The notes under the pieces were generated by a model. It did no database searches. It was not told the DNA's origin and saw nothing but the letters and a program-made list of their open reading frames with translations. Shown piece after piece: positions 1 through 64,000 of a stretch of 64,000 nt of DNA. This DNA comes from Bacteroidota bacterium. GTDB taxonomy: Bacteria > Bacteroidota > Bacteroidia > Chitinophagales > UBA10324. Position 1 is the first letter of the stretch. The number at the start of each line of letters is the position of its first letter. A program made the position numbers and the translations under genes. The stretch spans positions 1 to 64,000 of the forward strand of contig JAFDYS010000005.1 of assembly GCA_018267315.1 (NCBI GenBank), read 5' to 3'.

Positions 1-17
1 GTTACTCTTCCAAACAC

Positions 18-44
18 ATCTGCGTCATCTGTGCAATCTGCGAG
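18..44. repeat. three imperfect 9-bp tandem units
   Basis: Three consecutive 9-mers of the form ATCTGnGnn lie just downstream (on the minus strand) of the tRNA gene. They are short and imperfect. No function is apparent. Confidence 0.35.
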
Positions 45-65
45 AAATTCGAGTGAGAAACAAGA

Positions 66-137
66 GCGGGAAACGGGACTCGAACCCGCGACCCTTAGCT
101 TGGGAAGCTAATGCTCTACCAACTGAGCTACTCCCGC
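66..137 (-). tRNA. tRNA-Gly (anticodon CCC)
   Basis: The reverse strand folds as a 72-nt cloverleaf. The acceptor arm is GCGGGAG with TTCCCGC (one G-T wobble), the D arm is GCTC/GAGC, and the anticodon stem TTAGC/GCTAA encloses the 7-nt loop TTCCCAA, giving anticodon CCC (reads GGG). The T arm GCGGG/CCCGT carries the TTCGAGT loop. The terminal CCA is not encoded. It lies downstream of, and on the same strand as, the acyl-CoA dehydrogenase operon. Confidence 0.95.
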
Positions 138-176
138 TTGTTTATTTCGAATGACGAATGGAATTCAAAGTTGAAA

Positions 177-1064
177 CTATTTTTTAAATCGGTCAGCGAC
201 AATCAAGTCTTTTGATCCGGCCGTGTACTTATAAAATCCGTTTCCGCTCTTCACTCCCAGATGACCGGCCGTAACCATATTCACCAGCAGCGGGCACGGC
301 GCATACTTCTGATTTCCCATTCCGTTGTAGAGTACTTTCAGAATCGCGAGGCAAACATCCAGCCCGATGAAATCGGCCAGTTGCAGGGGTCCCATCGGAT
401 GGGCCATTCCCAGTTTCATCACTGTGTCAATTTCTTCTACACCCGCCACACCTTCGTACAACGTGTAAATCGCTTCATTGATCATCGGCATCAAAATTCT
501 GTTGGCGACGAAACCGGGATAGTCGTTCACTTCCACCGGCACCTTGTCAAGTTTCTTTGAAAAGTCCATCACCGTCTTAGCGGTTTCATCGGATGTGGCA
601 TATCCGCGAATCACCTCCACGAGTTTCATCACCGGAACCGGATTCATGAAGTGCATGCCGATCACTTTATCAGGGCGCTTGGTAGCAGCACCAATTTTTG
701 TAATGGAAATCGAAGAGGTGTTTGATGCGAGAATGGCTTCGGGTTTGGCCGCACCATCGAGCTGCGAGAAGATCATCAGCTTCAGATCCACATTCTCCGT
801 GGCAGCTTCCACGATGAGATCAGAATCTTTCACACCGTCACCCACTACATTGAATGTTTTGATGCGCGACAGCGTCGAGCGCTTTTCATCTTCCGTCATG
901 GAATTTTTAGCGATCTGGCGATCCAGGTTTTTGGAAATAGTCGCCAGCGCTTTATCAATCTGCTGTTGCGAAACATCAACGAGGTTCACTTCAAAACCTT
1001 TCATGGCAAACACATGAGCGATGCCGTTGCCCATAGTTCCTGCCCCAATAACACTTACCTTCAT
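177..1064 (-). CDS. hbd: 3-hydroxybutyryl-CoA (3-hydroxyacyl-CoA) dehydrogenase
   Basis: Cytosolic NAD(P)-dependent oxidation/reduction between 3-hydroxyacyl-CoA and acetoacyl-CoA, used in butanoate metabolism or beta-oxidation. The 295-aa length is that of the stand-alone family. The N-terminus has the Rossmann motif VIGAGTMGNGIA, and an acidic residue (VD) ends the second strand as expected for NAD. The catalytic region HFMNPVPVMKLVEV carries the family His and Asn, and the C-terminal helical domain (VANRILMPMINEA onward) is complete. It is last in a minus-strand operon, 12 bp after the M1 peptidase gene. Family assignment is firm; whether its physiological direction is synthesis or degradation cannot be told here. 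Confidence 0.93.
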   Translation of the reverse strand: MKVSVIGAGTMGNGIAHVFAMKGFEVNLVDVSQQQIDKALATISKNLDRQIAKNSMTEDEKRSTLSRIKTFNVVGDGVKDSDLIVEAATENVDLKLMIFSQLDGAAKPEAILASNTSSISITKIGAATKRPDKVIGMHFMNPVPVMKLVEVIRGYATSDETAKTVMDFSKKLDKVPVEVNDYPGFVANRILMPMINEAIYTLYEGVAGVEEIDTVMKLGMAHPMGPLQLADFIGLDVCLAILKVLYNGMGNQKYAPCPLLVNMVTAGHLGVKSGNGFYKYTAGSKDLIVADRFKK

Positions 1065-1076
1065 ATCTATCGTGTT

Positions 1077-3503
1077 TTAGTTTACAATCAGTTTCCGGAT
1101 CGAAATCTCATTCTTCTTTTCATTAGTCATCATCACCACATATATGCCGGGCACCCAGTCATTCACGCGCACGGTGAAATGGACGGTATCCGGTCTGCCG
1201 GAATAGACATTTCTTCCAAGCGGGTCAAAAATATCAAGCTGCCAACCGGTTTCCAATGATTGATTCACGATCGTGAAAAAATCATGAGCCGGGTTAGGCA
1301 ACACATCAAAAGCTCCGCGGTGATCGGGCAGCAAGGGAATTCCCACCAATAGGCAGCTATCAGGAATAGTAATCACCGAATCCACTTTGTCATGATCAAA
1401 AATGCCGAAAGCATACTCTCCCTTTTTCAGATGATTGATGGTGAAAAGACCTTTCTTGTCAGTATGCGAGTTCTGGAAATTCTGTGTCACGTCAATGAGT
1501 ATTTGCCAGGTAGCGCCGGCAGATGAACGATATACCACACGCAAACTGTCTTCACCGTTTGTGATGAGCTTATTGTCAAGAAATCCGCCATTGATGGTGG
1601 TTCCGTTGTAATTTATGATGGCCGTGGCATCAAAACCGGGAGGAAAAATTCCGTCCACTTTCCAAAATCGTTCCTGCGAAAGATGAAAACCCGGAACCGG
1701 TTGCGTGAACGGGTCCGGTGCGGCGTAGATATGTTCAATGCGAATGAGTGCCGAATCGCTGAGCGACGTGACGTTCAGATTCATCTTTCCGTAAACCGCA
1801 TTGGCCGAACCGGTATTGTGTACGGAAAGCAAATCGGAAGTGACGGCATCTGAAATTTTTTCATTGAGGTCGAGCCCCGTGAAAACGGGCGCGAATGGAA
1901 GATGAATGGAATAGATTGAACACGCGCCGCTCATGACAGCGGTTTGCGTTTCGACGGTTCCGTCTTCCCCGAAGAATGAAATCTCCAGCGGTACATTCTG
2001 ATAATAGTGGGGTGCATGATCGAGCCGCTGCCGGAGATGAACGGTTACATCGTAACCCGGAATCTGCCCCGGTTCCACCGAAACGGAATCAATGTTGAAT
2101 GCCGCCCAGCCCGGATTGAAAATCCAGTCATTGAAAAAACCGGAGAGATCAATTCCTGAACAACCGGTGAGGTAATCGCGAAGGTCTTCGCTGCTGGCAT
2201 CTTTGAATGCGAAGTCGCTCATGAAAGCAGTGAGGCAATGAAAGAATAGTGAATCGCCCATGTATCCGCGTAACGTATGGGCCATGTCAGCGCCTTTCAG
2301 ATACACGGTTGAGCTGTACGTTTTGTTAAGGGGAATATTGTTCATCGTGAGGTAAGCGCCATCACCAATCGGGGTGTGCAGGTAATGAACGCAGTATTCA
2401 TGATTCGATGCCACTTCGGATTGGTACTTTTCCTTTCCATACACCTGCTCAAAAAAAACTTTCACGCAGTAATCAGCCCATCCTTCATTGAGCCACATAT
2501 CCTGCGCCGTGCGGCACGTGACCAGGTCGCCAAACCAATGGTGCGAAAGTTCATGAGCCATGATGTCTTCATAAGTGGTTTGACCGTTCACCAGCCAATA
2601 CGGGTAAGCGATATTGGTGGCATGTTCCATGGCCCCGATGGTGGTTAAACTATAACCCACTTTGCCCCACCGGTATGGCCCAAACGCTTTTTCAAATGCC
2701 ACCAGCGCATCGGGTAAATGAATGAAAGAGCCCTTCATTTTCGTTGTGTCATTGGCGACGGCTCCGTACTGAATGGGAATGGTGTCGCCGGTGATGCTCA
2801 CATATTCTCCGTATGCCGGTTTGTATTTATTCACGGCCACACAAGCGAGGTAAGCCGGAATAGTTTGAGGCAATGCCCAGTTCCATGTGATGGTTCCGTC
2901 ACCATTGTCAACTGAAGAAACGAGATCGCCGCTGCACAATGCCATTTTATCCAAGGTGGTCACTGCTGAAATGTGAAAGGTGCTGCGCTCCACGAAATTG
3001 TCCACGCAGGGAAACCACGATTGTCCGTAGTTATGAGGAATATCGGTGAGCGCTACGCCGATGCTGAAGGAGTAATCACCGCTCCAGTACCAGCCGCCCC
3101 AGCCGCCGGAATCCTGCGGAGGAACACCATGATAGTAAACAACTACCGCTGCAGAGTCACCGGCATTCATTTCACTTTCGAGATTGACGCGAAGGGTGGT
3201 GTCATTGTAAGTGAAGGTGCGCTGAATGTTATTCTGAATGACGGAGTCAACATTCAATTTCAGCAAATCAAGATCAATGAAAGGAAGGTTATCAATCTTT
3301 GATTTGAAGGAAACCACGCAATACCCGCTGATGGTTTTCCCGGCGTAGTCTGTGACGTTCAAATGAATGGTATAATCCAACACATCGACTGAATCGCTGC
3401 GCGAGTTATCCGCTGCGAAAACACCGGCAGAAAAAAAAAGAATACTGCAAAATGCGAAAACCGGAATGCAACATACTCTCATCGTCTTTGGTCCAAGTAC
3501 CAT
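1077..3503 (-). CDS. secreted M1-family metallo-aminopeptidase with T9SS sorting domain
   Basis: Zinc aminopeptidase that trims N-terminal residues from peptides outside the cell. A signal peptide occupies about residues 8-30, so the real start may be the Met at residue 8 (position 3482). After the N-terminal beta domain come the exopeptidase motif GAMEH (family usually GAMEN), the zinc site HELSHHW (His317, Glu318, His321) and the third ligand Glu340 in WLNEGW. The last ~85 residues are a T9SS type A sorting domain (LPNPAHDFFTIVN...GIYVVMM...RKLIVN), implying export and surface attachment or release. It starts 18 bp after panB and is followed at 12 bp by the dehydrogenase gene, so the three are probably co-transcribed, though no functional link is obvious. 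Confidence 0.92.
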   Translation of the reverse strand: MVLGPKTMRVCCIPVFAFCSILFFSAGVFAADNSRSDSVDVLDYTIHLNVTDYAGKTISGYCVVSFKSKIDNLPFIDLDLLKLNVDSVIQNNIQRTFTYNDTTLRVNLESEMNAGDSAAVVVYYHGVPPQDSGGWGGWYWSGDYSFSIGVALTDIPHNYGQSWFPCVDNFVERSTFHISAVTTLDKMALCSGDLVSSVDNGDGTITWNWALPQTIPAYLACVAVNKYKPAYGEYVSITGDTIPIQYGAVANDTTKMKGSFIHLPDALVAFEKAFGPYRWGKVGYSLTTIGAMEHATNIAYPYWLVNGQTTYEDIMAHELSHHWFGDLVTCRTAQDMWLNEGWADYCVKVFFEQVYGKEKYQSEVASNHEYCVHYLHTPIGDGAYLTMNNIPLNKTYSSTVYLKGADMAHTLRGYMGDSLFFHCLTAFMSDFAFKDASSEDLRDYLTGCSGIDLSGFFNDWIFNPGWAAFNIDSVSVEPGQIPGYDVTVHLRQRLDHAPHYYQNVPLEISFFGEDGTVETQTAVMSGACSIYSIHLPFAPVFTGLDLNEKISDAVTSDLLSVHNTGSANAVYGKMNLNVTSLSDSALIRIEHIYAAPDPFTQPVPGFHLSQERFWKVDGIFPPGFDATAIINYNGTTINGGFLDNKLITNGEDSLRVVYRSSAGATWQILIDVTQNFQNSHTDKKGLFTINHLKKGEYAFGIFDHDKVDSVITIPDSCLLVGIPLLPDHRGAFDVLPNPAHDFFTIVNQSLETGWQLDIFDPLGRNVYSGRPDTVHFTVRVNDWVPGIYVVMMTNEKKNEISIRKLIVN

Positions 3504-3521
3504 AAGCTACCCGCTTTCTCT

Positions 3522-4373
3522 TCAATACTTCTCATTCTCATTCGGGAAGTCGAGCGACTTCACATCATCAATATAATGTTCCACCGCTTTCCTGATGTCA
3601 TCAAACAGATTCAAATACCGGCGTAGGAACCGCGGCTTGAATTCTTTGTTGATGCCGAGCATGTCATGAATCACCAGCACCTGTCCGTCGCAATCAGGAC
3701 CGGCGCCGATGCCGATAGTGGGAATGAACAGTGAGGAAGAAACATCATCCGCCAATGCTGCCGGAATTTTTTCAAGCACGATGGAGAAGCAACCCGCTTG
3801 CTGAAGAATCATCGCATCTTCACGCAGGCGCTCGGCTTCCTGCTCTTCCGTGGCGCGCACGGCATACGTTCCGAATTTATAAATGGATTGCGGCGTGAGA
3901 CCGAGGTGACCCATTACCGGCACGCCGGCGCTGATGATGCGTTCGACTGATTCTTTCACTTCCTTCCCTCCTTCCAGCTTCACGGCATGCGCTCCGGATT
4001 CTTTCATGATGCGGATGGCCGAGTTCAATGCCTCTTTCGAATTTCCCTGGTACGAGCCAAACGGGAGATCCACCACCACCAAGGCACGGTCAATTCCGCG
4101 AACGACTGATGAAGCATGGTAGATCATCTGATCCAGCGTGATGGGCAACGTGGTTTCATGTCCTGCCATCACATTCGATGCAGAATCGCCAACCAGAATC
4201 ACATCAATGCCGGCCGCATCCACGATGCGCGCCATAGAAAAATCATAGGCGGTCAGCATGGAGATTTTTACGCCCGCCTGTTTCATCTCCTGCAGCGTGT
4301 GCGTGGTTACTTTCTTTGCTTTCTTAAAATCTATGATTGATTTCTGAACGCTGGTTGCTTGTGTGGCCTGCAT
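3522..4373 (-). CDS. panB: 3-methyl-2-oxobutanoate hydroxymethyltransferase
   Basis: First committed step of pantothenate/CoA synthesis: transfers a hydroxymethyl group from methylene-tetrahydrofolate to 3-methyl-2-oxobutanoate to make ketopantoate. The 283-aa protein has the family motifs in order: [19 protein letters not shown], the metal site VGDS, the segment [27 protein letters not shown] and [15 protein letters not shown]. It is first gene of the minus-strand operon panB > M1 peptidase > hbd. The N-terminal ~25 residues ([12 protein letters not shown]...) extend beyond the conserved core, and an internal Met is a possible alternative start. Confidence 0.96.
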
Positions 4374-4501
4374 GATCTGAATCGTTAGGAGTTAAATATG
4401 AAACGCGGAACACTTGAATTACGCAGTGTCATTGACCGGTCAATTCTGATTCAAAGGTAGGATTTCGGTCTGTATTGACTGCCTAACCATCAGGAACTTC
4501 A

Positions 4502-4509
4502 TACATTTG
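4502..4509 (+). promoter_or_regulatory. -7 promoter box TACATTTG, leaderless arrangement
   Basis: Exact match to the Bacteroidota -7 consensus TAnnTTTG, ending only 5 nt before the ATG at 4515. Transcription should begin at or next to the start codon, giving a leaderless or nearly leaderless mRNA. A TTG at 4475-4477 is a possible -33 element, but its 24-nt spacer is long. Confidence 0.55.
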
Positions 4510-4514
4510 CGGCC

Positions 4515-5543
4515 ATGAGGTATATCGCCATCGCGCTACTTTTCATCAGTGCATTTATTTCTTCCTGCTCCACCGATTTTGATGTAACTGCCAACTGGAA
4601 AGACATCACCATCCTTTATGGCTTACTCGACAAGAGTGATACGGCCAACTATATCAAAGTAGGTAAAGCGTATCTTGATCCCAACACCAACGCTTACGAG
4701 ATCGCTCAGAATCCCGATTCACTTTATTATGATGACCTGAATGTGGTGCTGGAAGAATATCAGAACAGCGCCCTGGTAAAAACCATCCAGCTCACCAAAG
4801 TGGATGGCAATCTCGAAGGGTACGTGAAAGACACCGGCATTTTCGCACAGGCGCCCAACATTCTCTATAAGACCAAGGAAACATTGAACCAAAAAAGCAC
4901 TTACAAAGTGGTGGTAACCGAACCCGATAACGGTAAGCAGGTTTCCGCTTCCGCGGCCGTGGTTGACGACTTCCTGATCTACACGCCCACCAATGTGATT
5001 CCCATCAACATCCTGCCGAATTCGAAATACACCTGTGCCTGGGTTTCGGCCACTGACGGAAGAATCTATGCCCTCACTGTTCGATTCTATTACCGCGAAT
5101 ACAGTTTTAACAACCCCGCGGTTTATGAACCCAAGTACGTGGATTGGGTGTGCTTCACCAATATGCTGCAGGAAGATTTGAAGGGAGGTGACAATATGAG
5201 CTTCGATCTCAACGGCGATAATTTCTACACGTTCCTGAGTTCGGCCATTCCGGTGGATGAAACCAAGTTCAGGATGTGCGACCACCTTGACTTCTTCTTT
5301 TCTGTCGGCGGGCAGGAACTTGACACCTACAACCAGGTTACCATTGCGCAGCAGGGATTGACCTCAGGACAGGTTCTGCCGACATATACCAACGTGGATA
5401 ACGGGCTCGGACTGTTTTCATCACGCTATCATAAAAACGTGACCAACGTGCAGATTGACTGGCGCACACAAGACACCATTGCCTGCCTGAGCGTAACGCA
5501 TGAACTGAACTTCCTGCGAAGCGATTCATCTCTTTGCCCTTAG
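4515..5543 (+). CDS. lipoprotein of unknown function
   Basis: A 342-aa protein with a lipoprotein signal peptide: a hydrophobic stretch followed by the lipobox ISSC (Cys18), so it should be lipidated and sit in the envelope. The rest looks beta-rich and soluble. The opening strand pattern (ITILYGLLDKSDTANYIKVG...) followed by a KETYKV-like strand recalls Bacteroidota DUF4249 lipoproteins, but I could not confirm that by eye. It stands alone on the plus strand between the divergent panB operon and dnaK, with its own -7 box directly before the ATG. No catalytic motif was seen. Confidence 0.8.
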   Translation: MRYIAIALLFISAFISSCSTDFDVTANWKDITILYGLLDKSDTANYIKVGKAYLDPNTNAYEIAQNPDSLYYDDLNVVLEEYQNSALVKTIQLTKVDGNLEGYVKDTGIFAQAPNILYKTKETLNQKSTYKVVVTEPDNGKQVSASAAVVDDFLIYTPTNVIPINILPNSKYTCAWVSATDGRIYALTVRFYYREYSFNNPAVYEPKYVDWVCFTNMLQEDLKGGDNMSFDLNGDNFYTFLSSAIPVDETKFRMCDHLDFFFSVGGQELDTYNQVTIAQQGLTSGQVLPTYTNVDNGLGLFSSRYHKNVTNVQIDWRTQDTIACLSVTHELNFLRSDSSLCP

Positions 5544-5762
5544 ATTCTCCAGGCTTTCCTGGCTTCTATCAACCCGCAACCAACAACCAGAAACCATCAA
5601 CCGGCAACAGCATCCTGCCTGTCTTTTTGACAATTCGGGCTTCAACCACCTCCATTAGCCCCCCTGTTGTGCCATTATTTCCTGAATAAAACGCCGGATT
5701 TCCGGTGGCATAATGATTGAAAATGAAGGTTATTCGAATCAAACAATCTAAAATCAATTCCA
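5544..5762. other. dnaK upstream region
   Basis: This 219-bp spacer holds a short AACC-rich stretch (about 5570-5600) and a small CCGGA/TCCGG palindrome at about 5690-5705. I see no CIRCE element (HrcA operator) and no clean TAnnTTTG box, so the dnaK promoter is unassigned. Confidence 0.4.
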
Positions 5763-7679
5763 ATGGGAAAAATTATAGGCATCGACCTCGGTACGACCAA
5801 CTCCTGTGTAGCAGTGATGGAAGGCAGCGACCCGGTCGTCATTCCGAATGATGAAGGTGCACGCACCACACCTTCCGTTGTTGCATTCCTGCAAAACGGT
5901 GAACGCAAAGTGGGTGCTCCTGCTAAACGACAGGCGATCACCAATCCGAAAAACACCATCATGTCCATCAAGCGCTTCATGGGCAGAAGGCATGATGAGG
6001 TGGGCAGTGAACTGCGCTATGTTTCCTATGATGTGAAAGCCGGTGAAAACAACACCGCCCGTGTGCAGATCATGGACCGCATGTACACGCCGCAGGAAAT
6101 TTCCGCCATGATTCTTCAGAAGATGAAGAAGATCGCAGAAGATTACCTCGGCCAGCCGGTGACGGAAGCGGTGATCACCGTGCCAGCTTACTTCAACGAC
6201 TCACAGCGGCACGCTACCAAAGAAGCCGGTGAAATCGCCGGGCTCAAGGTGCTGCGCATCATCAACGAACCGACGGCAGCCGCCCTCGCTTATGGTTTGG
6301 ATAAGAAACACAAAGACGAAAAGATCGCCGTCTATGACCTCGGCGGCGGCACGTTCGATATCTCTATCCTCGACCTCGGCGATGGCGTGTTCGAAGTGAA
6401 ATCCACCAACGGTGATACGCATCTCGGCGGTGACGACTTCGACCAGGTGGTGATTGCATGGCTTGCGGAAGAATTCAAAAAAGATGAACCCGCCATTGAT
6501 CTCACGAAAGACCCGATGGCATTGCAGCGGTTGAAGGATGCAGCAGAGAAAGCGAAGATCGAACTGAGTTCTTCTTCCGAAACGGAAATCAACCTGCCTT
6601 ACATCACGGCCGTTGACGGCGTTCCCAAGCACCTGGTGAAAAAACTTTCACGCGCCAAGTTTGAGCAGCTCGTGGACCACCTCGTGCAGCGTACTCTCGA
6701 GCCGTGCAAGAAGGCACTCGCTGATTCCGGTTACAGCGCTTCGCAGATTGATGAAGTGATTCTCGTGGGCGGTTCCACGCGCATCCCGAAGATCCAGGAA
6801 GTGGTCGAAAAGTTTTTTGGCAAGAAGCCGCACAAGGGTGTGAACCCTGATGAAGTGGTGGCCGTAGGTGCTGCCATTCAGGGCGGCGTGCTCGGCGGAC
6901 ATGTGAAAGACGTTCTGCTTCTCGACGTAACTCCGCTTTCACTCGGTATTGAAACCCTCGGCGGTGTGATGACGAAGCTGATTGAATCGAACACGACCAT
7001 CCCGACCAAGAAATCGGAAACATTCACAACGGCGGCCGACAGCCAGCCCTCGGTGGAGATTCATGTGCTGCAGGGCGAACGCCCCATGGCGCGCGACAAC
7101 CGCACCATCGGACGGTTCATGCTCGATGGCATTCCGCCCGCACCGCGCGGCATTCCGCAGATTGAAGTTTCGTTCGACATTGACGCGAACGGCATCCTCA
7201 ACGTAAGTGCGAAAGACAAAGGAACGGGTAAGGAACAAACGATCAAGATCCAGGCATCAACCGGCTTGAGCAAGGAAGAAGTGGAGAAGATGAAACGCGA
7301 TGCCCGCGACAACGAAGCGGCCGACAAGGAAGCCCGCGAGAAAGTAGACAAGCTGAACACAGCTGACGGTCTCATCTTCCAGACGGAGAAACAGCTGAAG
7401 GAATTCGGCGAAAAGATTCCGGCAGATAAGAAGGCGGTGATTGAAGGTGCGCTTGCAAAGCTGAAAGACGCTCACAAAATCCAGGATGTTGCCGGAGTGG
7501 ATGCAGCGCTGACTGAACTCAACAATGCATGGCAGGCCGCTAGTGAAGACCTGTACAAAGCGCAGCAGCAGCAACCACCGCAGGGCGGACCAGAAGCAGG
7601 CGCACAGCCCGGCGGCGATGGCAAAACCGAGAACGTGCAGGACGTGCCGTTTGAGGAAGTGAATGATGAGAAGAAGTAA
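5763..7679 (+). CDS. dnaK: molecular chaperone DnaK (Hsp70)
   Basis: ATP-dependent cytosolic chaperone that binds unfolded hydrophobic segments, working with DnaJ and GrpE (neither is in the window). Full length at 638 aa. The nucleotide-binding domain has [17 protein letters not shown] at the start, [14 protein letters not shown] and [11 protein letters not shown]. The interdomain linker [16 protein letters not shown] leads to the substrate-binding domain, the helical lid, and a Gln/Gly-rich tail ending EEVNDEKK, the usual EEVxD-type end. A hairpin terminator follows. A 368-bp stretch matching its residues ~418-539 recurs at 8650-9017 as a fragment. Confidence 0.98.
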
Positions 7680-7711
7680 GCGACCAACGCGTCATTGCGT
7701 GCATGAATAAC

Positions 7712-7785
7712 CGTCATTGCGAGCGGAGCGAAGCAATCCCCACGAATCAGGAGATTGCTTCGTCGTTTCACTCCTCGCAATGACG
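7712..7785. repeat. REP-like 74-bp palindromic element, copy 1
   Basis: Terminal arms CGTCATTGCGAG and CTCGCAATGACG are perfect inverted repeats. Inner arms AAGCAATC and GATTGCTT are also complementary, so the element can fold as one long hairpin. From general familiarity, elements with this CGTCATTGCGAG arm are common between genes in Bacteroidota and other environmental genomes. It is probably non-autonomous and sits right after dnaK. Confidence 0.8.
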
Positions 7786-7796
7786 AAATGATACAG

Positions 7797-7825
7797 CCCC
7801 GGTTCAGAAATGAATCGGGGTTTTT
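7797..7825 (+). terminator. rho-independent terminator after dnaK
   Basis: CCCCG-G-TTCA, loop GAAA, TGAA-T-CGGGG, then TTTTT. A strong stem with a U-tract about 120 nt after the dnaK stop. Confidence 0.8.
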
Positions 7826-7863
7826 ACTCACTCTTCGCTTAACTTTGATTCGATAAACAAGAA

Positions 7864-7888
7864 GTGGATTGGCGAGGACGCCAACCAC
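7864..7888. repeat. TTGGCG/CGCCAA palindrome, copy 1
   Basis: Hairpin with arms GTGG and CCAC outside and TTGGCG and CGCCAA inside, around the loop AGGA. Further copies lie at 8310-8333, 8396-8420 and 8619-8643, with degenerate ones at 10600-10624 and 16468-16496, where the palindrome forms the right end of the larger composite repeat. Confidence 0.8.
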
Positions 7889-8001
7889 GGACAGAAGTAA
7901 TCAGTCCCGGTTACTTTCTGTAATTTTCACCTTCAGACATGGAAACCTGGTTCGGCCAATAAGTGTAAGACCAGCCAACAAAAAAGAGAAAGATTTTTAT
8001 T

Positions 8002-8187
8002 ATGGATCCTAAGAAGAGAAAAGTGGTTTCGCTTCCTGAATACAGAGGAGACCTGAGCAAACTATTCGATTTTAATCGTCCTATTTCGATGAAGGAAGCA
8101 TTTGCACTGCACAAGAAACATCAGCAAGTACTCCAAAAGCTGAACAAAGAATTCCGGCAACGATATCGTGAAGAGATGGCAAAATAA
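8002..8187 (+). CDS. small conserved protein, dnaK-linked family, member 1
   Basis: A 61-aa protein not recognised from any family. The N-terminus is basic (PKKRK), followed by the block VVSLPEYRGDLSKLFDF and a charged, probably helical tail. The block recurs at 9247-9324 in a second small gene: 23 of 36 aligned residues are identical. Over 26 aligned codons, 7 are identical, 13 differ only synonymously and 6 change the residue, which is the signature of protein-level selection and the main reason to call both genes real. It starts 322 bp after the dnaK stop, beyond a terminator. A weak -7-like TAATTTTC lies near 7920. A strong hairpin follows 5 nt after the stop. Confidence 0.7.
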   Translation: MDPKKRKVVSLPEYRGDLSKLFDFNRPISMKEAFALHKKHQQVLQKLNKEFRQRYREEMAK

Positions 8188-8192
8188 AAAAG

Positions 8193-8228
8193 TTTCCTGT
8201 GGATGGTGCGGACACCAACAACAGGAAA
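8193..8228. repeat. hairpin after small gene 1; variant of the TTGGCG palindrome
   Basis: Outer arms TTTCCTGT and ACAGGAAA are perfect complements. The inner arm TGGTG pairs with CACCA around the loop CGGA. The layout matches the TTGGCG-AGGA-CGCCAA palindrome, but both arms have changed together (GGCG/CGCC to GGTG/CACC). It begins 5 nt after the stop of the small gene and may act as its transcript end, though no U-tract follows directly. Confidence 0.6.
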
Positions 8229-8259
8229 AACATGCGAGAGCTTAGCTTTTTTATTTTTT

Positions 8260-8280
8260 GTGGTCGGTGCGTATACCAAC
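8260..8280. repeat. degenerate palindrome of the same family
   Basis: GTGG followed by a GGTG/TACC stem (with a G-T pair) and CCAAC, aligned with the TTGGCG palindromes on both sides. An AT-rich T-tract immediately precedes it. Confidence 0.45.
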
Positions 8281-8309
8281 CTGAGTAAAATCTGATTTCA
8301 TAAAAGAAT

Positions 8310-8333
8310 GTGGATTGGCGAGGACGCCAACCA
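8310..8333. repeat. TTGGCG/CGCCAA palindrome, copy 2
   Basis: Same inner arms and AGGA loop as copy 1, with the right outer arm changed to CCAT. The left flank is diverged from the other copies. Confidence 0.75.
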
Positions 8334-8348
8334 TGGGTAGAATGGATC

Positions 8349-8426
8349 GGGATTTTTACTTTCATTTCTTTTAACTTTGATTTGATAAACAAGAAGTGGA
8401 TTGGCGAGGACGCCAACCACGGGCAG
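8349..8426. repeat. partial repeat unit with TTGGCG palindrome, copy 3
   Basis: Matches the right third of the 225-bp repeat (compare 7819-7896 and 8574-8651) with several substitutions, and ends in the palindrome at 8396-8420. It abuts copy 2 of the 225-bp repeat, so the spacer is a tandem array of related units. Confidence 0.75.
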
Positions 8427-8466
8427 AGAAGTAAGCCGCCAACGCGTCATTGCCGGCATGAATAAC

Positions 8467-8540
8467 CGTCATTGCGAGCGGAGCGAAGCAATCCCCACGA
8501 ATCAGGAGATTGCTTCGTCGTTTCACTCCTCGCAATGACG
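8467..8540. repeat. REP-like 74-bp palindromic element, copy 2
   Basis: Sequence identical to the element at 7712-7785, with the same CGTCATTGCGAG / CTCGCAATGACG arms. Confidence 0.8.
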
Positions 8541-8551
8541 AAATGATACAG

Positions 8552-8580
8552 CCCCGGCTCAGAAATGAATCGGGGTTTTT
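8552..8580 (+). terminator. second copy of the dnaK terminator
   Basis: Same stem and T-tract as 7797-7825, with one T-to-C change that weakens the stem. No intact gene lies directly upstream of it. Confidence 0.55.
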
Positions 8581-8649
8581 ACTCACTCTTCGCTTAACTT
8601 TGATTCGATAAACAAGAAGTGGATTGGCGAGGACGCCAACCACGGACAG

Positions 8650-9017
8650 AATCGGAAACATTCACTACAGCCGCCGACAGCCAGCCCTCGGTGGAGATTC
8701 ATGTGCTGCAGGGCGAACGTCCCATGGCGCGCGACAACCGCACCATCGGACGGTTCATGCTCGACGGCATTCCGCCGGCGCCTCGCGGCATTCCGCAGAT
8801 TGAAGTTTCGTTCGACATTGACGCGAACGGCATCCTCAATGTGAGCGCGAAAGACAAAGGCACGGGCAAGGAACAAACGATCAAGATCCAGGCATCAACA
8901 GGATTGAGCAAGGAAGAAGTGGAGAAGATGAAACGCGATGCGCGCGAGAATGAAGCCGCGGACAAGGAGGCCCGCGAGAAAGTGGACAAGATGAACACGG
9001 CCGACGGACTCATCTTC
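8650..9017 (+). pseudogene. dnaK fragment (substrate-binding domain part)
   Basis: Aligns without gaps to 7012-7379 of the intact dnaK, corresponding to DnaK residues ~418-539. It has no 5' part, lid end or stop of its own. About 27 of 368 bases differ (about 7%), nearly all at silent third positions; the coding changes noted are Asp to Glu and Leu to Met. This divergence looks like that between two functional dnaK alleles, so the fragment more likely comes from a second or imported dnaK than from a recent copy of its neighbour. It is not expected to make a working product. Confidence 0.85.
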
Positions 9018-9020
9018 TCT

Positions 9021-9140
9021 TCTGGCGCGCGCATGCCGCTGAGATTTGTGCCGTGGCGTGCGCGTGCCCACTTAGCGCACGGTTTCCCTATATACTAACG
9101 TCGAGCGCGAATGTCGCGCAAGCTTTGCGCGTGAGCATTC
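9021..9140. repeat. composite repeat, left part (copy A1)
   Basis: Left section GGCGCGCGCATGCCG...TTTGTGCCGTGGCG is shared with 12311-12411. It is followed at 9101 by the TCGAGCGCGAATGTCGCGC module, whose arms GCGCGA and TCGCGC flank ATG. The later modules of the composite repeat are missing here. Confidence 0.6.
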
Positions 9141-9158
9141 GCATTCATTGAGTTTGAC

Positions 9159-9166
9159 TAGGTTTG
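9159..9166 (+). promoter_or_regulatory. -7 promoter box TAGGTTTG
   Basis: Exact TAnnTTTG box 17 nt before the ATG at 9184 of the second small gene, giving a short leader of about 11-12 nt. No good -33 element at the expected distance. Confidence 0.5.
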
Positions 9167-9183
9167 CAACAGTTGTCCATCCA

Positions 9184-9351
9184 ATGAAGCGGCAATCATC
9201 AAACAGAAAGAAAAGAATTTCGAAGAAAACATTTTCTAAACAATATGTAGTTAGCCTACCTGAATTCAAAGGCGATCTTTCAAAGATCTTCGACTTCAAG
9301 CATCCTATCTCAATGGATGAAGCTCACAAGTTAACTAAGCGAGGTTCTTAA
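9184..9351 (+). CDS. small conserved protein, dnaK-linked family, member 2
   Basis: A 55-aa protein from the ATG at 9184. The frame stays open to a TTG at 9148, but the -7 box at 9159-9166 argues for the ATG. The N-terminus is very basic (NRKKRISKK), followed by VVSLPEFKGDLSKIFDF and HPISMDEA, matching the small gene at 8002-8187. The C-terminus is shorter than member 1, which carries about 18 more residues of charged helix. It lies 166 bp after the dnaK fragment, as member 1 lies after intact dnaK, so the pair looks like a duplicated dnaK + small-gene unit. Function unknown; the basic N-terminus would suit binding to nucleic acid or an acidic partner. Confidence 0.65.
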   Translation: MKRQSSNRKKRISKKTFSKQYVVSLPEFKGDLSKIFDFKHPISMDEAHKLTKRGS

Positions 9352-9369
9352 CTACTTAATCAACTCCAA

Positions 9370-9475
9370 GTCGAGCGCGAATGTCGCGCCGGCTATTGTG
9401 AGTAAGCCTTCGCGTTCGCGAAGTTTTGATGGCATTGTTGGTCTTTGCAAAGGCACAAGCAAGAGGCAGATAAAA
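9370..9475. repeat. composite repeat, copy A2 (truncated)
   Basis: TCGAGCGCGAATGTCGCGCC module, then GGCTATTGTGAGTAAGCC, then AAGTTTTGATG and GTTGGTCTTTGCAAAGGCA. The partner arm AGACCAAC is absent or decayed. It lies immediately after small gene 2. Confidence 0.7.
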
Positions 9476-9641
9476 ACTTCTCCCCTCGCACTGTCTCCCT
9501 TGCGAAGCTTGGGGAAAGGACGCCTCAAAGCAAAGCATCCCGGTCCCCTATCGGGAGACCGGGCTGAGGAGAAAAAACTGCACACGCGCTCTTGACAAGT
9601 TATTTTTTCCAATCTTTATGATTCAAATAGGGATACCCACC

Positions 9642-10328
9642 ATGAAACCGTATTCAGTCGCCGCATGCCTCACCGCACTAGTATTGCTGCATACCGGTTG
9701 CGGTAATAACTCCGGCAACCCATCAGCATCCCAAAACATTACTGCAACAGACTCCATAATCAGGAGTGATTCGCTCCCTGCATCGGAGGCCACGGCAACC
9801 GCCGCCACTGCAACCCGGGCGGAAACCGGAGTAATCATTAATGGTACAATGCTCGATGAACAACAGGTTGCAGCATTAAAAAAGCTATATGGCGTGGAAC
9901 CCAAAGCCGGCAATTACTGGTACGATTCAAAGAGCGGTCTGTATGGCGTGGTAGGATATGGAGCATACGGATTCATGCGGGCGGGTCACCAATTCGGTCC
10001 CATGAAGCGCAATGCTTCGGCAGGAAACACTTCTGTTTTGGTTAATGGCCGCGAATTGCCTGAACCCGAATGGCTCGTATGGAGCCAACTTCTGGGAGCA
10101 GTGATTGCTCCGGGTGCATATTGGCTTGATGAAAATGGAAATGCCGGAAATGAAGGCAACCCCGTTCCCACAGTAAATCTTTATGCAGCAGCACAGACGA
10201 ATGGTTCCAGTGGCGGAGGAGGAGATAATTTTTGGACGAGCCGATTCAGCGCCGGCAACTATAACGCTGACAATTCACAGGGATATGTGAGTGTGCCCGG
10301 TTACGGACCTGTTGGATACGGATTCTGA
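9642..10328 (+). CDS. lipoprotein with repeated YWYD/YWLD-type domain
   Basis: A 228-aa protein from ATG 9642. An upstream in-frame ATG at 9618 would add 8 residues before the signal peptide and is less likely. The signal peptide ends in a lipobox (LLHTGC), followed by a Ser/Thr/Ala-rich linker. The folded part has paired motifs: INGTMLDEQQVAALKKLYGV, GNYWYDSKSGLYG, GFMRAGHQFGPM, then VNGRELPEPEWLVW, GAYWLDENGNAG. I have seen this pattern in uncharacterised bacterial proteins but know no assigned function. The C-terminus is Gly/Asn/Tyr-rich. A TTGACA at 9593 with a TATGAT-like box may serve as promoter. Confidence 0.8.
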   Translation: MKPYSVAACLTALVLLHTGCGNNSGNPSASQNITATDSIIRSDSLPASEATATAATATRAETGVIINGTMLDEQQVAALKKLYGVEPKAGNYWYDSKSGLYGVVGYGAYGFMRAGHQFGPMKRNASAGNTSVLVNGRELPEPEWLVWSQLLGAVIAPGAYWLDENGNAGNEGNPVPTVNLYAAAQTNGSSGGGGDNFWTSRFSAGNYNADNSQGYVSVPGYGPVGYGF

Positions 10329-10415
10329 TTTATGCTTGCCGTTTTGTCGTTAAGGCCTTGCAAACGGATATCTGCCAGTGCGAAAAAATGATGATCTCTT
10401 CTGTCCACCTCACAC

Positions 10416-10634
10416 CAAGCACGAATGTCGCGCCGGCTATTGTGAGTAAGCCATAGTGTTCACCAAGTTTTGATGCTGTTGTTGGTCAATGAAAAGGCAA
10501 CAGCATGTGGCTGACCAACAACTGAAGTACATGAAATCATAAGAACTGTTGGTCTGGTCTGACTTTTTATCCATTGGAAGATCAATAGAACGGATAGAAG
10601 TGTATTGGCGAAGACGTCCATCACGGACAAAAGA
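10416..10634. repeat. composite repeat, copy A3 (most complete)
   Basis: Modules in order: ACGAATGTCGCGCCGGC and TATTGTGAGTAAGCC; inverted repeat GTTGTTGGTCA (10478-10488) with TGACCAACAAC (10512-10522), an 11-bp perfect stem; conserved ATGAAATC-TAAGAA; a second GTTGGTC (10548-10554) that could pair with the same middle arm; and on the right the GTATTGGCGAAGACG palindrome relative (10600-10624). It fills the spacer between two convergent genes. Confidence 0.75.
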
Positions 10635-10653
10635 AGTGAATACGGCCTGCACT

Positions 10654-11739
10654 TCAGGTCATCGTCAACGAATACAACTCCACCTCTCTTTCTTTTCCCT
10701 TCAGGCGAACGGCGCCAACGGCATTCGCAACAAACTGCGACGGCATGGAAAAGGTTTTCAGCAAATGAGATGATGCGAGCACCTCGCTCTTGAGTTCATG
10801 ACACATGCTTTGAATTCTGGATGCCGTATTCAATACATCTCCTGAATAAGTGATGTCGCGTTTGATGATGCCAATTTCACCCACCACCACCTGACCCGAA
10901 TGAATACCGGCTTTAAAGGTGGGTACCAACCCGAACTTCTTCATGTATTTATTCTTTCTCGCGTTGATTTCCTTCTTCATATCGAAAAAGCACAGGACGC
11001 AACGGTTATCTCTTTGATCGCCAAGAGTGGGCCAGGCGATAATGATGCCGTCGCCGAGATATTGATAAATCTCTCCGCCGTGATCCAGAATGGAATTGGT
11101 GATATCGGAAAAGAACTCTTTGAGTAAATCATGATAATGTTCGTTTCCGAGATTTTCGGCGATGGTGGTGGACGAATTAATATCCAGAAACATGAAAATG
11201 CGGTCTTCAGTTTTCGGTGTATAGTATTTGCCCCGCACGATTTTCCAGAAAACGCCCGGCCCGAATTTGTTGAGTATTTGCAGCATGAGCTGCTCCAGTG
11301 CAATGACCGGGAAGATTACAAAGAATACCGGATTGACGCGGTGAAAGAACAGTTCATTGAAAAGTGCGACGGAAGCGGGATCCGTGATCGGCTTTCCTGT
11401 CAAACTCATTACATAAGGAATCAGGAAAATGATGCTCACCGCCATCACCACCGTAAATACGGTAAGAAGAAGCGCCAGGATGGTGTACCCGTAGGGTTTG
11501 TCGCTGAAGCGATCCTGAATGTAATAGACCATGAAGGCGCCGATTAGTCCGCCGACAATAATTCCGGCTATTACATTCCAAAGCAGCTCCGTTGAAAAAC
11601 TGTAAGATGCCGACACCTTTTCAACCGTCGGTATCTGGAAAAGAAAATAGTTGTAAACGGAGGTGAGTGCGTTGGCAACGACGGTGGTAAGCATCACGGC
11701 CAGCCATTGAAAGAATTTGATTGCGCGTCTTCCTTTCAT
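10654..11739 (-). CDS. membrane-bound class III adenylate/guanylate cyclase
   Basis: Makes cAMP or cGMP from the NTP at the cytoplasmic face of the membrane. The N-terminal ~150 residues contain about four hydrophobic helices (for example LLWNVIAGIIVGGLIGAFMVYYI and LALLLTVFTVVMAVSIIFLIPYV). The C-terminal cyclase domain begins near residue 180 with IFMFLDINSST, carrying the first metal-binding Asp. YQYLGDGIIIAWP follows with the second Asp, then FKAGIHSGQVVVGEIG and ITYSGDVLNTASRIQ. Both metal-binding Asp residues are present, so it is probably active. Substrate specificity cannot be read by eye. It stands alone between repeat-filled spacers. Confidence 0.88.
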   Translation of the reverse strand: MKGRRAIKFFQWLAVMLTTVVANALTSVYNYFLFQIPTVEKVSASYSFSTELLWNVIAGIIVGGLIGAFMVYYIQDRFSDKPYGYTILALLLTVFTVVMAVSIIFLIPYVMSLTGKPITDPASVALFNELFFHRVNPVFFVIFPVIALEQLMLQILNKFGPGVFWKIVRGKYYTPKTEDRIFMFLDINSSTTIAENLGNEHYHDLLKEFFSDITNSILDHGGEIYQYLGDGIIIAWPTLGDQRDNRCVLCFFDMKKEINARKNKYMKKFGLVPTFKAGIHSGQVVVGEIGIIKRDITYSGDVLNTASRIQSMCHELKSEVLASSHLLKTFSMPSQFVANAVGAVRLKGKEREVELYSLTMT

Positions 11740-11924
11740 GATAATTTTTGTAGTGCCATGAAGTTAGAAATATCTGAACAGCACATGAATTTCATTTGGA
11801 AGAAGTCAGCGGGGTATTGCTGCATCCCTCTCCGGTCAAAGTCTCTGTTTTGTCGAATTAGCAAAATACTTTGCCATTCAAGCAATGAACCCAACATAGC
11901 TTTGAGTGATAAAATCACGCTGCC

Positions 11925-12284
11925 ATGGCTCAAGCTATTCCGGTATTCAGAATATTTGATTACAGCAAGGCGATAGAATTTTATAATGGCTGGCTTGGCT
12001 TTCACGTTGACTGGGAAGCCAAACCGGACGATACGCCTGCTTACCTCCAAATTTCCTTGCAGGGAATCGTATTGCACCTCTCGGAACATCACGGCGATGG
12101 TTCGCCCGGTGCACATGTTCACATTGATGTCTTTAGCGGACTCAGGGAATTTCATCAGCAACTTCTGAACAAAAATTATAAATACATGAGGCCCGGCATT
12201 GGCCCCGCTACCTGGGATGAGAAGACTCTTTGCATGGAAGTGATTGATCCGTTCGGAAACAGATTGACGTTTACGGGAGAATAG
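11925..12284 (+). CDS. VOC/glyoxalase-superfamily protein
   Basis: A 119-aa single-domain protein with the vicinal-oxygen-chelate layout: IPVFRIFDYSKAIEFYNGWLGFHVDW at the start, a central HLSEHHGDGSPGAHVHIDV strand, and MEVIDPFGNRLTF at the end. This resembles the bleomycin-resistance or glyoxalase-like branch. Glu in MEVIDPFGN is the usual C-terminal metal or ligand position. It could bind a small ligand (drug sequestration) or act as a lyase or dioxygenase; the sequence does not decide. It stands alone on the plus strand. Confidence 0.85.
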   Translation: MAQAIPVFRIFDYSKAIEFYNGWLGFHVDWEAKPDDTPAYLQISLQGIVLHLSEHHGDGSPGAHVHIDVFSGLREFHQQLLNKNYKYMRPGIGPATWDEKTLCMEVIDPFGNRLTFTGE

Positions 12285-12310
12285 TTTCATCCACTATTTC
12301 TTCACCCTAT

Positions 12311-12411
12311 TCCGGCGCGCATGCCGATGAGCTTTTGTGCCGTAGCGAAAGTGTTCCCCCTCTGCATTATACTCAACTGCCACCCAAGCAAGAACAAGAA
12401 AGTTTGATGTC
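12311..12411. repeat. composite repeat, left part (copy A0b)
   Basis: GGCGCGCATGCCGATGAGCT and TTTGTGCCGTAGCG match the start of the copy at 9021, then a TATACTnA segment and AAGTTTGATGTC near 12400-12411. The middle modules are not recognisable. Confidence 0.5.
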
Positions 12412-12465
12412 TTCAAATTTGTCCATTGATCATTTCTAATATCCATTCATCCCCTTATTTGGGGA

Positions 12466-12496
12466 TTGACAGAGGTAATACGGCAGGATAGGTTTG
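12466..12496 (+). promoter_or_regulatory. Bacteroidota promoter TTG-N20-TAGGTTTG
   Basis: TTG at 12466-12468 and exact -7 box TAGGTTTG at 12489-12496, with a 20-nt spacer as expected. Transcription should begin near 12503, giving a leader of about 70 nt before the porin ATG at 12573. A CCCC/GGGG mini-hairpin lies just upstream. Confidence 0.65.
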
Positions 12497-12572
12497 TATT
12501 CAGAATAAAAGATGAACACAGCCGAAAGTATTAATACACCGATACCCTAATCTTTTTAATCCATCCATAGCC

Positions 12573-13274
12573 ATGAAAACCATTTTCATTTTTGCCATTG
12601 TTGCAACCTTCGCTTCATCTGCCTCGCAGGCACAGTTCTCCTCATTCGGAGTATCAGCAGCAGGCGGTCTGTCATTCATTTCGCTCAAATCCTCTGAAGA
12701 CATTTCTAACATGTCGCTTCATGATAAGCCCATGCCGGCATTTCAGGGTGGAATATTCGCCACCTTTCAGTTAACAAAAAAGTCAGGACTTGAATCCGAA
12801 CTGAACTATCTGTTGCAGCAAGGCCGGACTAAGGCAGACTTCTCTCCTCTTTGGATTGTCCTCGCACCATATGAACAATACCCTGGCTCCGGAACTGATG
12901 TATCCACAAACACCATAAGTTATCTGACCCTCCCCGTACGCTATACGTACCGCTTCGGTAGTCTCACTCTGATGGCCGGAATTCAGACGGGAATCATGCT
13001 AAATGGACGTGGCCGGAGCGAAGCTGTCATTTACGCCCCCGACACCACTTTTTATTACGCCAATGATTATTCCCTGGATCACCTGCATCCGTTTGACTTT
13101 GGTATTTCACTGGCGGGAAGACAAGAAATATTCGAGCGCTTCTTTGTCAACATCAGTATCTACCGTTCGCTAATTAGCTTGCGCGAACCTGACTTAGCGA
13201 CTCATTCACAGAAGAACTTCAACGCACTAATAGGAGTGAGTTACTCGTTCATCCCGTCAAATAAAAAAAGATAA
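12573..13274 (+). CDS. outer-membrane beta-barrel (porin-like) protein
   Basis: A 233-aa protein with a cleavable signal peptide (to SQAQ, about residue 21), then alternating amphipathic strands such as FSSFGVSAAGGLSFI, FQGGIFATFQLTKKSGLESELNYL, YLTLPVRYTYRFGSLTLMAGIQTGIML and FNALIGVSYSF at the end. This is the layout of the PorT/OMP_b-brl_2 family of small Bacteroidota barrels. It is expected in the outer membrane; the transported substrate or partner is unknown. A good promoter lies 77 bp upstream. Confidence 0.8.
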   Translation: MKTIFIFAIVATFASSASQAQFSSFGVSAAGGLSFISLKSSEDISNMSLHDKPMPAFQGGIFATFQLTKKSGLESELNYLLQQGRTKADFSPLWIVLAPYEQYPGSGTDVSTNTISYLTLPVRYTYRFGSLTLMAGIQTGIMLNGRGRSEAVIYAPDTTFYYANDYSLDHLHPFDFGISLAGRQEIFERFFVNISIYRSLISLREPDLATHSQKNFNALIGVSYSFIPSNKKR

Positions 13275-13465
13275 GGAGTTATCCGGCTTGCACATGACGT
13301 TGAGATATTGCTCCGCAGGGCGGCGCGCGTGCCCGGATTGGCAAGCGCATCCATGTTGTGGCGCGCGTTTGCAGAAGAGCGATGAACAGCGCTAACACGT
13401 GCTCCCTCGATCATGCTCGACTGCGCATGCGCCCTATGACAGGGGAAATCAGATTTACTTCGTAG

Positions 13466-13489
13466 CCGTGTCACTCGAAGAGGACACGG
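13466..13489. other. CCGTGTC/GACACGG hairpin
   Basis: A perfect 7-bp inverted repeat with a 10-nt loop, between convergent genes. It may end the transcript of the minus-strand gene at 13555, but there is no T-tract. The rest of the 280-bp spacer holds GC-rich text around 13313-13440 (GGCGCGCGTGCC) that may be a decayed copy of the composite repeat. Confidence 0.35.
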
Positions 13490-13554
13490 TGTGTTTAATG
13501 CTCCATGTCGGCAACCTTCGCAAGCCAGATACAGCTACGGTAGAAATTAAACCC

Positions 13555-14538
13555 TTATTGCTTTTTGTACCCGTCCGGAATTTGAAAAAGGGATTCGGGA
13601 AGCGCAATGTTTTCTTCAACCGTCACAGGTTCCTTTGTGAAACCCATTTGAGGCCCGAGGGAATAATTCTCCTCTTTAAGTGCAAATCCTTTCCAGAGCC
13701 AGTAGGTCACTTTAGATTGTGAATTCTCATATACTTCACATTGCTTTCCCAGTAATGTTTCATTGGGTTTCTTCATGTAACCTCCTTGTTTACGTTGCTC
13801 CGGTGTTGAATAGGAAATTACAGGAGGCTCCGTCGACTTTTGCCGTACTGGTGAAATGAAATACGATTTACTAATATGATTGATGGTAGTGCATTGGTCG
13901 GCCTTCCAGATGACAGTGGATTTCTGGGCGACCAGGCCATTCGGTTTATCGGAAATCACCACTACCGTACTTCCATAACTATCGATGTAAATGGTTTCAG
14001 TGCCGGAATAAAGTTTATAACCGGAAATCCTGAAATCAAACTTTGCGCTCTTAAACGGATAAATTTTCCCACTCTTAATGTTCACGGTTGATGCGATGTC
14101 TTTTTGTGTTTGATCGACTATTTCCTGCTGTGAAGCCGCTTCTTCAGCTGAAGGATGATCACGATTAAACTCCACTACCTGCTTGCGATTATCTGCCGTC
14201 ATTGTTAATGTCCTATCCACCGTTTTTCCATCTTTCATCAGTTTGAGTTTTACTTCTGACTTCGGAGGATTGCCCATGGCTTCAATAACAATTGAGAAGT
14301 CTTCCGAGAATCGTTTCTGCCATCTGTCACCATACTTCTTCTTGCAAAAATCTACGATTGACTTTGCTTCAGTGTTGTTTACCATAACCAGCAGATACCA
14401 TTCATTGTCCACCATTACATAGGGATTGTCCTGCAACCATTTCACCGCTGTAAAAGGAGTATATCTTGGTAGAGGCTCCTGGGCTGAAACATTCAGGAAT
14501 ACTGAAAACATGAACAGGGATGAGAGAAATCGTTTCAT
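13555..14538 (-). CDS. secreted protein of unknown function
   Basis: A 327-aa protein with a signal peptide (MKRFLSSLFMFSVFLNVSAQ). The N-terminal ~130 residues (NPYVMVDNEWYLLVMVNN...FCKKKYGDRWQKRFSEDF) look like a compact alpha/beta domain. The C-terminal half, with LLGKQCEVYENSQSKVTYWLWKGFALKEE, has the feel of DUF4412-type domains that end in a K/W strand pair, but I am not sure of that. Single Cys residues suggest no disulfide network. Probably periplasmic. No motif points to catalysis. Confidence 0.75.
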   Translation of the reverse strand: MKRFLSSLFMFSVFLNVSAQEPLPRYTPFTAVKWLQDNPYVMVDNEWYLLVMVNNTEAKSIVDFCKKKYGDRWQKRFSEDFSIVIEAMGNPPKSEVKLKLMKDGKTVDRTLTMTADNRKQVVEFNRDHPSAEEAASQQEIVDQTQKDIASTVNIKSGKIYPFKSAKFDFRISGYKLYSGTETIYIDSYGSTVVVISDKPNGLVAQKSTVIWKADQCTTINHISKSYFISPVRQKSTEPPVISYSTPEQRKQGGYMKKPNETLLGKQCEVYENSQSKVTYWLWKGFALKEENYSLGPQMGFTKEPVTVEENIALPESLFQIPDGYKKQ

Positions 14539-14716
14539 GCGGGTTTATTTACCGTGAATCAAATTGACTATTGCGATAACGGCAATTTAGCTTCGCGATA
14601 CGAACTTATGAAAAGAAACGTCCATAAGTCATCGGGAAATCAAATTTCACAAATTTATTATGTCAGAGGAATGTCTTTCCGCTACACCTCCTCTCGTAAG
14701 CGCTTTTGGTATTGTC

Positions 14717-14880
14717 ACGTCGGGCGTGAAAATCGTGCCGATTCTTGTGAGTAGGCACTCGCGTTTGTCAAGATTTGATGCCGTTGACAAGTCCCAAGGT
14801 TGGCCTGTGCAACGGAAAAAGTGAGTGGCAGACCAACAACAGTGCAGATGAAATCGTAAGAACTGTTGGTCTGACCTAAT
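14717..14880. repeat. composite repeat, copy A4
   Basis: Degenerate first module (TCGGGCGTGAAAATCGTGCC), then TTCTTGTGAGTAGGCA and GATTTGATGCCGTTG. AGACCAACAACAG follows, and ATGAAATCGTAAGAACTGTTGGTCTG completes it. Here the middle arm CAGACCAACA pairs perfectly with the right arm TGTTGGTCTG instead of the left arm. It lies in a 436-bp gene-free spacer (14539-14974); nothing else is recognised there. Confidence 0.65.
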
Positions 14881-14974
14881 TACTTACCTGTACACGCACA
14901 CGCAGCGGCTAAATCACAGACGGAGTTTGTTTCACTACTCCGGTGTGTGATTCAACCTTTTGAATTCCCCATGC

Positions 14975-15349
14975 TCAGTAGAGAAATTGCTCCCACACAA
15001 TTTTACCGTCTTTTACGCGGTACGTGCAGATTTCTTCGATTGTTCTTCTTCCTTGTCCGGTTATGGTCACATCCATATTCCAGGCAATACTAAAATACTC
15101 ACCGGCCACAACAGGATCCGAGATGTGCCCGCCATGAAATTCTTCAATCATGGCTGCGAACTGGTGGCCCTTTTCTTTTACTGCCTGTTTGCCTTCCACC
15201 AGTTTCCAGTAAGTTGAATTGGGTTCTTCGCTTATCACATCATCGCTGTGCAATTCTTCGCCGGCTTCCAGAATTTTTCCTTCGCGGCAAAGCTCAACCA
15301 GGCGTTGAGCTACATCGGATGTTGAAAGTGGTTGCTGCTGAGTACTCAT
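14975..15349 (-). CDS. SnoaL/NTF2-fold small protein
   Basis: A 124-aa protein if it begins at MSTQQQPL; an in-frame ATG 20 codons upstream (15409) adds a poorly conserved, hydrophobic-mixed extension and is less likely. The pattern AQRLVELCREGKILEAGEELHSDDVISEEP, then VEGKQAVKEKG, then VAGEYFSIAWNMDVTI and ICTYRVKDGKIVWEQFLY is the helix-strand order of polyketide cyclase-like SnoaL domains. The function is unknown: such folds may bind or isomerise small molecules. It stands alone on the minus strand. Confidence 0.8.
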   Translation of the reverse strand: MSTQQQPLSTSDVAQRLVELCREGKILEAGEELHSDDVISEEPNSTYWKLVEGKQAVKEKGHQFAAMIEEFHGGHISDPVVAGEYFSIAWNMDVTITGQGRRTIEEICTYRVKDGKIVWEQFLY

Positions 15350-15569
15350 TGATTTTTGGTTTTGAACTTGAAAAAATGATTTTAAGTCAGTGCAAAATGA
15401 CAAGTACAAGATGACCTGATGAAGAACTCGCCGTTATGAAATCATTGTTTCCTGATTGAATGGGGCATTGGCATACGGATGTATTTGCAAGAATGTATTT
15501 ATTACAGTTTTATTGAATCCGGTAACGATTTCATCAAACTGGTGTCACAATTAGGTTTAGCCAGCCCCC

Positions 15570-15577
15570 TACTTTTG
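15570..15577 (+). promoter_or_regulatory. -7 promoter box TACTTTTG
   Basis: Exact TAnnTTTG box 4 nt before the GTG at 15582 and 37 nt before the first in-frame ATG at 15615. Either the mRNA is leaderless with a GTG start, or translation starts at 15615 with a leader of about 30 nt. Confidence 0.5.
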
Positions 15578-15581
15578 CCAA

Positions 15582-15932
15582 GTGAAGTTGAGATATGCCT
15601 TAGCCGCTTATACAATGGGAGCATTTCTCATCCTAAGTTGCTTCGCCTTCTTCCTTTATGAATCGTATGCCAAGCCGGAACCGCATGTAGTTTTGTATTC
15701 GAGCGAAATAGTCCCCATACTCTCCAAAAACTGCACGGGCTGCCATAGCGGTGCTACCCCTTCAGGCAATCTTGATTTCACTAACTACGATGCCGTGTAT
15801 ATTACCGTGATTAGCCATACATTAATAGATACTGCGGGCAACCTGCCTTCCTGCTGCCGGCAAGCGAAACTGGATAAAACGGTGAATCAAAAGTTTGCAC
15901 GATGGATAAGCGAAGGAGCGCTGTATAATTGA
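15582..15932 (+). CDS. short exported cytochrome c-like protein
   Basis: Up to 116 aa (GTG start 15582); the in-frame ATG at 15615 gives 105 aa and still keeps the hydrophobic segment MGAFLILSCFAFFLY, which anchors or exports it. The heme c attachment motif CTGCH follows the typical lead-in VPILSKNC, and SGNLDFTNYDAVY is the usual continuation in cytochrome-c-like proteins of this group. A Cys pair (SCCRQ) near the end may form a disulfide. With its single CxxCH motif and small size it is probably a periplasmic electron carrier or a stand-alone domain. No axial Met is obvious. Confidence 0.7.
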   Translation: MKLRYALAAYTMGAFLILSCFAFFLYESYAKPEPHVVLYSSEIVPILSKNCTGCHSGATPSGNLDFTNYDAVYITVISHTLIDTAGNLPSCCRQAKLDKTVNQKFARWISEGALYN

Positions 15933-16028
15933 TTCCTGATTTCTGCCTGCATGCTCCCCAGGTGACTTATTTCTATTTCATAGTTTTCTGCACCTGATAT
16001 TTTCATTTCGAAGATTCACAAATGCAGA

Positions 16029-16036
16029 TAATTTTG
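16029..16036 (+). promoter_or_regulatory. -7 promoter box TAATTTTG
   Basis: Exact TAnnTTTG box followed by CCGC, ending 20 nt before the ATG at 16057. It supports the small downstream gene being real. Confidence 0.5.
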
Positions 16037-16056
16037 CCGCAACAATTTCACACCGC

Positions 16057-16323
16057 ATGCATCCTGAAGAACAAGCCGCCATCCTCGTAAATTTTTTCAA
16101 GACGAAAAATCAAAATGATGAAAACTACAGCCAGCAGAATGCCGTAGCCGATGCACTGCAATACACGAAAGATAGAATGCTGGGCTTCATGCCTGAGTCT
16201 GATGAGATGAAGTATTGGCAAGACGTAAAGACCAACATTGAAAACTATTCAATGGTGGCGCCTAAGCTACTGGTTGATGTATTTTTTGCGAGGAAAGCTT
16301 TTAATAAGCGTTTCACTTACTGA
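16057..16323 (+). CDS. hypothetical small protein
   Basis: An 88-aa protein, not recognised. It is hydrophilic and predicted helical (HPEEQAAILVNFFKTK, NAVADALQYTKDRMLGFM), with no signal peptide or Cys. The -7 box at the right distance and a natural amino acid mix favour a real gene. The composite repeat begins 12 bp after its stop. Confidence 0.5.
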   Translation: MHPEEQAAILVNFFKTKNQNDENYSQQNAVADALQYTKDRMLGFMPESDEMKYWQDVKTNIENYSMVAPKLLVDVFFARKAFNKRFTY

Positions 16324-16335
16324 GGCGAGTGCATT

Positions 16336-16500
16336 AGGTTGATGCCCTGGTTGGTCTTTGCAAATGCAACAGCAAGTGACAGACCAACAAACGAAGTGGA
16401 TGAAATCGTAAGAGTAGTAGGTCTGGACTAAATTTTTACCCATAAAAGACTAAAAGAGGCCAATGAAGTGGCTTGGCGAAGACATTCGCTGCGCACAAAA
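16336..16500. repeat. composite repeat, copy A5
   Basis: TTGATGCCCTG, then stem GTTGGTCT (16350-16357) with AGACCAAC (16381-16388), with a small inner hairpin TTGC-AAAT-GCAA; GATGAAATCGTAAGAG; a weak right arm GTAGGTCTG; and at 16468-16496 the GTGGCTTGGCGAAGAC relative of the palindrome. The first GCGCGA module is missing. Confidence 0.7.
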
Positions 16501-16580
16501 ATGCTGATCGGACTTTTTCCATTGCCAAGTTCTGGGATCACACAGAGGTATCACTCTAAATATCTCATGAAGGCATTGGT

Positions 16581-16952
16581 TCAAATGACAATAAGGTGGT
16601 TGAATCTTCCTGTTGCTACAAATAATGCAAGCAGCATAATGATCACATTCTTTGGAATGTCACGTGCCTCTTTGTGACGTATGTGTTCTGCAATCGCGAA
16701 TAACATAACCAGGCACAAGGAAGCGGCGGCGACGGAAGTAAGAAAAGGGAGAACACCCGTGAGCCATGGCAGTACAAGACCCAGACCTATCAGCAATTCT
16801 GAAACGCCGACAAAACGAATGAATTTTTCTGAGTTTCGGGTTGTCCATGATAGCTTGTTCAGCTTTTCAATTGGTAAAAAACTTTTCATCACTCCGAGAG
16901 TGAACATCATGGCGGCTAAAATTCCCTGTACGATCCAAAGTGCGGTATTCAT
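16581..16952 (-). CDS. DoxX-family membrane protein
   Basis: A 123-aa protein with four hydrophobic helices: ALWIVQGILAAMMFTLGVMK, FIRFVGVSELLIGLGLVLPWL, LPFLTSVAAASLCLVMLFAIAEH, and VIIMLLALFVATG. The Gly in ELLIGLGLVLP and the helix spacing are typical of DoxX-like proteins, which act in the inner membrane in quinone or redox-linked roles that are mostly uncharacterised. The gene ends beside a repeat and starts 22 bp from a strong bidirectional hairpin. Confidence 0.85.
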   Translation of the reverse strand: MNTALWIVQGILAAMMFTLGVMKSFLPIEKLNKLSWTTRNSEKFIRFVGVSELLIGLGLVLPWLTGVLPFLTSVAAASLCLVMLFAIAEHIRHKEARDIPKNVIIMLLALFVATGRFNHLIVI

Positions 16953-16974
16953 GATTAAGATTTCTATTTGTTAG

Positions 16975-17010
16975 AAAACGGAAAAGACCCTTCAGGGTCT
17001 TTTCCGTTTT
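16975..17010 (-). terminator. strong hairpin terminator, bidirectional
   Basis: Perfect 16-bp stem (AAAACGGAAAAGACCC with its complement) and loop TTCA, starting 10 bp after the stop of the DUF1269 gene on the minus strand. The A/T-rich outer arms give a U-tract in both directions. Confidence 0.85.
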
Positions 17011-17019
17011 GAATTGACA

Positions 17020-17847
17020 TTATGCGGCCGATGCAGCGCCTTCTATTTTCGGTGCGAAAGCTTCATTAATCAGTATTGACGCCTGCTGCAACTTTTCTCT
17101 TCTCACACTGTATTGTTCTTTCAACTCGCTGATGCGTTTTTGCAAACGTGCTTTCCTTTTTTCTCTCGCACTCTTCATCTGCTGTTCCATCTTTTCCACT
17201 TTCACGGCCAGCTCCTTGTTCACTTCATTCAGCTTCCTGTCGATCTGTTGCTTTGTGATTTGTGCTTTCTCCTTCAGATTGGTGAGCGCCTGGTTCATTT
17301 TAGCTTTGTCGGCATCCATCGCGTCTTTCATTTCTTCTCTCCATTCGTTGTATTCAGCCACAAGCGCTTCCGATTCACGCTTCAGCTGATCGTCTTCCAC
17401 TTCACTGCGAAGGCGGCGGAACACAATGCCGTTCAGTTCTCCAAGCTTTGTATCTACCGGCACCGTCCAGCTTTCATCTATTTCAGCGATGAGCGCCGAT
17501 TTTCCTTTTTGCAGTTTCGAGGAAACTTCATTCACGAAGTCCACATTTACATTGTCGCGGTCAATGTCGAATGCCAGACCCGCCATGGCACCGGTGCCTG
17601 CTCCTATCACGAGGCCGACAGGACCTGCCACCAAGCCAATGAGACTTCCGACGAACAACCCGATGGCAGTACCTGCGCCGTTGTTGTCTGCAGCTTGCTG
17701 AAGGTTTACTTTTCCATTTGCATCAGTACTCACCACCGCATTTGCATACAAAGTGATGTCACCGTTGTTGTTCAGTTCTTTGAGGGCGCTCTGACCCTGG
17801 AATGCCTGTGTTTCGGTGTCGAAAACGGCTACTAACATTTTTTCCAT
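17020..17847 (-). CDS. DUF1269-type protein with coiled coil
   Basis: A 275-aa protein. The N-terminal part (MLVAVFDTETQAFQGQSALKELNN...DITLYANAVVS) matches the DUF1269 lead. It is followed by a Gly-rich hydrophobic segment, GLFVGSLIGLVAGPVGLVIGAGTGAMAGLAFD, of the kind that inserts in or packs on membranes. From about residue 160 on it is a long Lys/Glu-rich coiled coil (MDADKAKMNQALTNLKEKAQITKQQ...RKARLQKRISELKEQ). The N-terminal domain is described in stress-linked proteins; no enzymatic role is visible. It is followed by a strong terminator and preceded by the HdeD-like gene. Confidence 0.82.
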   Translation of the reverse strand: MEKMLVAVFDTETQAFQGQSALKELNNNGDITLYANAVVSTDANGKVNLQQAADNNGAGTAIGLFVGSLIGLVAGPVGLVIGAGTGAMAGLAFDIDRDNVNVDFVNEVSSKLQKGKSALIAEIDESWTVPVDTKLGELNGIVFRRLRSEVEDDQLKRESEALVAEYNEWREEMKDAMDADKAKMNQALTNLKEKAQITKQQIDRKLNEVNKELAVKVEKMEQQMKSAREKRKARLQKRISELKEQYSVRREKLQQASILINEAFAPKIEGAASAA

Positions 17848-17908
17848 TTTGTTTGATTTTTAAGAGTTAAACAATTTTTTGAATTTTCCATTTGTATCAG
17901 TCATGCTA

Positions 17909-18538
17909 TTAAGCATGTCCAATTTCTTTTTGAAAGGTTCCGGTAATCCTGCTTTCAATGCCGGCTTCGAATTTCTTGATGTCACTTTTTACTGCTCTGA
18001 GCTGCAAGGCAAGCACAATACTGAAGATACCACTCACTATGAATGCGTATCCTGAATAGGTGATGATGCCCAGTGCACCTATTGCAGGATAATATAAGGT
18101 GAGGAATGCCAGTGCAAACAATATGATGCCGCCGATGAGCACCCATCCCCATCCTTTGATGCCGATGGAATTCAATTCAATGGATGCGCCGATAAGATAA
18201 ATACCCCGGAACAGGAGGTAGAAGCCGACAAAGAAGGGAAGCGTAGCCATCGTGATGAAAGGAAAGATCATCAGGAAGGTACCGAGAGCAAAATCCAGAA
18301 TGCCTGAAACCAAAGTCCAGCCCCAGTTTTTCATGGAGTGTCTTTCAGAAACGGCAAAAACGATCTGGCTCAGGCCTGTGCCCGCCATTATCAGGCTAAA
18401 CAGAAAGCTTAAGCCAATGTAGGTGGCTGCAGGGTTCGCAAAAATGATGATACCTGTTGCAAGGCTTATGAGTCCGACAATTAAAAACCACCACCAGTTT
18501 TTGATTTCGTGTTTGATACTGTTTACTAAAGTTGTCAT
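17909..18538 (-). CDS. HdeD/DUF308 membrane protein
   Basis: A 209-aa protein with six hydrophobic helices in three similar pairs: WWWFLIVGLISLATGIIIFANPAATYIGLSFLFSLIMAGTG, WGWTLVSGILDFALGTFLMIFPF, and WGWVLIGGIILFALAFLTLYYPAIGALGII. The WGW...G repeats mark the HdeD family, linked in E. coli to acid resistance; the role here is only inferred from family. The DUF1269 gene follows at 61 bp on the same strand, so the two may be co-transcribed as a stress-related pair. Confidence 0.88.
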   Translation of the reverse strand: MTTLVNSIKHEIKNWWWFLIVGLISLATGIIIFANPAATYIGLSFLFSLIMAGTGLSQIVFAVSERHSMKNWGWTLVSGILDFALGTFLMIFPFITMATLPFFVGFYLLFRGIYLIGASIELNSIGIKGWGWVLIGGIILFALAFLTLYYPAIGALGIITYSGYAFIVSGIFSIVLALQLRAVKSDIKKFEAGIESRITGTFQKEIGHA

Positions 18539-18676
18539 TGCTAAAGGTTTTTGAGGTTAAGAATTATGATTCAATTTGAATGTAAATGAGAATGCAAAGC
18601 TACCGGTGGGCCATGGCTGGATGCAATGAACGCGATCAAGAAAACTCTTGATCTAAATCAATAATTCTTGCAGGAA

Positions 18677-19258
18677 CTAATTCTGTATTGTAATTCTTTT
18701 GCGCACGCGGCTCAGCGTTTCAGGAGTAAGCCCCATGTAAGATGCAATCATGTGCTGGGGCACCCGGTGTATGATGTCAGGAAAATTTGTTAAGAGTTCT
18801 TTATAGCGGTCTTCGAGGCTAAGGCTGATGACGGATGTTATTCTTCTTTCCAGTTGAATATAGGCTTCGGATGTTTTCAGAAAAATAAACTCCTGGTATT
18901 TTGCAGAAAGCTTCCGCAATTCGTCGCTTGCTGACCGGGTAATAATCACCAGCTCTGAATCTTCAACCGCATCAATATGGTAACCGGAAGGTTCGTTGGT
19001 AATAAAACTGTACAAGTCGGTGATGAAGTATCCGTCTGTCGCGAACACGATGATGTTCTCTGCGCCGTCATCGCCCAGGCGATATAAACGCATCACGCCT
19101 TTCTCGACAAAGGCAACACAATTGCATACGTCACCTTCCTGCAACAGGTATTGCCGCTTACGGAGTTTTTTTACGGTAAGATAACTTTTGATGAATTCCT
19201 GCTCTGCGGCAGTCAGAGGAACCGTTTCATTAAAATGTTGGAAGTAGCGTTCAAACAT
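18677..19258 (-). CDS. Crp/Fnr-family transcription regulator
   Basis: A 193-aa protein from ATG 19258; a longer frame from 19279 adds MNYFVLV, but a -7-like box TTATTTTG (19267-19274, minus strand) lies between, so the shorter form is preferred. The N-terminal cyclic-nucleotide-binding-like barrel (RQYLLQEGDVCNCVAFVEKGVMRLYRL, DGYFITDLYSFI) lacks the Arg-Thr/Ser cAMP-contact motif I would expect for a cAMP binder. A short C-terminal helix-turn-helix is present (HMIASYMGLTPETLSRVRKRI). Probable DNA-binding regulator, perhaps acting on the adjoining HdeD/DUF1269 genes. Confidence 0.87.
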   Translation of the reverse strand: MFERYFQHFNETVPLTAAEQEFIKSYLTVKKLRKRQYLLQEGDVCNCVAFVEKGVMRLYRLGDDGAENIIVFATDGYFITDLYSFITNEPSGYHIDAVEDSELVIITRSASDELRKLSAKYQEFIFLKTSEAYIQLERRITSVISLSLEDRYKELLTNFPDIIHRVPQHMIASYMGLTPETLSRVRKRITIQN

Positions 19259-19336
19259 GACCAACACAAAATAATTCAAGCCGTGATTGCTTCCGCATCA
19301 ACCACTCAAAAATAAGCAACGTTCGCATTCGTCGAA

Positions 19337-19540
19337 CGTCTTGCTCGGCGCTTATGTCGAACTGGCTAATTTGAGCAAACCGTTGCATTAAGCAAGTTTG
19401 ATGTCGTTATTAGTCTTTGCAAAGGCAATAGCGAGTTGCAGATCAACAACTGAAGTATATGAAATCACAAAAGTTGTTGTTTTGGCCTGACTTCTAACTC
19501 TGTCGAGCGCGAATGTCGCGCCGGCTAATGTGAGTAATTC
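19337..19540. repeat. composite repeat, copy A6 plus extra left module
   Basis: Diverged copy: AAGTTTGATGTCGTTATTAGTCTTTGC, AAAGGCAATAGC, GATCAACAACTGAAG, ATGAAATCACAAAAG and TTGTTGTTTTGGCCTGACT. At 19503-19540 a fresh TCGAGCGCGAATGTCGCGCC module follows, so two repeats abut. A palindrome relative lies at 19575-19604. They fill the 365-bp spacer between the crp-like gene and the next gene; nothing else is seen. Confidence 0.6.
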
Positions 19541-19644
19541 ATCGGACGAACGGGCAGCCCTAAGCCATTTCCTTGTGGATGGTTCCGGCACCCGCGGCAC
19601 CAACTGAAATAATTCAGCGCATCTGCATCCGCACAACAGATGCA

Positions 19645-20634
19645 TCATCTTTGAACCAGAAAGGGAGCTGATGCCTTCCTTCCATCTGATTCCACCAAGA
19701 GCAGGTATAGTCCATCCGGCCATGCGGCTACCTCCACCGTGACTTCAACGGATAACAAACTTTCTTTCTTCATCATCAACCTCCCGGCGGCATCATACAC
19801 CGAGATGCTATATGAATCACCTGTGAATGGAGCCGAAACCCGCAGCATTTCCGCTGTGGGATTTGGCAACAGATTTAATGAAGTGATTGAATTCAATGCA
19901 GCAACTGCAACAGGTGAAATATTCTGCCAGTAGATTTCATCAAAACTGAACCCATCAGAAGCATGATGGTGAACCACCTGACAAAGCGGTTCCGGATAAT
20001 TCACTACAAAGAATTTATAACTCGTGTCATTAGTATAGGTTGGCGTAGGGCTGTCAGCCATCGTGTCCATCCGCACTTCGCGCACGCGCAGGCAATTGGG
20101 AAATACGCCGGTGGGAAGAATCAGTGTACCATATCCGTCTGCGGTCACTTCAACCGAGCCGCTGTTGTAGCCCACCAGCAAGCTGGCATAGTATGTATCA
20201 GAGAAGGAGTCGCCGAATGAAAAGGGGTAACGAAGAATGTCGCGGGGGTTTGAGTAAATCCGTTTCGATCCATATGCCTCATAACCCCATGTAGTGTAAT
20301 AGCTGTCATCATTGGTGAAGTAACTATAGATGTCGATGGAATTAAAATCGTAGTTGAGCGTGGCCACATTGGCTTGCTGGAAATCGTTGGCATAGGGCGT
20401 GATGTCAACGGATATACCGGTGTAATCCGTCGTTTGCAGATCATCAGAGAGCGCAGAAAAATCCCAGGTCTGATTGGCACCGGCATTGCCTTCGCTTACT
20501 GTGGGGTTTACGTCAACATACAGTTGAACAAACGATCCGTTCTGAAAGCCGCAGGCCTTGTTGAGAACGGGTTGGGCCCCGGCTCCTGCATGCAGGAGGA
20601 AGCCGCAAATGAGCATTGAGTGAAATTGTTTCAT
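19645..20634 (-). CDS. secreted protein with T9SS sorting domain
   Basis: A 329-aa protein with a signal peptide (MKQFHSMLICGFLLHAGAGAQ). The middle (residues ~25-240) is beta-rich: NQTWDFSALSDDLQTTDYT, TLNYDFNSIDIYSYFTND, and SDTYYASLLVGYNSGSVEV, with no catalytic motif that I recognise. The last ~85 residues form a type A sorting domain (LLPNPTAEMLRVS...SISVYDAAGRLMM...DGLYLLLVES). It is expected to be exported by T9SS and displayed or released. Function unknown; it lies beside the large SBBP-type T9SS gene but on the other strand. Confidence 0.8.
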   Translation of the reverse strand: MKQFHSMLICGFLLHAGAGAQPVLNKACGFQNGSFVQLYVDVNPTVSEGNAGANQTWDFSALSDDLQTTDYTGISVDITPYANDFQQANVATLNYDFNSIDIYSYFTNDDSYYTTWGYEAYGSKRIYSNPRDILRYPFSFGDSFSDTYYASLLVGYNSGSVEVTADGYGTLILPTGVFPNCLRVREVRMDTMADSPTPTYTNDTSYKFFVVNYPEPLCQVVHHHASDGFSFDEIYWQNISPVAVAALNSITSLNLLPNPTAEMLRVSAPFTGDSYSISVYDAAGRLMMKKESLLSVEVTVEVAAWPDGLYLLLVESDGRKASAPFLVQR

Positions 20635-20924
20635 GGCAAATCATTTTGTGTACGACACTCTAAGTAACGGGAGAGTTACACACGCATGAATCATTTTCGA
20701 CAGAAGCAGAAAAAGTTTACACCAACACCGCGAATTACCGCATCATCATAAAACATGCGTTGGTGAACGGTGACTTTTTCAGCTCAGTGAAAGCATTAAC
20801 CATTTATAGGGAATTGCATCACAACGGGCAATTGCACATCTTTGTCAGGGGCCGTAAATGCAATCGCTGCATACGGCGCCACCTGGCCGGTTCAGCCATC
20901 ATTCCTTACTAAACCTTCAACCAG

Positions 20925-23843
20925 ATGAAACAATTGCTGCTGATTCTCCTCAGCACTGCCTGCTGCCACACAGCGCTGAAAGCACAAACCTTTAGTTACG
21001 CAACAAGCGCGGGTTACAATAACGGCGACTTCGGAGCCGATGTGATTTCCGATGAGGAAGGTAACGTGTTTGTCACCGGAAAATTCAGTGATTCCATCAG
21101 GTTCGGTTCCCTGCCCGCACTCATTTCATCAGGGTCCACCGATATTTTCCTGGTCAAGTTTAGTGCATCCGGCACGGCACAGTGGGCAAAGAAGTTTGGA
21201 GGTACCAGCGCTGACCGCGGAACCGGTGTGAAAGTTGACCATAGCGGCAACATTTACTTGTGCGGCGATTTCCAGGGAACCGCTTCGTTCGATAGTTATT
21301 CGCTCACCTCTGCGGGTGGCAATGATATTTTCGTTACAAAACTGAACAGCAGCGGCACCGCACAGTGGGCCATCAAAGGCGGCAGCACTCTCGGTGATGA
21401 TCATGCAGCAGGCATTGATGCAGACAACAACGGAAATGTTTTTATGGGAGGAAATTTCTCCGGCATCGCTAACTATGGAAACAATATTTCACTCACCAGT
21501 ACCATTCATCCGATCTACCAGACTTATTCAGTGGATGCTTTCCTTGCCAAATATAACAGCAGCGGTACCTGCCAATGGGCAAAGAAAGGAAGCAGTTACC
21601 AGGCCGATAACTGTTTCGGCATTGCCACAGATCAAAATGGGAATTCCTACATCACCGGTTTTTATGGACAAACGGCTGACTTCAGCGGAGTAACGATGCC
21701 CTTTCAGGGAACGGTTGATTTGTTTGTAGCAGGATACAACACCGGCGGCGATTTGATTTATATCACGTCACCGCCTTCCATTTCTTCATTTGACAATTAT
21801 GAAGCGGGCTATGAAATCGTGATGGACGATGAAGGCAAAAATTTTTATGTGACAGGTATCTACGACGGATCACTGGTTTTTGGCCACGATACCATTACGA
21901 ATCACGGCAGCTATGATATGTTCATTGCGAAATACAGTACGGCCACGGGCGAGGCGGAATGGGCGCGTAACAGTTTCAGCACCCAATGGGAAGATGGCAG
22001 AGGTATCGCCCTCGATCAAAACGGCAACGTGTACGTCGCCTTTCATTATTATCACAGCGGTACACCGCCGTTTCCGCAAGTAACATTTACCAGTGCCGGG
22101 TATTATGATCCCGTGGTAGTGAAATACACCGGCTGCGGAGAGTTTGTGTGGGCAAATCGCGGCGGCAGCTCCAGCTATGATTATATCGGAGGGCTGGCCA
22201 TGGGCAGTGATTCTAAACCGTGGCTTACCGGTTCTTTCGGAAACACGGCCACCTTTGGCAGCTACCCGTTGTCACACTCCGGCGCCATCGGTGCAGAAGA
22301 TTTTTATCTCGTGCAACTGCAAAGCGACCTGATCACCGGCAGCGTGAGCGACACCTCCTATTGTGCCGGCGTAAGCGTGGCGGTTCCGTTCATCACAAAC
22401 ATCTCATTCAATTCAGGCAATGTTTTCACAGCGGAACTGAGCGATCAGAATGGCTCATTTGAAAATCCGGTTTCAATCGGTACACTAAATGGAACTGCTT
22501 CAGGAACGATTAATGCCATCATTCCGCCCAACACACCGGAGGGAATGCACTACCGCATCCGGGTTGTGTCGAGTGATTCGGTCAGGAATGGCGGAGATGC
22601 TGGCCTCGATCTGGCTATTCACGGCGTGCCAAGTGTCACCATTTCTGCCAATGGAAACACGACGCTTTGCAGCGGCTCTTCGGTTCAGCTTAATGCAACA
22701 GGAAATGGGTCTACCACTTTCCAATGGTTTAAGAACGGAAACATCCTTGCCGGCCAAACATCCACTGCATTTACGGCATCAGACGGCGGTGATTACACCT
22801 GCGTGATCACGAATGGTTATGGCTGCTCCTTCACTTCAAACAGCATTACTGTAATTGTCAATCCCAAACCGGCAGCTAACATCTATCCCGGGGGGGCCAC
22901 TACCTTTTGCACGGGCGGCAGTGTCACATTCACCTGTAATACCGGAAACAACTTTTCCTATCAATGGCAGAAGAATGGCAATAACATCAGTGGTGCCACA
23001 GGCACGTCATACACCGCCACCACATCGGGCGATTACACGATTATAATCACCAATCAATACGGTTGCTCAACTACTTCATCAGTTACTACAGTAACAGTTA
23101 ATGCCAAACCCGCTGCAGTGGTGACGGCGGCCGGTCCCACCACATTCTGTTCAGGCAGCAGCGTGGTGCTGAATGCAAACACCGGTAACGGCCTCGCCTA
23201 TCAATGGCAAAAAAACAGCGCCAATATCAGCGGGGCCACGTCATCATCTTACCAGGCAAGCAACAGCGGAACATATCGCGTGATTGTTTCCAATGCATCC
23301 GGTTGCAGCAAGACTTCCAACAGTGTGGGCGTCACCAAAAATCCCACTCCTTCCGCCACCATTGCCGCAAGCGGCCCTACTACCTTTTGCCTGGGCGACA
23401 GCGTGATCTTCACTGCTAATGCGGGCCCGGGGCTTAGTTACCAATGGAAAAAGGATGCGGCAAACATCATCGGCGCAACCAATATCTCCTACACTGCAAA
23501 ACTTGCGGGCAACTACAAAGTGCAGGTTACCAATCAGTATAGCTGTAAAAAAACCTCACCGGGAATTACAGTAACTGTGAATTGCAGAACGGAGGAAAAG
23601 GTGATGGCAGATAGGCCAGTCATTTATCCGAATCCATCCACAGGCGTCATTTACATGACTGCGCTTACAGGTTGGATGAATTCACGAATTGAAGTTCTGA
23701 ATCTGGTAGGGGCCTGCATCTATAAAAATGAAGCGCTCAATGAAAACAGGATTGATCTCTCTGCCGTTCCCGCCGGATATTATATCGTGCGGCTGACAGG
23801 CAGTAAGGGCAGCTTTATTATGCCACTGGAAATAGTGAAATAA
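20925..23843 (+). CDS. large secreted SBBP-repeat/Ig-like protein with T9SS domain
   Basis: A 972-aa cell-surface protein. After the signal peptide, residues ~25-460 carry repeated blades of the type GNVFVTGKFSDSI...IFLVKFSASGTAQWAKKFGG and DIFVTKLNSSGTAQWAIKGG, the SBBP/beta-propeller pattern. Residues ~560-880 hold four Ig-like repeats of ~80 aa (for example TTFCSGSSVVLNANTGNGLAY and GATSSSYQASNSGTYRVIVS). A type A sorting domain ends it (IYPNPSTGVIYMT...PAGYYIVRLTG). Probably adhesive or structural. The Ig repeats are similar enough in DNA to allow recombination. Confidence 0.88.
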   Translation: MKQLLLILLSTACCHTALKAQTFSYATSAGYNNGDFGADVISDEEGNVFVTGKFSDSIRFGSLPALISSGSTDIFLVKFSASGTAQWAKKFGGTSADRGTGVKVDHSGNIYLCGDFQGTASFDSYSLTSAGGNDIFVTKLNSSGTAQWAIKGGSTLGDDHAAGIDADNNGNVFMGGNFSGIANYGNNISLTSTIHPIYQTYSVDAFLAKYNSSGTCQWAKKGSSYQADNCFGIATDQNGNSYITGFYGQTADFSGVTMPFQGTVDLFVAGYNTGGDLIYITSPPSISSFDNYEAGYEIVMDDEGKNFYVTGIYDGSLVFGHDTITNHGSYDMFIAKYSTATGEAEWARNSFSTQWEDGRGIALDQNGNVYVAFHYYHSGTPPFPQVTFTSAGYYDPVVVKYTGCGEFVWANRGGSSSYDYIGGLAMGSDSKPWLTGSFGNTATFGSYPLSHSGAIGAEDFYLVQLQSDLITGSVSDTSYCAGVSVAVPFITNISFNSGNVFTAELSDQNGSFENPVSIGTLNGTASGTINAIIPPNTPEGMHYRIRVVSSDSVRNGGDAGLDLAIHGVPSVTISANGNTTLCSGSSVQLNATGNGSTTFQWFKNGNILAGQTSTAFTASDGGDYTCVITNGYGCSFTSNSITVIVNPKPAANIYPGGATTFCTGGSVTFTCNTGNNFSYQWQKNGNNISGATGTSYTATTSGDYTIIITNQYGCSTTSSVTTVTVNAKPAAVVTAAGPTTFCSGSSVVLNANTGNGLAYQWQKNSANISGATSSSYQASNSGTYRVIVSNASGCSKTSNSVGVTKNPTPSATIAASGPTTFCLGDSVIFTANAGPGLSYQWKKDAANIIGATNISYTAKLAGNYKVQVTNQYSCKKTSPGITVTVNCRTEEKVMADRPVIYPNPSTGVIYMTALTGWMNSRIEVLNLVGACIYKNEALNENRIDLSAVPAGYYIVRLTGSKGSFIMPLEIVK

Positions 23844-24083
23844 CGGCAACATTCAGGAATGAAACACATGCCGGTGAAGCATGAATGATCCGCGCAATCA
23901 TTCGCATATGGGGATTTATGAAACAACCGTTGGACGGAAGATGCACTTTCGGAACCTTACACTGGCGGATGACAAAAATGAAAAGGCATCATTAAGTCAA
24001 TTTGTCGGGTAAAGCAAGGTCTACTGACGGCGGTCATAAGCGGGCGTCTCTGCAAAACATATCTTCACACAAAACAACCAGCT

Positions 24084-24563
24084 ATGAAAAACATCATTGC
24101 GGCCATATCACTTGTGGTTCTCGGTTTCATGCTTCAGGGCTGTCCGTACGAATCAGCTGTTCCCATTGATCAGCCCTCCATCAAAATCAACCCCGCACTG
24201 CTCGGCACCTGGTTTTCGCGCGACGATGGCGGAAATAAGCATTACGAGGTAACTCAAAAAGATGTATACCATTACAGCATCCGGGAAACAGACGGATCGC
24301 AGGATAATTTTTATGAAGCGTATCTTTCTGATGTGAGCGGCGCATCATTCATCAACCTCCGCGCATTGCAGCAGGATTCTGACAAGAACTTCGTGTTTTA
24401 CAAACTCACCACACCGTCATCTAATGAACTGACGCTGAGTGAAATCACCGATAACGTAGATGAAGTGTTCAGCAGCAGCGCTGATTTGAAGAAATTCATC
24501 AAATCGAATATGAAGAACAGTTACTTCTACGGCAGAGATGAAATTCATCTGATCAGAAAGTAA
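24084..24563 (+). CDS. small lipoprotein
   Basis: A 159-aa protein with a lipobox (MLQGC, Cys20). The pattern NPALLGTWFSRDDGGNKHYEVTQKDVYHYSIRET recalls small lipocalin-like or calycin lipoproteins in which GTW opens the barrel, but this is not certain. It should sit in the envelope. It stands alone on the plus strand; about 240 bp upstream show no recognised element. Confidence 0.75.
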   Translation: MKNIIAAISLVVLGFMLQGCPYESAVPIDQPSIKINPALLGTWFSRDDGGNKHYEVTQKDVYHYSIRETDGSQDNFYEAYLSDVSGASFINLRALQQDSDKNFVFYKLTTPSSNELTLSEITDNVDEVFSSSADLKKFIKSNMKNSYFYGRDEIHLIRK

Positions 24564-24662
24564 ACTTCCTTCTCAGAATTGCCGATGCAGAATCCGTTGC
24601 AGAAGTTTCAATAGATAGAAATATCAACCTGATGCGGCGGTCGCCATTATTCATTCACCCAT

Positions 24663-25640
24663 TCACAACTTCAGCAGATAGCCCCACACCTCGGCCCAAC
24701 CGGAAGCAGGCAGGTTACAGTTTACCGTCGTGCACTTGTGCGCTTGTGTGGTAGAAACATTGGTAGTGAGCAGGTGCGCATTGCCATACGGTGGCTGCTG
24801 CGTGTCCACATCAGTTGGTGTTTCAGTAAATCCCATGGCAGTCCACACCGCCTGCTGCTTCACATACGCATCTTGCTTATGCGTGAAGCAGTAATACTTG
24901 TTTAATGACAACGAAGGCCAGGTAGAACTCACCCCGGTGCAAACTTCGCGCGGTGCGCTAAAGCAGATCACCCGTTTCACCGCAGGTTTGAAAGAACCGA
25001 TCATCGCCACATGCATGCCACCGAGCGACCTGCCGGCCAACACCATCTTGTTCCAGGCGATGGTACCGTTCAGTTTTAAGAACTGTCCCCAGCCATCACC
25101 CGGATAAGTGATGTTGAGATAGTTAAGCAGCAGCGTAAGTCGCTTAATAATGCAGTTGTTGAGATCAACCTCTGTCATCTCTGAATGATTGACACCATCC
25201 ATCACTTCTTTACTGTAGTTTTTCAGCGATTCGCTGGTTGCATTGGCGCAGGGATTAGAAATTGTTGTGCTGTTCACATAAGAGAGGGCAATCACATGAT
25301 AGCCACTGTCACTGGCCTGCTTGTAAAATTTAGAGCAGGCATTGGGATCCATGTAAGTTCCCACCAGGAAAAGGAGCAACACATTTTTGGGTGTGCTCAT
25401 TGGTGCGGCCACCACATGCGGATAATTGTAGTCAGGATAAATTCCCGTACCGATATCAGACGGAGTGACGCAAATGAAGTTGTATCCCGGTTCCGACAGG
25501 TCATCACACGAACCGGTACATGCTGTCTTCGCTGCTGCCGGTGCACCGGGATTTTCATGTTGTAACAGACCGTTGTCCTTGCTGCAGGATAGTAAAGCAA
25601 GAAACATGAAAACGGAAATAACTCGTGCCTGATGCTTCAT
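24663..25640 (-). CDS. lipoprotein alpha/beta-hydrolase-like (BPSS1187-type)
   Basis: A 325-aa protein with a lipoprotein signal (LALLSC, Cys20). The core MVLAGRSLGGMHVAMIGSF has the nucleophile elbow G-x-S-x-G (GRSLG). A later SAPRE and TKQDAYV segment, and a His near KYYC or AHLLT, could complete a triad. The overall pattern matches the uncharacterised BPSS1187-type family as I remember it. Several Cys pairs (TACTGSCDD and CTTVNC) suggest disulfides in an exported enzyme. The substrate is unknown. Confidence 0.72.
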   Translation of the reverse strand: MKHQARVISVFMFLALLSCSKDNGLLQHENPGAPAAAKTACTGSCDDLSEPGYNFICVTPSDIGTGIYPDYNYPHVVAAPMSTPKNVLLLFLVGTYMDPNACSKFYKQASDSGYHVIALSYVNSTTISNPCANATSESLKNYSKEVMDGVNHSEMTEVDLNNCIIKRLTLLLNYLNITYPGDGWGQFLKLNGTIAWNKMVLAGRSLGGMHVAMIGSFKPAVKRVICFSAPREVCTGVSSTWPSLSLNKYYCFTHKQDAYVKQQAVWTAMGFTETPTDVDTQQPPYGNAHLLTTNVSTTQAHKCTTVNCNLPASGWAEVWGYLLKL

Positions 25641-26133
25641 GGTTAATTCATTTTGTCAATTAAAATTAATACACCCTGACTAGTTCGAAGCAATTGTTTG
25701 AGCGTGCGCAGTCACACTGAATAAAACACAAGTAGGCCTGAATTCAAAAAAGTGAAGCAGGGATACAAGATGCGCAGCGGAAGTAACTATCATAAGCACC
25801 TGCTCCGTCTGCTTCCCCTGTTGTACCCATCGCGCTTACCAGCAGTGAAGCCAATGTGGGCTAACGATTCCCATTCGATATTCTGCTTTGTCATCATGCC
25901 TTTCAAAGAACCTTGTGACTGCAGATTATCCACCGGCGAAGCGGGTCTTGAACTTCGCGATTATTAATGGCTTCAAAATGTTTCCAAAAACCGCCTTCCC
26001 GATACTGCAAGCTCAAAAAACCGTTGAATAAAACGGGCGCACTTTGTTTAAAACTTGAAACAAATTAAAGGGACATACAGGGTGATTCAACTATCTTCAT
26101 TCATTAATTCACTCACCCAAAACAACATTCAAC
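25641..26133. other. 493-bp spacer with a possible gene remnant
   Basis: No convincing gene. On the minus strand 25790-25897 reads as a 35-codon frame with protein-like composition (MMTKQNIEWESLAHIG...), open upstream to about 25945 with no start. It may be a decayed gene end. The plus-strand frame over the same bases looks like its shadow. No repeat of the 9-20 kb family is present. Confidence 0.3.
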
Positions 26134-26565
26134 ATGAACACAAAAATGTTACTTGGAACCGTCGTTGGTGGCATTGCCGCCTTCTTGCTGGGCTGGTTGA
26201 TTTTTGGCATCGCCCTGATGTCCTATTATGAATCACATCAAATCGCGTATGAGGGCATGACGAAAGATTCACCCAACCTTCCCTTGCTTTTTATTGCCAA
26301 TCTGTTGTATGCCTCCATCCTCGCAGTAATCATGCACTGGTCAAAAATGACGGGGCTTATGAAAGGCGCGGTGATTGGGGCCGTAATCAGCGGGCTCAAC
26401 ACCTGCTCCATTGATTTATACTTCTACTCCCTGCTGAACTATTTTACAGATTTCACCATCGTTATCGTGGATGTGATTGTCAATATCGTATTTGGCGCGG
26501 TGGTTGGCGCCGTGATTGGCTGGATGATGGGAATGGGAAAGAATGAAGCCGCTGCTGCTTCATAG
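26134..26565 (+). CDS. small four-helix membrane protein
   Basis: A 143-aa protein with four hydrophobic stretches: LGTVVGGIAAFLLGWLIFGIALM, LPLLFIANLLYASILAVIM, GAVIGAVISGLNTCSIDLYF, and VDVIVNIVFGAVVGAVIGWMMGM. The Gly-rich faces suggest tight helix packing. I do not recognise the family beyond a general likeness to DUF1761-like proteins. The gene is followed by a clear terminator. Confidence 0.75.
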   Translation: MNTKMLLGTVVGGIAAFLLGWLIFGIALMSYYESHQIAYEGMTKDSPNLPLLFIANLLYASILAVIMHWSKMTGLMKGAVIGAVISGLNTCSIDLYFYSLLNYFTDFTIVIVDVIVNIVFGAVVGAVIGWMMGMGKNEAAAAS

Positions 26566-26592
26566 CAGTCATTTCCACCACAAACTTTTCGT

Positions 26593-26616
26593 CCTGCTGC
26601 CCTGACGGGCAGCAGG
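26593..26616 (+). terminator. terminator after the membrane-protein gene
   Basis: Perfect 10-bp stem CCTGCTGCCC/GGGCAGCAGG with loop TGAC, then ATATTTATTTC, about 28 bp after the stop at 26565. Confidence 0.7.
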
Positions 26617-26637
26617 ATATTTATTTCTAATAGTGGT

Positions 26638-26645
26638 TACATTTC
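26638..26645 (+). promoter_or_regulatory. -7-like box TACATTTC
   Basis: Differs from TAnnTTTG in the last base and is followed by GC. It lies 16 nt before the ATG at 26662. Confidence 0.35.
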
Positions 26646-26661
26646 GCAAAAATTCATTTTC

Positions 26662-27378
26662 ATGAAGGTCATTGGATTAACCACTTGTCTTCTTCTGTTA
26701 TCGCTCCTGTCGTTTGCACAATTACTTTATCTGAGTGCCGGATCAAATCTTTCCTTCACCAATTGTGCTCCGCTGGATTTTGTTGTGCAGCGTTACAATG
26801 ATACCCGGACCTACCTGAGTGATCCGATGGATGAATTTGATAACATCAGCGGCGTGGGTATCACAGCGGGCATGCTTACCGAGGACGGGCTATTGTTTGA
26901 AATGAGATGGGCCGGAAGAAACCAGGTGGTAAGCGCGCAGGGCATTCCGGCGGGTGAAACGCTGCAGGAACGGGATTTGAAACTTCGTGCAAATTCCTAT
27001 GGCATCGGAATCGGTTATGCCATGCCCAAAGGAAATTTCAGGCCGGGGCTCGACGCATCTATAGATTTCGGCGCCGTTAAAACATATACCCGCACAGGGC
27101 AGGCATCAGAAGTAAGCGGAACAGGATACGATGAAATCACCAATGAGATCAACATAGGTGCCACCATGGCCGGCAATATCTTCATCCTCTTCAACAAGGA
27201 TCAAACGTGGGGCATACTGCTCAAGCCCTATTATCAATACTACTTTTCTAAAAATGATTTTTCAGAACTGAATGCAGCCATCAATCCCAACACGGCTATT
27301 GATGATGATCCGGAAGCTCAGGTGGGCAAGCTCAACAATTACGGGGTGATGATCCTGCTGGTGCTTGGCGGAAAATGA
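26662..27378 (+). CDS. secreted outer-membrane-type protein
   Basis: A 238-aa protein with a signal peptide (LLLLSLLSFAQ). It carries amphipathic beta-strands such as LLYLSAGSNLSFT, GVGITAGMLTEDGLLFEMRWAGR, NSYGIGIGYAMPKGNFRPGLDASIDFGAV, ITNEINIGATMAGNIFILFNK and YGVMILLVLGGK, consistent with a small barrel. The family is not recognised. Confidence 0.7.
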   Translation: MKVIGLTTCLLLLSLLSFAQLLYLSAGSNLSFTNCAPLDFVVQRYNDTRTYLSDPMDEFDNISGVGITAGMLTEDGLLFEMRWAGRNQVVSAQGIPAGETLQERDLKLRANSYGIGIGYAMPKGNFRPGLDASIDFGAVKTYTRTGQASEVSGTGYDEITNEINIGATMAGNIFILFNKDQTWGILLKPYYQYYFSKNDFSELNAAINPNTAIDDDPEAQVGKLNNYGVMILLVLGGK

Positions 27379-27387
27379 GTTGAACGC

Positions 27388-29202
27388 TCATGCAACAACC
27401 GGCGGCTGCAGAGTAACAGGAAATTTCCGGAGTGCGGCTTCACGCAGGTTGGCTGATCGCGTGAACTCATTGTCAAATACTCCCGATGCATTGAACATGA
27501 TAAATGACTTTAGCCATTCTTTGAATTTGGGATAGAACTCACTCAGCAAACTTTCATCGAAAGGAAATTTGAAGTTCAAGCCCCAGTGAGGCCGGCCTTT
27601 TTGAATCTTTAAGAATGTCTGCAGGTATTCAAACAACTCCATTTCTCTTTTGTCATCGTCGGGGTTGAGACTGTTCACACGGAGAATCTCGAGGTAGCAC
27701 CATTCATTTATCGTTTGCCCGAGATGCTCAAAATAATTGGGAGCCAGATACACTTTCGACGGGCGAACAAACCGCAATGCCATCGGTGAGTTCAAATAGA
27801 ATCCCCTGCCGCTTTCGGCCTCATGCTGCATGATGCCCGTGATGGCATCCACTACATCCGTGATTTTCTCCACGGGAAAAGCAAACTCGATGGCCGTTCC
27901 GATGGGTTTCAGTTTTCCGGAACCTGCATTCCACACTTTGTAACAGGCATCGGTAAAGCCCCCGCCTTTCTTCTGATTGTCATTTTGATTTTTCAGCGCA
28001 GCTTCAATCAAACCCACCGGTGGAAATGCCCCGTCATTCGCCAACCGGCGGATGAAACCAACAGAGAGTTTGCTGTTTGAAAAAATCTGCGGCCATAATT
28101 TTCTGCGGTTGTCTTTCTTGCCAGAACCCGGATCGTGCGTGGGAGCCGTTTCCTTCAGCATCACCGAAATATTCTTTTTCCCTTTTCGCTTGTATGGGTT
28201 CACTTGCAGATAAACAAATTTCTCATCGCTCAAATCAGCCGGCAGCATGCCGCCGTGAATCCGTGCTTTCAAGTCAGCATTCCACCCGGCTTTGATATAG
28301 CTGGCCTCTTCGTGAAGCAGGGTGAAAGGTTTCACTTCGAGAATCACTGACCAGATAATACCGAAGCAGCCCATGCTCACCACAGTGGAATAAAAACAAT
28401 CATCATCCTGGATGAGACTAACCGGAATTTCATTGGCATGCTGCTGAAAGTATTGCGCATGTTTCTGCGGATCGGTGATGCCGTTTGCCGGTTCAATGCG
28501 GAAAACCCTCCCGCCTGAAGCCACCAGCACCAGTGAACGGATCATATCATGGTAGGCGCTGTGAATACCACCGCTGCCATGTGTACCGGTTGAGAATGCG
28601 CCGGCAAACGCCTGCACATCGCCGCCGCCCATGTTGAACATGCGGCGGTTGCCGGTTACCTTGTTGGTGCCGAATTGAAGGATGTGATTGATGGATTCAA
28701 TTTTCAACCCGGCGGGAATGTTGGCGTACTGATCTCTGTTTACTGTGGCCTTAAGTAAATCGAGCGGTTGCTGGTCTATGTCGCCGGTGAAGTTGTCGCT
28801 GTTGTAACCGGTGCATTCCTTCATATTTACGTAGCAGTGATCGGCCTGATCCACGGTAGAAAATGAATGACACGCCCCGATGCCGCGGATACGTTTCTGA
28901 TTTTGTTCAGCCCATTGCACGGCATTCACCGTTCCGCGCAGGGAGAGTGGCGAAATAATCTGCACATCATGTACAAAATGCCACGTGCCTGAAGGGTTGC
29001 TCACCTTCATGAACGGAGATAACCTGAACTCAAGATTTCCCTGCACTGCACCGGGATCAATTTGCACTTCATGCTGCATGGCTGCCGCATCAAGAGCAGC
29101 GAAATCTTCAGATTCATTTTCGAGAAGATCGGCCAGTTGATCGATCATCTTGTCCTGATCTTTCAGTGCGGCAATGTCATTGACTTTGGATTGAAGGGAC
29201 AT
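27388..29202 (-). CDS. FAD-binding oxidoreductase, aldonolactone-oxidase-like
   Basis: A 604-aa flavoprotein. The FAD-binding (PCMH-type) domain contains RIRGIGACHSFST and GGGDVQAFAGAFSTGTHGSG, the FAD phosphate-binding GTHGSG pattern. The C-terminal part has GRPHWGLNF, the HW motif of sugar-lactone oxidases (D-arabinono/L-gulono-lactone type). It would oxidise a sugar lactone or alcohol, with O2 or another acceptor. No signal peptide was seen, so it should act in the cytoplasm. The N-terminal ~70 residues are additional and acidic. The exact substrate is undetermined. Confidence 0.82.
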   Translation of the reverse strand: MSLQSKVNDIAALKDQDKMIDQLADLLENESEDFAALDAAAMQHEVQIDPGAVQGNLEFRLSPFMKVSNPSGTWHFVHDVQIISPLSLRGTVNAVQWAEQNQKRIRGIGACHSFSTVDQADHCYVNMKECTGYNSDNFTGDIDQQPLDLLKATVNRDQYANIPAGLKIESINHILQFGTNKVTGNRRMFNMGGGDVQAFAGAFSTGTHGSGGIHSAYHDMIRSLVLVASGGRVFRIEPANGITDPQKHAQYFQQHANEIPVSLIQDDDCFYSTVVSMGCFGIIWSVILEVKPFTLLHEEASYIKAGWNADLKARIHGGMLPADLSDEKFVYLQVNPYKRKGKKNISVMLKETAPTHDPGSGKKDNRRKLWPQIFSNSKLSVGFIRRLANDGAFPPVGLIEAALKNQNDNQKKGGGFTDACYKVWNAGSGKLKPIGTAIEFAFPVEKITDVVDAITGIMQHEAESGRGFYLNSPMALRFVRPSKVYLAPNYFEHLGQTINEWCYLEILRVNSLNPDDDKREMELFEYLQTFLKIQKGRPHWGLNFKFPFDESLLSEFYPKFKEWLKSFIMFNASGVFDNEFTRSANLREAALRKFPVTLQPPVVA

Positions 29203-29302
29203 AAGCAGTGAATTAAAATGGGAGAATGAAACTACGTCAAAGCCGGCAATGTGACTTTCAGCAAAACATTAAAAGCAGTAATCCTAACCAGATTGGAAAT
29301 AG

Positions 29303-30856
29303 TTACCGCTTATCCACGGCAATCACCATGGCCACTACACCATCTTTTGCATCATCCGTTTCGAATCGGATGTTTGCGCCATCGGAGTCAAAACGAACTC
29401 CGCTGATCAGCTGATTCTTTAATGCCGATGACACCCGCTGCTCATAACTGCCCTGCTGACTATTGATGGATTCATTGAGGGCCTTGAAATCAATCGGCTG
29501 CTTGGTCACTACAATGGCCATATAATCTTTGTTGCCAAATTCATCAGCGAGCATGGAATAATCTTTTGGAAACAACCGGGTGCCTGTGATACCGCAATAA
29601 GGTGAATGCTTGGGTGTATAAGGAAAGAGCACATAGCTTGACCGATCCGTGTCCTGCGCAAAGATGTAGGTGTAACAATCGAGCGAGTTGGTCACTTCCA
29701 TTTTGAACTTGGTGCCTTTCACAATGGCCGAACTTGTTTCAAACGTGATTCCGCTCTTGTACTCAACCGGGATATTCTGTTTGGTGCTGTTATCAATCAA
29801 TCCAAACTGCACCGAGAGTTTGTCGGTAAGCGGCTTATCAGCACTGCCCATCGGGTGAACACCGTATGCTTCCTTAGCGAAGTAGGCGAAATCTTTGTAC
29901 CGTACCCACGCACGTCCGTTCTTCCCCCATTCCGGTCCCCAACTGTTTTGAATGAGGAATGCACCATTGCCGGTTCCTGTACCGAATTTGTAATCATCAT
30001 ATCCCACAATGCACATGCAGTGTCCGCCGAAACCCATCATATCATAATCAGAAGAAGCGGGAATCCACATTTCCCGACCTACCATATCCTGCATGAAGCT
30101 GCCGCCCACCATCATGCCGACCACTACCGGCGCGCCCTGCGCGAGGTTTTGCTTGATGGCTAACAGATCGGGCTCCTGCGTATCTCCGTTCGTAAGCCGG
30201 TTATATCCATACATGCGGAACTGGGAAGCGGCCTGCTTCTGTGACTGGCTGGGTTCGGTTGAACAATCCTGATCATTGTATGGAAACTGAGCGAGAGGAA
30301 ACGATCCCACCTTCGTCATTACCTGCATGGCATCTTCAATCAATGCGCCCTGGCATCCCTGCACCCCGATCTGGTTATACAGAAACGACGGACTGAAAAC
30401 AATCTGATCGGGATCCTGCCCCGTTCGCTCGGCTTCGAGTACCGTGCGGGCGCAATATGCATTTCCCCACCCAACACAGGATCCCTGCTGACCCTGGTTG
30501 CCCGGTGTGGGGCAGTATTTTTCCAGCGATATACTTTCAGGCAACGGGTTTTTTACATTATCAGCCAACGGTTCAAAAATTTCTGTGGCATCATATTGCT
30601 GCGGATCGAAATTGGCGCCCGTGTTAAACGTCATGGATGCAACCTGTTGCATGCAGCCCTTTCCTCCGAAAATGTAAACCGCAATGGCAATCACAATCAC
30701 CACGATGAGCAGCTTCGGATTTTTTCCGAGCAACATGAGCAACGCGCCAATTATGCCGCCACCAATGTTTCCGCCCCCGCCACCCCGGCGGCCACCACCA
30801 CCCGGAGAATTATCGGGCTGCGATTGATTATCGTCTTCAACCATCCTGATCGGCAT
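29303..30856 (-). CDS. membrane-anchored C1 (papain-like) cysteine peptidase
   Basis: A 517-aa protein. A Gly-rich cytoplasmic N-terminus is followed by one transmembrane helix (about residues 43-65, LLIVVIVIAIAVYIFGG). The papain fold carries the oxyanion Gln and nucleophile in GQQGSCVGWG (Cys127), catalytic His279 in GGHCMCIVGYDD and Asn304 in IQNSWGPEWG, so it is probably active outside the cytoplasmic membrane. A C-terminal domain (~150 aa; KMEVTNSLDCYTYIFAQDTDRSSYVLFPY) resembles DUF4384-like modules. Its target is unknown. Confidence 0.88.
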   Translation of the reverse strand: MPIRMVEDDNQSQPDNSPGGGGRRGGGGGNIGGGIIGALLMLLGKNPKLLIVVIVIAIAVYIFGGKGCMQQVASMTFNTGANFDPQQYDATEIFEPLADNVKNPLPESISLEKYCPTPGNQGQQGSCVGWGNAYCARTVLEAERTGQDPDQIVFSPSFLYNQIGVQGCQGALIEDAMQVMTKVGSFPLAQFPYNDQDCSTEPSQSQKQAASQFRMYGYNRLTNGDTQEPDLLAIKQNLAQGAPVVVGMMVGGSFMQDMVGREMWIPASSDYDMMGFGGHCMCIVGYDDYKFGTGTGNGAFLIQNSWGPEWGKNGRAWVRYKDFAYFAKEAYGVHPMGSADKPLTDKLSVQFGLIDNSTKQNIPVEYKSGITFETSSAIVKGTKFKMEVTNSLDCYTYIFAQDTDRSSYVLFPYTPKHSPYCGITGTRLFPKDYSMLADEFGNKDYMAIVVTKQPIDFKALNESINSQQGSYEQRVSSALKNQLISGVRFDSDGANIRFETDDAKDGVVAMVIAVDKR

Positions 30857-30940
30857 ATGATGTGAGTTTAGAGTTTAAGATTTAAGGTTTCGGATTTCGC
30901 CTGTGGCTGATGTTCTCATTTGTGGTGAACAACCTAATGA

Positions 30941-31288
30941 CTACCGGACCTTTCGCTTTCTTCCGATAAATTTCATAAAAGCAAACCACTTTCGTTCACC
31001 GAGGTAATTCATTTGCGAATCATGAGCGTAGGCCTCCCTTTCAAAAACAATGTTAAGATATGCCTCACGGTGATTGCCATATCGCGCCCGGTTCACAAGG
31101 TAGTCCAGAAGATAAAGCATGTAAAAAGGAATGATGAGCAGTTCGAGTTGCTGGCGGTGATGGATGCGCTCGTGGTTCATAATCACCGCATCGTTTTTCA
31201 TTTCTTCATGGCGAAGCAAAATGAAAGGATACAAAGCCATTCCCTTCACATGCATTTTCCTGTAAACAATCACGGATGACATTCTCAT
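30941..31288 (-). CDS. small HExxH-containing protein
   Basis: A 115-aa protein carrying HERIH in IMNHERIHHRQQLELLIIPFYMLYLLDYLV, and FEREAYAHD further on, which would fit a zinc site with a third Glu ligand. The hydrophobic helix after the motif suggests membrane contact. I have seen this layout as an uncharacterised Bacteroidota family, so a minimal metallopeptidase is plausible but unproven. It is downstream of the DUF1015 gene on the same strand. Confidence 0.65.
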   Translation of the reverse strand: MRMSSVIVYRKMHVKGMALYPFILLRHEEMKNDAVIMNHERIHHRQQLELLIIPFYMLYLLDYLVNRARYGNHREAYLNIVFEREAYAHDSQMNYLGERKWFAFMKFIGRKRKVR

Positions 31289-31324
31289 GATGCTGATAAC
31301 AAAGCAATGAAGTATTTACCAATT

Positions 31325-32569
31325 CTAAAACTCCATTCTGAATACTACCAGCCCGCTCATGAGCTTCGGTTCAAACCAGGTGGATTTGGGCGGCATTACT
31401 TCTCCCGCATCGCTTACGGAAATCAATTCCTCCATCGAAACCGGGAATAAGGAAAATGCAACCGAAGCTTTGCCTTTGAGTACGCGGCGTTCAAGCTCTC
31501 GCAATCCTTTCACGCCAGGGATGAAATCAATATTCTTATCGGTGCGCGGGTCCTTGATTCCGAAAATGGGTTCGAGAATATTATCCTGCAGAATGGAAAC
31601 ATCAAGCGAGCTGATGGGATCACCGGCAAATGTTTCGGGCTTTGCTTTCAGTTTGTACCACTTGCCGTTGACGAACATGCCGAAGCGGTGCGGCTTGGAT
31701 GGCCCGTAGGGATTCCGCACAGCCAGTTCAACAAAAAATTTCTCGCTTATTTTTTTTACCAGGGTTTTCTCATCAAGCCCTGCCATGCTTTTGACGATAC
31801 GGTTGTAATCGAAGATCCGCAGTTGGTTTGACGGCAACAGGCACGTGAGAAAATAATTGTAATCACGCGGTGCTACCGGATCAGGATGCTGTTCCTTCAC
31901 CTTCTTCGCATACTGCGATGCGGCCACGGCCCGATGGTGCCCGTCAGCAATGTATGCGGCCGAAACCTTTTTGTCGAACAAAGCCACGAATTTCTCAATG
32001 GTCGCTTTGTCTTTGATGATCCAGAGATTCTGCCTTACGCCCGTTTCAGAAATAAAATCATAATCGGGTTTCTGAATGGTGAGCTTATCCACCAGTTCAT
32101 CAATTTCCGTTACGGGCCGATAAGCAAGGAAGACCGGGTTGGAATTGAGTTTGGTGTTTTCAATGTGAATGACATTCTCGAGTTCCTTTTCCGGTCTGGT
32201 GTGCTCATGCTTCTTTATGTGCCCTTCATCATAGTCGTGGATATTCATACAACAGATGAGGCCGGTTTGTACGCGCTCATCCATGATCATACGATAGATG
32301 TAGAGGCACGGTGTGATGTCGCGGATGAGTACGCCCTCATCAATCATCTTTTCAAAATAGTCGCGCGCGAAATCGAAGAGCTGCTGATCCGTTTTGGCTA
32401 CATCATCCGGGAAATTGATGCGCGGCTTCACTACATGAGCAAACGAATAGGGATTGGTGCGGGCCGCCCGTTTACGGTCCGGTTCATTCAACAGGTTGTT
32501 CGGCAGCAGGGCCACTTTCGGCGCCAGCTCCGGCAAAGGACGATATCCTTTAAAGGGTTTAATATCCAT
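31325..32569 (-). CDS. DUF1015 family protein
   Basis: A 414-aa protein with the family layout: IKPFKGYRPLPELAPKVALLP at the start, then NPYSFAHVVKP, and the conserved middle VSAAYIADGHHRAVAAS (His-His) and YNYFLTCLLPSNQLRIFDYNRIV. The biochemical role is not established; it is commonly encoded beside serA and serC in Bacteroidota and other phyla, which hints at serine or one-carbon metabolism. It starts 39 bp after the end of serA, so the two are probably co-transcribed. A TATATTCG box (about 32594-32601, minus strand), inside the serA 3' end, may give extra transcription. Confidence 0.9.
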   Translation of the reverse strand: MDIKPFKGYRPLPELAPKVALLPNNLLNEPDRKRAARTNPYSFAHVVKPRINFPDDVAKTDQQLFDFARDYFEKMIDEGVLIRDITPCLYIYRMIMDERVQTGLICCMNIHDYDEGHIKKHEHTRPEKELENVIHIENTKLNSNPVFLAYRPVTEIDELVDKLTIQKPDYDFISETGVRQNLWIIKDKATIEKFVALFDKKVSAAYIADGHHRAVAASQYAKKVKEQHPDPVAPRDYNYFLTCLLPSNQLRIFDYNRIVKSMAGLDEKTLVKKISEKFFVELAVRNPYGPSKPHRFGMFVNGKWYKLKAKPETFAGDPISSLDVSILQDNILEPIFGIKDPRTDKNIDFIPGVKGLRELERRVLKGKASVAFSLFPVSMEELISVSDAGEVMPPKSTWFEPKLMSGLVVFRMEF

Positions 32570-32608
32570 GAACCAATAACAGTGCGGATCGGCTTCGAAT
32601 ATACTTCT

Positions 32609-33553
32609 TCAGGCATTGAAGAAAGCAGTAATGATATCAACCACTTCCTTGCCGATACGTTCCTGCGCTTCCTTAGTGGAAGCCCCGATGTGCGGCGTAA
32701 GTGAAACTTTCGGGTGTGAAAGCAACGCCGCATTTTTTGTCGGCTCTTCTTCGTAAACATCCAAACCTGCAAATGCCACTTTCCCTGCGTTCAGGTTTTC
32801 AAGCAGCACATGCTCTTTAATCACACCGCCGCGGGCGCAGTTGATGATGCCCACTCCTTGTTTCATTTTGGAAAAATCTTCAGCATTCAGTACTTCCGTG
32901 CTGCCTGCGGCATGAATGGAAATAAAATCAGATGATTGAAGCACTACCTCTTTAGAAACGGTAGTAATGGCTATGTTCACATCATTCCCGCCAACCGATA
33001 TTTTCAGTGCTGCATTTTTCACATATGGATCAAATGCCGAAATATTCATCCCGATGCCCAGTCCAATCTTGGCCGTTTCCTGTCCGATGTTTCCGAAGCC
33101 GATAAGCCCGAGTGTTTTCCCCCTGAGCTCAATGCCACCGGCATATTTTTTTTTAAGGTCATTGAATTGCGATAGACCATTGACCGGCATCTGCCGGTTT
33201 GAATCGTTCAGAAAACGAACGGCGCCAAACAAATGAGCAAATACGAGTTCAGCAACAGAAAGCGACGAAGCACGCGGGGTGTTCTTCACGGTAATGCCTT
33301 TTGATTGGGCATACTCCACATCAATGTTATCGAGCCCAACTCCTCCGCGTATGATGAGTTTCGTTCTCGTGATAACATCAATGAGTGGCTTCCGTACCTT
33401 GGTGGCGCTGCGTACGGTCAGCACATCGTATTCATTTATTTTGGAAGGAAGTTCTTCCTGCGGAACTTTTGCGGTGATCAATTCAAACCCCGCTTGCTGC
33501 AATGCCTGAAGAGCCGCGTTCTCCATGCCGTCATTCGCCAATATCCTTTTCAT
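32609..33553 (-). CDS. serA: D-3-phosphoglycerate dehydrogenase (short form)
   Basis: First step of serine synthesis: NAD-dependent oxidation of 3-phosphoglycerate. The 314-aa length shows the short form without the C-terminal ACT domain, so allosteric feedback by serine through ACT is unlikely. The Rossmann motif GKTLGLIGFGNIGQETAKIG is clear. NCARGGVIKE carries the catalytic Arg, and SLTPHIGASTKEAQ contains the catalytic His. The pair of DUF1015 and serC genes supports this substrate over other 2-hydroxyacids. Confidence 0.92.
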   Translation of the reverse strand: MKRILANDGMENAALQALQQAGFELITAKVPQEELPSKINEYDVLTVRSATKVRKPLIDVITRTKLIIRGGVGLDNIDVEYAQSKGITVKNTPRASSLSVAELVFAHLFGAVRFLNDSNRQMPVNGLSQFNDLKKKYAGGIELRGKTLGLIGFGNIGQETAKIGLGIGMNISAFDPYVKNAALKISVGGNDVNIAITTVSKEVVLQSSDFISIHAAGSTEVLNAEDFSKMKQGVGIINCARGGVIKEHVLLENLNAGKVAFAGLDVYEEEPTKNAALLSHPKVSLTPHIGASTKEAQERIGKEVVDIITAFFNA

Positions 33554-33568
33554 AAGAACAATTTGCGG

Positions 33569-33576
33569 CGAATGTA
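33569..33576 (-). promoter_or_regulatory. -7-like box TACATTCG before serA
   Basis: On the minus strand TACATTCGCCGC lies 15 nt before the ATG at 33553. One base differs from TAnnTTTG, but the GCCGC tail recurs at other promoters in this window. Confidence 0.45.
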
Positions 33577-33655
33577 GAAAAACAGGGAAATAAAATTCCT
33601 GACTTCAAGCGGTGACGAAGCATTCACAGGAATATTACCAACCCGGAGAGTACAT

Positions 33656-35878
33656 CTACTGCACCACCAGCTTGATCAGGTCCCGTCCGTCAATACCGGT
33701 GGATTGGAGATACCGGATACCGGGTGTCAGATTATCGAGTCGGATTTCATCCCCGGCCCTGACTGCAAAGTGATCGAGTCGTTGCCCCAATTCATTCAAC
33801 AGATCAAATTCCAGATCACCGTTGCCCGTATTCTGAACCACGATGGATCCTGCAGAAGGATTCGGAAAGCAAACGAAACTGTTGGCGAAAATGGGGTGCT
33901 GTTCGCGGGTATAACTTGGATTGGACAACGAGCAATCAATGGTCGTTTCCGTCAGGGTATCACTATAGGCCGTCTTAAAACTATCAAGCAGAAAACGGTA
34001 TTGACCGATCTGTGTGGCGTAAGCGCTGGTGTTGATCAGGTTGGTCATTTGCAGCGGATCGTTACGCAGGTCAAAGAATTCCTGCACCGGGCCGGTCTGG
34101 CAGCCATAGTCAATGAGTATATAATTCTTATCACGCACTGCATGAATGAAGGGAAGCTTATACCATGATCCCTCGGTGCTGTACCAATAGTGATAGTAGA
34201 AAATATCGCGTGATGAACTGTGAGTGTAAAAATTCCTGATCGATTGCCCATCCATGTTATATGTATTGGGGATTCCGGCGGCTTCCAATACGGTGGGCGC
34301 CAAATCAATATTCAACGCAAAGTTGGAACTGTCCACCGTTCCGGCCGGAAACCAGGATGGATACCGGATGAACAACGGCACACGAAGAGAGGGTTCGTAG
34401 GCCACGCGTTTCATATCCAGATTATGCTCGCCCAGCATGTGGCCATTATCGCTGGTGAAAATGATCATGGTATTCTCCAATTCACCCCGGGACTCCAGCG
34501 CTGAGAGTACCGCTCCCACGCCATCATCTACACTCAGCATCATCTCAAGCACTTTTCTCTGAATGCTGTCTGCTGCCACATGATCAACCAGACTGCTATT
34601 GATATTGTAAATCGGTGAAGGATAATTCACCGCATATTTTGCAGTATCCGGTCCAAAACCAATTGTCTCATCGTCAAAAGTGTGAACATATTCATCAGCC
34701 GGCACGAATGGTTCATGCGGTGCATGGTAGGCCAGCCACAGAAGGTATGGTTGCTGCGCACGGTAAATGACAGCCACGGCACTGTCAGTTAATACATCCG
34801 TGCTGTAACCCGCCAGCGTTTTTGACTTAGATCCATATTTGTAACTGAGGTTATATCCATCTTCCCTGGATGTGAATTCAAGCCAGTAATCAAAGTATTG
34901 CCCGTTGTTGTAATCAAACACTGCATGGTTTTTACCCACCAATGCGGTGGTGTATCCGTGATCATGCAGAATTTGCGGAAGTACGGGAATGGATTTATTG
35001 CGTTGCTGCTGTTTCACATTGTCAATTACCATGTGCCGGTTGGTATACATTCCCGTAGCAATAGTGGCTCTGCTGGGTGCACAAAGTGAATGAACAACAA
35101 AACTGTTTTCAAACCGGATACCTTCATTGGCGATGCGGTCAATATTGGGCGTTTGCATGAAAGCAGGCGCGCCTTCACAACTGTATGCATCAAAGCGCGC
35201 ATCATCCACAATGATTATGACAATATTGGGAACCGGTTCAGTCAGAACAAAGGAGTCAATGGCCGTGAAGTTGTTATCGGAAAGCGGACAGGTGGAAATC
35301 TGATAGTAGTATGTCAATCCCTGAGAGAGTCCGCTCAGGGTTAATTCATCCGTGCGGGAAGCGGCGTAGCTGCCAAGAGTAGCTTTATTATTACCGTACC
35401 TGCATCGCAAAGAATCAAATGAGCATGCGGCAGTCACAGAAATCTTTTCGGAATTGGTACCGGTGGTGATGGCCGAATAAGATGCCGGCAAACTGCAGGC
35501 ATTGGTGGTGATGGTGGTTGTTTTACTGGAAGTACTCACCTTCCCGCTCGAGCAAACTGATTGCACCGAAAGCACATAACTGGTGGCTGAACTGAGTCCC
35601 GAAAAAGTATAAGTGGTGTCCGAAATTTTCAGATTGCTCTGCCACGAACTGGTACCGGACTTTTTGTATTTGACCTTGTATTTATTGGCACCGCTCACTT
35701 GGGTCCAGCTGTACGTAACACTGCAGGATGAAATGCTGTTTACAGTAATTTGAGAAGGGGCACTCAACGTGCATTTCTGCGCGACCGATGTTTCAGAAGT
35801 ACCAAGAAGCTGCATGACACTCAAATTAACGATGACTACAAAGCTGCTACGGACAAGCTTCAGTAATAGTTTTTTCAT
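33656..35878 (-). CDS. secreted sulfatase with Fn3 domain and T9SS sorting domain (A)
   Basis: A 740-aa protein from the Met at 35878; a longer frame to 35962 would put 28 residues before the signal peptide. After the signal come an Fn3-like domain (about 35-125: TVNSISSCSVTYSWTQVSGANKYKVKYKK), a short second beta domain, then the type I sulfatase core. PNIVIIIVDDAR carries the metal-binding Asp pair, SLCAPSRATIATG has Cys266, the residue that must be converted to formylglycine, and IIFTSDNGHMLGEHNLD completes the metal site. A type A sorting domain ends it. Hydrolyses a sulfate ester outside the cell; the polymer is unknown. Paralog of 36061-38289, from which it is separated by 183 bp. Confidence 0.93.
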   Translation of the reverse strand: MKKLLLKLVRSSFVVIVNLSVMQLLGTSETSVAQKCTLSAPSQITVNSISSCSVTYSWTQVSGANKYKVKYKKSGTSSWQSNLKISDTTYTFSGLSSATSYVLSVQSVCSSGKVSTSSKTTTITTNACSLPASYSAITTGTNSEKISVTAACSFDSLRCRYGNNKATLGSYAASRTDELTLSGLSQGLTYYYQISTCPLSDNNFTAIDSFVLTEPVPNIVIIIVDDARFDAYSCEGAPAFMQTPNIDRIANEGIRFENSFVVHSLCAPSRATIATGMYTNRHMVIDNVKQQQRNKSIPVLPQILHDHGYTTALVGKNHAVFDYNNGQYFDYWLEFTSREDGYNLSYKYGSKSKTLAGYSTDVLTDSAVAVIYRAQQPYLLWLAYHAPHEPFVPADEYVHTFDDETIGFGPDTAKYAVNYPSPIYNINSSLVDHVAADSIQRKVLEMMLSVDDGVGAVLSALESRGELENTMIIFTSDNGHMLGEHNLDMKRVAYEPSLRVPLFIRYPSWFPAGTVDSSNFALNIDLAPTVLEAAGIPNTYNMDGQSIRNFYTHSSSRDIFYYHYWYSTEGSWYKLPFIHAVRDKNYILIDYGCQTGPVQEFFDLRNDPLQMTNLINTSAYATQIGQYRFLLDSFKTAYSDTLTETTIDCSLSNPSYTREQHPIFANSFVCFPNPSAGSIVVQNTGNGDLEFDLLNELGQRLDHFAVRAGDEIRLDNLTPGIRYLQSTGIDGRDLIKLVVQ

Positions 35879-36060
35879 ATTGGATGTTTTGTTTGATCCT
35901 GGCAATCGAAATAAAATAATGACAACATTGGCGTTCATGAGGCAAAAACGACACATGATCATTCGTTACCCATGGAGCACCAAGAGGTCAACGCTACACT
36001 TCAAACTAAATCAGACTCGTCTCAAATGGCGGGTTCGGATCCCTTCATGCTGCGCTGATA

Positions 36061-38289
36061 CTATTGCGCAACGAGCTTAACAACTTGGGTGGTTTTGCTT
36101 CCGGCCTCCGTCACTTTGAGAAAATAAAGACCCGGAGCGGGTATCCGGATCGAGTACTGTGAATTTCCTGAAACTGTATATTCATTCATCAACTTCCCCA
36201 ATTCATCGGTAATACTAAGATTTATTAATCCATCGCCAAAATTCCTGACGTTAAAGTCTCCCGAAAATGGATTGGGATATACAACTGCGTTCATATCCCT
36301 GATTACAACCTCTTGCCTGTTGTACACTGGATTTGCCAGGGTGCAATTCAGTTGCGTGTCAGTCAAAGTATCTCCCAACTGGTCTGCCATGCTGAGCAAC
36401 ATGCTGCGATAACCATTAATCAGCGAACTGTATGCGCTGTTATTGATCAGATTGTTCATCTGCAAGGAATCATTGACCAGGTCAAAAAACTCTTCCACGG
36501 TATCGCTCTGGCATCCGTAATCAATGAAAACATATTGCTGATCGCGTACAGCTTTAATCGGCGGCAAATTCACCCAACTTCCTTCCGGGCTGTACCAATA
36601 ATGGTAATAGAAGGTGTTACGTGAATCAGAACCCGTATAAAAGTTACGCAGTGATTCCCCATCAAACCCGAATGTATCCTGTGATATGCCGGCCGCATCC
36701 AGTATGGTGGGCATGTAATCAATATTCAGTGCCATATTGGAATTGTCAATGCTTCCCGGCGAAAACCATTGCGGATACCGTATGAAAAGCGGAACGCGCA
36801 TGGACTGTTCGTAAGCAAATCGCTTGGCATCCAAACTGTGCTCGCCCATTAAATGCCCGTTATCACTGGTGAAGATTACCATTGTATTTTCCAGTTCCCC
36901 TTTCTCTTCCAGTTCATTCAGGATTTTTCCCACTCCGTCATCCACACTGAGTAACATCTCGAGCGTTTCGCGGATATTTTTCTTTGCTTCATGCGCATCA
37001 GCGAGTGCGCCACCTCCCAATTGGTAAAGAAATGATGGGTAGTTCTGAGTAAATTGAGAGGTATCTATTCCCAGGTCAATCACCTCATCGGCAAATGCCG
37101 TATCATACTGCGGTGCCGGATTCAACGGGTCGTGAGGGGCGCGATATCCCAGTTGAATAAAGTAGGGTTGCGGTGCATTACTGATTACACTCACGGTTGA
37201 ATCGCTCATAATATCCGTGTCATAACCCTTGATCGTTTTATCAGTACCGTTAAAATTGAATGTGTGCTTGTTTTCATTCACTGAACTTTCATACTCCAAC
37301 CAGTAATTGAAATACCCTCCGTCATACGTATAGATTTGATGCGTTTTGCCAACTAGGGCCGTGTAATAACCGTTCTGGTTCATCACTTGCGGCAGCAGCG
37401 CTAACGTGGAATCCAGCAGATAAGGATGGATGTTGTCATAGACTTTGTGTCTCACCGTGTAAACTCCCGTGGCGATGGTGGCGCGTGACGGCCCGCATTC
37501 AGAATGCACCACAAATGAATTTTTGAAATTGACGCCCTCATTGGCGATGCGGTCAATATTGGGTGTCTGCATGAAATCCGGCGCGCCGTTGCAACTGTAA
37601 TGATCAAATCTTGCGTCATCCAGCACGATCAAAATGATGTTGGGTCGCGATGCTATGGTTGTGAAAGAATCGATTGCAGTAAAGTTGTTACTCTTAATGG
37701 GGCAAGTTGAAACCTGGAAAAAATATTTGGTGCCCGGTTGCAGGCCGGTGAGGGCAACGGTGGAGGAGAGGGAATAAGTTGAAAGATTCAAAGACACTGC
37801 AGAGGCGCCGTAATGACAATAAAGTGTATCGAACGGGCAGATGGTCTCCACCGATATTTGTTCCTCAACCGGTGAAATGCTGAGTGCAGAAATGGACACA
37901 GGAAGCGTGCATTTTACAGTCTTCTGGTTGATGGTGGCCGAGGCGCCTACCCCCCCGCTATTACAGGATGCCTGCACAGAAAAAGTGTATTTGGTAAAAC
38001 TCTGAAGCCCGCTGAAAGTGTAAAAGGTATCCTTAGTGGTGGTAGAACCAGACCATCCCACATCACCCACCTTTTGATATTTGACCTTATACTTTTTTGC
38101 GTTAGCCACCTTCTTCCACGAGTAAGTAACGCTGCAGGAAGTAACATTACTGGTTGCCAGATTGGTGGGTGCCGGTAATTGGCAGGGTTGTGCGAACAAA
38201 TTACCGCTCTGCAAAACAAGCATTGCGAACAAAAACGGCAGTAATGAAAGTGTCCTTACCCTGGGATTGAACGAGGAGCGTTGTTCCAT
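36061..38289 (-). CDS. secreted sulfatase with Fn3 domain and T9SS sorting domain (B)
   Basis: A 742-aa protein with the same order as its downstream paralog: signal peptide (SGNLFAQ), Fn3-like domain (NVTSCSVTYSWKKVANAKKYKVKYQK), second beta domain, sulfatase core, sorting domain. Active-site motifs are RPNIILIVLDDARFD, CGPSRATIATG with the modification Cys265, and FTSDNGHLMGEHSLD. Differences from paralog A in loops may mean different substrates. An intact formylglycine-generating enzyme would be needed elsewhere. It has its own promoter (38321-38353). Confidence 0.93.
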   Translation of the reverse strand: MEQRSSFNPRVRTLSLLPFLFAMLVLQSGNLFAQPCQLPAPTNLATSNVTSCSVTYSWKKVANAKKYKVKYQKVGDVGWSGSTTTKDTFYTFSGLQSFTKYTFSVQASCNSGGVGASATINQKTVKCTLPVSISALSISPVEEQISVETICPFDTLYCHYGASAVSLNLSTYSLSSTVALTGLQPGTKYFFQVSTCPIKSNNFTAIDSFTTIASRPNIILIVLDDARFDHYSCNGAPDFMQTPNIDRIANEGVNFKNSFVVHSECGPSRATIATGVYTVRHKVYDNIHPYLLDSTLALLPQVMNQNGYYTALVGKTHQIYTYDGGYFNYWLEYESSVNENKHTFNFNGTDKTIKGYDTDIMSDSTVSVISNAPQPYFIQLGYRAPHDPLNPAPQYDTAFADEVIDLGIDTSQFTQNYPSFLYQLGGGALADAHEAKKNIRETLEMLLSVDDGVGKILNELEEKGELENTMVIFTSDNGHLMGEHSLDAKRFAYEQSMRVPLFIRYPQWFSPGSIDNSNMALNIDYMPTILDAAGISQDTFGFDGESLRNFYTGSDSRNTFYYHYWYSPEGSWVNLPPIKAVRDQQYVFIDYGCQSDTVEEFFDLVNDSLQMNNLINNSAYSSLINGYRSMLLSMADQLGDTLTDTQLNCTLANPVYNRQEVVIRDMNAVVYPNPFSGDFNVRNFGDGLINLSITDELGKLMNEYTVSGNSQYSIRIPAPGLYFLKVTEAGSKTTQVVKLVAQ

Positions 38290-38320
38290 AATATCTTAAT
38301 GGTTGAATATTGAATACGGC

Positions 38321-38353
38321 GAAAATTAATATGCTCACCCCTTCCGGCAAAAA
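38321..38353 (-). promoter_or_regulatory. promoter before sulfatase B, TTTTTG-N19-TAATTTTC
   Basis: On the minus strand, a TTTTTG -33 element (38348-38353) lies 19 nt before the -7-like TAATTTTC (38321-38328), followed by GCCG. The spacing is ideal. The leader would be about 25 nt. Confidence 0.6.
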
Positions 38354-38366
38354 TAAATTGCCGGAA
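38342..38366. terminator. hairpin between serC and sulfatase B
   Basis: Perfect 9-bp inverted repeat TTCCGGCAA/TTGCCGGAA with a 7-nt A/T loop, starting 5 nt after the serC stop on the minus strand. No U-tract follows, and it overlaps the -33 box of the next gene, so its role as a terminator is only likely. Confidence 0.5.
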
Positions 38367-38371
38367 ACTTT

Positions 38372-39442
38372 CTACCTATTCTGCCGCTCAAATTCCCGCA
38401 TCACGGCAATGAGCTTGTTCACTCCTTCCAGTGGCATCGCATTATAGATGGATGCCCTGAACCCACCCACACTCCGGTGCCCTTTGATGCCAACACAATC
38501 ATTGTTTTTCGCAAACGTATTAAAGGCATCTTCCAGTTCAGGTCTCACTATCTTAAAGCAAACATTCATGGTAGACCGGTCCGGTTTATCTACGGTTGCT
38601 TCAAACAGTGAGTTACGGTCAATCTCTGCGTACAAAGCATTCGCTTTTTCTTCATTCCGCTTCTCCATCACTTGTAACCCGCCTTGCTCCTTTATCCATC
38701 TCAGGGTAAGCAGGCATACATATATGGCGAAGGTGCTGGGCGTATTGTGCAATGAACCGTCTTTGATGTGCGGACGATAATCGAGCATGGTGGGAATGCT
38801 ACGGCTTACCTTTCCCAGTAATTTTTCGTTTACGATTACCAGGGTGGCGCCGGAGGGACCCAGATTCTTTTGTGCGCCGGCATATATGATTCCAAACTTG
38901 CTGCCTTCAATAGGTTTGGAAAAGATATCGCTCGACATATCTGCCACCAGCGGAACCGGACTCTCCGGAATCTGCTTCATCTGCACGCCGTGAATAGTTT
39001 CGTTGGTAGTGATATGAAAATACGTGGCATCATTTGGAATGGAATAATTCTTTGGAACATAGGTGAAGTTCTTGTCGCCCGAAGAAGCAACCACTTCCAC
39101 TTGCCCGAATAGTTTGGCTTCTTTGATTGCCTTCTTCGACCAGGAACCAATTTCGATATAAGCCGCCTTGCCTTTTTCATCCAGCAAGTTGTAAGGAACC
39201 TGGCAAAATTGCATGGTGGCGCCTCCCTGAAGGAATAACACTTTCTGATCCTCATTCAGCTTCAGCAGATCTTTCACGTGCTGTACGGCCTCATCAACCA
39301 CGGCCTGAAACTCTTTGCTGCGATGTGAAATTTCAATTAATGAAAGCCCGATATTATCCAGCTCCATCACTGCTTTTGATGCAGCTTCGAACACAGATGG
39401 CGGGAGAATGGCGGGGCCGGAATAAAAATTATATTTCTTCAC
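38372..39442 (-). CDS. serC: phosphoserine aminotransferase
   Basis: PLP enzyme of serine (and pyridoxine) synthesis: transfers an amino group from glutamate to 3-phosphohydroxypyruvate. The 356-aa length is standard. Motifs: NFYSGPAILPPSVFEAAS at the start, EISHRSKEFQ, QGGATMQFCQVPYN, and the PLP lysine in IIYAGAQKNLGPSG. GIKGHRSVGGFRASIYNAMP near the end is the family signature. In many relatives it directly precedes serA; here two sulfatase genes separate them. Confidence 0.97.
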   Translation of the reverse strand: MKKYNFYSGPAILPPSVFEAASKAVMELDNIGLSLIEISHRSKEFQAVVDEAVQHVKDLLKLNEDQKVLFLQGGATMQFCQVPYNLLDEKGKAAYIEIGSWSKKAIKEAKLFGQVEVVASSGDKNFTYVPKNYSIPNDATYFHITTNETIHGVQMKQIPESPVPLVADMSSDIFSKPIEGSKFGIIYAGAQKNLGPSGATLVIVNEKLLGKVSRSIPTMLDYRPHIKDGSLHNTPSTFAIYVCLLTLRWIKEQGGLQVMEKRNEEKANALYAEIDRNSLFEATVDKPDRSTMNVCFKIVRPELEDAFNTFAKNNDCVGIKGHRSVGGFRASIYNAMPLEGVNKLIAVMREFERQNR

Positions 39443-39463
39443 AGATTATGGATTAATGCGCCG

Positions 39464-39471
39464 CAAAACTA
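39464..39471 (-). promoter_or_regulatory. -7 box TAGTTTTG before serC
   Basis: Exact TAnnTTTG on the minus strand, followed by CGGCGC, 21 nt before the ATG at 39442. A TTTCC near 39493-39499 may be the -33 element. Confidence 0.55.
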
Positions 39472-39648
39472 CGTAAAAAGAGCAGCGCATTCCGGAAACC
39501 AGTACACATTACTCGCCAGCATCGGCATCATGCGACAATGAAGTAAGCCACGTATCTTATCCATCAACTTTCGACTGTTCCGCAATACTTCACCCACTCT
39601 GCGAAAAACTTTTAGCTTTATCAGGAATTTCCAATCAAACCAATCCAT

Positions 39649-42636
39649 ATGAAAAGAACATTACTCGTAGCCCTGCTTTGCCTGTATGTGCTCAGCAGTT
39701 TCGCACAAAACAATCTTCACAGCGTGATCAGAAATGCAAATGGCGTATCGCAGCATTTCGTCACACTTCAGGCGGCGGATCAAGCAACATTTCAAGCTGA
39801 CAAAATCAGTTCACTTCTTGGAATTAATGAAGCGAGTTCACTCGTTCTCATCAATTCTCATGAAGACCAGTTGGGGATGACACACTATCGTTATTATCAA
39901 ACCTATCAAGGTATTCCCATTGAGAACACGATGTACCTCGTGCACACCAAAGACAACCTGATTACCGGATTGAGCGGTTCGATTATCACCGATTTTGAAA
40001 CGAACATGGCGGAAAGAAATGTCACAAGTCTTTCACCCAACCAGGCCATTCATTACGCCCTGCAATCAGTAAATGCCATCCAATATATGTGGCAGGATGG
40101 ATCGAGTGAACAATCCCTCAAAGCCCAAACCGGTAAAAGCGACGCCACCTACTTTCCTGCTGCCGAACTGGTATGGTATAATACCGGCGTGGAAGCGGAT
40201 CCCCGCGGACTCCGGCTGGCCTACAAGGTGGATGTGTATGCAAAAGAGCCGTTAAGCCGCCAGTACATCTATGTTGATGCACAAACGGGAAAGGTGATGG
40301 GTAAACAGGATCGCCTGTGGTTCACTGATGCAACGGGAACAGCCAATACCGCTTACAGCGGTACCCAAACCATCCACAGTGATTTGAATGCCGGAAGCTA
40401 CCGTTTGCGTGATTATACTAAAGGAAGCGGAGTGATCACGCTCAAAAGCAATGGCAGTGATTATTCTTCGGCTGCTGCCAATTGGAGTCTCTCATCGCCT
40501 GATCAGTATGCGCTCGATGCTCATTTCGGAGTTTCATCTACCTGGTCATTCTACAATGTCAATTTCGGCAGAAACAGTGTAAACAATTCCGGCTATGCAC
40601 TCACCAGCTACGTAAATGAATCTGCCACCACCAATAACGCTTACTGGGATGGTTCCACCATGCACTTCGGGGTGCGTTCCACAAACAATGCAGGCATCAC
40701 AGCGATTGATGTGGCGGGTCACGAACTCACACATGGGGTAACCCAATACACCTGCAATCTCACATACAGTTATCAATCCGGCGCCATGAATGAAAGCTTA
40801 AGCGACATCATGGGCAAGAGCGTTCAGTTCTGGCAGAAACCCACTGACATTAACTGGCAACTGAGCAATGACATGAATTGGCTGATCCGCGATATGTCTA
40901 ATCCGAACGCCTACAGCCAGCCCGACACTTACCTCGGCACCAACTGGTACACGGGATCGAGCGATAATGGCGGCGTGCACACCAACAGCGGGGTCGGCAA
41001 CTTCATGTTCTATCTGCTGGTTAATGGCGGAAGCGGAACCAATGATCTGGGCACTGCTTATTCAGTTACCGGCATTGGCCTGAGTGCAGCAGATCAGATT
41101 ATCTACCGCACTCAAACGGTTTACCTGGTGTCTTCTTCACAATACAACGACTGGAGAACGGCCTGCATCAATGCCGCTACCGACCTGTATGGTGCCGCTT
41201 CCAATGAAGTAACTCAGGTGCAAAATGCCTGGACCGCCGTTGGCGTTGGCGGAAGTGGTGGCGGTGGGGGCGGTTACTGCACATCTAACGGAACAAGCCA
41301 ATCCTACGAATACATTGATTACGTTTCCCTGGGAAGCATCAGCCGCACATCGGGCGCTGAATCAGGCGGCTATTACAATGGCACTTCATTATCCACCAAT
41401 GTTACCGCTGGCAGCAGTTACACACTCACCACCAGCGCCGGATTTACAAGTAGCACCTATACTGAATACTGGGCTGTTTATGTTGACTGGAATATTGATG
41501 GTGACTTTGCCGATGCCGGCGAAACAGAAGCCACCGGAACATCCACCGGCACCGGGAATAACTCACTCACGATTTCAGTTCCATCAACCGCCACGGCAGG
41601 CACCACAAGAATGCGTGTGAGCATGCACTATGGCAGCACCCCTGCGGCCTGCGGCACGTTTGATTACGGTGAGGTGGAAGATTATTCACTCAATGTAGAA
41701 ACCGGTGGCGGCAGTTGCGGAACGCCTTCCGGTCTTAATGCATCTTCCGTCACCAGTTCATCAGCGACACTGGGCTGGACTACGGTAAGCGGGGCAACAA
41801 GCTACAATGTGCAGTACAAGCTTTCCTCATCCGGCACCTGGACCACCACCACGTCGGCAACCAATTCTCTGGCGTTATCAGGATTGAGCGCAAGCACATC
41901 CTATGACTTCCAGGTGCAGGCGGTTTGCGCGGGAGGAAGTTCATCGTACTCATCACCATCGTCATTCACTACCTCATCATCCGGCGGATGCACCGAAACC
42001 TATGAGCCCAATAACACCTCAGGTACCGCTGCGGCTATTTCCTTCGGCGTGGATATTTCATCACAGATCAGTACGTCTTCAGATAATGATTACTATTCGT
42101 TCGCAAACAGCAGCTCGGCGAAAAACATCAAGCTTACTCTTACCAACCTTCCGGCCGATTATGATCTGAGACTCTTCAAGCCGAATGGCTCCACGGCAAA
42201 GTCATCCACGAATGGTGGAACCACGTCAGAAACGATCATTTACAATACCAGCACGGTAGGCACTTACAAGATCCGTGTGTGGGGATACAACGGAGCATAC
42301 AGCACCAGCCAGTGCTATATCCTTCATGTTTATACCAGCGCTACGCCGTTTAAACTTGATGAATCCGGTGCGATGGGTTCAGATAAAGATCTGATTTCAT
42401 TATACCCAAATCCTGCCGCCAGTTCAGTAACTCTTGAATACAACGAGGCAGCATCATTTGACGGTACGGTGCGCGTACTGAATCTGCTGGGGCAATCGAT
42501 GCTGGAAGAACGTCATCAGTTGAATGCGGGCGATCGCATCCAGCTTAATGTAAGCGCACTTCCCTCGGGTCAATATTTCGTGAGCATGACATCACAGGAT
42601 TTTCAAACCGTGAGGATACTTGAAGTAATTAAGTAG
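39649..42636 (+). CDS. secreted M4 (thermolysin-like) metalloprotease with T9SS domain
   Basis: A 995-aa extracellular zinc endopeptidase. Signal peptide to about residue 19 (LSSFAQ); FTP/PepSY-type propeptide (about 30-210; THYRYYQTYQGIPIENTMYLVH). The catalytic domain has His358-Glu359-x-x-His362 (HELTH) and the third ligand Glu382 in NESLSD. A Gly-rich linker leads to a GEVED domain (about 550-685), an Fn3 domain (about 690-770), a PPC-like domain (CTETYEPNNTSGTAAAIS, about 785-890) and a type A sorting domain. All zinc ligands are present. Stands alone and is followed by a terminator. Confidence 0.95.
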   Translation: MKRTLLVALLCLYVLSSFAQNNLHSVIRNANGVSQHFVTLQAADQATFQADKISSLLGINEASSLVLINSHEDQLGMTHYRYYQTYQGIPIENTMYLVHTKDNLITGLSGSIITDFETNMAERNVTSLSPNQAIHYALQSVNAIQYMWQDGSSEQSLKAQTGKSDATYFPAAELVWYNTGVEADPRGLRLAYKVDVYAKEPLSRQYIYVDAQTGKVMGKQDRLWFTDATGTANTAYSGTQTIHSDLNAGSYRLRDYTKGSGVITLKSNGSDYSSAAANWSLSSPDQYALDAHFGVSSTWSFYNVNFGRNSVNNSGYALTSYVNESATTNNAYWDGSTMHFGVRSTNNAGITAIDVAGHELTHGVTQYTCNLTYSYQSGAMNESLSDIMGKSVQFWQKPTDINWQLSNDMNWLIRDMSNPNAYSQPDTYLGTNWYTGSSDNGGVHTNSGVGNFMFYLLVNGGSGTNDLGTAYSVTGIGLSAADQIIYRTQTVYLVSSSQYNDWRTACINAATDLYGAASNEVTQVQNAWTAVGVGGSGGGGGGYCTSNGTSQSYEYIDYVSLGSISRTSGAESGGYYNGTSLSTNVTAGSSYTLTTSAGFTSSTYTEYWAVYVDWNIDGDFADAGETEATGTSTGTGNNSLTISVPSTATAGTTRMRVSMHYGSTPAACGTFDYGEVEDYSLNVETGGGSCGTPSGLNASSVTSSSATLGWTTVSGATSYNVQYKLSSSGTWTTTTSATNSLALSGLSASTSYDFQVQAVCAGGSSSYSSPSSFTTSSSGGCTETYEPNNTSGTAAAISFGVDISSQISTSSDNDYYSFANSSSAKNIKLTLTNLPADYDLRLFKPNGSTAKSSTNGGTTSETIIYNTSTVGTYKIRVWGYNGAYSTSQCYILHVYTSATPFKLDESGAMGSDKDLISLYPNPAASSVTLEYNEAASFDGTVRVLNLLGQSMLEERHQLNAGDRIQLNVSALPSGQYFVSMTSQDFQTVRILEVIK

Positions 42637-42657
42637 TAATCATCCCATTCCTAAAAC

Positions 42658-42698
42658 AGCAGAGCGCCGTCCCGTTTCCGGGATGGCGCTTCTGCTTT
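42658..42698 (+). terminator. bidirectional terminator
   Basis: Long stem AGCAGAGCGCC-GTCCCG with its near-perfect complement around TTTC, ending in TTT, 21 bp after the protease stop. It separates two convergent genes. Confidence 0.75.
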
Positions 42699-42745
42699 GA
42701 ACCAAACCAATCCTGACTCTGAGTTGAAAATCTTTGCCGCGCCGA

Positions 42746-45175
42746 TCAATGACCGGCACCCACGCGGCTCTTTTCTTCTTCATTTCCACCATCGTGGCGG
42801 CGTTGCTCTGTTTGCTTGCCGAAGCGATAAGTAAAGGTGAGTTTCGCCTGCCGGGTATCATTATGCTGAATCACACTGCCATCGAGGTTTGCGTATTGTA
42901 TAGTGCCGTTAATGTGATTGGTGTTGAAGATATCCTGCACGCTGAGCCGGATGGTGCCGTTGTCTTTCAGCACATTCTTTTTCACACCGGCATCCACGCT
43001 TCCGAATGCTTTGAACTCGGCAATACTCCAGATGCCTGATGACTGATAGAAGGCAGAGACATCCAGAGAAAATCCATCAGGCAACCGGAAATTGTTTTGG
43101 AGATTTCCATTCCACGATACATCGCTCTTGGTAAAAACCGTTGACTCGTACTGCTCCGTTTCCGTGATGTAATAAACCGTGACAGCCGGCGTGACACTCC
43201 ACCATTTGGTTACATCAATGGGTGCGAAGAAAGATGCGTCAACGTAGTGCTGATGATCAAAGTTGTCGGGCTTTTCATACACCACCCTGGTGGAATCATT
43301 CTGATAAAAGAGGTCTATGATGTTATCAACCGTATAACTGTAATCGAGTGATACCGTGTATTTCTGTTTAAGGGTGTAAGACAGCGACACTGACTGTGTT
43401 AATTGCGGCTTCAGGTTTGGGTTTCCCACGCCAAGCAGGTACTGATCGAGGTAGAATACAAATGGATTAAGACTCTGGTAGCGTGGACGATCAATCCGCC
43501 GGCTGTAGGAGAATCCGAAACTGTTGTTGTCATTCATCGCATAGTTCAATGATAAACTTGGAAAGAGTTGAAAATAATTCCTGTCAAACGTATTGTCGAT
43601 TGTGATGGAATTGCCGTTGGCAATAGTTTGTTCGCCTCTCAGCCCCGCCTGCAAACTCAGTTTCTTAAACTGAGCTGCCAGATTTACGTATGCCGCATTG
43701 ATATTTTCTGTGTATCTGAAATGATTGCTTCGGGTGGGGTCATTTACCCATTCATTGTTTTCAAGCTGTGTTACCTGAAGGTCATTGTCAGTGATCACAT
43801 AACTGAATTTGCCTCCGGCTTCCAGTTTCAATTTTGAATTCAGCGGCTGTGTATAATCCAGCTTCAAAGATTTGATATCAACGGTTGTCGGGTTGTAGTT
43901 ATTGAGGTAATCCGGATCACCGGTTTGGTTTCCTTCGGTGTTGAAATACGTGGTTGTGTAGGTGTCGTTGTTGAGTCCGTCATAATAAGCGTAGTCGGCA
44001 TTCACCGTCAGTTCCCTACCCAGGGAATCAAACTTTGCATTGTAATTCAGGTTCAGTGAAATGTTGTTAAAACGGTCATTAATGTCTCCCTCGCTGGTGG
44101 ATGATGATTCCACTACATCATTGGAATTGAAGACTGTGACATCCGTGAAGTTGTCGTCCTTCTCGTGAAATACATAGCCCGAAGCCACAAAACCCAGTGT
44201 GTTCTTTTCATTGATGAAATAGTCAATGCCTGCTTTAAAGTTGTTGTCGTTGTAATGATTGGTCTGTACATTATCATCATGAATGCGGGTGAGCTCACCT
44301 TCATAGTTCACATTCCTCCAGATGTCTCTTTGCTGCACCTGGTCGTCATTTGAATAATTGTAGTTGCCGAACAGATTGAATTTCTTATCCCGGTAATTCA
44401 AATTGAGTCCGCAGTCATAACTCCACGACTCACCACGGGCTGCGGATCCGTTGACACTGCCGTTAAAACCCTGCCGCCGGTTTTTCTTCGTCACAATATT
44501 GATGATGCCGGCGCTTCCCTGCGCTTCATACTTCGCACCGGGGTTGCTGATCACTTCCACTTTTGAAATGGTTTCTGCAGCCGTATTTCTCAATTGAGCC
44601 GCCAGCTGATCGGGCGACAGGTAGGTTTCCTTGCCATCAATCATCACCAGCACCCCTTGTTTCCCTTTCAACCTGATGTTGCCGTCATTGTCAACGATCA
44701 CGCCGGGGGCCCGCTGCAATACATCAAGTGCATTACCTGCCGAAGCAAGCGCGCTGCTTTCCACATTCATCACAATCTTATCATTCTCTCTTTCAAGCAA
44801 TGGCTTTGCAGCCGTCACCACCACTTCCTGCAGTGAGGCCGAAACTTTCATTAAATCAATCGCACCCACGTCAGTGGACTGCACTACGTTTATTTCCCGG
44901 GAGTAGGGTTCATAACCGAGGAAAGAGATATTAAGGATGTAATTGCCCGCCGAAATGTTTTCAATATCGAAGTCACCTGCTTCATCACTCACCTCTCCTT
45001 TGATGAGCGAGCTGTCGGCCGCATTAAGCAGGGTAACTGACGCAAACGAAACGGGTTGCTTGTTTTCATCAAGAACTTTACCGGTAATACTGAACACATC
45101 ACGCACTGCGGGATGGGCGGTTGAGCATGTGACTTCAAAAAGTAGTCCTGCCGCGAGGAGCAGCCAGTTTTTCAT
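42746..45175 (-). CDS. outer-membrane beta-barrel receptor with carboxypeptidase-regulatory and plug domains
   Basis: An 809-aa TonB-dependent-receptor-like protein. Signal peptide; CarboxypepD_reg-like domain (about 28-110: SITGKVLDENKQPVSFASVTLLNAADS); plug domain (VVVTAAKPLLERENDKIVMNVE... NIRLKGKQGVLVMIDGKETYLS). The barrel carries the PF14905 signature SFGFSYSRRIDRPRYQSLNPF and GNPNLKPQLTQSVSLSY. The ligand is unknown. A SusD partner is absent, so it is not a standard SusCD pair. The N-terminal TonB box is not obvious. Confidence 0.9.
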   Translation of the reverse strand: MKNWLLLAAGLLFEVTCSTAHPAVRDVFSITGKVLDENKQPVSFASVTLLNAADSSLIKGEVSDEAGDFDIENISAGNYILNISFLGYEPYSREINVVQSTDVGAIDLMKVSASLQEVVVTAAKPLLERENDKIVMNVESSALASAGNALDVLQRAPGVIVDNDGNIRLKGKQGVLVMIDGKETYLSPDQLAAQLRNTAAETISKVEVISNPGAKYEAQGSAGIINIVTKKNRRQGFNGSVNGSAARGESWSYDCGLNLNYRDKKFNLFGNYNYSNDDQVQQRDIWRNVNYEGELTRIHDDNVQTNHYNDNNFKAGIDYFINEKNTLGFVASGYVFHEKDDNFTDVTVFNSNDVVESSSTSEGDINDRFNNISLNLNYNAKFDSLGRELTVNADYAYYDGLNNDTYTTTYFNTEGNQTGDPDYLNNYNPTTVDIKSLKLDYTQPLNSKLKLEAGGKFSYVITDNDLQVTQLENNEWVNDPTRSNHFRYTENINAAYVNLAAQFKKLSLQAGLRGEQTIANGNSITIDNTFDRNYFQLFPSLSLNYAMNDNNSFGFSYSRRIDRPRYQSLNPFVFYLDQYLLGVGNPNLKPQLTQSVSLSYTLKQKYTVSLDYSYTVDNIIDLFYQNDSTRVVYEKPDNFDHQHYVDASFFAPIDVTKWWSVTPAVTVYYITETEQYESTVFTKSDVSWNGNLQNNFRLPDGFSLDVSAFYQSSGIWSIAEFKAFGSVDAGVKKNVLKDNGTIRLSVQDIFNTNHINGTIQYANLDGSVIQHNDTRQAKLTFTYRFGKQTEQRRHDGGNEEEKSRVGAGH

Positions 45176-45272
45176 GGGCTTAGTTTTTAGTTTTGAGTTA
45201 AAGCGGGAAGGAGGGCCTCAACTGCGGAATTGTGTGTGAGTCGGACTGCCGGGGTAAAAAGTTACAGCCGAA

Positions 45273-46616
45273 TCAACTTTTTTCCTGAGGCACAAAGGGC
45301 GGCATCATTTTTACGAATATCCGAAGATGATCAACCAAGATTACAGCCATCATGAGCAGGAACAGCTCACCGGCGATCTTGTAGCGAACCAGCGCCCCCA
45401 GGATGGGAACGGTAATACCGATTACGGTAAACATGGAGATAGAAAAGGTGAAACAAAACCATAACAGGGAGCGCTGCCTGCTGCTGAATCCCTTTTGCAT
45501 GAAGATGAGGGAGATTATGATGGAGAAAAGAACCGCCACATTTTCCAGCGCCACCATGAATTGCCTCAGGTTGCTGATTTGAAGTACATCCGGCTGAAAC
45601 AGGCAATTATACAATGCCAAAGGAATGGCAGGCAGCAAAGAACTGAACGTGGCATCCACATTTTTTACCGGCACGGTCACTGCGCCTTCTGAGATAGACA
45701 TGAACTCACTCTGCTTTTGAGCAATCAAGTTAAGAAAATCCCATTGCGGAAAAATGCCGTTGAGGTTACAAGCCACTCCGAAATATATCGCATGAACGAT
45801 CAGGAATTTTAGCCAACTGAAGCGCGGATTGTTTACAGTCCATATCCATGAAACCAGTGATGGAACGAGCAGCATCATCCAGTAATTTCTTTCAATCGTT
45901 AATAGCCAGCTACCGAGAATAAACAAGATGATATTTGATACAGACCAACCCTTTTGTGCCAGGCCGGCTTCAGTCGATTGAGCGGCCGGCTTTCTGAAAA
46001 TAAATAGTCTTGAAGCCGCAAATAGAATGGGACCCAATGCTGCCAGCGAAAGACCATCCTTGTGAATTCCCGAAGACCAGAAGAGCACTGACGGCACAAA
46101 AAACACCACACCAAACACCAGCGGCTTTTTCGCCATCAATTGCTCATAGAGAAACCTGAAAAGGTAGAGCAGCCCAAGGGTGGTGAGCCAGTTAAAAAAA
46201 ACCACGTGGACGTAGTAGCTGCCGAAACTGAAGATTGAAGCCACAGCATGAAACCGGATCAGGAAGTAAGCACTCATATCATTCCAGTAACTCAGATTGA
46301 AGGCGTATTGGCGGATATCAGTATCGGGCGGTCGCGTGTTGATACCGAAGGTGAGTTTCAGGAACGATTTGTAATCATGATCAAAGAATAACTGAGTGAT
46401 AAGCCGGCTGCTGTCGAAATATTCAAAGGTATCGCCGCCGCCATAATAAAATTTGTAAGCCAGGGCGTAGATCACTCCCGCCAAGACCCTGAGAAGAAAC
46501 ACGATGGCAATAAGACGACGGTCAACAAAAAAACTCCGGAAGAATTTGAGCTTAAGAATGAGAACTGCAAAGAGAGCCGCATACAACAGCACCTGTACTA
46601 CCTCAACAAAATCCAT
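45273..46616 (-). CDS. polytopic membrane protein of unknown function
   Basis: A 447-aa protein with about ten hydrophobic helices, for example VVQVLLYAALFAVLILKL, LIAIVFLLRVLAGVIYALAY, ALYNCLFQPDV and MFTVIGITVPILGAL. GGGDTFEYFDSSRLI follows helix two, and ending loops are charged. The layout (short acidic periplasmic loop after the first helices) resembles dolichyl-phosphate-mannose-type glycosyltransferases or oligosaccharide-processing membrane proteins, but no diagnostic motif was seen. A -7-like TATCTTTT lies directly before the ATG (46621-46628, minus strand); the gene lies 37 bp after the ABC ATPase. Confidence 0.78.
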   Translation of the reverse strand: MDFVEVVQVLLYAALFAVLILKLKFFRSFFVDRRLIAIVFLLRVLAGVIYALAYKFYYGGGDTFEYFDSSRLITQLFFDHDYKSFLKLTFGINTRPPDTDIRQYAFNLSYWNDMSAYFLIRFHAVASIFSFGSYYVHVVFFNWLTTLGLLYLFRFLYEQLMAKKPLVFGVVFFVPSVLFWSSGIHKDGLSLAALGPILFAASRLFIFRKPAAQSTEAGLAQKGWSVSNIILFILGSWLLTIERNYWMMLLVPSLVSWIWTVNNPRFSWLKFLIVHAIYFGVACNLNGIFPQWDFLNLIAQKQSEFMSISEGAVTVPVKNVDATFSSLLPAIPLALYNCLFQPDVLQISNLRQFMVALENVAVLFSIIISLIFMQKGFSSRQRSLLWFCFTFSISMFTVIGITVPILGALVRYKIAGELFLLMMAVILVDHLRIFVKMMPPFVPQEKS

Positions 46617-46653
46617 TGCGAAAAGATAGCCCTTACACCGGATGTTGATCGCC

Positions 46654-47283
46654 TTATGCCGAAGAAGATTTGAACGACATCACGTCAATATGCTGATCGC
46701 AGAAAGCATATTCACGCTCCAGGTTGGATCCAACTACGAGCAGTCGCCCGCCGGCATACGTTTTTACCAGATTAAGATACCAGTCAACACCTTCACGGTC
46801 GAGGTTGGTAGTGGGTTCATCCAGCAGCACAACGGGAACATCAGAAAGTAAAGCCAGCGATAATTTAAGCCGTTGCTTCATCCCTGACGAGAAGTTCCTC
46901 ACTTCCTTTTTTCCATCTGGTTGCAGTCGGGCAATTTCAAGTACTTCATGGGCTTGGATGCCGGGAAGAAAGCGTTTGAAGGTCTGATGAAAATGAATCA
47001 TCTCGAGGGCCGTGAACTCTTCGATGAGTTCGAGATATGGCGCCGCCATGCTGATGACACTAAAAACATTTTCTGCATCAACCACTTTTTCACCGTTATG
47101 AAATTGAACCGATCCTGTTGAGGGAGCCATGTTACCGGCTACGAGCTGAAGAAATGTTGATTTACCGCTGCCGTTGGGACCGAGGACGGCATAGGCATGA
47201 GAAGAGTTAAGTGTGAGATTGATGTTCTGAAGAATCCACTCGAAGTTATAGCGCTTGCCGGCTCCGCTAATCGTTATTCTCAT
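46654..47283 (-). CDS. ABC transporter ATP-binding subunit (orphan)
   Basis: A 209-aa single ATPase domain. Walker A GPNGSGKST, then signature FSSGMKQRLKLSLALLSD, Walker B VVLLDEPTTNLD and a final switch segment. It overlaps the end of lpxA by 17 nt, so it is translationally linked to the lipid A genes. No permease partner lies next to it; the adjacent 447-aa membrane protein lacks an ABC permease look. It may serve lipid A or surface-glycan export, or gliding-type exporters, but this is inference. Confidence 0.88.
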   Translation of the reverse strand: MRITISGAGKRYNFEWILQNINLTLNSSHAYAVLGPNGSGKSTFLQLVAGNMAPSTGSVQFHNGEKVVDAENVFSVISMAAPYLELIEEFTALEMIHFHQTFKRFLPGIQAHEVLEIARLQPDGKKEVRNFSSGMKQRLKLSLALLSDVPVVLLDEPTTNLDREGVDWYLNLVKTYAGGRLLVVGSNLEREYAFCDQHIDVMSFKSSSA

Positions 47284-48067
47284 ACTTGCCGTTAGTATAA
47301 CCCTTCATGATGCCGCGTTCACTGCTGCGGATGAAATCAAGGATGGTATTGCGGTCGGGCGAAGGTTCCATTTCGCTTTCAACCAGACTGAGGGCGCGGC
47401 TCACATTGTGGTTTTTCACGAAGATGATGCGGTAGATATCTTCAATGCGGTTAATGCGGTCATCATCAAAGCCGCGGCGCTTTAGTCCGATCGAATTCAC
47501 ACCTACATAACTCAGGGGTTCCTTCGCTGCCTTCACAAACGGAGGAACGTCTTTTCTCACCAGCGATCCGCCGCTGATGAAAGCATGTTGACCAATTTTT
47601 ACGAACTGGTGCACAGCGGTTACCCCGCCAAGTACAGCATAATCTTCCACAATGATATGCCCTGCCAATGCGGCATTGTTCGCAATCACGCAATTGTTGC
47701 CGATGATGCAATCATGAGCGACATGTGCGTAGGCCATGAGCAGACAATTTTTTCCTACTACGGTTTTGCCGCTTGCCGTGGTCCCTTTATTAACCGTAAC
47801 ACATTCGCGCACCGTAGTTCCGTCACCGATAATCGCGTAAGTAACTTCGCCGTTATACTTTAAATCCTGCGGGTCGCCGCTGATTACGGCACCCGGAAAA
47901 ATCTTAACACCATGGCCGATCCGGGCTCCGTTCATAATGGTTACGTTAGGACCAATCCAGCAATTATCTCCAATCTCCACGTCCTCGTAAATCGTTACAA
48001 ACGGACTGATCTCAGTTCCTTTTCCGATTTTGGCTTTGGGGTGAACGTTGGTTAAATTCGAAGACAT
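47267..48067 (-). CDS. lpxA: UDP-N-acetylglucosamine acyltransferase
   Basis: First step of lipid A synthesis: O-acylation of UDP-GlcNAc from an acyl-ACP. The 266-aa protein has the left-handed beta-helix made of hexapeptide repeats (VEIGDNCWIGPNVTIMNGARIGHGVKIFPGAVI...). The catalytic His is in LMAYAHVAHDCIIGNNCV, and the C-terminal helical domain (KRRGFDDDRINRIEDIYRIIF) is typical. It follows lpxC-fabZ by 59 bp in the lpx operon. Confidence 0.97.
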   Translation of the reverse strand: MSSNLTNVHPKAKIGKGTEISPFVTIYEDVEIGDNCWIGPNVTIMNGARIGHGVKIFPGAVISGDPQDLKYNGEVTYAIIGDGTTVRECVTVNKGTTASGKTVVGKNCLLMAYAHVAHDCIIGNNCVIANNAALAGHIIVEDYAVLGGVTAVHQFVKIGQHAFISGGSLVRKDVPPFVKAAKEPLSYVGVNSIGLKRRGFDDDRINRIEDIYRIIFVKNHNVSRALSLVESEMEPSPDRNTILDFIRSSERGIMKGYTNGKYENND

Positions 48068-48126
48068 TGATTTATTAATAATGCAATGAGTTAGTAAAAG
48101 TTACACGCGCTCAATCAATCATTTCA

Positions 48127-49527
48127 CTACACATTTTCCTTACGAATAATCTTGGCCACCAGATCCGCCTCGGTCACTACTTTATTTCCTACATAAACAG
48201 TTCCTCGCATTTCACACAGCCCGCGGCGAATGGGACTTAATAATTCGAGTTTCATCACCAAAGTATCACCCGGCACCACCTTATTCTTGAATCGTGCATT
48301 GTCAATCTTGAGGAAGTAGGTATCCCAGTTTTCCGGATCACTTACGGTATGAAGAACCAGGATGCCGCCGGTTTGGGCCATGGCTTCAATCTGCAATACA
48401 CCGGGCATCACCGGATTGCCCGGAAAGTGGCCCTGAAAGAATGCCTCATTGAAGGTGACATTCTTCACTCCCACCACATGATTTTCGCTCAACTCAATCA
48501 CTTTATCCACCAGCAGGAACGGATACTTGTGCGGCAGCGACCGGGCAATCATCCGGGTATCCATGAGGGGTGGTTGATTAGGATCGTATTGCGGAATGTG
48601 TTTCATGTTTTTCTGTTCCTTGATATGGGCTTTGATTTTCCTGGCGAATTCAATATTGGCAGCATGCCCCGGGCGGGTGGCGATAATCTTGGCTTTTAGC
48701 GGAACGCCTATCAATGCCAGATCGCCAACGATATCGAGCAGCTTATGACGCGCCGGCTCATTGCGATATCGCAGTTCCACATTGTTAAGATATCCTTCTT
48801 CCACTTCAATGTCATCTTTCTGAAAGAACTGCGCGAGTTTCCTTAACTGCGAATCTTCAATTTTGTGATCCACGATGACGAGTGCATTATCCAGCGATCC
48901 GCCACGAATCAGGTTGCTATCAACCAAATGTTCAATCTCATGCAGAAAGCAAAACGTACGGGCTTCTGCAATCTCCTTTCTGAAATCATTGATATGATCT
49001 ACCGTTGCATGTTGCGGGCCGAGCACTTCACTGTTGTAATCAATCATTACTGACAACTGGTAATCATCGGCCGGCATGGCCACCAGTTCCACGTTGCGGG
49101 CTTCGTCACGGAAAGCTATAATCTTGTTCAGGCGGAAGGACTCTCTGGGAAATTCATTTTGCAATTCAATGCCGGAATCCACTATAGCATCTACAAACAT
49201 CCGCGAACTACCGTCAAGAATGGGCACCTCCGGTCCGTCCAGTTCAATGAGAACATTGTCAATTTCCGAACCGATGAGGGCTGCCAGCAGGTGTTCCACC
49301 GTCATCACCTTAGCACCGTTTTGCGTGAGCGTGGTACCGCGAGACACATCTGTAACGAAGTCTACATCGGCTTTGATAGTAGGTTCATTTTCGAGATCCA
49401 CTCTCTTAAAAACATATCCGTGGTTTCCCTGAGCAGGGCGAACGGTGAGGTTAGCGCTGATGCCGGTATGCACACCCACGCCAGAAAGAGTGAATGGTTT
49501 TTTTATGGTACGCTGAAATTCTTTCAT
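48127..49527 (-). CDS. lpxC/fabZ: bifunctional UDP-3-O-acyl-GlcNAc deacetylase / 3-hydroxyacyl-ACP dehydratase
   Basis: A fused 466-aa enzyme typical of Bacteroidota. Residues ~1-290 are LpxC, the zinc deacetylase that commits to lipid A: TLSGVGVHTG, the zinc His in MTVEHLLAALIG, HKLLDIVGDLALIG (second His and Asp), and GHAANIEFA with the catalytic His. Residues ~315-466 are FabZ: IARSLPHKYPFLLVDKVIEL and GHFPGNPVMPGVLQIEAMAQTGG with the catalytic His and Glu. The fusion balances acyl flow between lipid A and phospholipids. lpxD ends 48 bp upstream. Confidence 0.98.
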   Translation of the reverse strand: MKEFQRTIKKPFTLSGVGVHTGISANLTVRPAQGNHGYVFKRVDLENEPTIKADVDFVTDVSRGTTLTQNGAKVMTVEHLLAALIGSEIDNVLIELDGPEVPILDGSSRMFVDAIVDSGIELQNEFPRESFRLNKIIAFRDEARNVELVAMPADDYQLSVMIDYNSEVLGPQHATVDHINDFRKEIAEARTFCFLHEIEHLVDSNLIRGGSLDNALVIVDHKIEDSQLRKLAQFFQKDDIEVEEGYLNNVELRYRNEPARHKLLDIVGDLALIGVPLKAKIIATRPGHAANIEFARKIKAHIKEQKNMKHIPQYDPNQPPLMDTRMIARSLPHKYPFLLVDKVIELSENHVVGVKNVTFNEAFFQGHFPGNPVMPGVLQIEAMAQTGGILVLHTVSDPENWDTYFLKIDNARFKNKVVPGDTLVMKLELLSPIRRGLCEMRGTVYVGNKVVTEADLVAKIIRKENV

Positions 49528-49575
49528 GCTTCTGTTAACTCTACTGATCCTTATTCCGAAAAGACTTATCTATCC

Positions 49576-50637
49576 TTACTTCGTCACCGGTAATGCCTGA
49601 TTGATGATTTCCCACTCTTTCAGTTTCTGCTCCAACTCATCCACTCTTCTCAGCAGTTCCGGCAGATTCCTGTAAACGGCCTGCGAACGAAGTGATGCGG
49701 TGTAATCAAATGCAGGTGATCCGGTAACGGCTTTATTGTTTTCAATGATGGACTTGGAAACGCCGCTCTGCGCATTAATACGGCTCCCGTCAGCAATGGT
49801 GATGTGCCCGACAAAACCCACCTGCCCGCCTACCTGGCAATGCCTGCCTATACGGGTGCTGCCTGAAATACCCGACTGCGCGGCAATCACAGTATGCTCT
49901 CCTATTTCAACATTGTGGGCCACATGAACAAGATTATCAAGCTTCACTCCTTTCCTGAGAATGGTGGACCCCAGCGTGGCGCGGTCAATAGTTGAATTAG
50001 CGCCTACCTCTACGTTGTCTTCGAGTATCACATTCCCCAATTGCGGAATCTTCATGTAAGCACCATCCGGTTGCGGTGCGAAACCAAATCCATCGCTGCC
50101 AATCACTACACCACTATGCAGGGTGCAGTTGCTTCCTATCCGGCAATCACGATACACCCTGCAGCCCGGGTACAATACAGTTCCTTCGCCGATTACTACA
50201 TCTTCGCCGATGTACACCTGCGGAAAAATTTTAACCCCATCGCCGATTACAGCACCTGAACTTATAACGCTATACGCACCAATGAAAACATCTTTACCCA
50301 AACTGACATTAGATTCCACTGTAGCCAGTGCATGAACGCCGGTAAGAGCATCAAACGGCCTGTTGAATTTTTCGAGCACACGGGCAAAGGCCATGTACGG
50401 TTCTTCTACCCGAATAAGTGCCGCTTTTACCGGGTGTTCAAATTCGGCTTCCTGGTGAACAATGATGGCAGCGGCATGTGAAGAATATGCAAACTGATGG
50501 TATTTGGGATGGGCAATGAAGCTAATGGAATTGTCACCGGCCTCCTCGATTTTAGCCGGGTGAGTGATCAAAATATCTCCGCCTCCTTCCAGCTTTCCAT
50601 CCAGAAAATCAGACCATTGCCGCACTGTCATTTGCAT
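49576..50637 (-). CDS. lpxD: UDP-3-O-acylglucosamine N-acyltransferase
   Basis: Third lipid A enzyme, adds the N-linked acyl chain. 353 aa: an N-terminal uridine-binding domain (FLDGKLEGGGDILITHPAKIEEAGDNSISFIAHPKY), a beta-helix of hexapeptide repeats with HVAHNVEIGEHTVIAAQSGISGSTRIG (active-site His), and a C-terminal helix. First of the operon. An in-frame ATG two codons in (50631) is an alternative start; a -7 box sits 4 nt before the first ATG. Confidence 0.96.
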   Translation of the reverse strand: MQMTVRQWSDFLDGKLEGGGDILITHPAKIEEAGDNSISFIAHPKYHQFAYSSHAAAIIVHQEAEFEHPVKAALIRVEEPYMAFARVLEKFNRPFDALTGVHALATVESNVSLGKDVFIGAYSVISSGAVIGDGVKIFPQVYIGEDVVIGEGTVLYPGCRVYRDCRIGSNCTLHSGVVIGSDGFGFAPQPDGAYMKIPQLGNVILEDNVEVGANSTIDRATLGSTILRKGVKLDNLVHVAHNVEIGEHTVIAAQSGISGSTRIGRHCQVGGQVGFVGHITIADGSRINAQSGVSKSIIENNKAVTGSPAFDYTASLRSQAVYRNLPELLRRVDELEQKLKEWEIINQALPVTK

Positions 50638-50641
50638 TGGG

Positions 50642-50649
50642 CAAAAATA
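50642..50649 (-). promoter_or_regulatory. lpxD: -7 box TATTTTTG before lpxD, leaderless arrangement
   Basis: Exact TAnnTTTG on the minus strand, then CCCA and the ATG at 50637. If used, the lpx operon mRNA would begin at or inside the start codon. No clear -33 element. Confidence 0.5.
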
Positions 50650-50767
50650 ACCAAAAGATCGTAAGCAGCATGCGGGCTTCGCGGCTGTAATGTGACAATT
50701 CCTGCTCTGAAATGAGGTAAAATCTGCTCGCTTAATATATTGAAATCAATGCGGCCGGAAGCCAAGC

Positions 50768-52564
50768 TTATGGGTGCAGAATGGCAACCTTTTGTGAATT
50801 CACCAGTTGATTATTGAAGTAAAATGTGGCCAGGTAAATGCCTGATGGAATCATGCTTCCGATCCAAATCTGTTTTTGGGCTGAACCTTTTCTCAAGATT
50901 TGATGAGTTGAAAAAACTTCTCTCCCTGAGGGATCATTGAACAATAATAAACAAGAACCATCCTCTGCCACATTCACCTGAATCACAATGAGGCCATTGT
51001 CAGAAACAAACACACGGAATTCATTTTGATTGCCGGAAAAACCTTCCACTTCAACATTGCTGCAGGATGTATCACTGCACCCGCCATCAGCCTGAATGAC
51101 GAGACAGATTTCATACTCGCCCGATTCACCCAGCGTTAATTGAGTTGTGGGGTGCGAATCGCTGAAGAATTCTCCATTGATGTACCAGAACCAATGAAGT
51201 ATTTCGCCTTCCGACTCTGAACCATTTAGATAGATATTGAAACCATCTGTCTCTGCCGAAAAATGCGCGGCACAATCATCATTCTGCATTCCGATTTCAA
51301 TTGCCTGACAAATAGTGTCAACACAACCCGAAGCCGTTTCAATAACCAGGCAAAGGTGATGCTCGCCGCTTTCATTTGCGGTAACATGAGTTTCGGGGCC
51401 GTCGTCACTGGCTAATACATCATCCAAATACCAATGCCAGCTTACCACATCCCCTGTGGATTCATTTCCGTTCAGGTGAATCGTAAAGCCATCGAGCCAC
51501 CAGCTGAAATGCGCAGTGCAATCAGTTTCTTGCCCAATCACTATGGCCTGGCACAGCGTGTCAAAACATCCTGAAGCTGTTTCGATGATGAGGCAAACAT
51601 GATGTTCACCGCTTTCATCCACGGTCACGTGTGTTTCAGGCCCGTCATCACTGAAGAGATTTCCGTCCAGATACCATTGCCAGCTAACCACATCACCCGT
51701 GGATTCATTTCCGTTCAGGTGAATCGTAAAGCCATCGAGCCACCAGCTAAAGAATGCAGCGCAATCGTCCTGCTGAGGGTCGATTACGATCGCCGCACAC
51801 AATGAATCAACACAGCCCGTTGACGTTTCTATTCTCAGGCAAACGTGATGCTCTCCGCTTTCGTCTGCCGTCACCTGTGTCTCCGGACCGGATTGACTGA
51901 AAAGCCCGCCATCGAGATACCAATGCCAGCTTATTACATCGCCGGTGGATTCGCTACCATTCAAGTGAATGACATACCCATCAATGGTCCAACTGAAGTG
52001 TGCCTGGCAATCGCCGTTTTGCGAATCAATTACGACGGCCTGGCACAATGTGTCAACACAACCGGTAGCAGTTTCAATGACAAGGCAAATGTGATGCTCG
52101 CCGCTTTCACCAGCCGTTACCTGTGTCTCAGGGCCTGCGTCGCTGAATAAATCTTCATCCAGGTACCAATGCCAGCTAACGACATCACCGGTGGATTCAC
52201 TGCCGTTGAGATGAATGGTATTCCCGTCAAGCCACCAGCTGAAATGTGCTTCGCAGTCGCCATCTGATGGTTCCACTGAAATGGTTTGGCAAAATGTGTC
52301 AGTACACCCGGCAAATGTTTCAATTACGAGACAGAATTCATACTCTCCGTACTCGCTCACTGTTTTATGTGTCTGTAATGGGGTATCACTGAACAAATCG
52401 CCATTCATGTACCAGCGCCATTGCGAAATATCTCCGGCCGATTCAGAACCATCCAGGTTTATGGTCATTCCGTCTGTTTGCCAGGTGAAGTATGCTTCGC
52501 AGGCTGATGCCTTCAATCCGTTGAGAAGGATAATCAGTAAAAGCGGGAGCAAACGGTGCGTCAT
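50768..52564 (-). CDS. secreted six-repeat (PKD-like) protein with T9SS-like end
   Basis: A 598-aa protein. After the signal peptide, residues ~22-513 are six tandem units of about 82 aa: C..HFSWWLDGxTIHLNGSEST, GDVVSWHWYLDGxLFSDxGPET, then ESGEHHVCLVIETASGC and DTLCQAIVI. Each unit has four conserved Cys, suggesting two disulfides. The E-S-T-G-D and W-x-W-Y strands resemble PKD domains. The first and last units are most diverged. The final ~80 residues look like a sorting domain (IWIGSMIPSGIYLATFYFNNQLVNSQKVAILHP), though the NP motif is missing. Probably structural or adhesive. Confidence 0.85.
   Translation of the reverse strand: MTHRLLPLLLIILLNGLKASACEAYFTWQTDGMTINLDGSESAGDISQWRWYMNGDLFSDTPLQTHKTVSEYGEYEFCLVIETFAGCTDTFCQTISVEPSDGDCEAHFSWWLDGNTIHLNGSESTGDVVSWHWYLDEDLFSDAGPETQVTAGESGEHHICLVIETATGCVDTLCQAVVIDSQNGDCQAHFSWTIDGYVIHLNGSESTGDVISWHWYLDGGLFSQSGPETQVTADESGEHHVCLRIETSTGCVDSLCAAIVIDPQQDDCAAFFSWWLDGFTIHLNGNESTGDVVSWQWYLDGNLFSDDGPETHVTVDESGEHHVCLIIETASGCFDTLCQAIVIGQETDCTAHFSWWLDGFTIHLNGNESTGDVVSWHWYLDDVLASDDGPETHVTANESGEHHLCLVIETASGCVDTICQAIEIGMQNDDCAAHFSAETDGFNIYLNGSESEGEILHWFWYINGEFFSDSHPTTQLTLGESGEYEICLVIQADGGCSDTSCSNVEVEGFSGNQNEFRVFVSDNGLIVIQVNVAEDGSCLLLFNDPSGREVFSTHQILRKGSAQKQIWIGSMIPSGIYLATFYFNNQLVNSQKVAILHP
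51025..52501. repeat. six 246-bp tandem coding repeats
   Basis: DNA-level repeats inside the gene above. Units 2-5 are most alike in sequence, which implies recent expansion or homogenisation. Unit number may vary between strains. Confidence 0.8.
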
Positions 52565-52607
52565 GCTATTTTTTGCTTAGCGAAAGATAGCAATTTACGA
52601 ACTGCAA

Positions 52608-53870
52608 TTACACAAGTGCTGGCCGTTCGGTATGGTGTACGAAGAACGAATCCTCCAACGGCACCTGTGTGGCAAGCAGATCTTCCAGTTTTTCTCTTCT
52701 GCGAATCAACGCAGCACGCCCGTCGTGCACCATCACTTCTGCCGGCCGCAGGCGCGAATTGTAATTGTTACTCATGGTGAATCCATATGCACCGGCATTG
52801 CGGATGGCGAGGATGTCGCCTTCGCGCACTTCATTCAATTTTCGATCCCAGCCGAATGTGTCGGTTTCGCAGATGTAACCAACCACCGTGTAAACCCGCT
52901 GCAACCCGTATGGATTACTCACATTCATAATGTGGTGATAGGCATCATAGAACATCGGGCGGATGAGATGATTTTGACCGCTGTCCACTCCCACAAATAC
53001 GGTGGAGATCGTGGGCTTGATCACATTGGCCTTCACCAACAGGGTTCCACATTCACTCACCAGAAATTTGCCGGGCTCCACACACAGATCCAGATCCCTT
53101 CCATATTCAGCACAGAATTCAAGAAACCGTGATGAGAGATTCCTTCCCAGATCATCCATATCAGTCACCACATCATCTGGCTTATAAGCCACTTTGAATC
53201 CGCTGCCGAAATCAATAAAGCGGAGATGAGGAAATTCTTTGGCCAGGTCAAACAGTATTTCTGCGCCCTGCAGAAATACCTGGCTGTCGAGAATATCAGA
53301 CCCGGTGTGCATGTGCAACCCGATGATGTTTAGGTCGCAGGTTTTCACCACACGCATCAAATGGCGCCGTTGAAAAATGGAGATTCCGAATTTACTGTCA
53401 ATGTGCCCGGTTTGAATGTGATGATGCCCCCCCGCTTCAATATGGGGTGTGATCCGGATGGCACAGGGCACGGTGCTGCCATACACATTACCGAAACGCT
53501 CCAGCATGGCGATGTTGTCGATATTCACGGTAACGCCAAGTCTTACGGCCTCCTGAATTTCCTCAAACGAAACGCCATTGGGTGTAAACAGGATTTCGTC
53601 TGCACGATATCCCGCGAACAATCCAAGTTGTACTTCTTCAATGGAAACCGCATCCAGACCGGCACCAAGCCCGCGGAGTAATTTCAAAATGGACAGGTTG
53701 TTCAGCGACTTGCAGGCGAACTTCACTTTAAGTGGAACGAAATGAAAGGCATCACACATTTTGCGGTACTGTCTACGGATCGTTCCTGTATCATAGACAT
53801 AAAGCGGGGTTCCGAATTGTGCGGCTAATTCTTCAGCGGGAACACCACCGATCAAATACTGTTCATTCAT
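52608..53870 (-). CDS. lysA: diaminopimelate decarboxylase
   Basis: Last step of lysine synthesis: decarboxylation of meso-diaminopimelate, PLP-dependent. A 420-aa alanine-racemase-fold enzyme. PLP Lys54 lies in FACKSLNNLS. LHMHTGSDI and FIDFGSGFKVAY follow, the phosphate-binding region is EPGKFLVSECG, and YICETDTFGWDRK supplies the second-subunit Cys. NAGAYGFTMSNNYNSRLRPAEV is the closing signature. Arg of the EPGR motif is Lys here. It is preceded by a possible leader peptide and hairpin (53899-54047). Confidence 0.95.
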   Translation of the reverse strand: MNEQYLIGGVPAEELAAQFGTPLYVYDTGTIRRQYRKMCDAFHFVPLKVKFACKSLNNLSILKLLRGLGAGLDAVSIEEVQLGLFAGYRADEILFTPNGVSFEEIQEAVRLGVTVNIDNIAMLERFGNVYGSTVPCAIRITPHIEAGGHHHIQTGHIDSKFGISIFQRRHLMRVVKTCDLNIIGLHMHTGSDILDSQVFLQGAEILFDLAKEFPHLRFIDFGSGFKVAYKPDDVVTDMDDLGRNLSSRFLEFCAEYGRDLDLCVEPGKFLVSECGTLLVKANVIKPTISTVFVGVDSGQNHLIRPMFYDAYHHIMNVSNPYGLQRVYTVVGYICETDTFGWDRKLNEVREGDILAIRNAGAYGFTMSNNYNSRLRPAEVMVHDGRAALIRRREKLEDLLATQVPLEDSFFVHHTERPALV

Positions 53871-53898
53871 TATGGTTGGTCAATTGGTTTTGTAATGA

Positions 53899-53924
53899 AG
53901 AAGCCCGCTTGATGGCGGGCCTCC
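53899..53924 (-). terminator. lysA: hairpin in the lysA leader, possible attenuator
   Basis: Minus-strand stem GGAGGCCCGC/GCGGGCTTCT (10 bp with two G-U pairs), loop CATCAA, then TCATTAC. It lies in the lysA 5' leader, 28 nt downstream of the small leader frame. The U-tract is mostly inside the stem, so as a terminator it would be weak. The segment GCCCG of its 5' arm can pair with CGGGC at the end of the leader ORF. Confidence 0.4.
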
Positions 53925-53951
53925 GGTTTCTTAGATGTTCAGATTAAGATG

Positions 53952-54047
53952 TCACCTGCCCGAAAATGTCAGACGCTTCTTGGCATTCTTATGCTTCAGC
54001 AAATTCATGCGTGTAAATGTATCCCATAATTTGACTGCATCAGGCAT
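53952..54047 (-). CDS. candidate lysA leader peptide
   Basis: A 31-codon frame from the ATG at 54047, or 18 codons from the ATG at 54008 (MNLLKHKNAKKRLTFSGR). The 18-residue form has four Lys codons including a pair. A -7-like TACATTTA (54014-54021 on the minus strand) precedes the ATG at 54008. It is followed after 27 nt by the hairpin and then by lysA. It could be a leader peptide that senses lysyl-tRNA, or a chance frame. Confidence 0.35.
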   Translation of the reverse strand: MPDAVKLWDTFTRMNLLKHKNAKKRLTFSGR

Positions 54048-54081
54048 GAGATTTCAACACGGTCTGCCGTATAGTAACTCA

Positions 54082-54089
54082 TATATTTG
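54082..54089 (+). promoter_or_regulatory. -7 box TATATTTG
   Basis: Exact TAnnTTTG box 14 nt before the ATG at 54104. No convincing -33 element at the right distance. Confidence 0.5.
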
Positions 54090-54103
54090 TAAAAAAGTCC
54101 TCT

Positions 54104-54739
54104 ATGGTAATTGAACGAATGGTGTTTAACCTGAAATATGGTATGGAAGAACAATCATCCGGTTTGTGGAACAGGATGTTTGAGTTGATGCCCCAATCAA
54201 CCGCCAACATGAAAGTTCCGGTGCGCATTTACCACAGTCTCACGGGAAGAACCAGTAGGGTTTGCCAGGACATGCATATCAAGAGCATCAATGATCACAA
54301 CCCGCTCATGTATTACTGGGTCATCAATCCGAGAATTCAGGAATTGTACCGTGAATTTTCAGTGCTCTGCGATTCATCACAACGGGAGATGTATAAGATT
54401 GAACATGAAGTGGGAACAATCAAGAACTTTCAGGGCACCATTACCGAGCGGCACACATTCCATCTGCATTTCGGACATGCCAAGCCAAGTATTTCAATCT
54501 GGAAACAACTGTTGGATGAAAATGCAAGCGGCAACGGACCTTACCTCAGAATGTTGACGGATATTGTTGGTCCCAACTACATCCTTATTGTGGAAGCCAG
54601 TTACGCCAACAAATCGGATTGCACTCTGGGAAGGCCATTCTGGAAAGCGAGTAAAACACTCAATGATTTACATGCTCAATTCATGGAGCACTGCGGCAGC
54701 GCTGAGCTCGAATATTTCCTGGTTGACTATGAGAATTAA
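54104..54739 (+). CDS. unknown soluble protein
   Basis: A 211-aa protein with no signal peptide or membrane segment. It consists of two similar alpha/beta halves: VIERMVFNLKYGMEEQSSGLWNRMFELM... and ERHTFHLHFGHAKPSISIWKQLLDENASGNGPYLRMLTDIVG. Both open with a strand then an amphipathic helix, which suggests a dimeric alpha-beta barrel (NIPSNAP- or ABM-like) arrangement, a weak analogy. No catalytic motif is seen. It is divergent from lysA. Confidence 0.72.
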   Translation: MVIERMVFNLKYGMEEQSSGLWNRMFELMPQSTANMKVPVRIYHSLTGRTSRVCQDMHIKSINDHNPLMYYWVINPRIQELYREFSVLCDSSQREMYKIEHEVGTIKNFQGTITERHTFHLHFGHAKPSISIWKQLLDENASGNGPYLRMLTDIVGPNYILIVEASYANKSDCTLGRPFWKASKTLNDLHAQFMEHCGSAELEYFLVDYEN

Positions 54740-54756
54740 TAAACCGGTAACGGGTA

Positions 54757-56256
54757 TCAAAAAGCAGCAATCAGTTCCTTCTTTGCGCCGCGGATCATGC
54801 AGGCATACCAAATTCCATTCTTACCGGATGTAGGAATCATCACTTTTGCCGCGCCGCTCACTACCTCGCGGAAGACTACCACTCCGTTCACATCAAATAC
54901 AATAATGGATGCAGGAACTTGCTGGTACAAGTCTATCTGGGCAGAAGTTGGGTTCAACTGAAAGTGATATTCTTCCGCTGTAGTGAACTCAACTGAAATC
55001 ATGTTTGAATACCGGAACAGGCCGGTCTTGTCCCCTTCGAGACTGGCATTCGATGTACCATTCTCCAGGTACACTACATCGGGCTCGGTGGCTTGATAAT
55101 CTACCTGAAGCAAGCGATAATAATTATATCCGTTGCCCGGTGTGCTGTCAATATATGAATAGTGATGCGCGTAGGCGGATGTTCCATTACCGGTAACATA
55201 GGCGATATCATTGAATACAACTCCATCCGTTGATCTCTGTATGACGAAGTAGTCACTGTTTATTTCACTTTCAGTGGTCCAATTCAAAACAATGTTGTCA
55301 TCCTCTTGTGACCCGCTGAACGTGACAAGTTCTACTGGTAATCCCACATTCGGATAAACATATGGATAAAGTGAGGTGACATAACAATCCTGCGGAACGG
55401 TGAGCGTATAACAGACATTGTAAGTCTGCCCTACCGTAAGCCCGCTAAAAATGGTTGAACTGTTGGTGCCGGATTGGGTCTGTCCGCAAATGCTGTTGCT
55501 CAGTGTCCAGGTATAGGACGGGGAACTTGAACAGGTGGAATTACTGATAAGACCAAAATTCATACTCTCCTTTTGCGCGACAAACGAATAACAATCTGAC
55601 GTTGTCTGGTTCCCTTCAAGATACGGGAGCATATTCCTCGGCGAGCAGGTTCCGGTAACTTCGCTGGTAGTTGGCTTGTAAGTGAAGTTACATGCTGAAC
55701 CGCAGCTGTTATTACAAGTTGAGCAAGATGAAGTGAAGTTTGAACCGACCTGTATGCAGAAATTGGGAACCTGATCGCCGTTGCCCGGCTTGTATCCAAC
55801 CTGAATTTGGTATTTCGAACCTATCGTGAGGTTGGTAAAAATGAGTTCCATAATATCATCGCCGTTACCAACGGTATTCGTAGTCGCGCAGCCCAATTGA
55901 GCATTGGATGGCGGAGGATACACATTGCTCTTATACACTTCCACTGACCAGCGATTCTTATTATACCCGTTTCCATTTCCGGCAAGCGAGGTCTTATAAA
56001 TCTGAACCCACATCTTTGAGGCGGTGGCAATAAATGAATACCACACCGTCGAAGAAGTGTTTCCACTCACACATGGAAGGCTGGTTACTTCTCCGCTTTC
56101 TGTGGTGGCATTACTATTTGTGCCACTCGTGCAGGAGCCATTAACAACCAGAGACGTATTATTGGTTGCATTATCATTTGACGGCGCCTGTGCATGAAGT
56201 AACGATGATGCGCAGGCAAGAATAATAAGTATCGTAAAAATCCCCTTGGTCGCCAT
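54757..56256 (-). CDS. secreted protein with T9SS-like end
   Basis: A 499-aa protein. Signal peptide (SLLHAQ); residues ~25-165 hold a domain with NDNATNNTSLVVNGSCTSGTN and TVWYSFIATASKMWVQIY, the layout of T9SS cargo adhesion modules; a Cys-rich patch (SCSTCNNSCGSACNFTYK) follows. Residues ~310-420 are Fn3-like or T9SS spacer (LPVELVTFSGSQEDDNIVLNWTTESEINSDYFVIQRSTDG, the common surface repeat). The C-terminus resembles the sorting domain but is unusual: DVNGVVVFREVVSGAAKVMIPTSGKNGIWYACMI. Function unknown. Confidence 0.8.
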   Translation of the reverse strand: MATKGIFTILIILACASSLLHAQAPSNDNATNNTSLVVNGSCTSGTNSNATTESGEVTSLPCVSGNTSSTVWYSFIATASKMWVQIYKTSLAGNGNGYNKNRWSVEVYKSNVYPPPSNAQLGCATTNTVGNGDDIMELIFTNLTIGSKYQIQVGYKPGNGDQVPNFCIQVGSNFTSSCSTCNNSCGSACNFTYKPTTSEVTGTCSPRNMLPYLEGNQTTSDCYSFVAQKESMNFGLISNSTCSSSPSYTWTLSNSICGQTQSGTNSSTIFSGLTVGQTYNVCYTLTVPQDCYVTSLYPYVYPNVGLPVELVTFSGSQEDDNIVLNWTTESEINSDYFVIQRSTDGVVFNDIAYVTGNGTSAYAHHYSYIDSTPGNGYNYYRLLQVDYQATEPDVVYLENGTSNASLEGDKTGLFRYSNMISVEFTTAEEYHFQLNPTSAQIDLYQQVPASIIVFDVNGVVVFREVVSGAAKVMIPTSGKNGIWYACMIRGAKKELIAAF

Positions 56257-56499
56257 ATTGGTGCTGAATTATAAAACAATATCAGGTGCTGACTTAAACG
56301 GGGCCGAAATGCAATCCTGAATATGATACAAAGCTATTTCCGTGCATAACCATCGTGAACTAAATGTTCTGAACAGCAGAAAAAACAGCATGTCCATTTT
56401 CATTTTGTATGCAGGGCGATCATCTGATGCTTCTATATCTGCGGATTCCGTAGTATTCCATCCTGAAATGATTTTGGCATTCCTTCGTTAATTCGCCGA

Positions 56500-57264
56500 T
56501 TGATTCCACAGAACTTGAGTGAGCAACAACTATTCAAGATCTTTTTTCTATTCGTCATCATAGTAATGACCTGCCTCTTCGATGCCGCAGCACAAATGAA
56601 TGTGCCCATCATCGTATCAGGGCAGGTAACAGATGCATTGACACACCGCGGAGTGAGGCAGTTACAGATCATAAACCTGTCCAACATAAACCGTTTTTAC
56701 GGCGACAGCACCGGCAATTTCCTGATTCAGACCGGCAGAAATGACTCGATCGTTTTTATTGCGAAAGGATACACAACCTATTACCTGTGTTTCCGTGATT
56801 CCCCGGAGAAGAAAGTTTTCGCAGTCAATATTCAAATGAGCAAAGTGTCCGTTGACTTGCCCGAGATCACCGTGAAATCAGAACGGGAGTTTGAGCAGAT
56901 TCATGATGATGCAAAGAAACTGGGTTACGACAAGAAAGATTACATGGTCCACGGTGCGCAGATTCTGCAAAGCCCGTTCACGTACCTGTATGAATTGTTC
57001 AGCACCCGTGAAAAAGACAAGCGCGCCTATGCAGAACTGATGAACACGGTGCGAAAGAATCAACTCGTAGAAGAGTTGGTCAACAATTACATGTCACTCG
57101 GCATCCTGCGGCTGGAGCCGGATGAAGTGGAAGACTTTGTTGAATTTGCTGCCGTGCCCGAAGATTTTCTGAAAACGATGAGTGAATATGATTTCATTCT
57201 TTATCTCCAGCAGCAACTGAGGATGTTTCATTCACGCGTGTTACCCCCCCTCCGAGATAAGTGA
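56500..57264 (+). CDS. secreted carboxypeptidase-regulatory-like domain protein
   Basis: A 254-aa protein with a probable TTG start at 56500 (a TTG five codons on is also possible). Signal segment LFKIFFLFVIIVMTCLFDAAAQ. Residues ~35-100 form a CarboxypepD_reg-like beta domain (IIVSGQVTDALTHRGVRQLQIINLSN... FLIQTGRNDSIVFIAKGYTTYYLCF). The rest is helical (TYLYELFSTREKDKRAYAELMNTVRKNQ). It overlaps the convergent gene at 57228 by 37 bp. A TGATTTTG box near 56469 is a weak promoter candidate. Confidence 0.75.
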   Translation: MIPQNLSEQQLFKIFFLFVIIVMTCLFDAAAQMNVPIIVSGQVTDALTHRGVRQLQIINLSNINRFYGDSTGNFLIQTGRNDSIVFIAKGYTTYYLCFRDSPEKKVFAVNIQMSKVSVDLPEITVKSEREFEQIHDDAKKLGYDKKDYMVHGAQILQSPFTYLYELFSTREKDKRAYAELMNTVRKNQLVEELVNNYMSLGILRLEPDEVEDFVEFAAVPEDFLKTMSEYDFILYLQQQLRMFHSRVLPPLRDK

Positions 57265-58211
57265 ATCCGTCTTGATTTGAGTTCTGAAAAAATAAAAGAA
57301 CCGATCACCAGCACTAAAATCAGTGATCCGGCCACCTTCTTCCACATTTCAATTGCATGTGCCCGGTCCAACTCTTCACTTTTTTTCTTCCCTTCAAAAT
57401 CATCGGCGTAAAATGGTGTTAACGTGGTGAGTGTTTTCTTATCCGGATTCCACATAGAGAGATGATTGAATTTTTGTTCCCAGCTAATGCGATGGATGTT
57501 CGTATGATTAGAATCGAGTGCCGGGTACCAGATTAAAAGTTGCCTTGTGGAATCATTGATCAGATCAGCAGCATTTACATGGAGCATTGCACTTCCTCCC
57601 TGAAAAATTAGGGCAGGCAATGCACCCATGATATCCTGCGTAGTGTAACCATCATTCATTTGAATCCAGATATCGCCGGCTCCGGATCCTTTCCATTTCC
57701 GGTCTTGTCCGGCGTCATACTGCAGGCAGTTTTGCCTGAATGTACGATTGGCCGTCTGCAGCATCCCTCCTGCTGTGGCAACACCGTAATACAATTTCAC
57801 TTCCGTAACTCCCGGCTGAAATGAAAGTTTCCACCACAACCATTGTGTTTCAAGTAAAGTATCATGCGCAACGAATGGCTGCCCATTGTTCACATGGTAC
57901 CGGATCCAGTATTTCGAACTGTATTTCTTTCCCTTAGAAGCCGACGGGAAACCCACCTTTATTTCAATGATCCGGTCAGAAGCATTGTTGAACCAATATA
58001 TTGCATTTACCGCAGCATATCCATCGTATAAATCCACTTTCACTTCCTGCTTAAACAATTCCAAGGAGGCAGCAGTGAGCGAATCCTCTTGCGTGAGCGG
58101 CATAAATATGGAAGTGCGCCCTCCGCCTTCAATGGATTGCAGAATGGCTTCACTGCCAAATGCGCATTCCATGCAGCCCATGATCAGTGCCAGCATGATA
58201 CAGATCTTCAC
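57228..58211 (-). CDS. membrane-anchored secreted protein, unknown
   Basis: A 327-aa protein if it starts at the GTG 58211 (MKICIMLALIMGCMECAFGSEA is a good signal peptide). A longer ATG frame from 58313 would overlap the start of the cystathionine gene and adds a non-signal stretch, so it is less likely. The ectodomain has beta-strands (VDLYDGYAAVNAIYWFNN...) and four Trp-rich segments (TQWLWWKLSF). A C-terminal helix AGSLILVLVIGSFIFSEL and basic tail RRIHLSRRGGN anchor it. No known domain recognised. Confidence 0.72.
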   Translation of the reverse strand: MKICIMLALIMGCMECAFGSEAILQSIEGGGRTSIFMPLTQEDSLTAASLELFKQEVKVDLYDGYAAVNAIYWFNNASDRIIEIKVGFPSASKGKKYSSKYWIRYHVNNGQPFVAHDTLLETQWLWWKLSFQPGVTEVKLYYGVATAGGMLQTANRTFRQNCLQYDAGQDRKWKGSGAGDIWIQMNDGYTTQDIMGALPALIFQGGSAMLHVNAADLINDSTRQLLIWYPALDSNHTNIHRISWEQKFNHLSMWNPDKKTLTTLTPFYADDFEGKKKSEELDRAHAIEMWKKVAGSLILVLVIGSFIFSELKSRRIHLSRRGGNTRE

Positions 58212-58277
58212 AGCAATTATTCTTTCTGCGAAGAAAGCGCTTTGCACTGATAGGCCTTCAGCTAACATTTCATTAGA

Positions 58278-58285
58278 TAACTTTA
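58278..58285 (+). promoter_or_regulatory. -7-like box TAACTTTA before the cystathionine gene
   Basis: Differs from TAnnTTTG in the last base, followed by CCGC, 5 nt before the ATG at 58291. Confidence 0.4.
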
Positions 58286-58290
58286 CCGCT

Positions 58291-59430
58291 ATGAAGTTTG
58301 CAACGAAAGCCATTCATGCCGGCATTGAGCCGGATCCGTCAAGCGGCGCCATCATGACGCCCATTTTTCAAACCTCCACCTATGTGCAGGAAGCCCCGGG
58401 CAAGCACAAAGGATTTGAATACGCCCGTACGCAAAATCCCACCCGTGATGTGTTGCAGAATAATCTGGCCGCCATCGAGAACGGGAAATTCGGATTGTGT
58501 TTCGCCAGCGGCCTGGCAGCCACTGATTCCATCATCAAGCTGCTTAGCAACGGCGACGAAGTAATCTCCAGCGATGACGTGTACGGCGGCACGTACCGCC
58601 TCTTCAATAAAGTATTTGAGCGGCTCGGCATTCGATCGGTGTTTACTCCGCTCACGGATGCCCGTACGCTCTCAAATTTTATCACCCCGAAAACAAAAAT
58701 GGTTTGGCTTGAGACTCCGTCAAATCCGATGATGAGCATCATTGACATTGCCGCCATTGCACAAATTGCTCATGATGCCGGAATGATGGTAGTGGTTGAC
58801 AATACGTTTGCTTCACCATACCTGCAAAATCCGCTGGAGGCAGGGGCAGATATCGTGGTGCACAGTGTAACAAAATATCTGAGCGGACATAGTGATGTGG
58901 TAATGGGAGCCATCGTAACCAATCATGCTGACATATATGAACAACTGAAGTTTTTGCAGAATGCCTGCGGCGCTGTGCCCAGTCCGCATGATTGTTTTCT
59001 TGCCCTGCGCGGGATAAAGACCCTGCACCTGCGCATGGAACGCCACTGCGAAAATGCAGCCCGCATGGCTGATTTTCTCGTGAGTCATCCCAAGGTGGAA
59101 GATGTTTACTACCCGGGGCTTCTGAATCACCCCAATCATGAAATAGCAAAGAAGCAAATGCGCGGATTCGGCGGCATGATTTCGTTCACATTGAAAGGAA
59201 ACAGGATGGAAGATGCGCTGAGAGTATTGTCCGGAACAAAACTCTTCTCCCTTGCTGAATCACTGGGCGGAGTGGAATCGCTGATCGGCCATCCGGCCTC
59301 CATGACTCATGCTTCCATTCCGAAAGAAGAACGGGAGAAACGCGGATTGCTTGATTCGCTGATTCGCCTCAGTGTAGGCGTGGAAGATGCTGATGATCTG
59401 ATGGCTGATCTCGAGCAGGCAATCGGTTAG
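58291..59430 (+). CDS. metB: cystathionine gamma-synthase/lyase family PLP enzyme
   Basis: Trans-sulfuration enzyme of the Cys/Met metabolism PLP family; it either makes cystathionine from an activated homoserine and Cys or cleaves it. 379 aa from the ATG at 58291; the frame is open further upstream inside the opposite gene. Motifs: PIFQTSTYVQEAPGKHKGFEYAR; the sequence FASGLAATDSIIKLL; DDVYGGTYRLF; DNTFASPYLQNPLEAGADIVVHSVTKYLSGHSD with PLP Lys195; SLGGVESLIGHPASMTHASIP; SIRLSVGVE. Synthase and lyase forms cannot be separated by eye. Confidence 0.9.
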   Translation: MKFATKAIHAGIEPDPSSGAIMTPIFQTSTYVQEAPGKHKGFEYARTQNPTRDVLQNNLAAIENGKFGLCFASGLAATDSIIKLLSNGDEVISSDDVYGGTYRLFNKVFERLGIRSVFTPLTDARTLSNFITPKTKMVWLETPSNPMMSIIDIAAIAQIAHDAGMMVVVDNTFASPYLQNPLEAGADIVVHSVTKYLSGHSDVVMGAIVTNHADIYEQLKFLQNACGAVPSPHDCFLALRGIKTLHLRMERHCENAARMADFLVSHPKVEDVYYPGLLNHPNHEIAKKQMRGFGGMISFTLKGNRMEDALRVLSGTKLFSLAESLGGVESLIGHPASMTHASIPKEEREKRGLLDSLIRLSVGVEDADDLMADLEQAIG

Positions 59431-59432
59431 AT

Positions 59433-60554
59433 TTATTCCATGGCCTTCATCATACTGTTCCAGAGTTTCTCAGCAGTGAACTGCCAACTGAATAGTTTAC
59501 GCCGCTCTCTGCCTTTTTGAATCAACTCATTCCGCAACGACTCCGACCGGTATATCCTGATCATAGCCCCCGCGATGTCATCAACCGAGGCGGGTTCGCA
59601 AAGCAAGGCGGCATTGCCGGCCACTTCCGGCATGGATGAAACGCTTGACGTGATTACCGGCAAATCACAATTCATCGCTTCCACAATCGGTATCCCGAAT
59701 CCTTCAAACAGCGAAACATAAATGAGGCAAAAGCCACCGCCGAGCAATCTGGATAATTGATGCCGCGACAAGTGCCCCCGAAAGATTACATCATCCCGGC
59801 AACTGAGTGAGGCATGCACCTTCATCGCTTCGGTATAATCCCAGTTTCTGCCTGCGATCACGAAGCGAACGGGTGCGTGGGTCGCCTGCTTGAATTTTTC
59901 GAATGCAAGCAGCATGTTGATGATATTTTTTCTTGGCTGAATGGCGCCGGCATAAACGAAGTAGTCAGCACCGTCCGCAAAATCCTTTCGTGACTGGGCA
60001 CGTTCAGTTTCCGTTAGCGGATGAAACAATTCATTGGAACCGTTCCAGGCCACATCAATCTTATCCGGATTGATTTGATACAACCGGATCAGGTCCTGCC
60101 GGGTAAATTCCGAAACCGTTACAATCCGGTCGGCTTTGCGCGCATAACGCGGTGTGTTGCGCCGGTAATAGGTAAGTGTGCGTGCATCCACATGGTCTCC
60201 AAAATGCTCGAATGCCAGATCATGAATCACCATGATCTGCCGGCACGAAGCGCGAAGTGAACAATAGCCGTCAGGAGAAAGAAAGAGATCGGGCTTGATT
60301 TTTTTCAGTGCCCGCGGAACGGCCCACTCAAACCACAGGTACCACAACCACGGATGGCGGGCCGGTGGATAGAGCACTACCGGATGTACGTTCGGAGAAA
60401 AGATGAATTCATTATCAAAGGGCCGGTCAAACAGAAAATAAAATTCATCCTCAGGATGCTGGTGCACCATGCGTTTCAACGACTCATACGTAAACCAGCC
60501 AATGCCTTCCAATTTGTTTTTGATGAGAAACCGGGTATTGACTGCAATCTTCAC
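59433..60554 (-). CDS. glycosyltransferase family 4/GT-B
   Basis: A 373-aa cytosolic or membrane-associated transferase that adds a sugar from a nucleotide donor, probably to a lipid-linked glycan. GTG start (60554). GT-B fold: EGIGWFTYESLKRM at the start, DRIVTVSEFTRQDLIRLY in the middle, FVYAGAIQPRKNIINMLLAFEKFK, then VYVSLFEGFGIPIVEAMNCDLPVITSSVSSMPEVAGNAALLCEP with the donor-binding EGFGIP-x-E. The gene ends 2 bp from the cystathionine gene and opens the polysaccharide cluster. Confidence 0.9.
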   Translation of the reverse strand: MKIAVNTRFLIKNKLEGIGWFTYESLKRMVHQHPEDEFYFLFDRPFDNEFIFSPNVHPVVLYPPARHPWLWYLWFEWAVPRALKKIKPDLFLSPDGYCSLRASCRQIMVIHDLAFEHFGDHVDARTLTYYRRNTPRYARKADRIVTVSEFTRQDLIRLYQINPDKIDVAWNGSNELFHPLTETERAQSRKDFADGADYFVYAGAIQPRKNIINMLLAFEKFKQATHAPVRFVIAGRNWDYTEAMKVHASLSCRDDVIFRGHLSRHQLSRLLGGGFCLIYVSLFEGFGIPIVEAMNCDLPVITSSVSSMPEVAGNAALLCEPASVDDIAGAMIRIYRSESLRNELIQKGRERRKLFSWQFTAEKLWNSMMKAME

Positions 60555-60690
60555 CCTGCAATAATGACGAAAAATTTTTCATCCGGATTGATCGTTAGAT
60601 TTTGCCGGGTTCAAAAAATTTGTTTGCAATTGAAAGGGCATCGGCTAACTTGTCGCTCACTTCAAACCTCACTCATTTTCATTTGCTGTA

Positions 60691-62142
60691 ATGCAGCGGT
60701 TCTTTTTTCGCAATCTGCTATTTCTCATTTTCGTTAACCTGCTGATTAAGCCGCTGTGGATATTCGGCATTGACCGTTCCGTGCAGAATGCCGTGGGCTC
60801 CGAGAGCTATGGCGTTTATTTCATCATCACCAATCTGTCATTGCTTACGCAAATCCTGCTTGATCTCGGCATCAGTCATTATAACAATCGCCTGATCGCC
60901 CAAAAGGAGCACCTGCTCACCAGCCAGCTCTCTCATATTTTAAGTATTAAGATATTCCTCACCATCTTTTATTTATTGGTGACACTGTTAGCTGCCGTGG
61001 CATTGAATTATCATGGCCATGTGCTGTATCTCCTTTTCCTTGTTGGTCTGAATCAGGCCTTCGCCTCACTCATCACCTATGTGCGGTCTAACATTTCAGC
61101 ACTCCATCATTTCAAAGTGGACAGCATGCTGTCCGTGATGGACAAAGCACTCATGATTATGGTGTGTGGCATGCTGCTCATACTTCCGGCATTCAGGTCG
61201 CAATTCATTATTGACTGGTTTATTTATGCGCAGCTTGGGGCTTATGCCCTCACCCTGCTCACCGCTTTGATCTATGTGCTGCGGATTACCGGGCGCATTT
61301 CCATGACCTTTTCGTTTCAATTCTCCAGGGAATTGTTGCGTAACACCTTTCCATTCGCCCTGCTGATTGCACTCATGATGATCTACGGCCGTATTGATGC
61401 TGTTATGATTGAAAAACTGCTGCCGGTTGACGGGGAACATGAAGCCGGATTGTATGCTTCGGCATTCCGGCTGCTGGATGCGCTGAATCAGTTCGGCTTT
61501 CTTTTTTCAATCCTGTTGCTTCCTATTTTCTCAAAAATGATTGCGCAAAAGAAAAGCATCGAGAATCTCGCCGCTTCCGGATTCACAGTCATTCACATTT
61601 GCGCGGTGATTGCTGCGGCCGGCTGCTGGTTCTATTCATCTGAAATCATGCACCTGCTTTACAAGGAAGCTTCCGACTATTCATCAAGCATTCTGAAAGT
61701 GCTGATGCTTGGAATTCTCGGCAGCACTTCCACATACATTTTCAGTACGCTGCTAACGGCCAACAACAACCTGAAACAACTGATCATGGTGGCGGCCGCG
61801 GCCGTGCTGGTGAATTTTCTCAGCAACCTGCTGCTGATTCCTGTATACAAAGCATGGGGGGCATCCATTGCTGCTGTCATCACCCAAATCGGAATCGGGA
61901 TGACTCACCTGATTCTTTCCGTGGTAGTATTCCGGTTTCGATTTAATAAGCTGTTGGTTGGAAAACTATGCCTGTTCGCGCTGATGAGTATTGCCATCTT
62001 CTGGGGAATCAAAACAGCGCCGATCAACTGGATGATTTCGCTCTCACTGGGCGCATTCATCTGTCTTGCATTCGCATTTTTACTCCGACTGGCAGACACC
62101 GGACGGATCTTCGCCCTGATTTCAAAGAATCCAACGGAATGA
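60691..62142 (+). CDS. oligosaccharide flippase (Wzx/MOP family)
   Basis: A 483-aa protein with about 12-14 transmembrane helices. It begins with RFFFRNLLFLIFVNLLIKPLWIFGIDRSVQNAVGSESYGVYFII, a typical Wzx/MATE start, and holds paired helices throughout such as ILVALMMIYGRIDAVMIEKLL. It should flip lipid-linked oligosaccharide across the inner membrane for O-antigen or exopolysaccharide. It converges with the FkbM gene (2 bp gap) and is divergent from the glycosyltransferase. A TAACTTGTCGC just upstream is a loose -7 candidate. Confidence 0.88.
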   Translation: MQRFFFRNLLFLIFVNLLIKPLWIFGIDRSVQNAVGSESYGVYFIITNLSLLTQILLDLGISHYNNRLIAQKEHLLTSQLSHILSIKIFLTIFYLLVTLLAAVALNYHGHVLYLLFLVGLNQAFASLITYVRSNISALHHFKVDSMLSVMDKALMIMVCGMLLILPAFRSQFIIDWFIYAQLGAYALTLLTALIYVLRITGRISMTFSFQFSRELLRNTFPFALLIALMMIYGRIDAVMIEKLLPVDGEHEAGLYASAFRLLDALNQFGFLFSILLLPIFSKMIAQKKSIENLAASGFTVIHICAVIAAAGCWFYSSEIMHLLYKEASDYSSSILKVLMLGILGSTSTYIFSTLLTANNNLKQLIMVAAAAVLVNFLSNLLLIPVYKAWGASIAAVITQIGIGMTHLILSVVVFRFRFNKLLVGKLCLFALMSIAIFWGIKTAPINWMISLSLGAFICLAFAFLLRLADTGRIFALISKNPTE

Positions 62143-62144
62143 TT

Positions 62145-63086
62145 TCAGGCGCCCCAACGGTAAACGATGTTATCGGAATCAAGATTTTTTTGCTGCAGGT
62201 AAATCAGAGGATCTTCACAAGCGTTTGTGGCGCCGTTGGCATTAATGAAAAAAGGATGATACTGTTGCCGGAGCAACAGGGCATGGGCTTTACGATGCTC
62301 GGCATTCCGTTTATCATCTTCTAAGAACTCCATTACAATGATGGGGTGAAATGCTGCAAGCGATTTCAGTGCCCCTTTGATTACGCGGTATTCCGCGCCT
62401 TCCACATCCACTTTGATAAGAGTAGGAGAAATTTTTTCGCGCTCAATCAGTGCATCCAGGGTAAGTGACTCCACTTCTGTTTTCTTCAGGCGGATCTTCT
62501 GAAACCACTCAGTCCCTTCATATTGCTTTACATCCATTGAATTGTATTCAGCATACTTATCCGGTAATTCATAGTAAGCCGTTGTGCCGCTTTCATCATT
62601 CAGTGCAATATGGAATGGATGGATGGATTCGAATGCGGCTGTGTTTTTTTTCAGCAGTTCAAAGCTTCTTGATGCCGGCTCTATGGAATAAATATCAGAC
62701 TGAACATGTTCAGCTTTTGCTATGGCATCAGCCAGTAATGAGAAGTAACCTATGTGCGCGCCGACGTCAATGAATTGACCGCAATCATTAATATGCCTGA
62801 TGAAAAATTTTGCGAGACGGATTTCAGAATCGTGGGTTTTGGCTCCGAACAAAAAAACATCCATTCCGCCGGGCAGGAGACAAACGAGGTTTCTACCGAA
62901 AACGGTAATTGCAGCGGCATTGATTCCCTTCTGCCGAAAAGGATAGATCAATTGCCGGAATCCGACTCCATATAAATACTTGAATGGTCGCGTAGCCAAT
63001 CGGCGCCAAAATGGCCCTTCCACCAAACCGGCTACATGATCCAGTTTTTTCATCACCTCGTTAGAAAAGCTCATTTCAGATTTCAA
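62145..63086 (-). CDS. FkbM family methyltransferase
   Basis: A 313-aa SAM-dependent methyltransferase. SAM-binding region GQFIDVGAHIGYFSLLADAIAK (GxGxxG-like VGAHIGYFS), then YSIEPASRSFELLKKN and PTLIKVDVEGAEYRVIKGA with the conserved D-V-E-G core. FkbM enzymes commonly methylate sugar hydroxyls of secreted glycans, which suits this locus. The N-terminal ~70 residues are a family-specific extension. Confidence 0.88.
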   Translation of the reverse strand: MKSEMSFSNEVMKKLDHVAGLVEGPFWRRLATRPFKYLYGVGFRQLIYPFRQKGINAAAITVFGRNLVCLLPGGMDVFLFGAKTHDSEIRLAKFFIRHINDCGQFIDVGAHIGYFSLLADAIAKAEHVQSDIYSIEPASRSFELLKKNTAAFESIHPFHIALNDESGTTAYYELPDKYAEYNSMDVKQYEGTEWFQKIRLKKTEVESLTLDALIEREKISPTLIKVDVEGAEYRVIKGALKSLAAFHPIIVMEFLEDDKRNAEHRKAHALLLRQQYHPFFINANGATNACEDPLIYLQQKNLDSDNIVYRWGA

Positions 63087-63181
63087 GATTTACAATTCCG
63101 TTATGGGTCGGTGTTATCAGTTTTGCAGGGCAGCAAGATAGCGAGCGAAGAAATGAAAGGTGCTTGGCCTGCCTATTTTTC

Positions 63182-63189
63182 TATCTTCG
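63182..63189 (+). promoter_or_regulatory. -7-like box TATCTTCG
   Basis: TATCTTCGCCG before the Wzz-like gene, 21 nt before the ATG at 63211. TTCG replaces TTTG. Confidence 0.35.
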
Positions 63190-63210
63190 CCGAAATTTTT
63201 CTAATCCTCA

Positions 63211-64000
63211 ATGGAGCAATTCAATCTGATTTCGTTTTTCAAACTCATCTGGAAATGGCGCAAACCGGTGCTGATCGTGTGTGGCGTAGGCATCATTGGC
63301 AGCATCGTGATTACGGATCCCCACATTATGCCACCGTATTACCAGTCCGGTTCCATTTTTTACCCGCTGAATCCCAACATGACGAGCAGCGGGGCCTTGT
63401 TTTCGAGTTCCGAAAGCTATTTGTTTGGCGGCAATGCCGACGTTGACCGGATTTTGTCAATTGCCTCTTCTGCACCGCTGAAACTTTATATCGTAAACAA
63501 GTTCAAACTATTTCAGCATTACAAAATTGATTCGGCAAGCCAGCAGTATCCGATTTACACTGTACTGAAAGAGTTAGACAATAATTACACCTTTGAAAAG
63601 AATGACAAGGGCGCCGTGGTTATAACCGTGCAGGACCATGATCGTTTTCTCGCCGCGCAGATGGTGAATGAGATCGTAAATAAGATTGATCAAACCAACC
63701 GCGACCTGCTCAACGATAACAAAAAGAAAATTCTGGAGATTTACAAGAACAAGATGAAGGACAAGGAAGAGGAAGTGAAGCGGCTGACCGATACCATTTT
63801 TATACTGAAGCAGGAATTCAACCTCTATACCGATATCAGCGACCTTCCTTCACAAGTGCGGAGTAGCCAGGGATCGAATGGCGCGGCATATGATGCCGCT
63901 TCGGAAAAAGTGAAGGTGCTTGAAGAGAAGAAGAAAGGCGCCATCCGCGAGTTGAACAACAACATCGTTCAATACGAGCAATACAAGGCCTCCATCGATA
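63211..64000 (+). CDS. polysaccharide chain-length/export protein, Wzz-like (partial)
   Basis: Cut off by the right edge; 263 codons are visible. Cytoplasmic N-terminus MEQFNLISFFKLIWKWRKP, a transmembrane helix (about residues 19-35, VLIVCGVGIIGSIVIT), then a periplasmic domain with SIFYPLNPN and NADVDRILSIASSAPLKLYIVNKF, and a long coiled coil (KKKILEIYKNKMKDKEEEVKRL). This matches the PCP/Wzz-GumC family that sets glycan chain length. The second membrane helix should lie beyond the window. It may read into further export genes. Confidence 0.85.
   Translation, partial: MEQFNLISFFKLIWKWRKPVLIVCGVGIIGSIVITDPHIMPPYYQSGSIFYPLNPNMTSSGALFSSSESYLFGGNADVDRILSIASSAPLKLYIVNKFKLFQHYKIDSASQQYPIYTVLKELDNNYTFEKNDKGAVVITVQDHDRFLAAQMVNEIVNKIDQTNRDLLNDNKKKILEIYKNKMKDKEEEVKRLTDTIFILKQEFNLYTDISDLPSQVRSSQGSNGAAYDAASEKVKVLEEKKKGAIRELNNNIVQYEQYKASID

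Follow-up and report, generated by a model that had tools for sequence, protein, structure and literature searches.

The classical ribosome-mediated attenuators (trp, his, leu, ilv and thr; Proteobacteria and Actinobacteria) have in common a short frame rich in codons for the cognate amino acid, segments that can pair as 1:2, 2:3 and 3:4, and a terminator before the first gene. RNA-level control by lysine is known chiefly as a riboswitch, and the Bacteroidota mostly initiate translation without a Shine-Dalgarno site. According to a section of PMC3766115, the lysine riboswitch (L-box, RF00168) controls lysine genes in other phyla by premature termination, and a passage of PMC1262725 states that the lysine operons of Actinobacteria showed no conserved RNA structure upstream. 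Part of PMC10117765 describes, as a possible leader peptide, a frame containing Thr and Lys codons that precedes an aspartate dehydrogenase gene, and the long 5' UTRs of B. thetaiotaomicron are described as containing short frames 'reminiscent of leader peptides' in a part of PMC7366714, which also gives the -7 box as TAnnTTTG. Our literature search, which covered papers available without subscription and not their supplements, returned no earlier report of a lysine leader peptide in Bacteroidota, and the novelty of such a peptide is therefore provisional.

Here we consider the leader of lysA within the window, i.e. the whole stretch of 64,000 nucleotides of a Bacteroidota genome (contig JAFDYS010000005.1) that was analyzed. 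Judged by its TIGRFAM and Pfam matches, the gene is certainly lysA. The original prediction had described an 18-codon frame on the minus strand before this gene, with four Lys codons of which two are adjacent, and a 10-bp hairpin 27 nt beyond it; all coordinates of the frame proved correct and the hairpin was confirmed. The features are the following:

52608-53870, minus strand: lysA, diaminopimelate decarboxylase (TIGR01048, 390.7 bits against a cut-off of 297.9; Pfam PF02784 and PF00278)
53952-54008, minus strand: leader frame MNLLKHKNAKKRLTFSGR including its stop (ATG at 54008, stop at 53954-53952, 18 codons)
53976-53981, minus strand: Lys codons 10 and 11 (AAG AAG, side by side), at which the ribosome is proposed to stall
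53994-53996 and 53988-53990, minus strand: the other Lys codons of the leader
53958-53974, minus strand: possible 1:2 hairpin, with 53974-53969 paired with 53963-53958 in the predicted fold
53958-53962, minus strand: segment 2 (CGGGC), with its pairing partner at 53916-53920 in the 5' arm of the next hairpin (complementarity and predicted fold)
53899-53924, minus strand: terminator-like hairpin with 10 pairs and, behind it, a weak pyrimidine tail (predicted fold)
54014-54021, minus strand: weak candidate -7 box TACATTTA, one mismatch from TANNTTTG, 5 bases before the leader ATG
54082-54089, plus strand: exact -7 box TATATTTG, belonging to the divergent gene 54104-54739

The Lys residues are encoded by codons 5, 7, 10 and 11, so that the short frame before lysA is rich in codons for the cognate amino acid (4 of 18). 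In the predicted fold a hairpin of 6 pairs lies immediately 3' of the Lys-Lys codons, at the site of the 1:2 'protector', and the arms of the terminator-like hairpin (53924-53915 and 53908-53899) form 10 pairs, two of them G-U, with a stability of -18.7 kcal/mol. As had been noted originally, lysA lacks a -7 box directly before it: an exact TANNTTTG is absent from the minus strand of 53871-54104. The TACATTTA box is weak evidence for a promoter, because boxes with one mismatch occur around 4.9 times per kb of strand across the window, and a second one, TGAATTTG at 54007-54000 on the minus strand, lies inside the leader frame. The gene upstream (54104-54739, plus strand) is divergent and the hairpin is thus not the ordinary terminator of a co-directional upstream gene. 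Its product is a protein of 211 aa without Pfam or NCBIfam match, for which matches were found in only 3 of the 59 other relatives searched. The window also holds, at 50768-52564 on the minus strand, a gene for a protein of 598 aa with several similar PKD-like repeats of around 85 aa each.

We consider it probable that this leader acts as a ribosome-mediated transcription attenuator that reads the lysine supply. RNA polymerase would start near 54008 and a ribosome would follow it into the leader frame. With charged tRNA-Lys in ample supply the ribosome would reach the stop codon and cover segment 2, after which the hairpin at 53924-53899 could form and transcription would end before lysA. Under lysine shortage, stalling of the ribosome at the Lys codons would leave segment 2 free to hold the 5' arm of the hairpin for a time, so that the polymerase could pass into lysA. 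In favor of this reading are the encoded amino acid, which is the cognate one for lysA, and a layout equal to that of the conserved leaders of another family (f24, see below); against it stand the lack of a homologous leader in relatives, the weak antiterminator, the lack of an exact -7 box and the weak U-tract. The parts and their spacing are observed in the window, and the same layout is conserved before lysA in f24; from these we infer the window's promoter, translation, stalling, termination and antiterminator.

With respect to the antiterminator, the claimed pairing between CGGGC (53962-53958) and GCCCG (53920-53916) is present as an isolated complementarity of 5 bp, but it does not rise above chance, as 443 of 1000 shuffled spacers folded equally well. 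In the predicted fold the pairing forms before the 3' arm of the hairpin is made, and it is overtaken once the hairpin is complete. The U-tract had been called weak, and indeed the terminator scan reported no terminator at this hairpin despite the strong stem. Considering the fact that other gene-end hairpins of the window also have short mixed tails (for example between the convergent genes at 42637-42745, after 26565 and downstream of the gene 17020-17847), the weak tract does not exclude termination. In a search with the Rfam models the only match of the window at gathering score was a tRNA, and no leader-related match appeared at E-values up to 5; a lysine riboswitch and a T-box were accordingly rejected for the leader. 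The exact stem pattern of the hairpin occurs once in the genome, and a genome-wide repeat was rejected.

A LysA match was found in 38 of the 60 genomes searched as relatives. Within the family of the window genome (f1), 5 of the 15 other members have distant matches only (27-32% identity) and 10 have none; the window genome is the sole sampled member with a close ortholog of its LysA and has the Lys leader. Likewise, genome G076 is the sole sampled member of family f13 with a close ortholog of the window-type LysA (5 others are without) and also has a Lys leader. When the DNA of the window leader was searched against 396 genomes of the order, no match was credible; the best foreign one (L157, E 4e-4, 45 bp) was discarded as it lies at an unrelated place. 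Other compared lysA loci have a -7 box of their own a few dozen nt before the lysA start. At one locus (L042) a sequence judged by eye to resemble a tRNA gene lies around 40-120 nt before lysA. From one set of lysA loci, 10 of 283 were dropped (7 without ATG, 3 short). Since no close relative keeps the window leader, the search was widened to lysine attenuators before lysA across the Bacteroidota. In 288 usable lysA regions (alternative starts accepted, 3 of 309 dropped as short and duplicates removed) we found 28 terminator-like sites, in 25 loci, without a preceding long co-directional frame. A Lys-rich frame preceded three of these (the window, L133 and L264) against 0.2 expected, and the other residues tested gave 0 or 1 each.

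Locus L264 led to family f24, which may be the Weeksellaceae. There, 280 of the 296 genomes searched have LysA, and 78 upstream regions, 76 of them distinct, were collected. A Lys-rich leader of 13-25 aa with 4-8 Lys was present in 39 of the 76, a proportion that is not a prevalence, as the regions were mostly taken from the top-scoring lysA genes among the 280 genomes with a match. The carriers are L264, L332, L336, L337 and 35 of the loci L352-L421, with two main recurring leader types, like MKVQKSIKKGASKGKKFFSKANSVD (L413) and MQNFKQKQTGKKGAVKFSKVWNT (L381). The TANNTTTG box is found 22-37 nt before the leader start in 38 of the 39 leaders, the leader stop is followed after 21-33 nt (median 28) by an intrinsic terminator, whose end lies 7-25 nt upstream of lysA in every one. 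A strict scan recovered 37 of the 76 regions (35 with box), versus 0.3 in shuffles and none on the reverse strand. The terminator stem is conserved as a structure, with pairing in 94.0% of the alignment cells and 36 double-change cells, a level that was reached in none of 500 shuffles, although one pair of columns is mismatched in 19 sequences. The f24 leaders had no match to an Rfam family.

Each of the 39 leaders has, at its stop or immediately behind it, a segment capable of pairing over 5-9 bp with the 5' arm of the terminator. The mean score of this segment is 14.9, versus 10.5 (sd 0.38) for shuffled segments, and falls only modestly, to 13.7, when arms are swapped between leaders. Folding in the stalled state was modeled for four leaders: L381 kept its predicted antiterminator after the 3' arm was made, while in L365, L413 and L352 the antiterminator formed first and was then overtaken, like in the window. 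Within the leader type of 23 aa the third codon positions vary most (5, 6 and 10 variable sites over 22 codons), whereas the type of 25 aa, including the divergent L352, shows a mild third-position excess only. The 37 distinct regions without the element come sometimes from the same genus as carriers, and in several a -7 box lies closely upstream of lysA instead. The features by which a leader-peptide attenuator is recognized (a cognate-codon frame, a terminator, a pairing segment and conservation across species) were all found in f24, and on this comparative evidence the family very probably has a lysine-specific ribosome-mediated attenuator before lysA. The f24 leaders are a stronger finding than the window copy. 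For f24, L133 and the window alike, we infer termination, translation and the response to lysine.

Locus L133 belongs to G076, of the same order as the window, and its LysA is the best-scoring foreign match in the order search (66%). Downstream of a divergent gene come, in this order, TATATTTG, MMIYKHKSSKRFLPKW, a canonical terminator with a T run, and lysA. Folding predicts three states. In the absence of a ribosome the leader forms the terminator along with a 1:2 hairpin; stalling of the ribosome at Lys codon 10 gives rise to an antiterminator (-20 kcal/mol) that persists even with the terminator complete; and once the ribosome is at the stop, the terminator returns. None of 1000 shuffled spacers folded equally well. 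Judged by these modeled states, L133 reads as a textbook attenuator and makes a strong single case. Its peptide and that of the window share K-H-K at positions 5-7 and K at position 10 when set in register, with a permutation p of 0.0003 that is somewhat flattered by the selection of L133 for its Lys content. The two lysA genes are not sisters in the LysA tree, which was made from the best 110 of 156 sequences and is poorly resolved there. Between the terminator and lysA, at 1390-1500 of the locus, L133 has further strong inverted repeats, and the whole leader folds far better than its shuffles (z -6.5). No Lys leader was obvious when the aspartokinase and dapA loci of G076 and of the window genome were inspected.

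When compared with the 39 f24 sequences (alignment A1), the window is alike in the gene, the order of the parts and their spacing. Relative to lysA, the window leader starts at -138 (f24: -123 to -157) and stops at -81 (f24: -67 to -83), the gap from stop to hairpin is 27 nt, close to the f24 median, and the hairpin runs from -54 to -28 (f24: starts at -55 to -36, ends at -25 to -7). There is, however, no alignable sequence, the window peptide is shorter, and its U-tract and antiterminator are weaker. The covariance model R1 of the f24 leaders found no match in the window up to an E-value of 10. Run on 91 of the fetched loci, the same model gave the L133 leader 20 bits (E 0.9 in 559 kb), the fifth of 14 matches.

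The most serious rival to an attenuator in the window is coincidence: the hairpin might be a remnant, such as the terminator of a co-directional neighbor that has since been lost, and the Lys-rich frame accidental or the degraded tail of such a gene. In the compared loci, secDF or some other co-directional gene often precedes lysA; its C-terminus is Lys-rich and its terminator lies 10-80 nt upstream of lysA, so a Lys-rich tail plus terminator can simply be a gene end, and the two occur together in 10 of 186 other leaders. The motif KxKxxKK by itself was discarded as a diagnostic, as it is also present in SecDF C-termini and out-of-frame reads. Moreover, when the strict scan was run on 278 non-f24 lysA regions (250 nt or longer), its two hits were the window and L133, with 0.6 expected by shuffling (0.2 with box), and the window alone is thus not beyond chance in that set. 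A comparison of lysA leaders had been proposed originally, with a non-conserved frame named as the outcome that would speak against the attenuator. The leader is indeed without conservation in the 396 genomes of the order, and 276 of the 278 non-f24 loci are without such an element, but in f24 the element is conserved.

Several observations nevertheless speak against coincidence. The gene upstream of the window leader is divergent, and the in-frame stretch that precedes the leader has no Pfam match and is closed off by stops, by which a tail of an upstream gene was rejected. With the hairpin fixed and the preceding sequence shuffled, a qualifying Lys frame (at least 4 Lys, at least 20% Lys, stop 15-40 nt before the hairpin) arose in 0.025% of 20,000 shuffles, and when the entire leader of 233 nt was shuffled frame and hairpin arose jointly in none of 1000, be it that these criteria, the Lys thresholds among them, were fixed after the window had been seen; the same thresholds or looser ones served to find L133 and the f24 cases. 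Finally, the window layout equals that of f24.

Much less probable is that the element is unrelated to lysA and represents a separate small gene or small RNA that ends at a terminator of its own. A promoter-like box, a short frame and a terminator would equally describe a short transcript, and the L133 element ends as far as 130 nt before lysA; yet the position of the f24 element, which ends 7-25 nt before lysA in 39 of 39 and has a pairing segment at the stop, and the choice of lysine, the residue cognate to lysA, argue against it. An effect of the hairpin on lysA translation or RNA stability, in place of termination, is the least probable reading, for although the hairpin ends only 28 nt before lysA and has a weak U-tract, the start region of lysA is unpaired in the predicted fold and the canonical U-tracts of the f24 and L133 terminators point to termination.

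The originally proposed lysine attenuator before lysA thus finds support as a kind, in f24 (39 of 76) and L133, while the window leader itself is without conservation in direct relatives. The comparisons lean toward a lysine-specific attenuator before lysA in Bacteroidota, in the role that the lysine riboswitch has in other phyla; it would be conserved in one family and have arisen or survived separately in scattered lineages (the window, L133), with the spacing kept and the sequence not. Equal layout without shared sequence is relevant to the ease with which new attenuators evolve, and in the conserved f24 leaders a test bed for lysine attenuation is at hand. Among the RNA elements of the Bacteroidetes, the Bacteroid-trp motif of Rfam is presumably linked to trp genes. 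It is presented as a candidate RNA element in a section of PMC2864571 and has no match in the window. The lysine riboswitch binds its ligand directly and works without a leader peptide, and likewise has no Rfam match in the window leader. The leaderless trpL of Sinorhizobium meliloti, described in part of PMC10117765, indicates that transcription of an attenuator may begin at the AUG of its leader, as the window transcript presumably would, but it concerns tryptophan and an alphaproteobacterium. From the classical attenuators, the window differs in the amino acid, lysine, in the phylum, Bacteroidota, and in its weak 2:3 pairing; if the proposed reading is true, one amino acid and one phylum would be added to ribosome-mediated attenuation.
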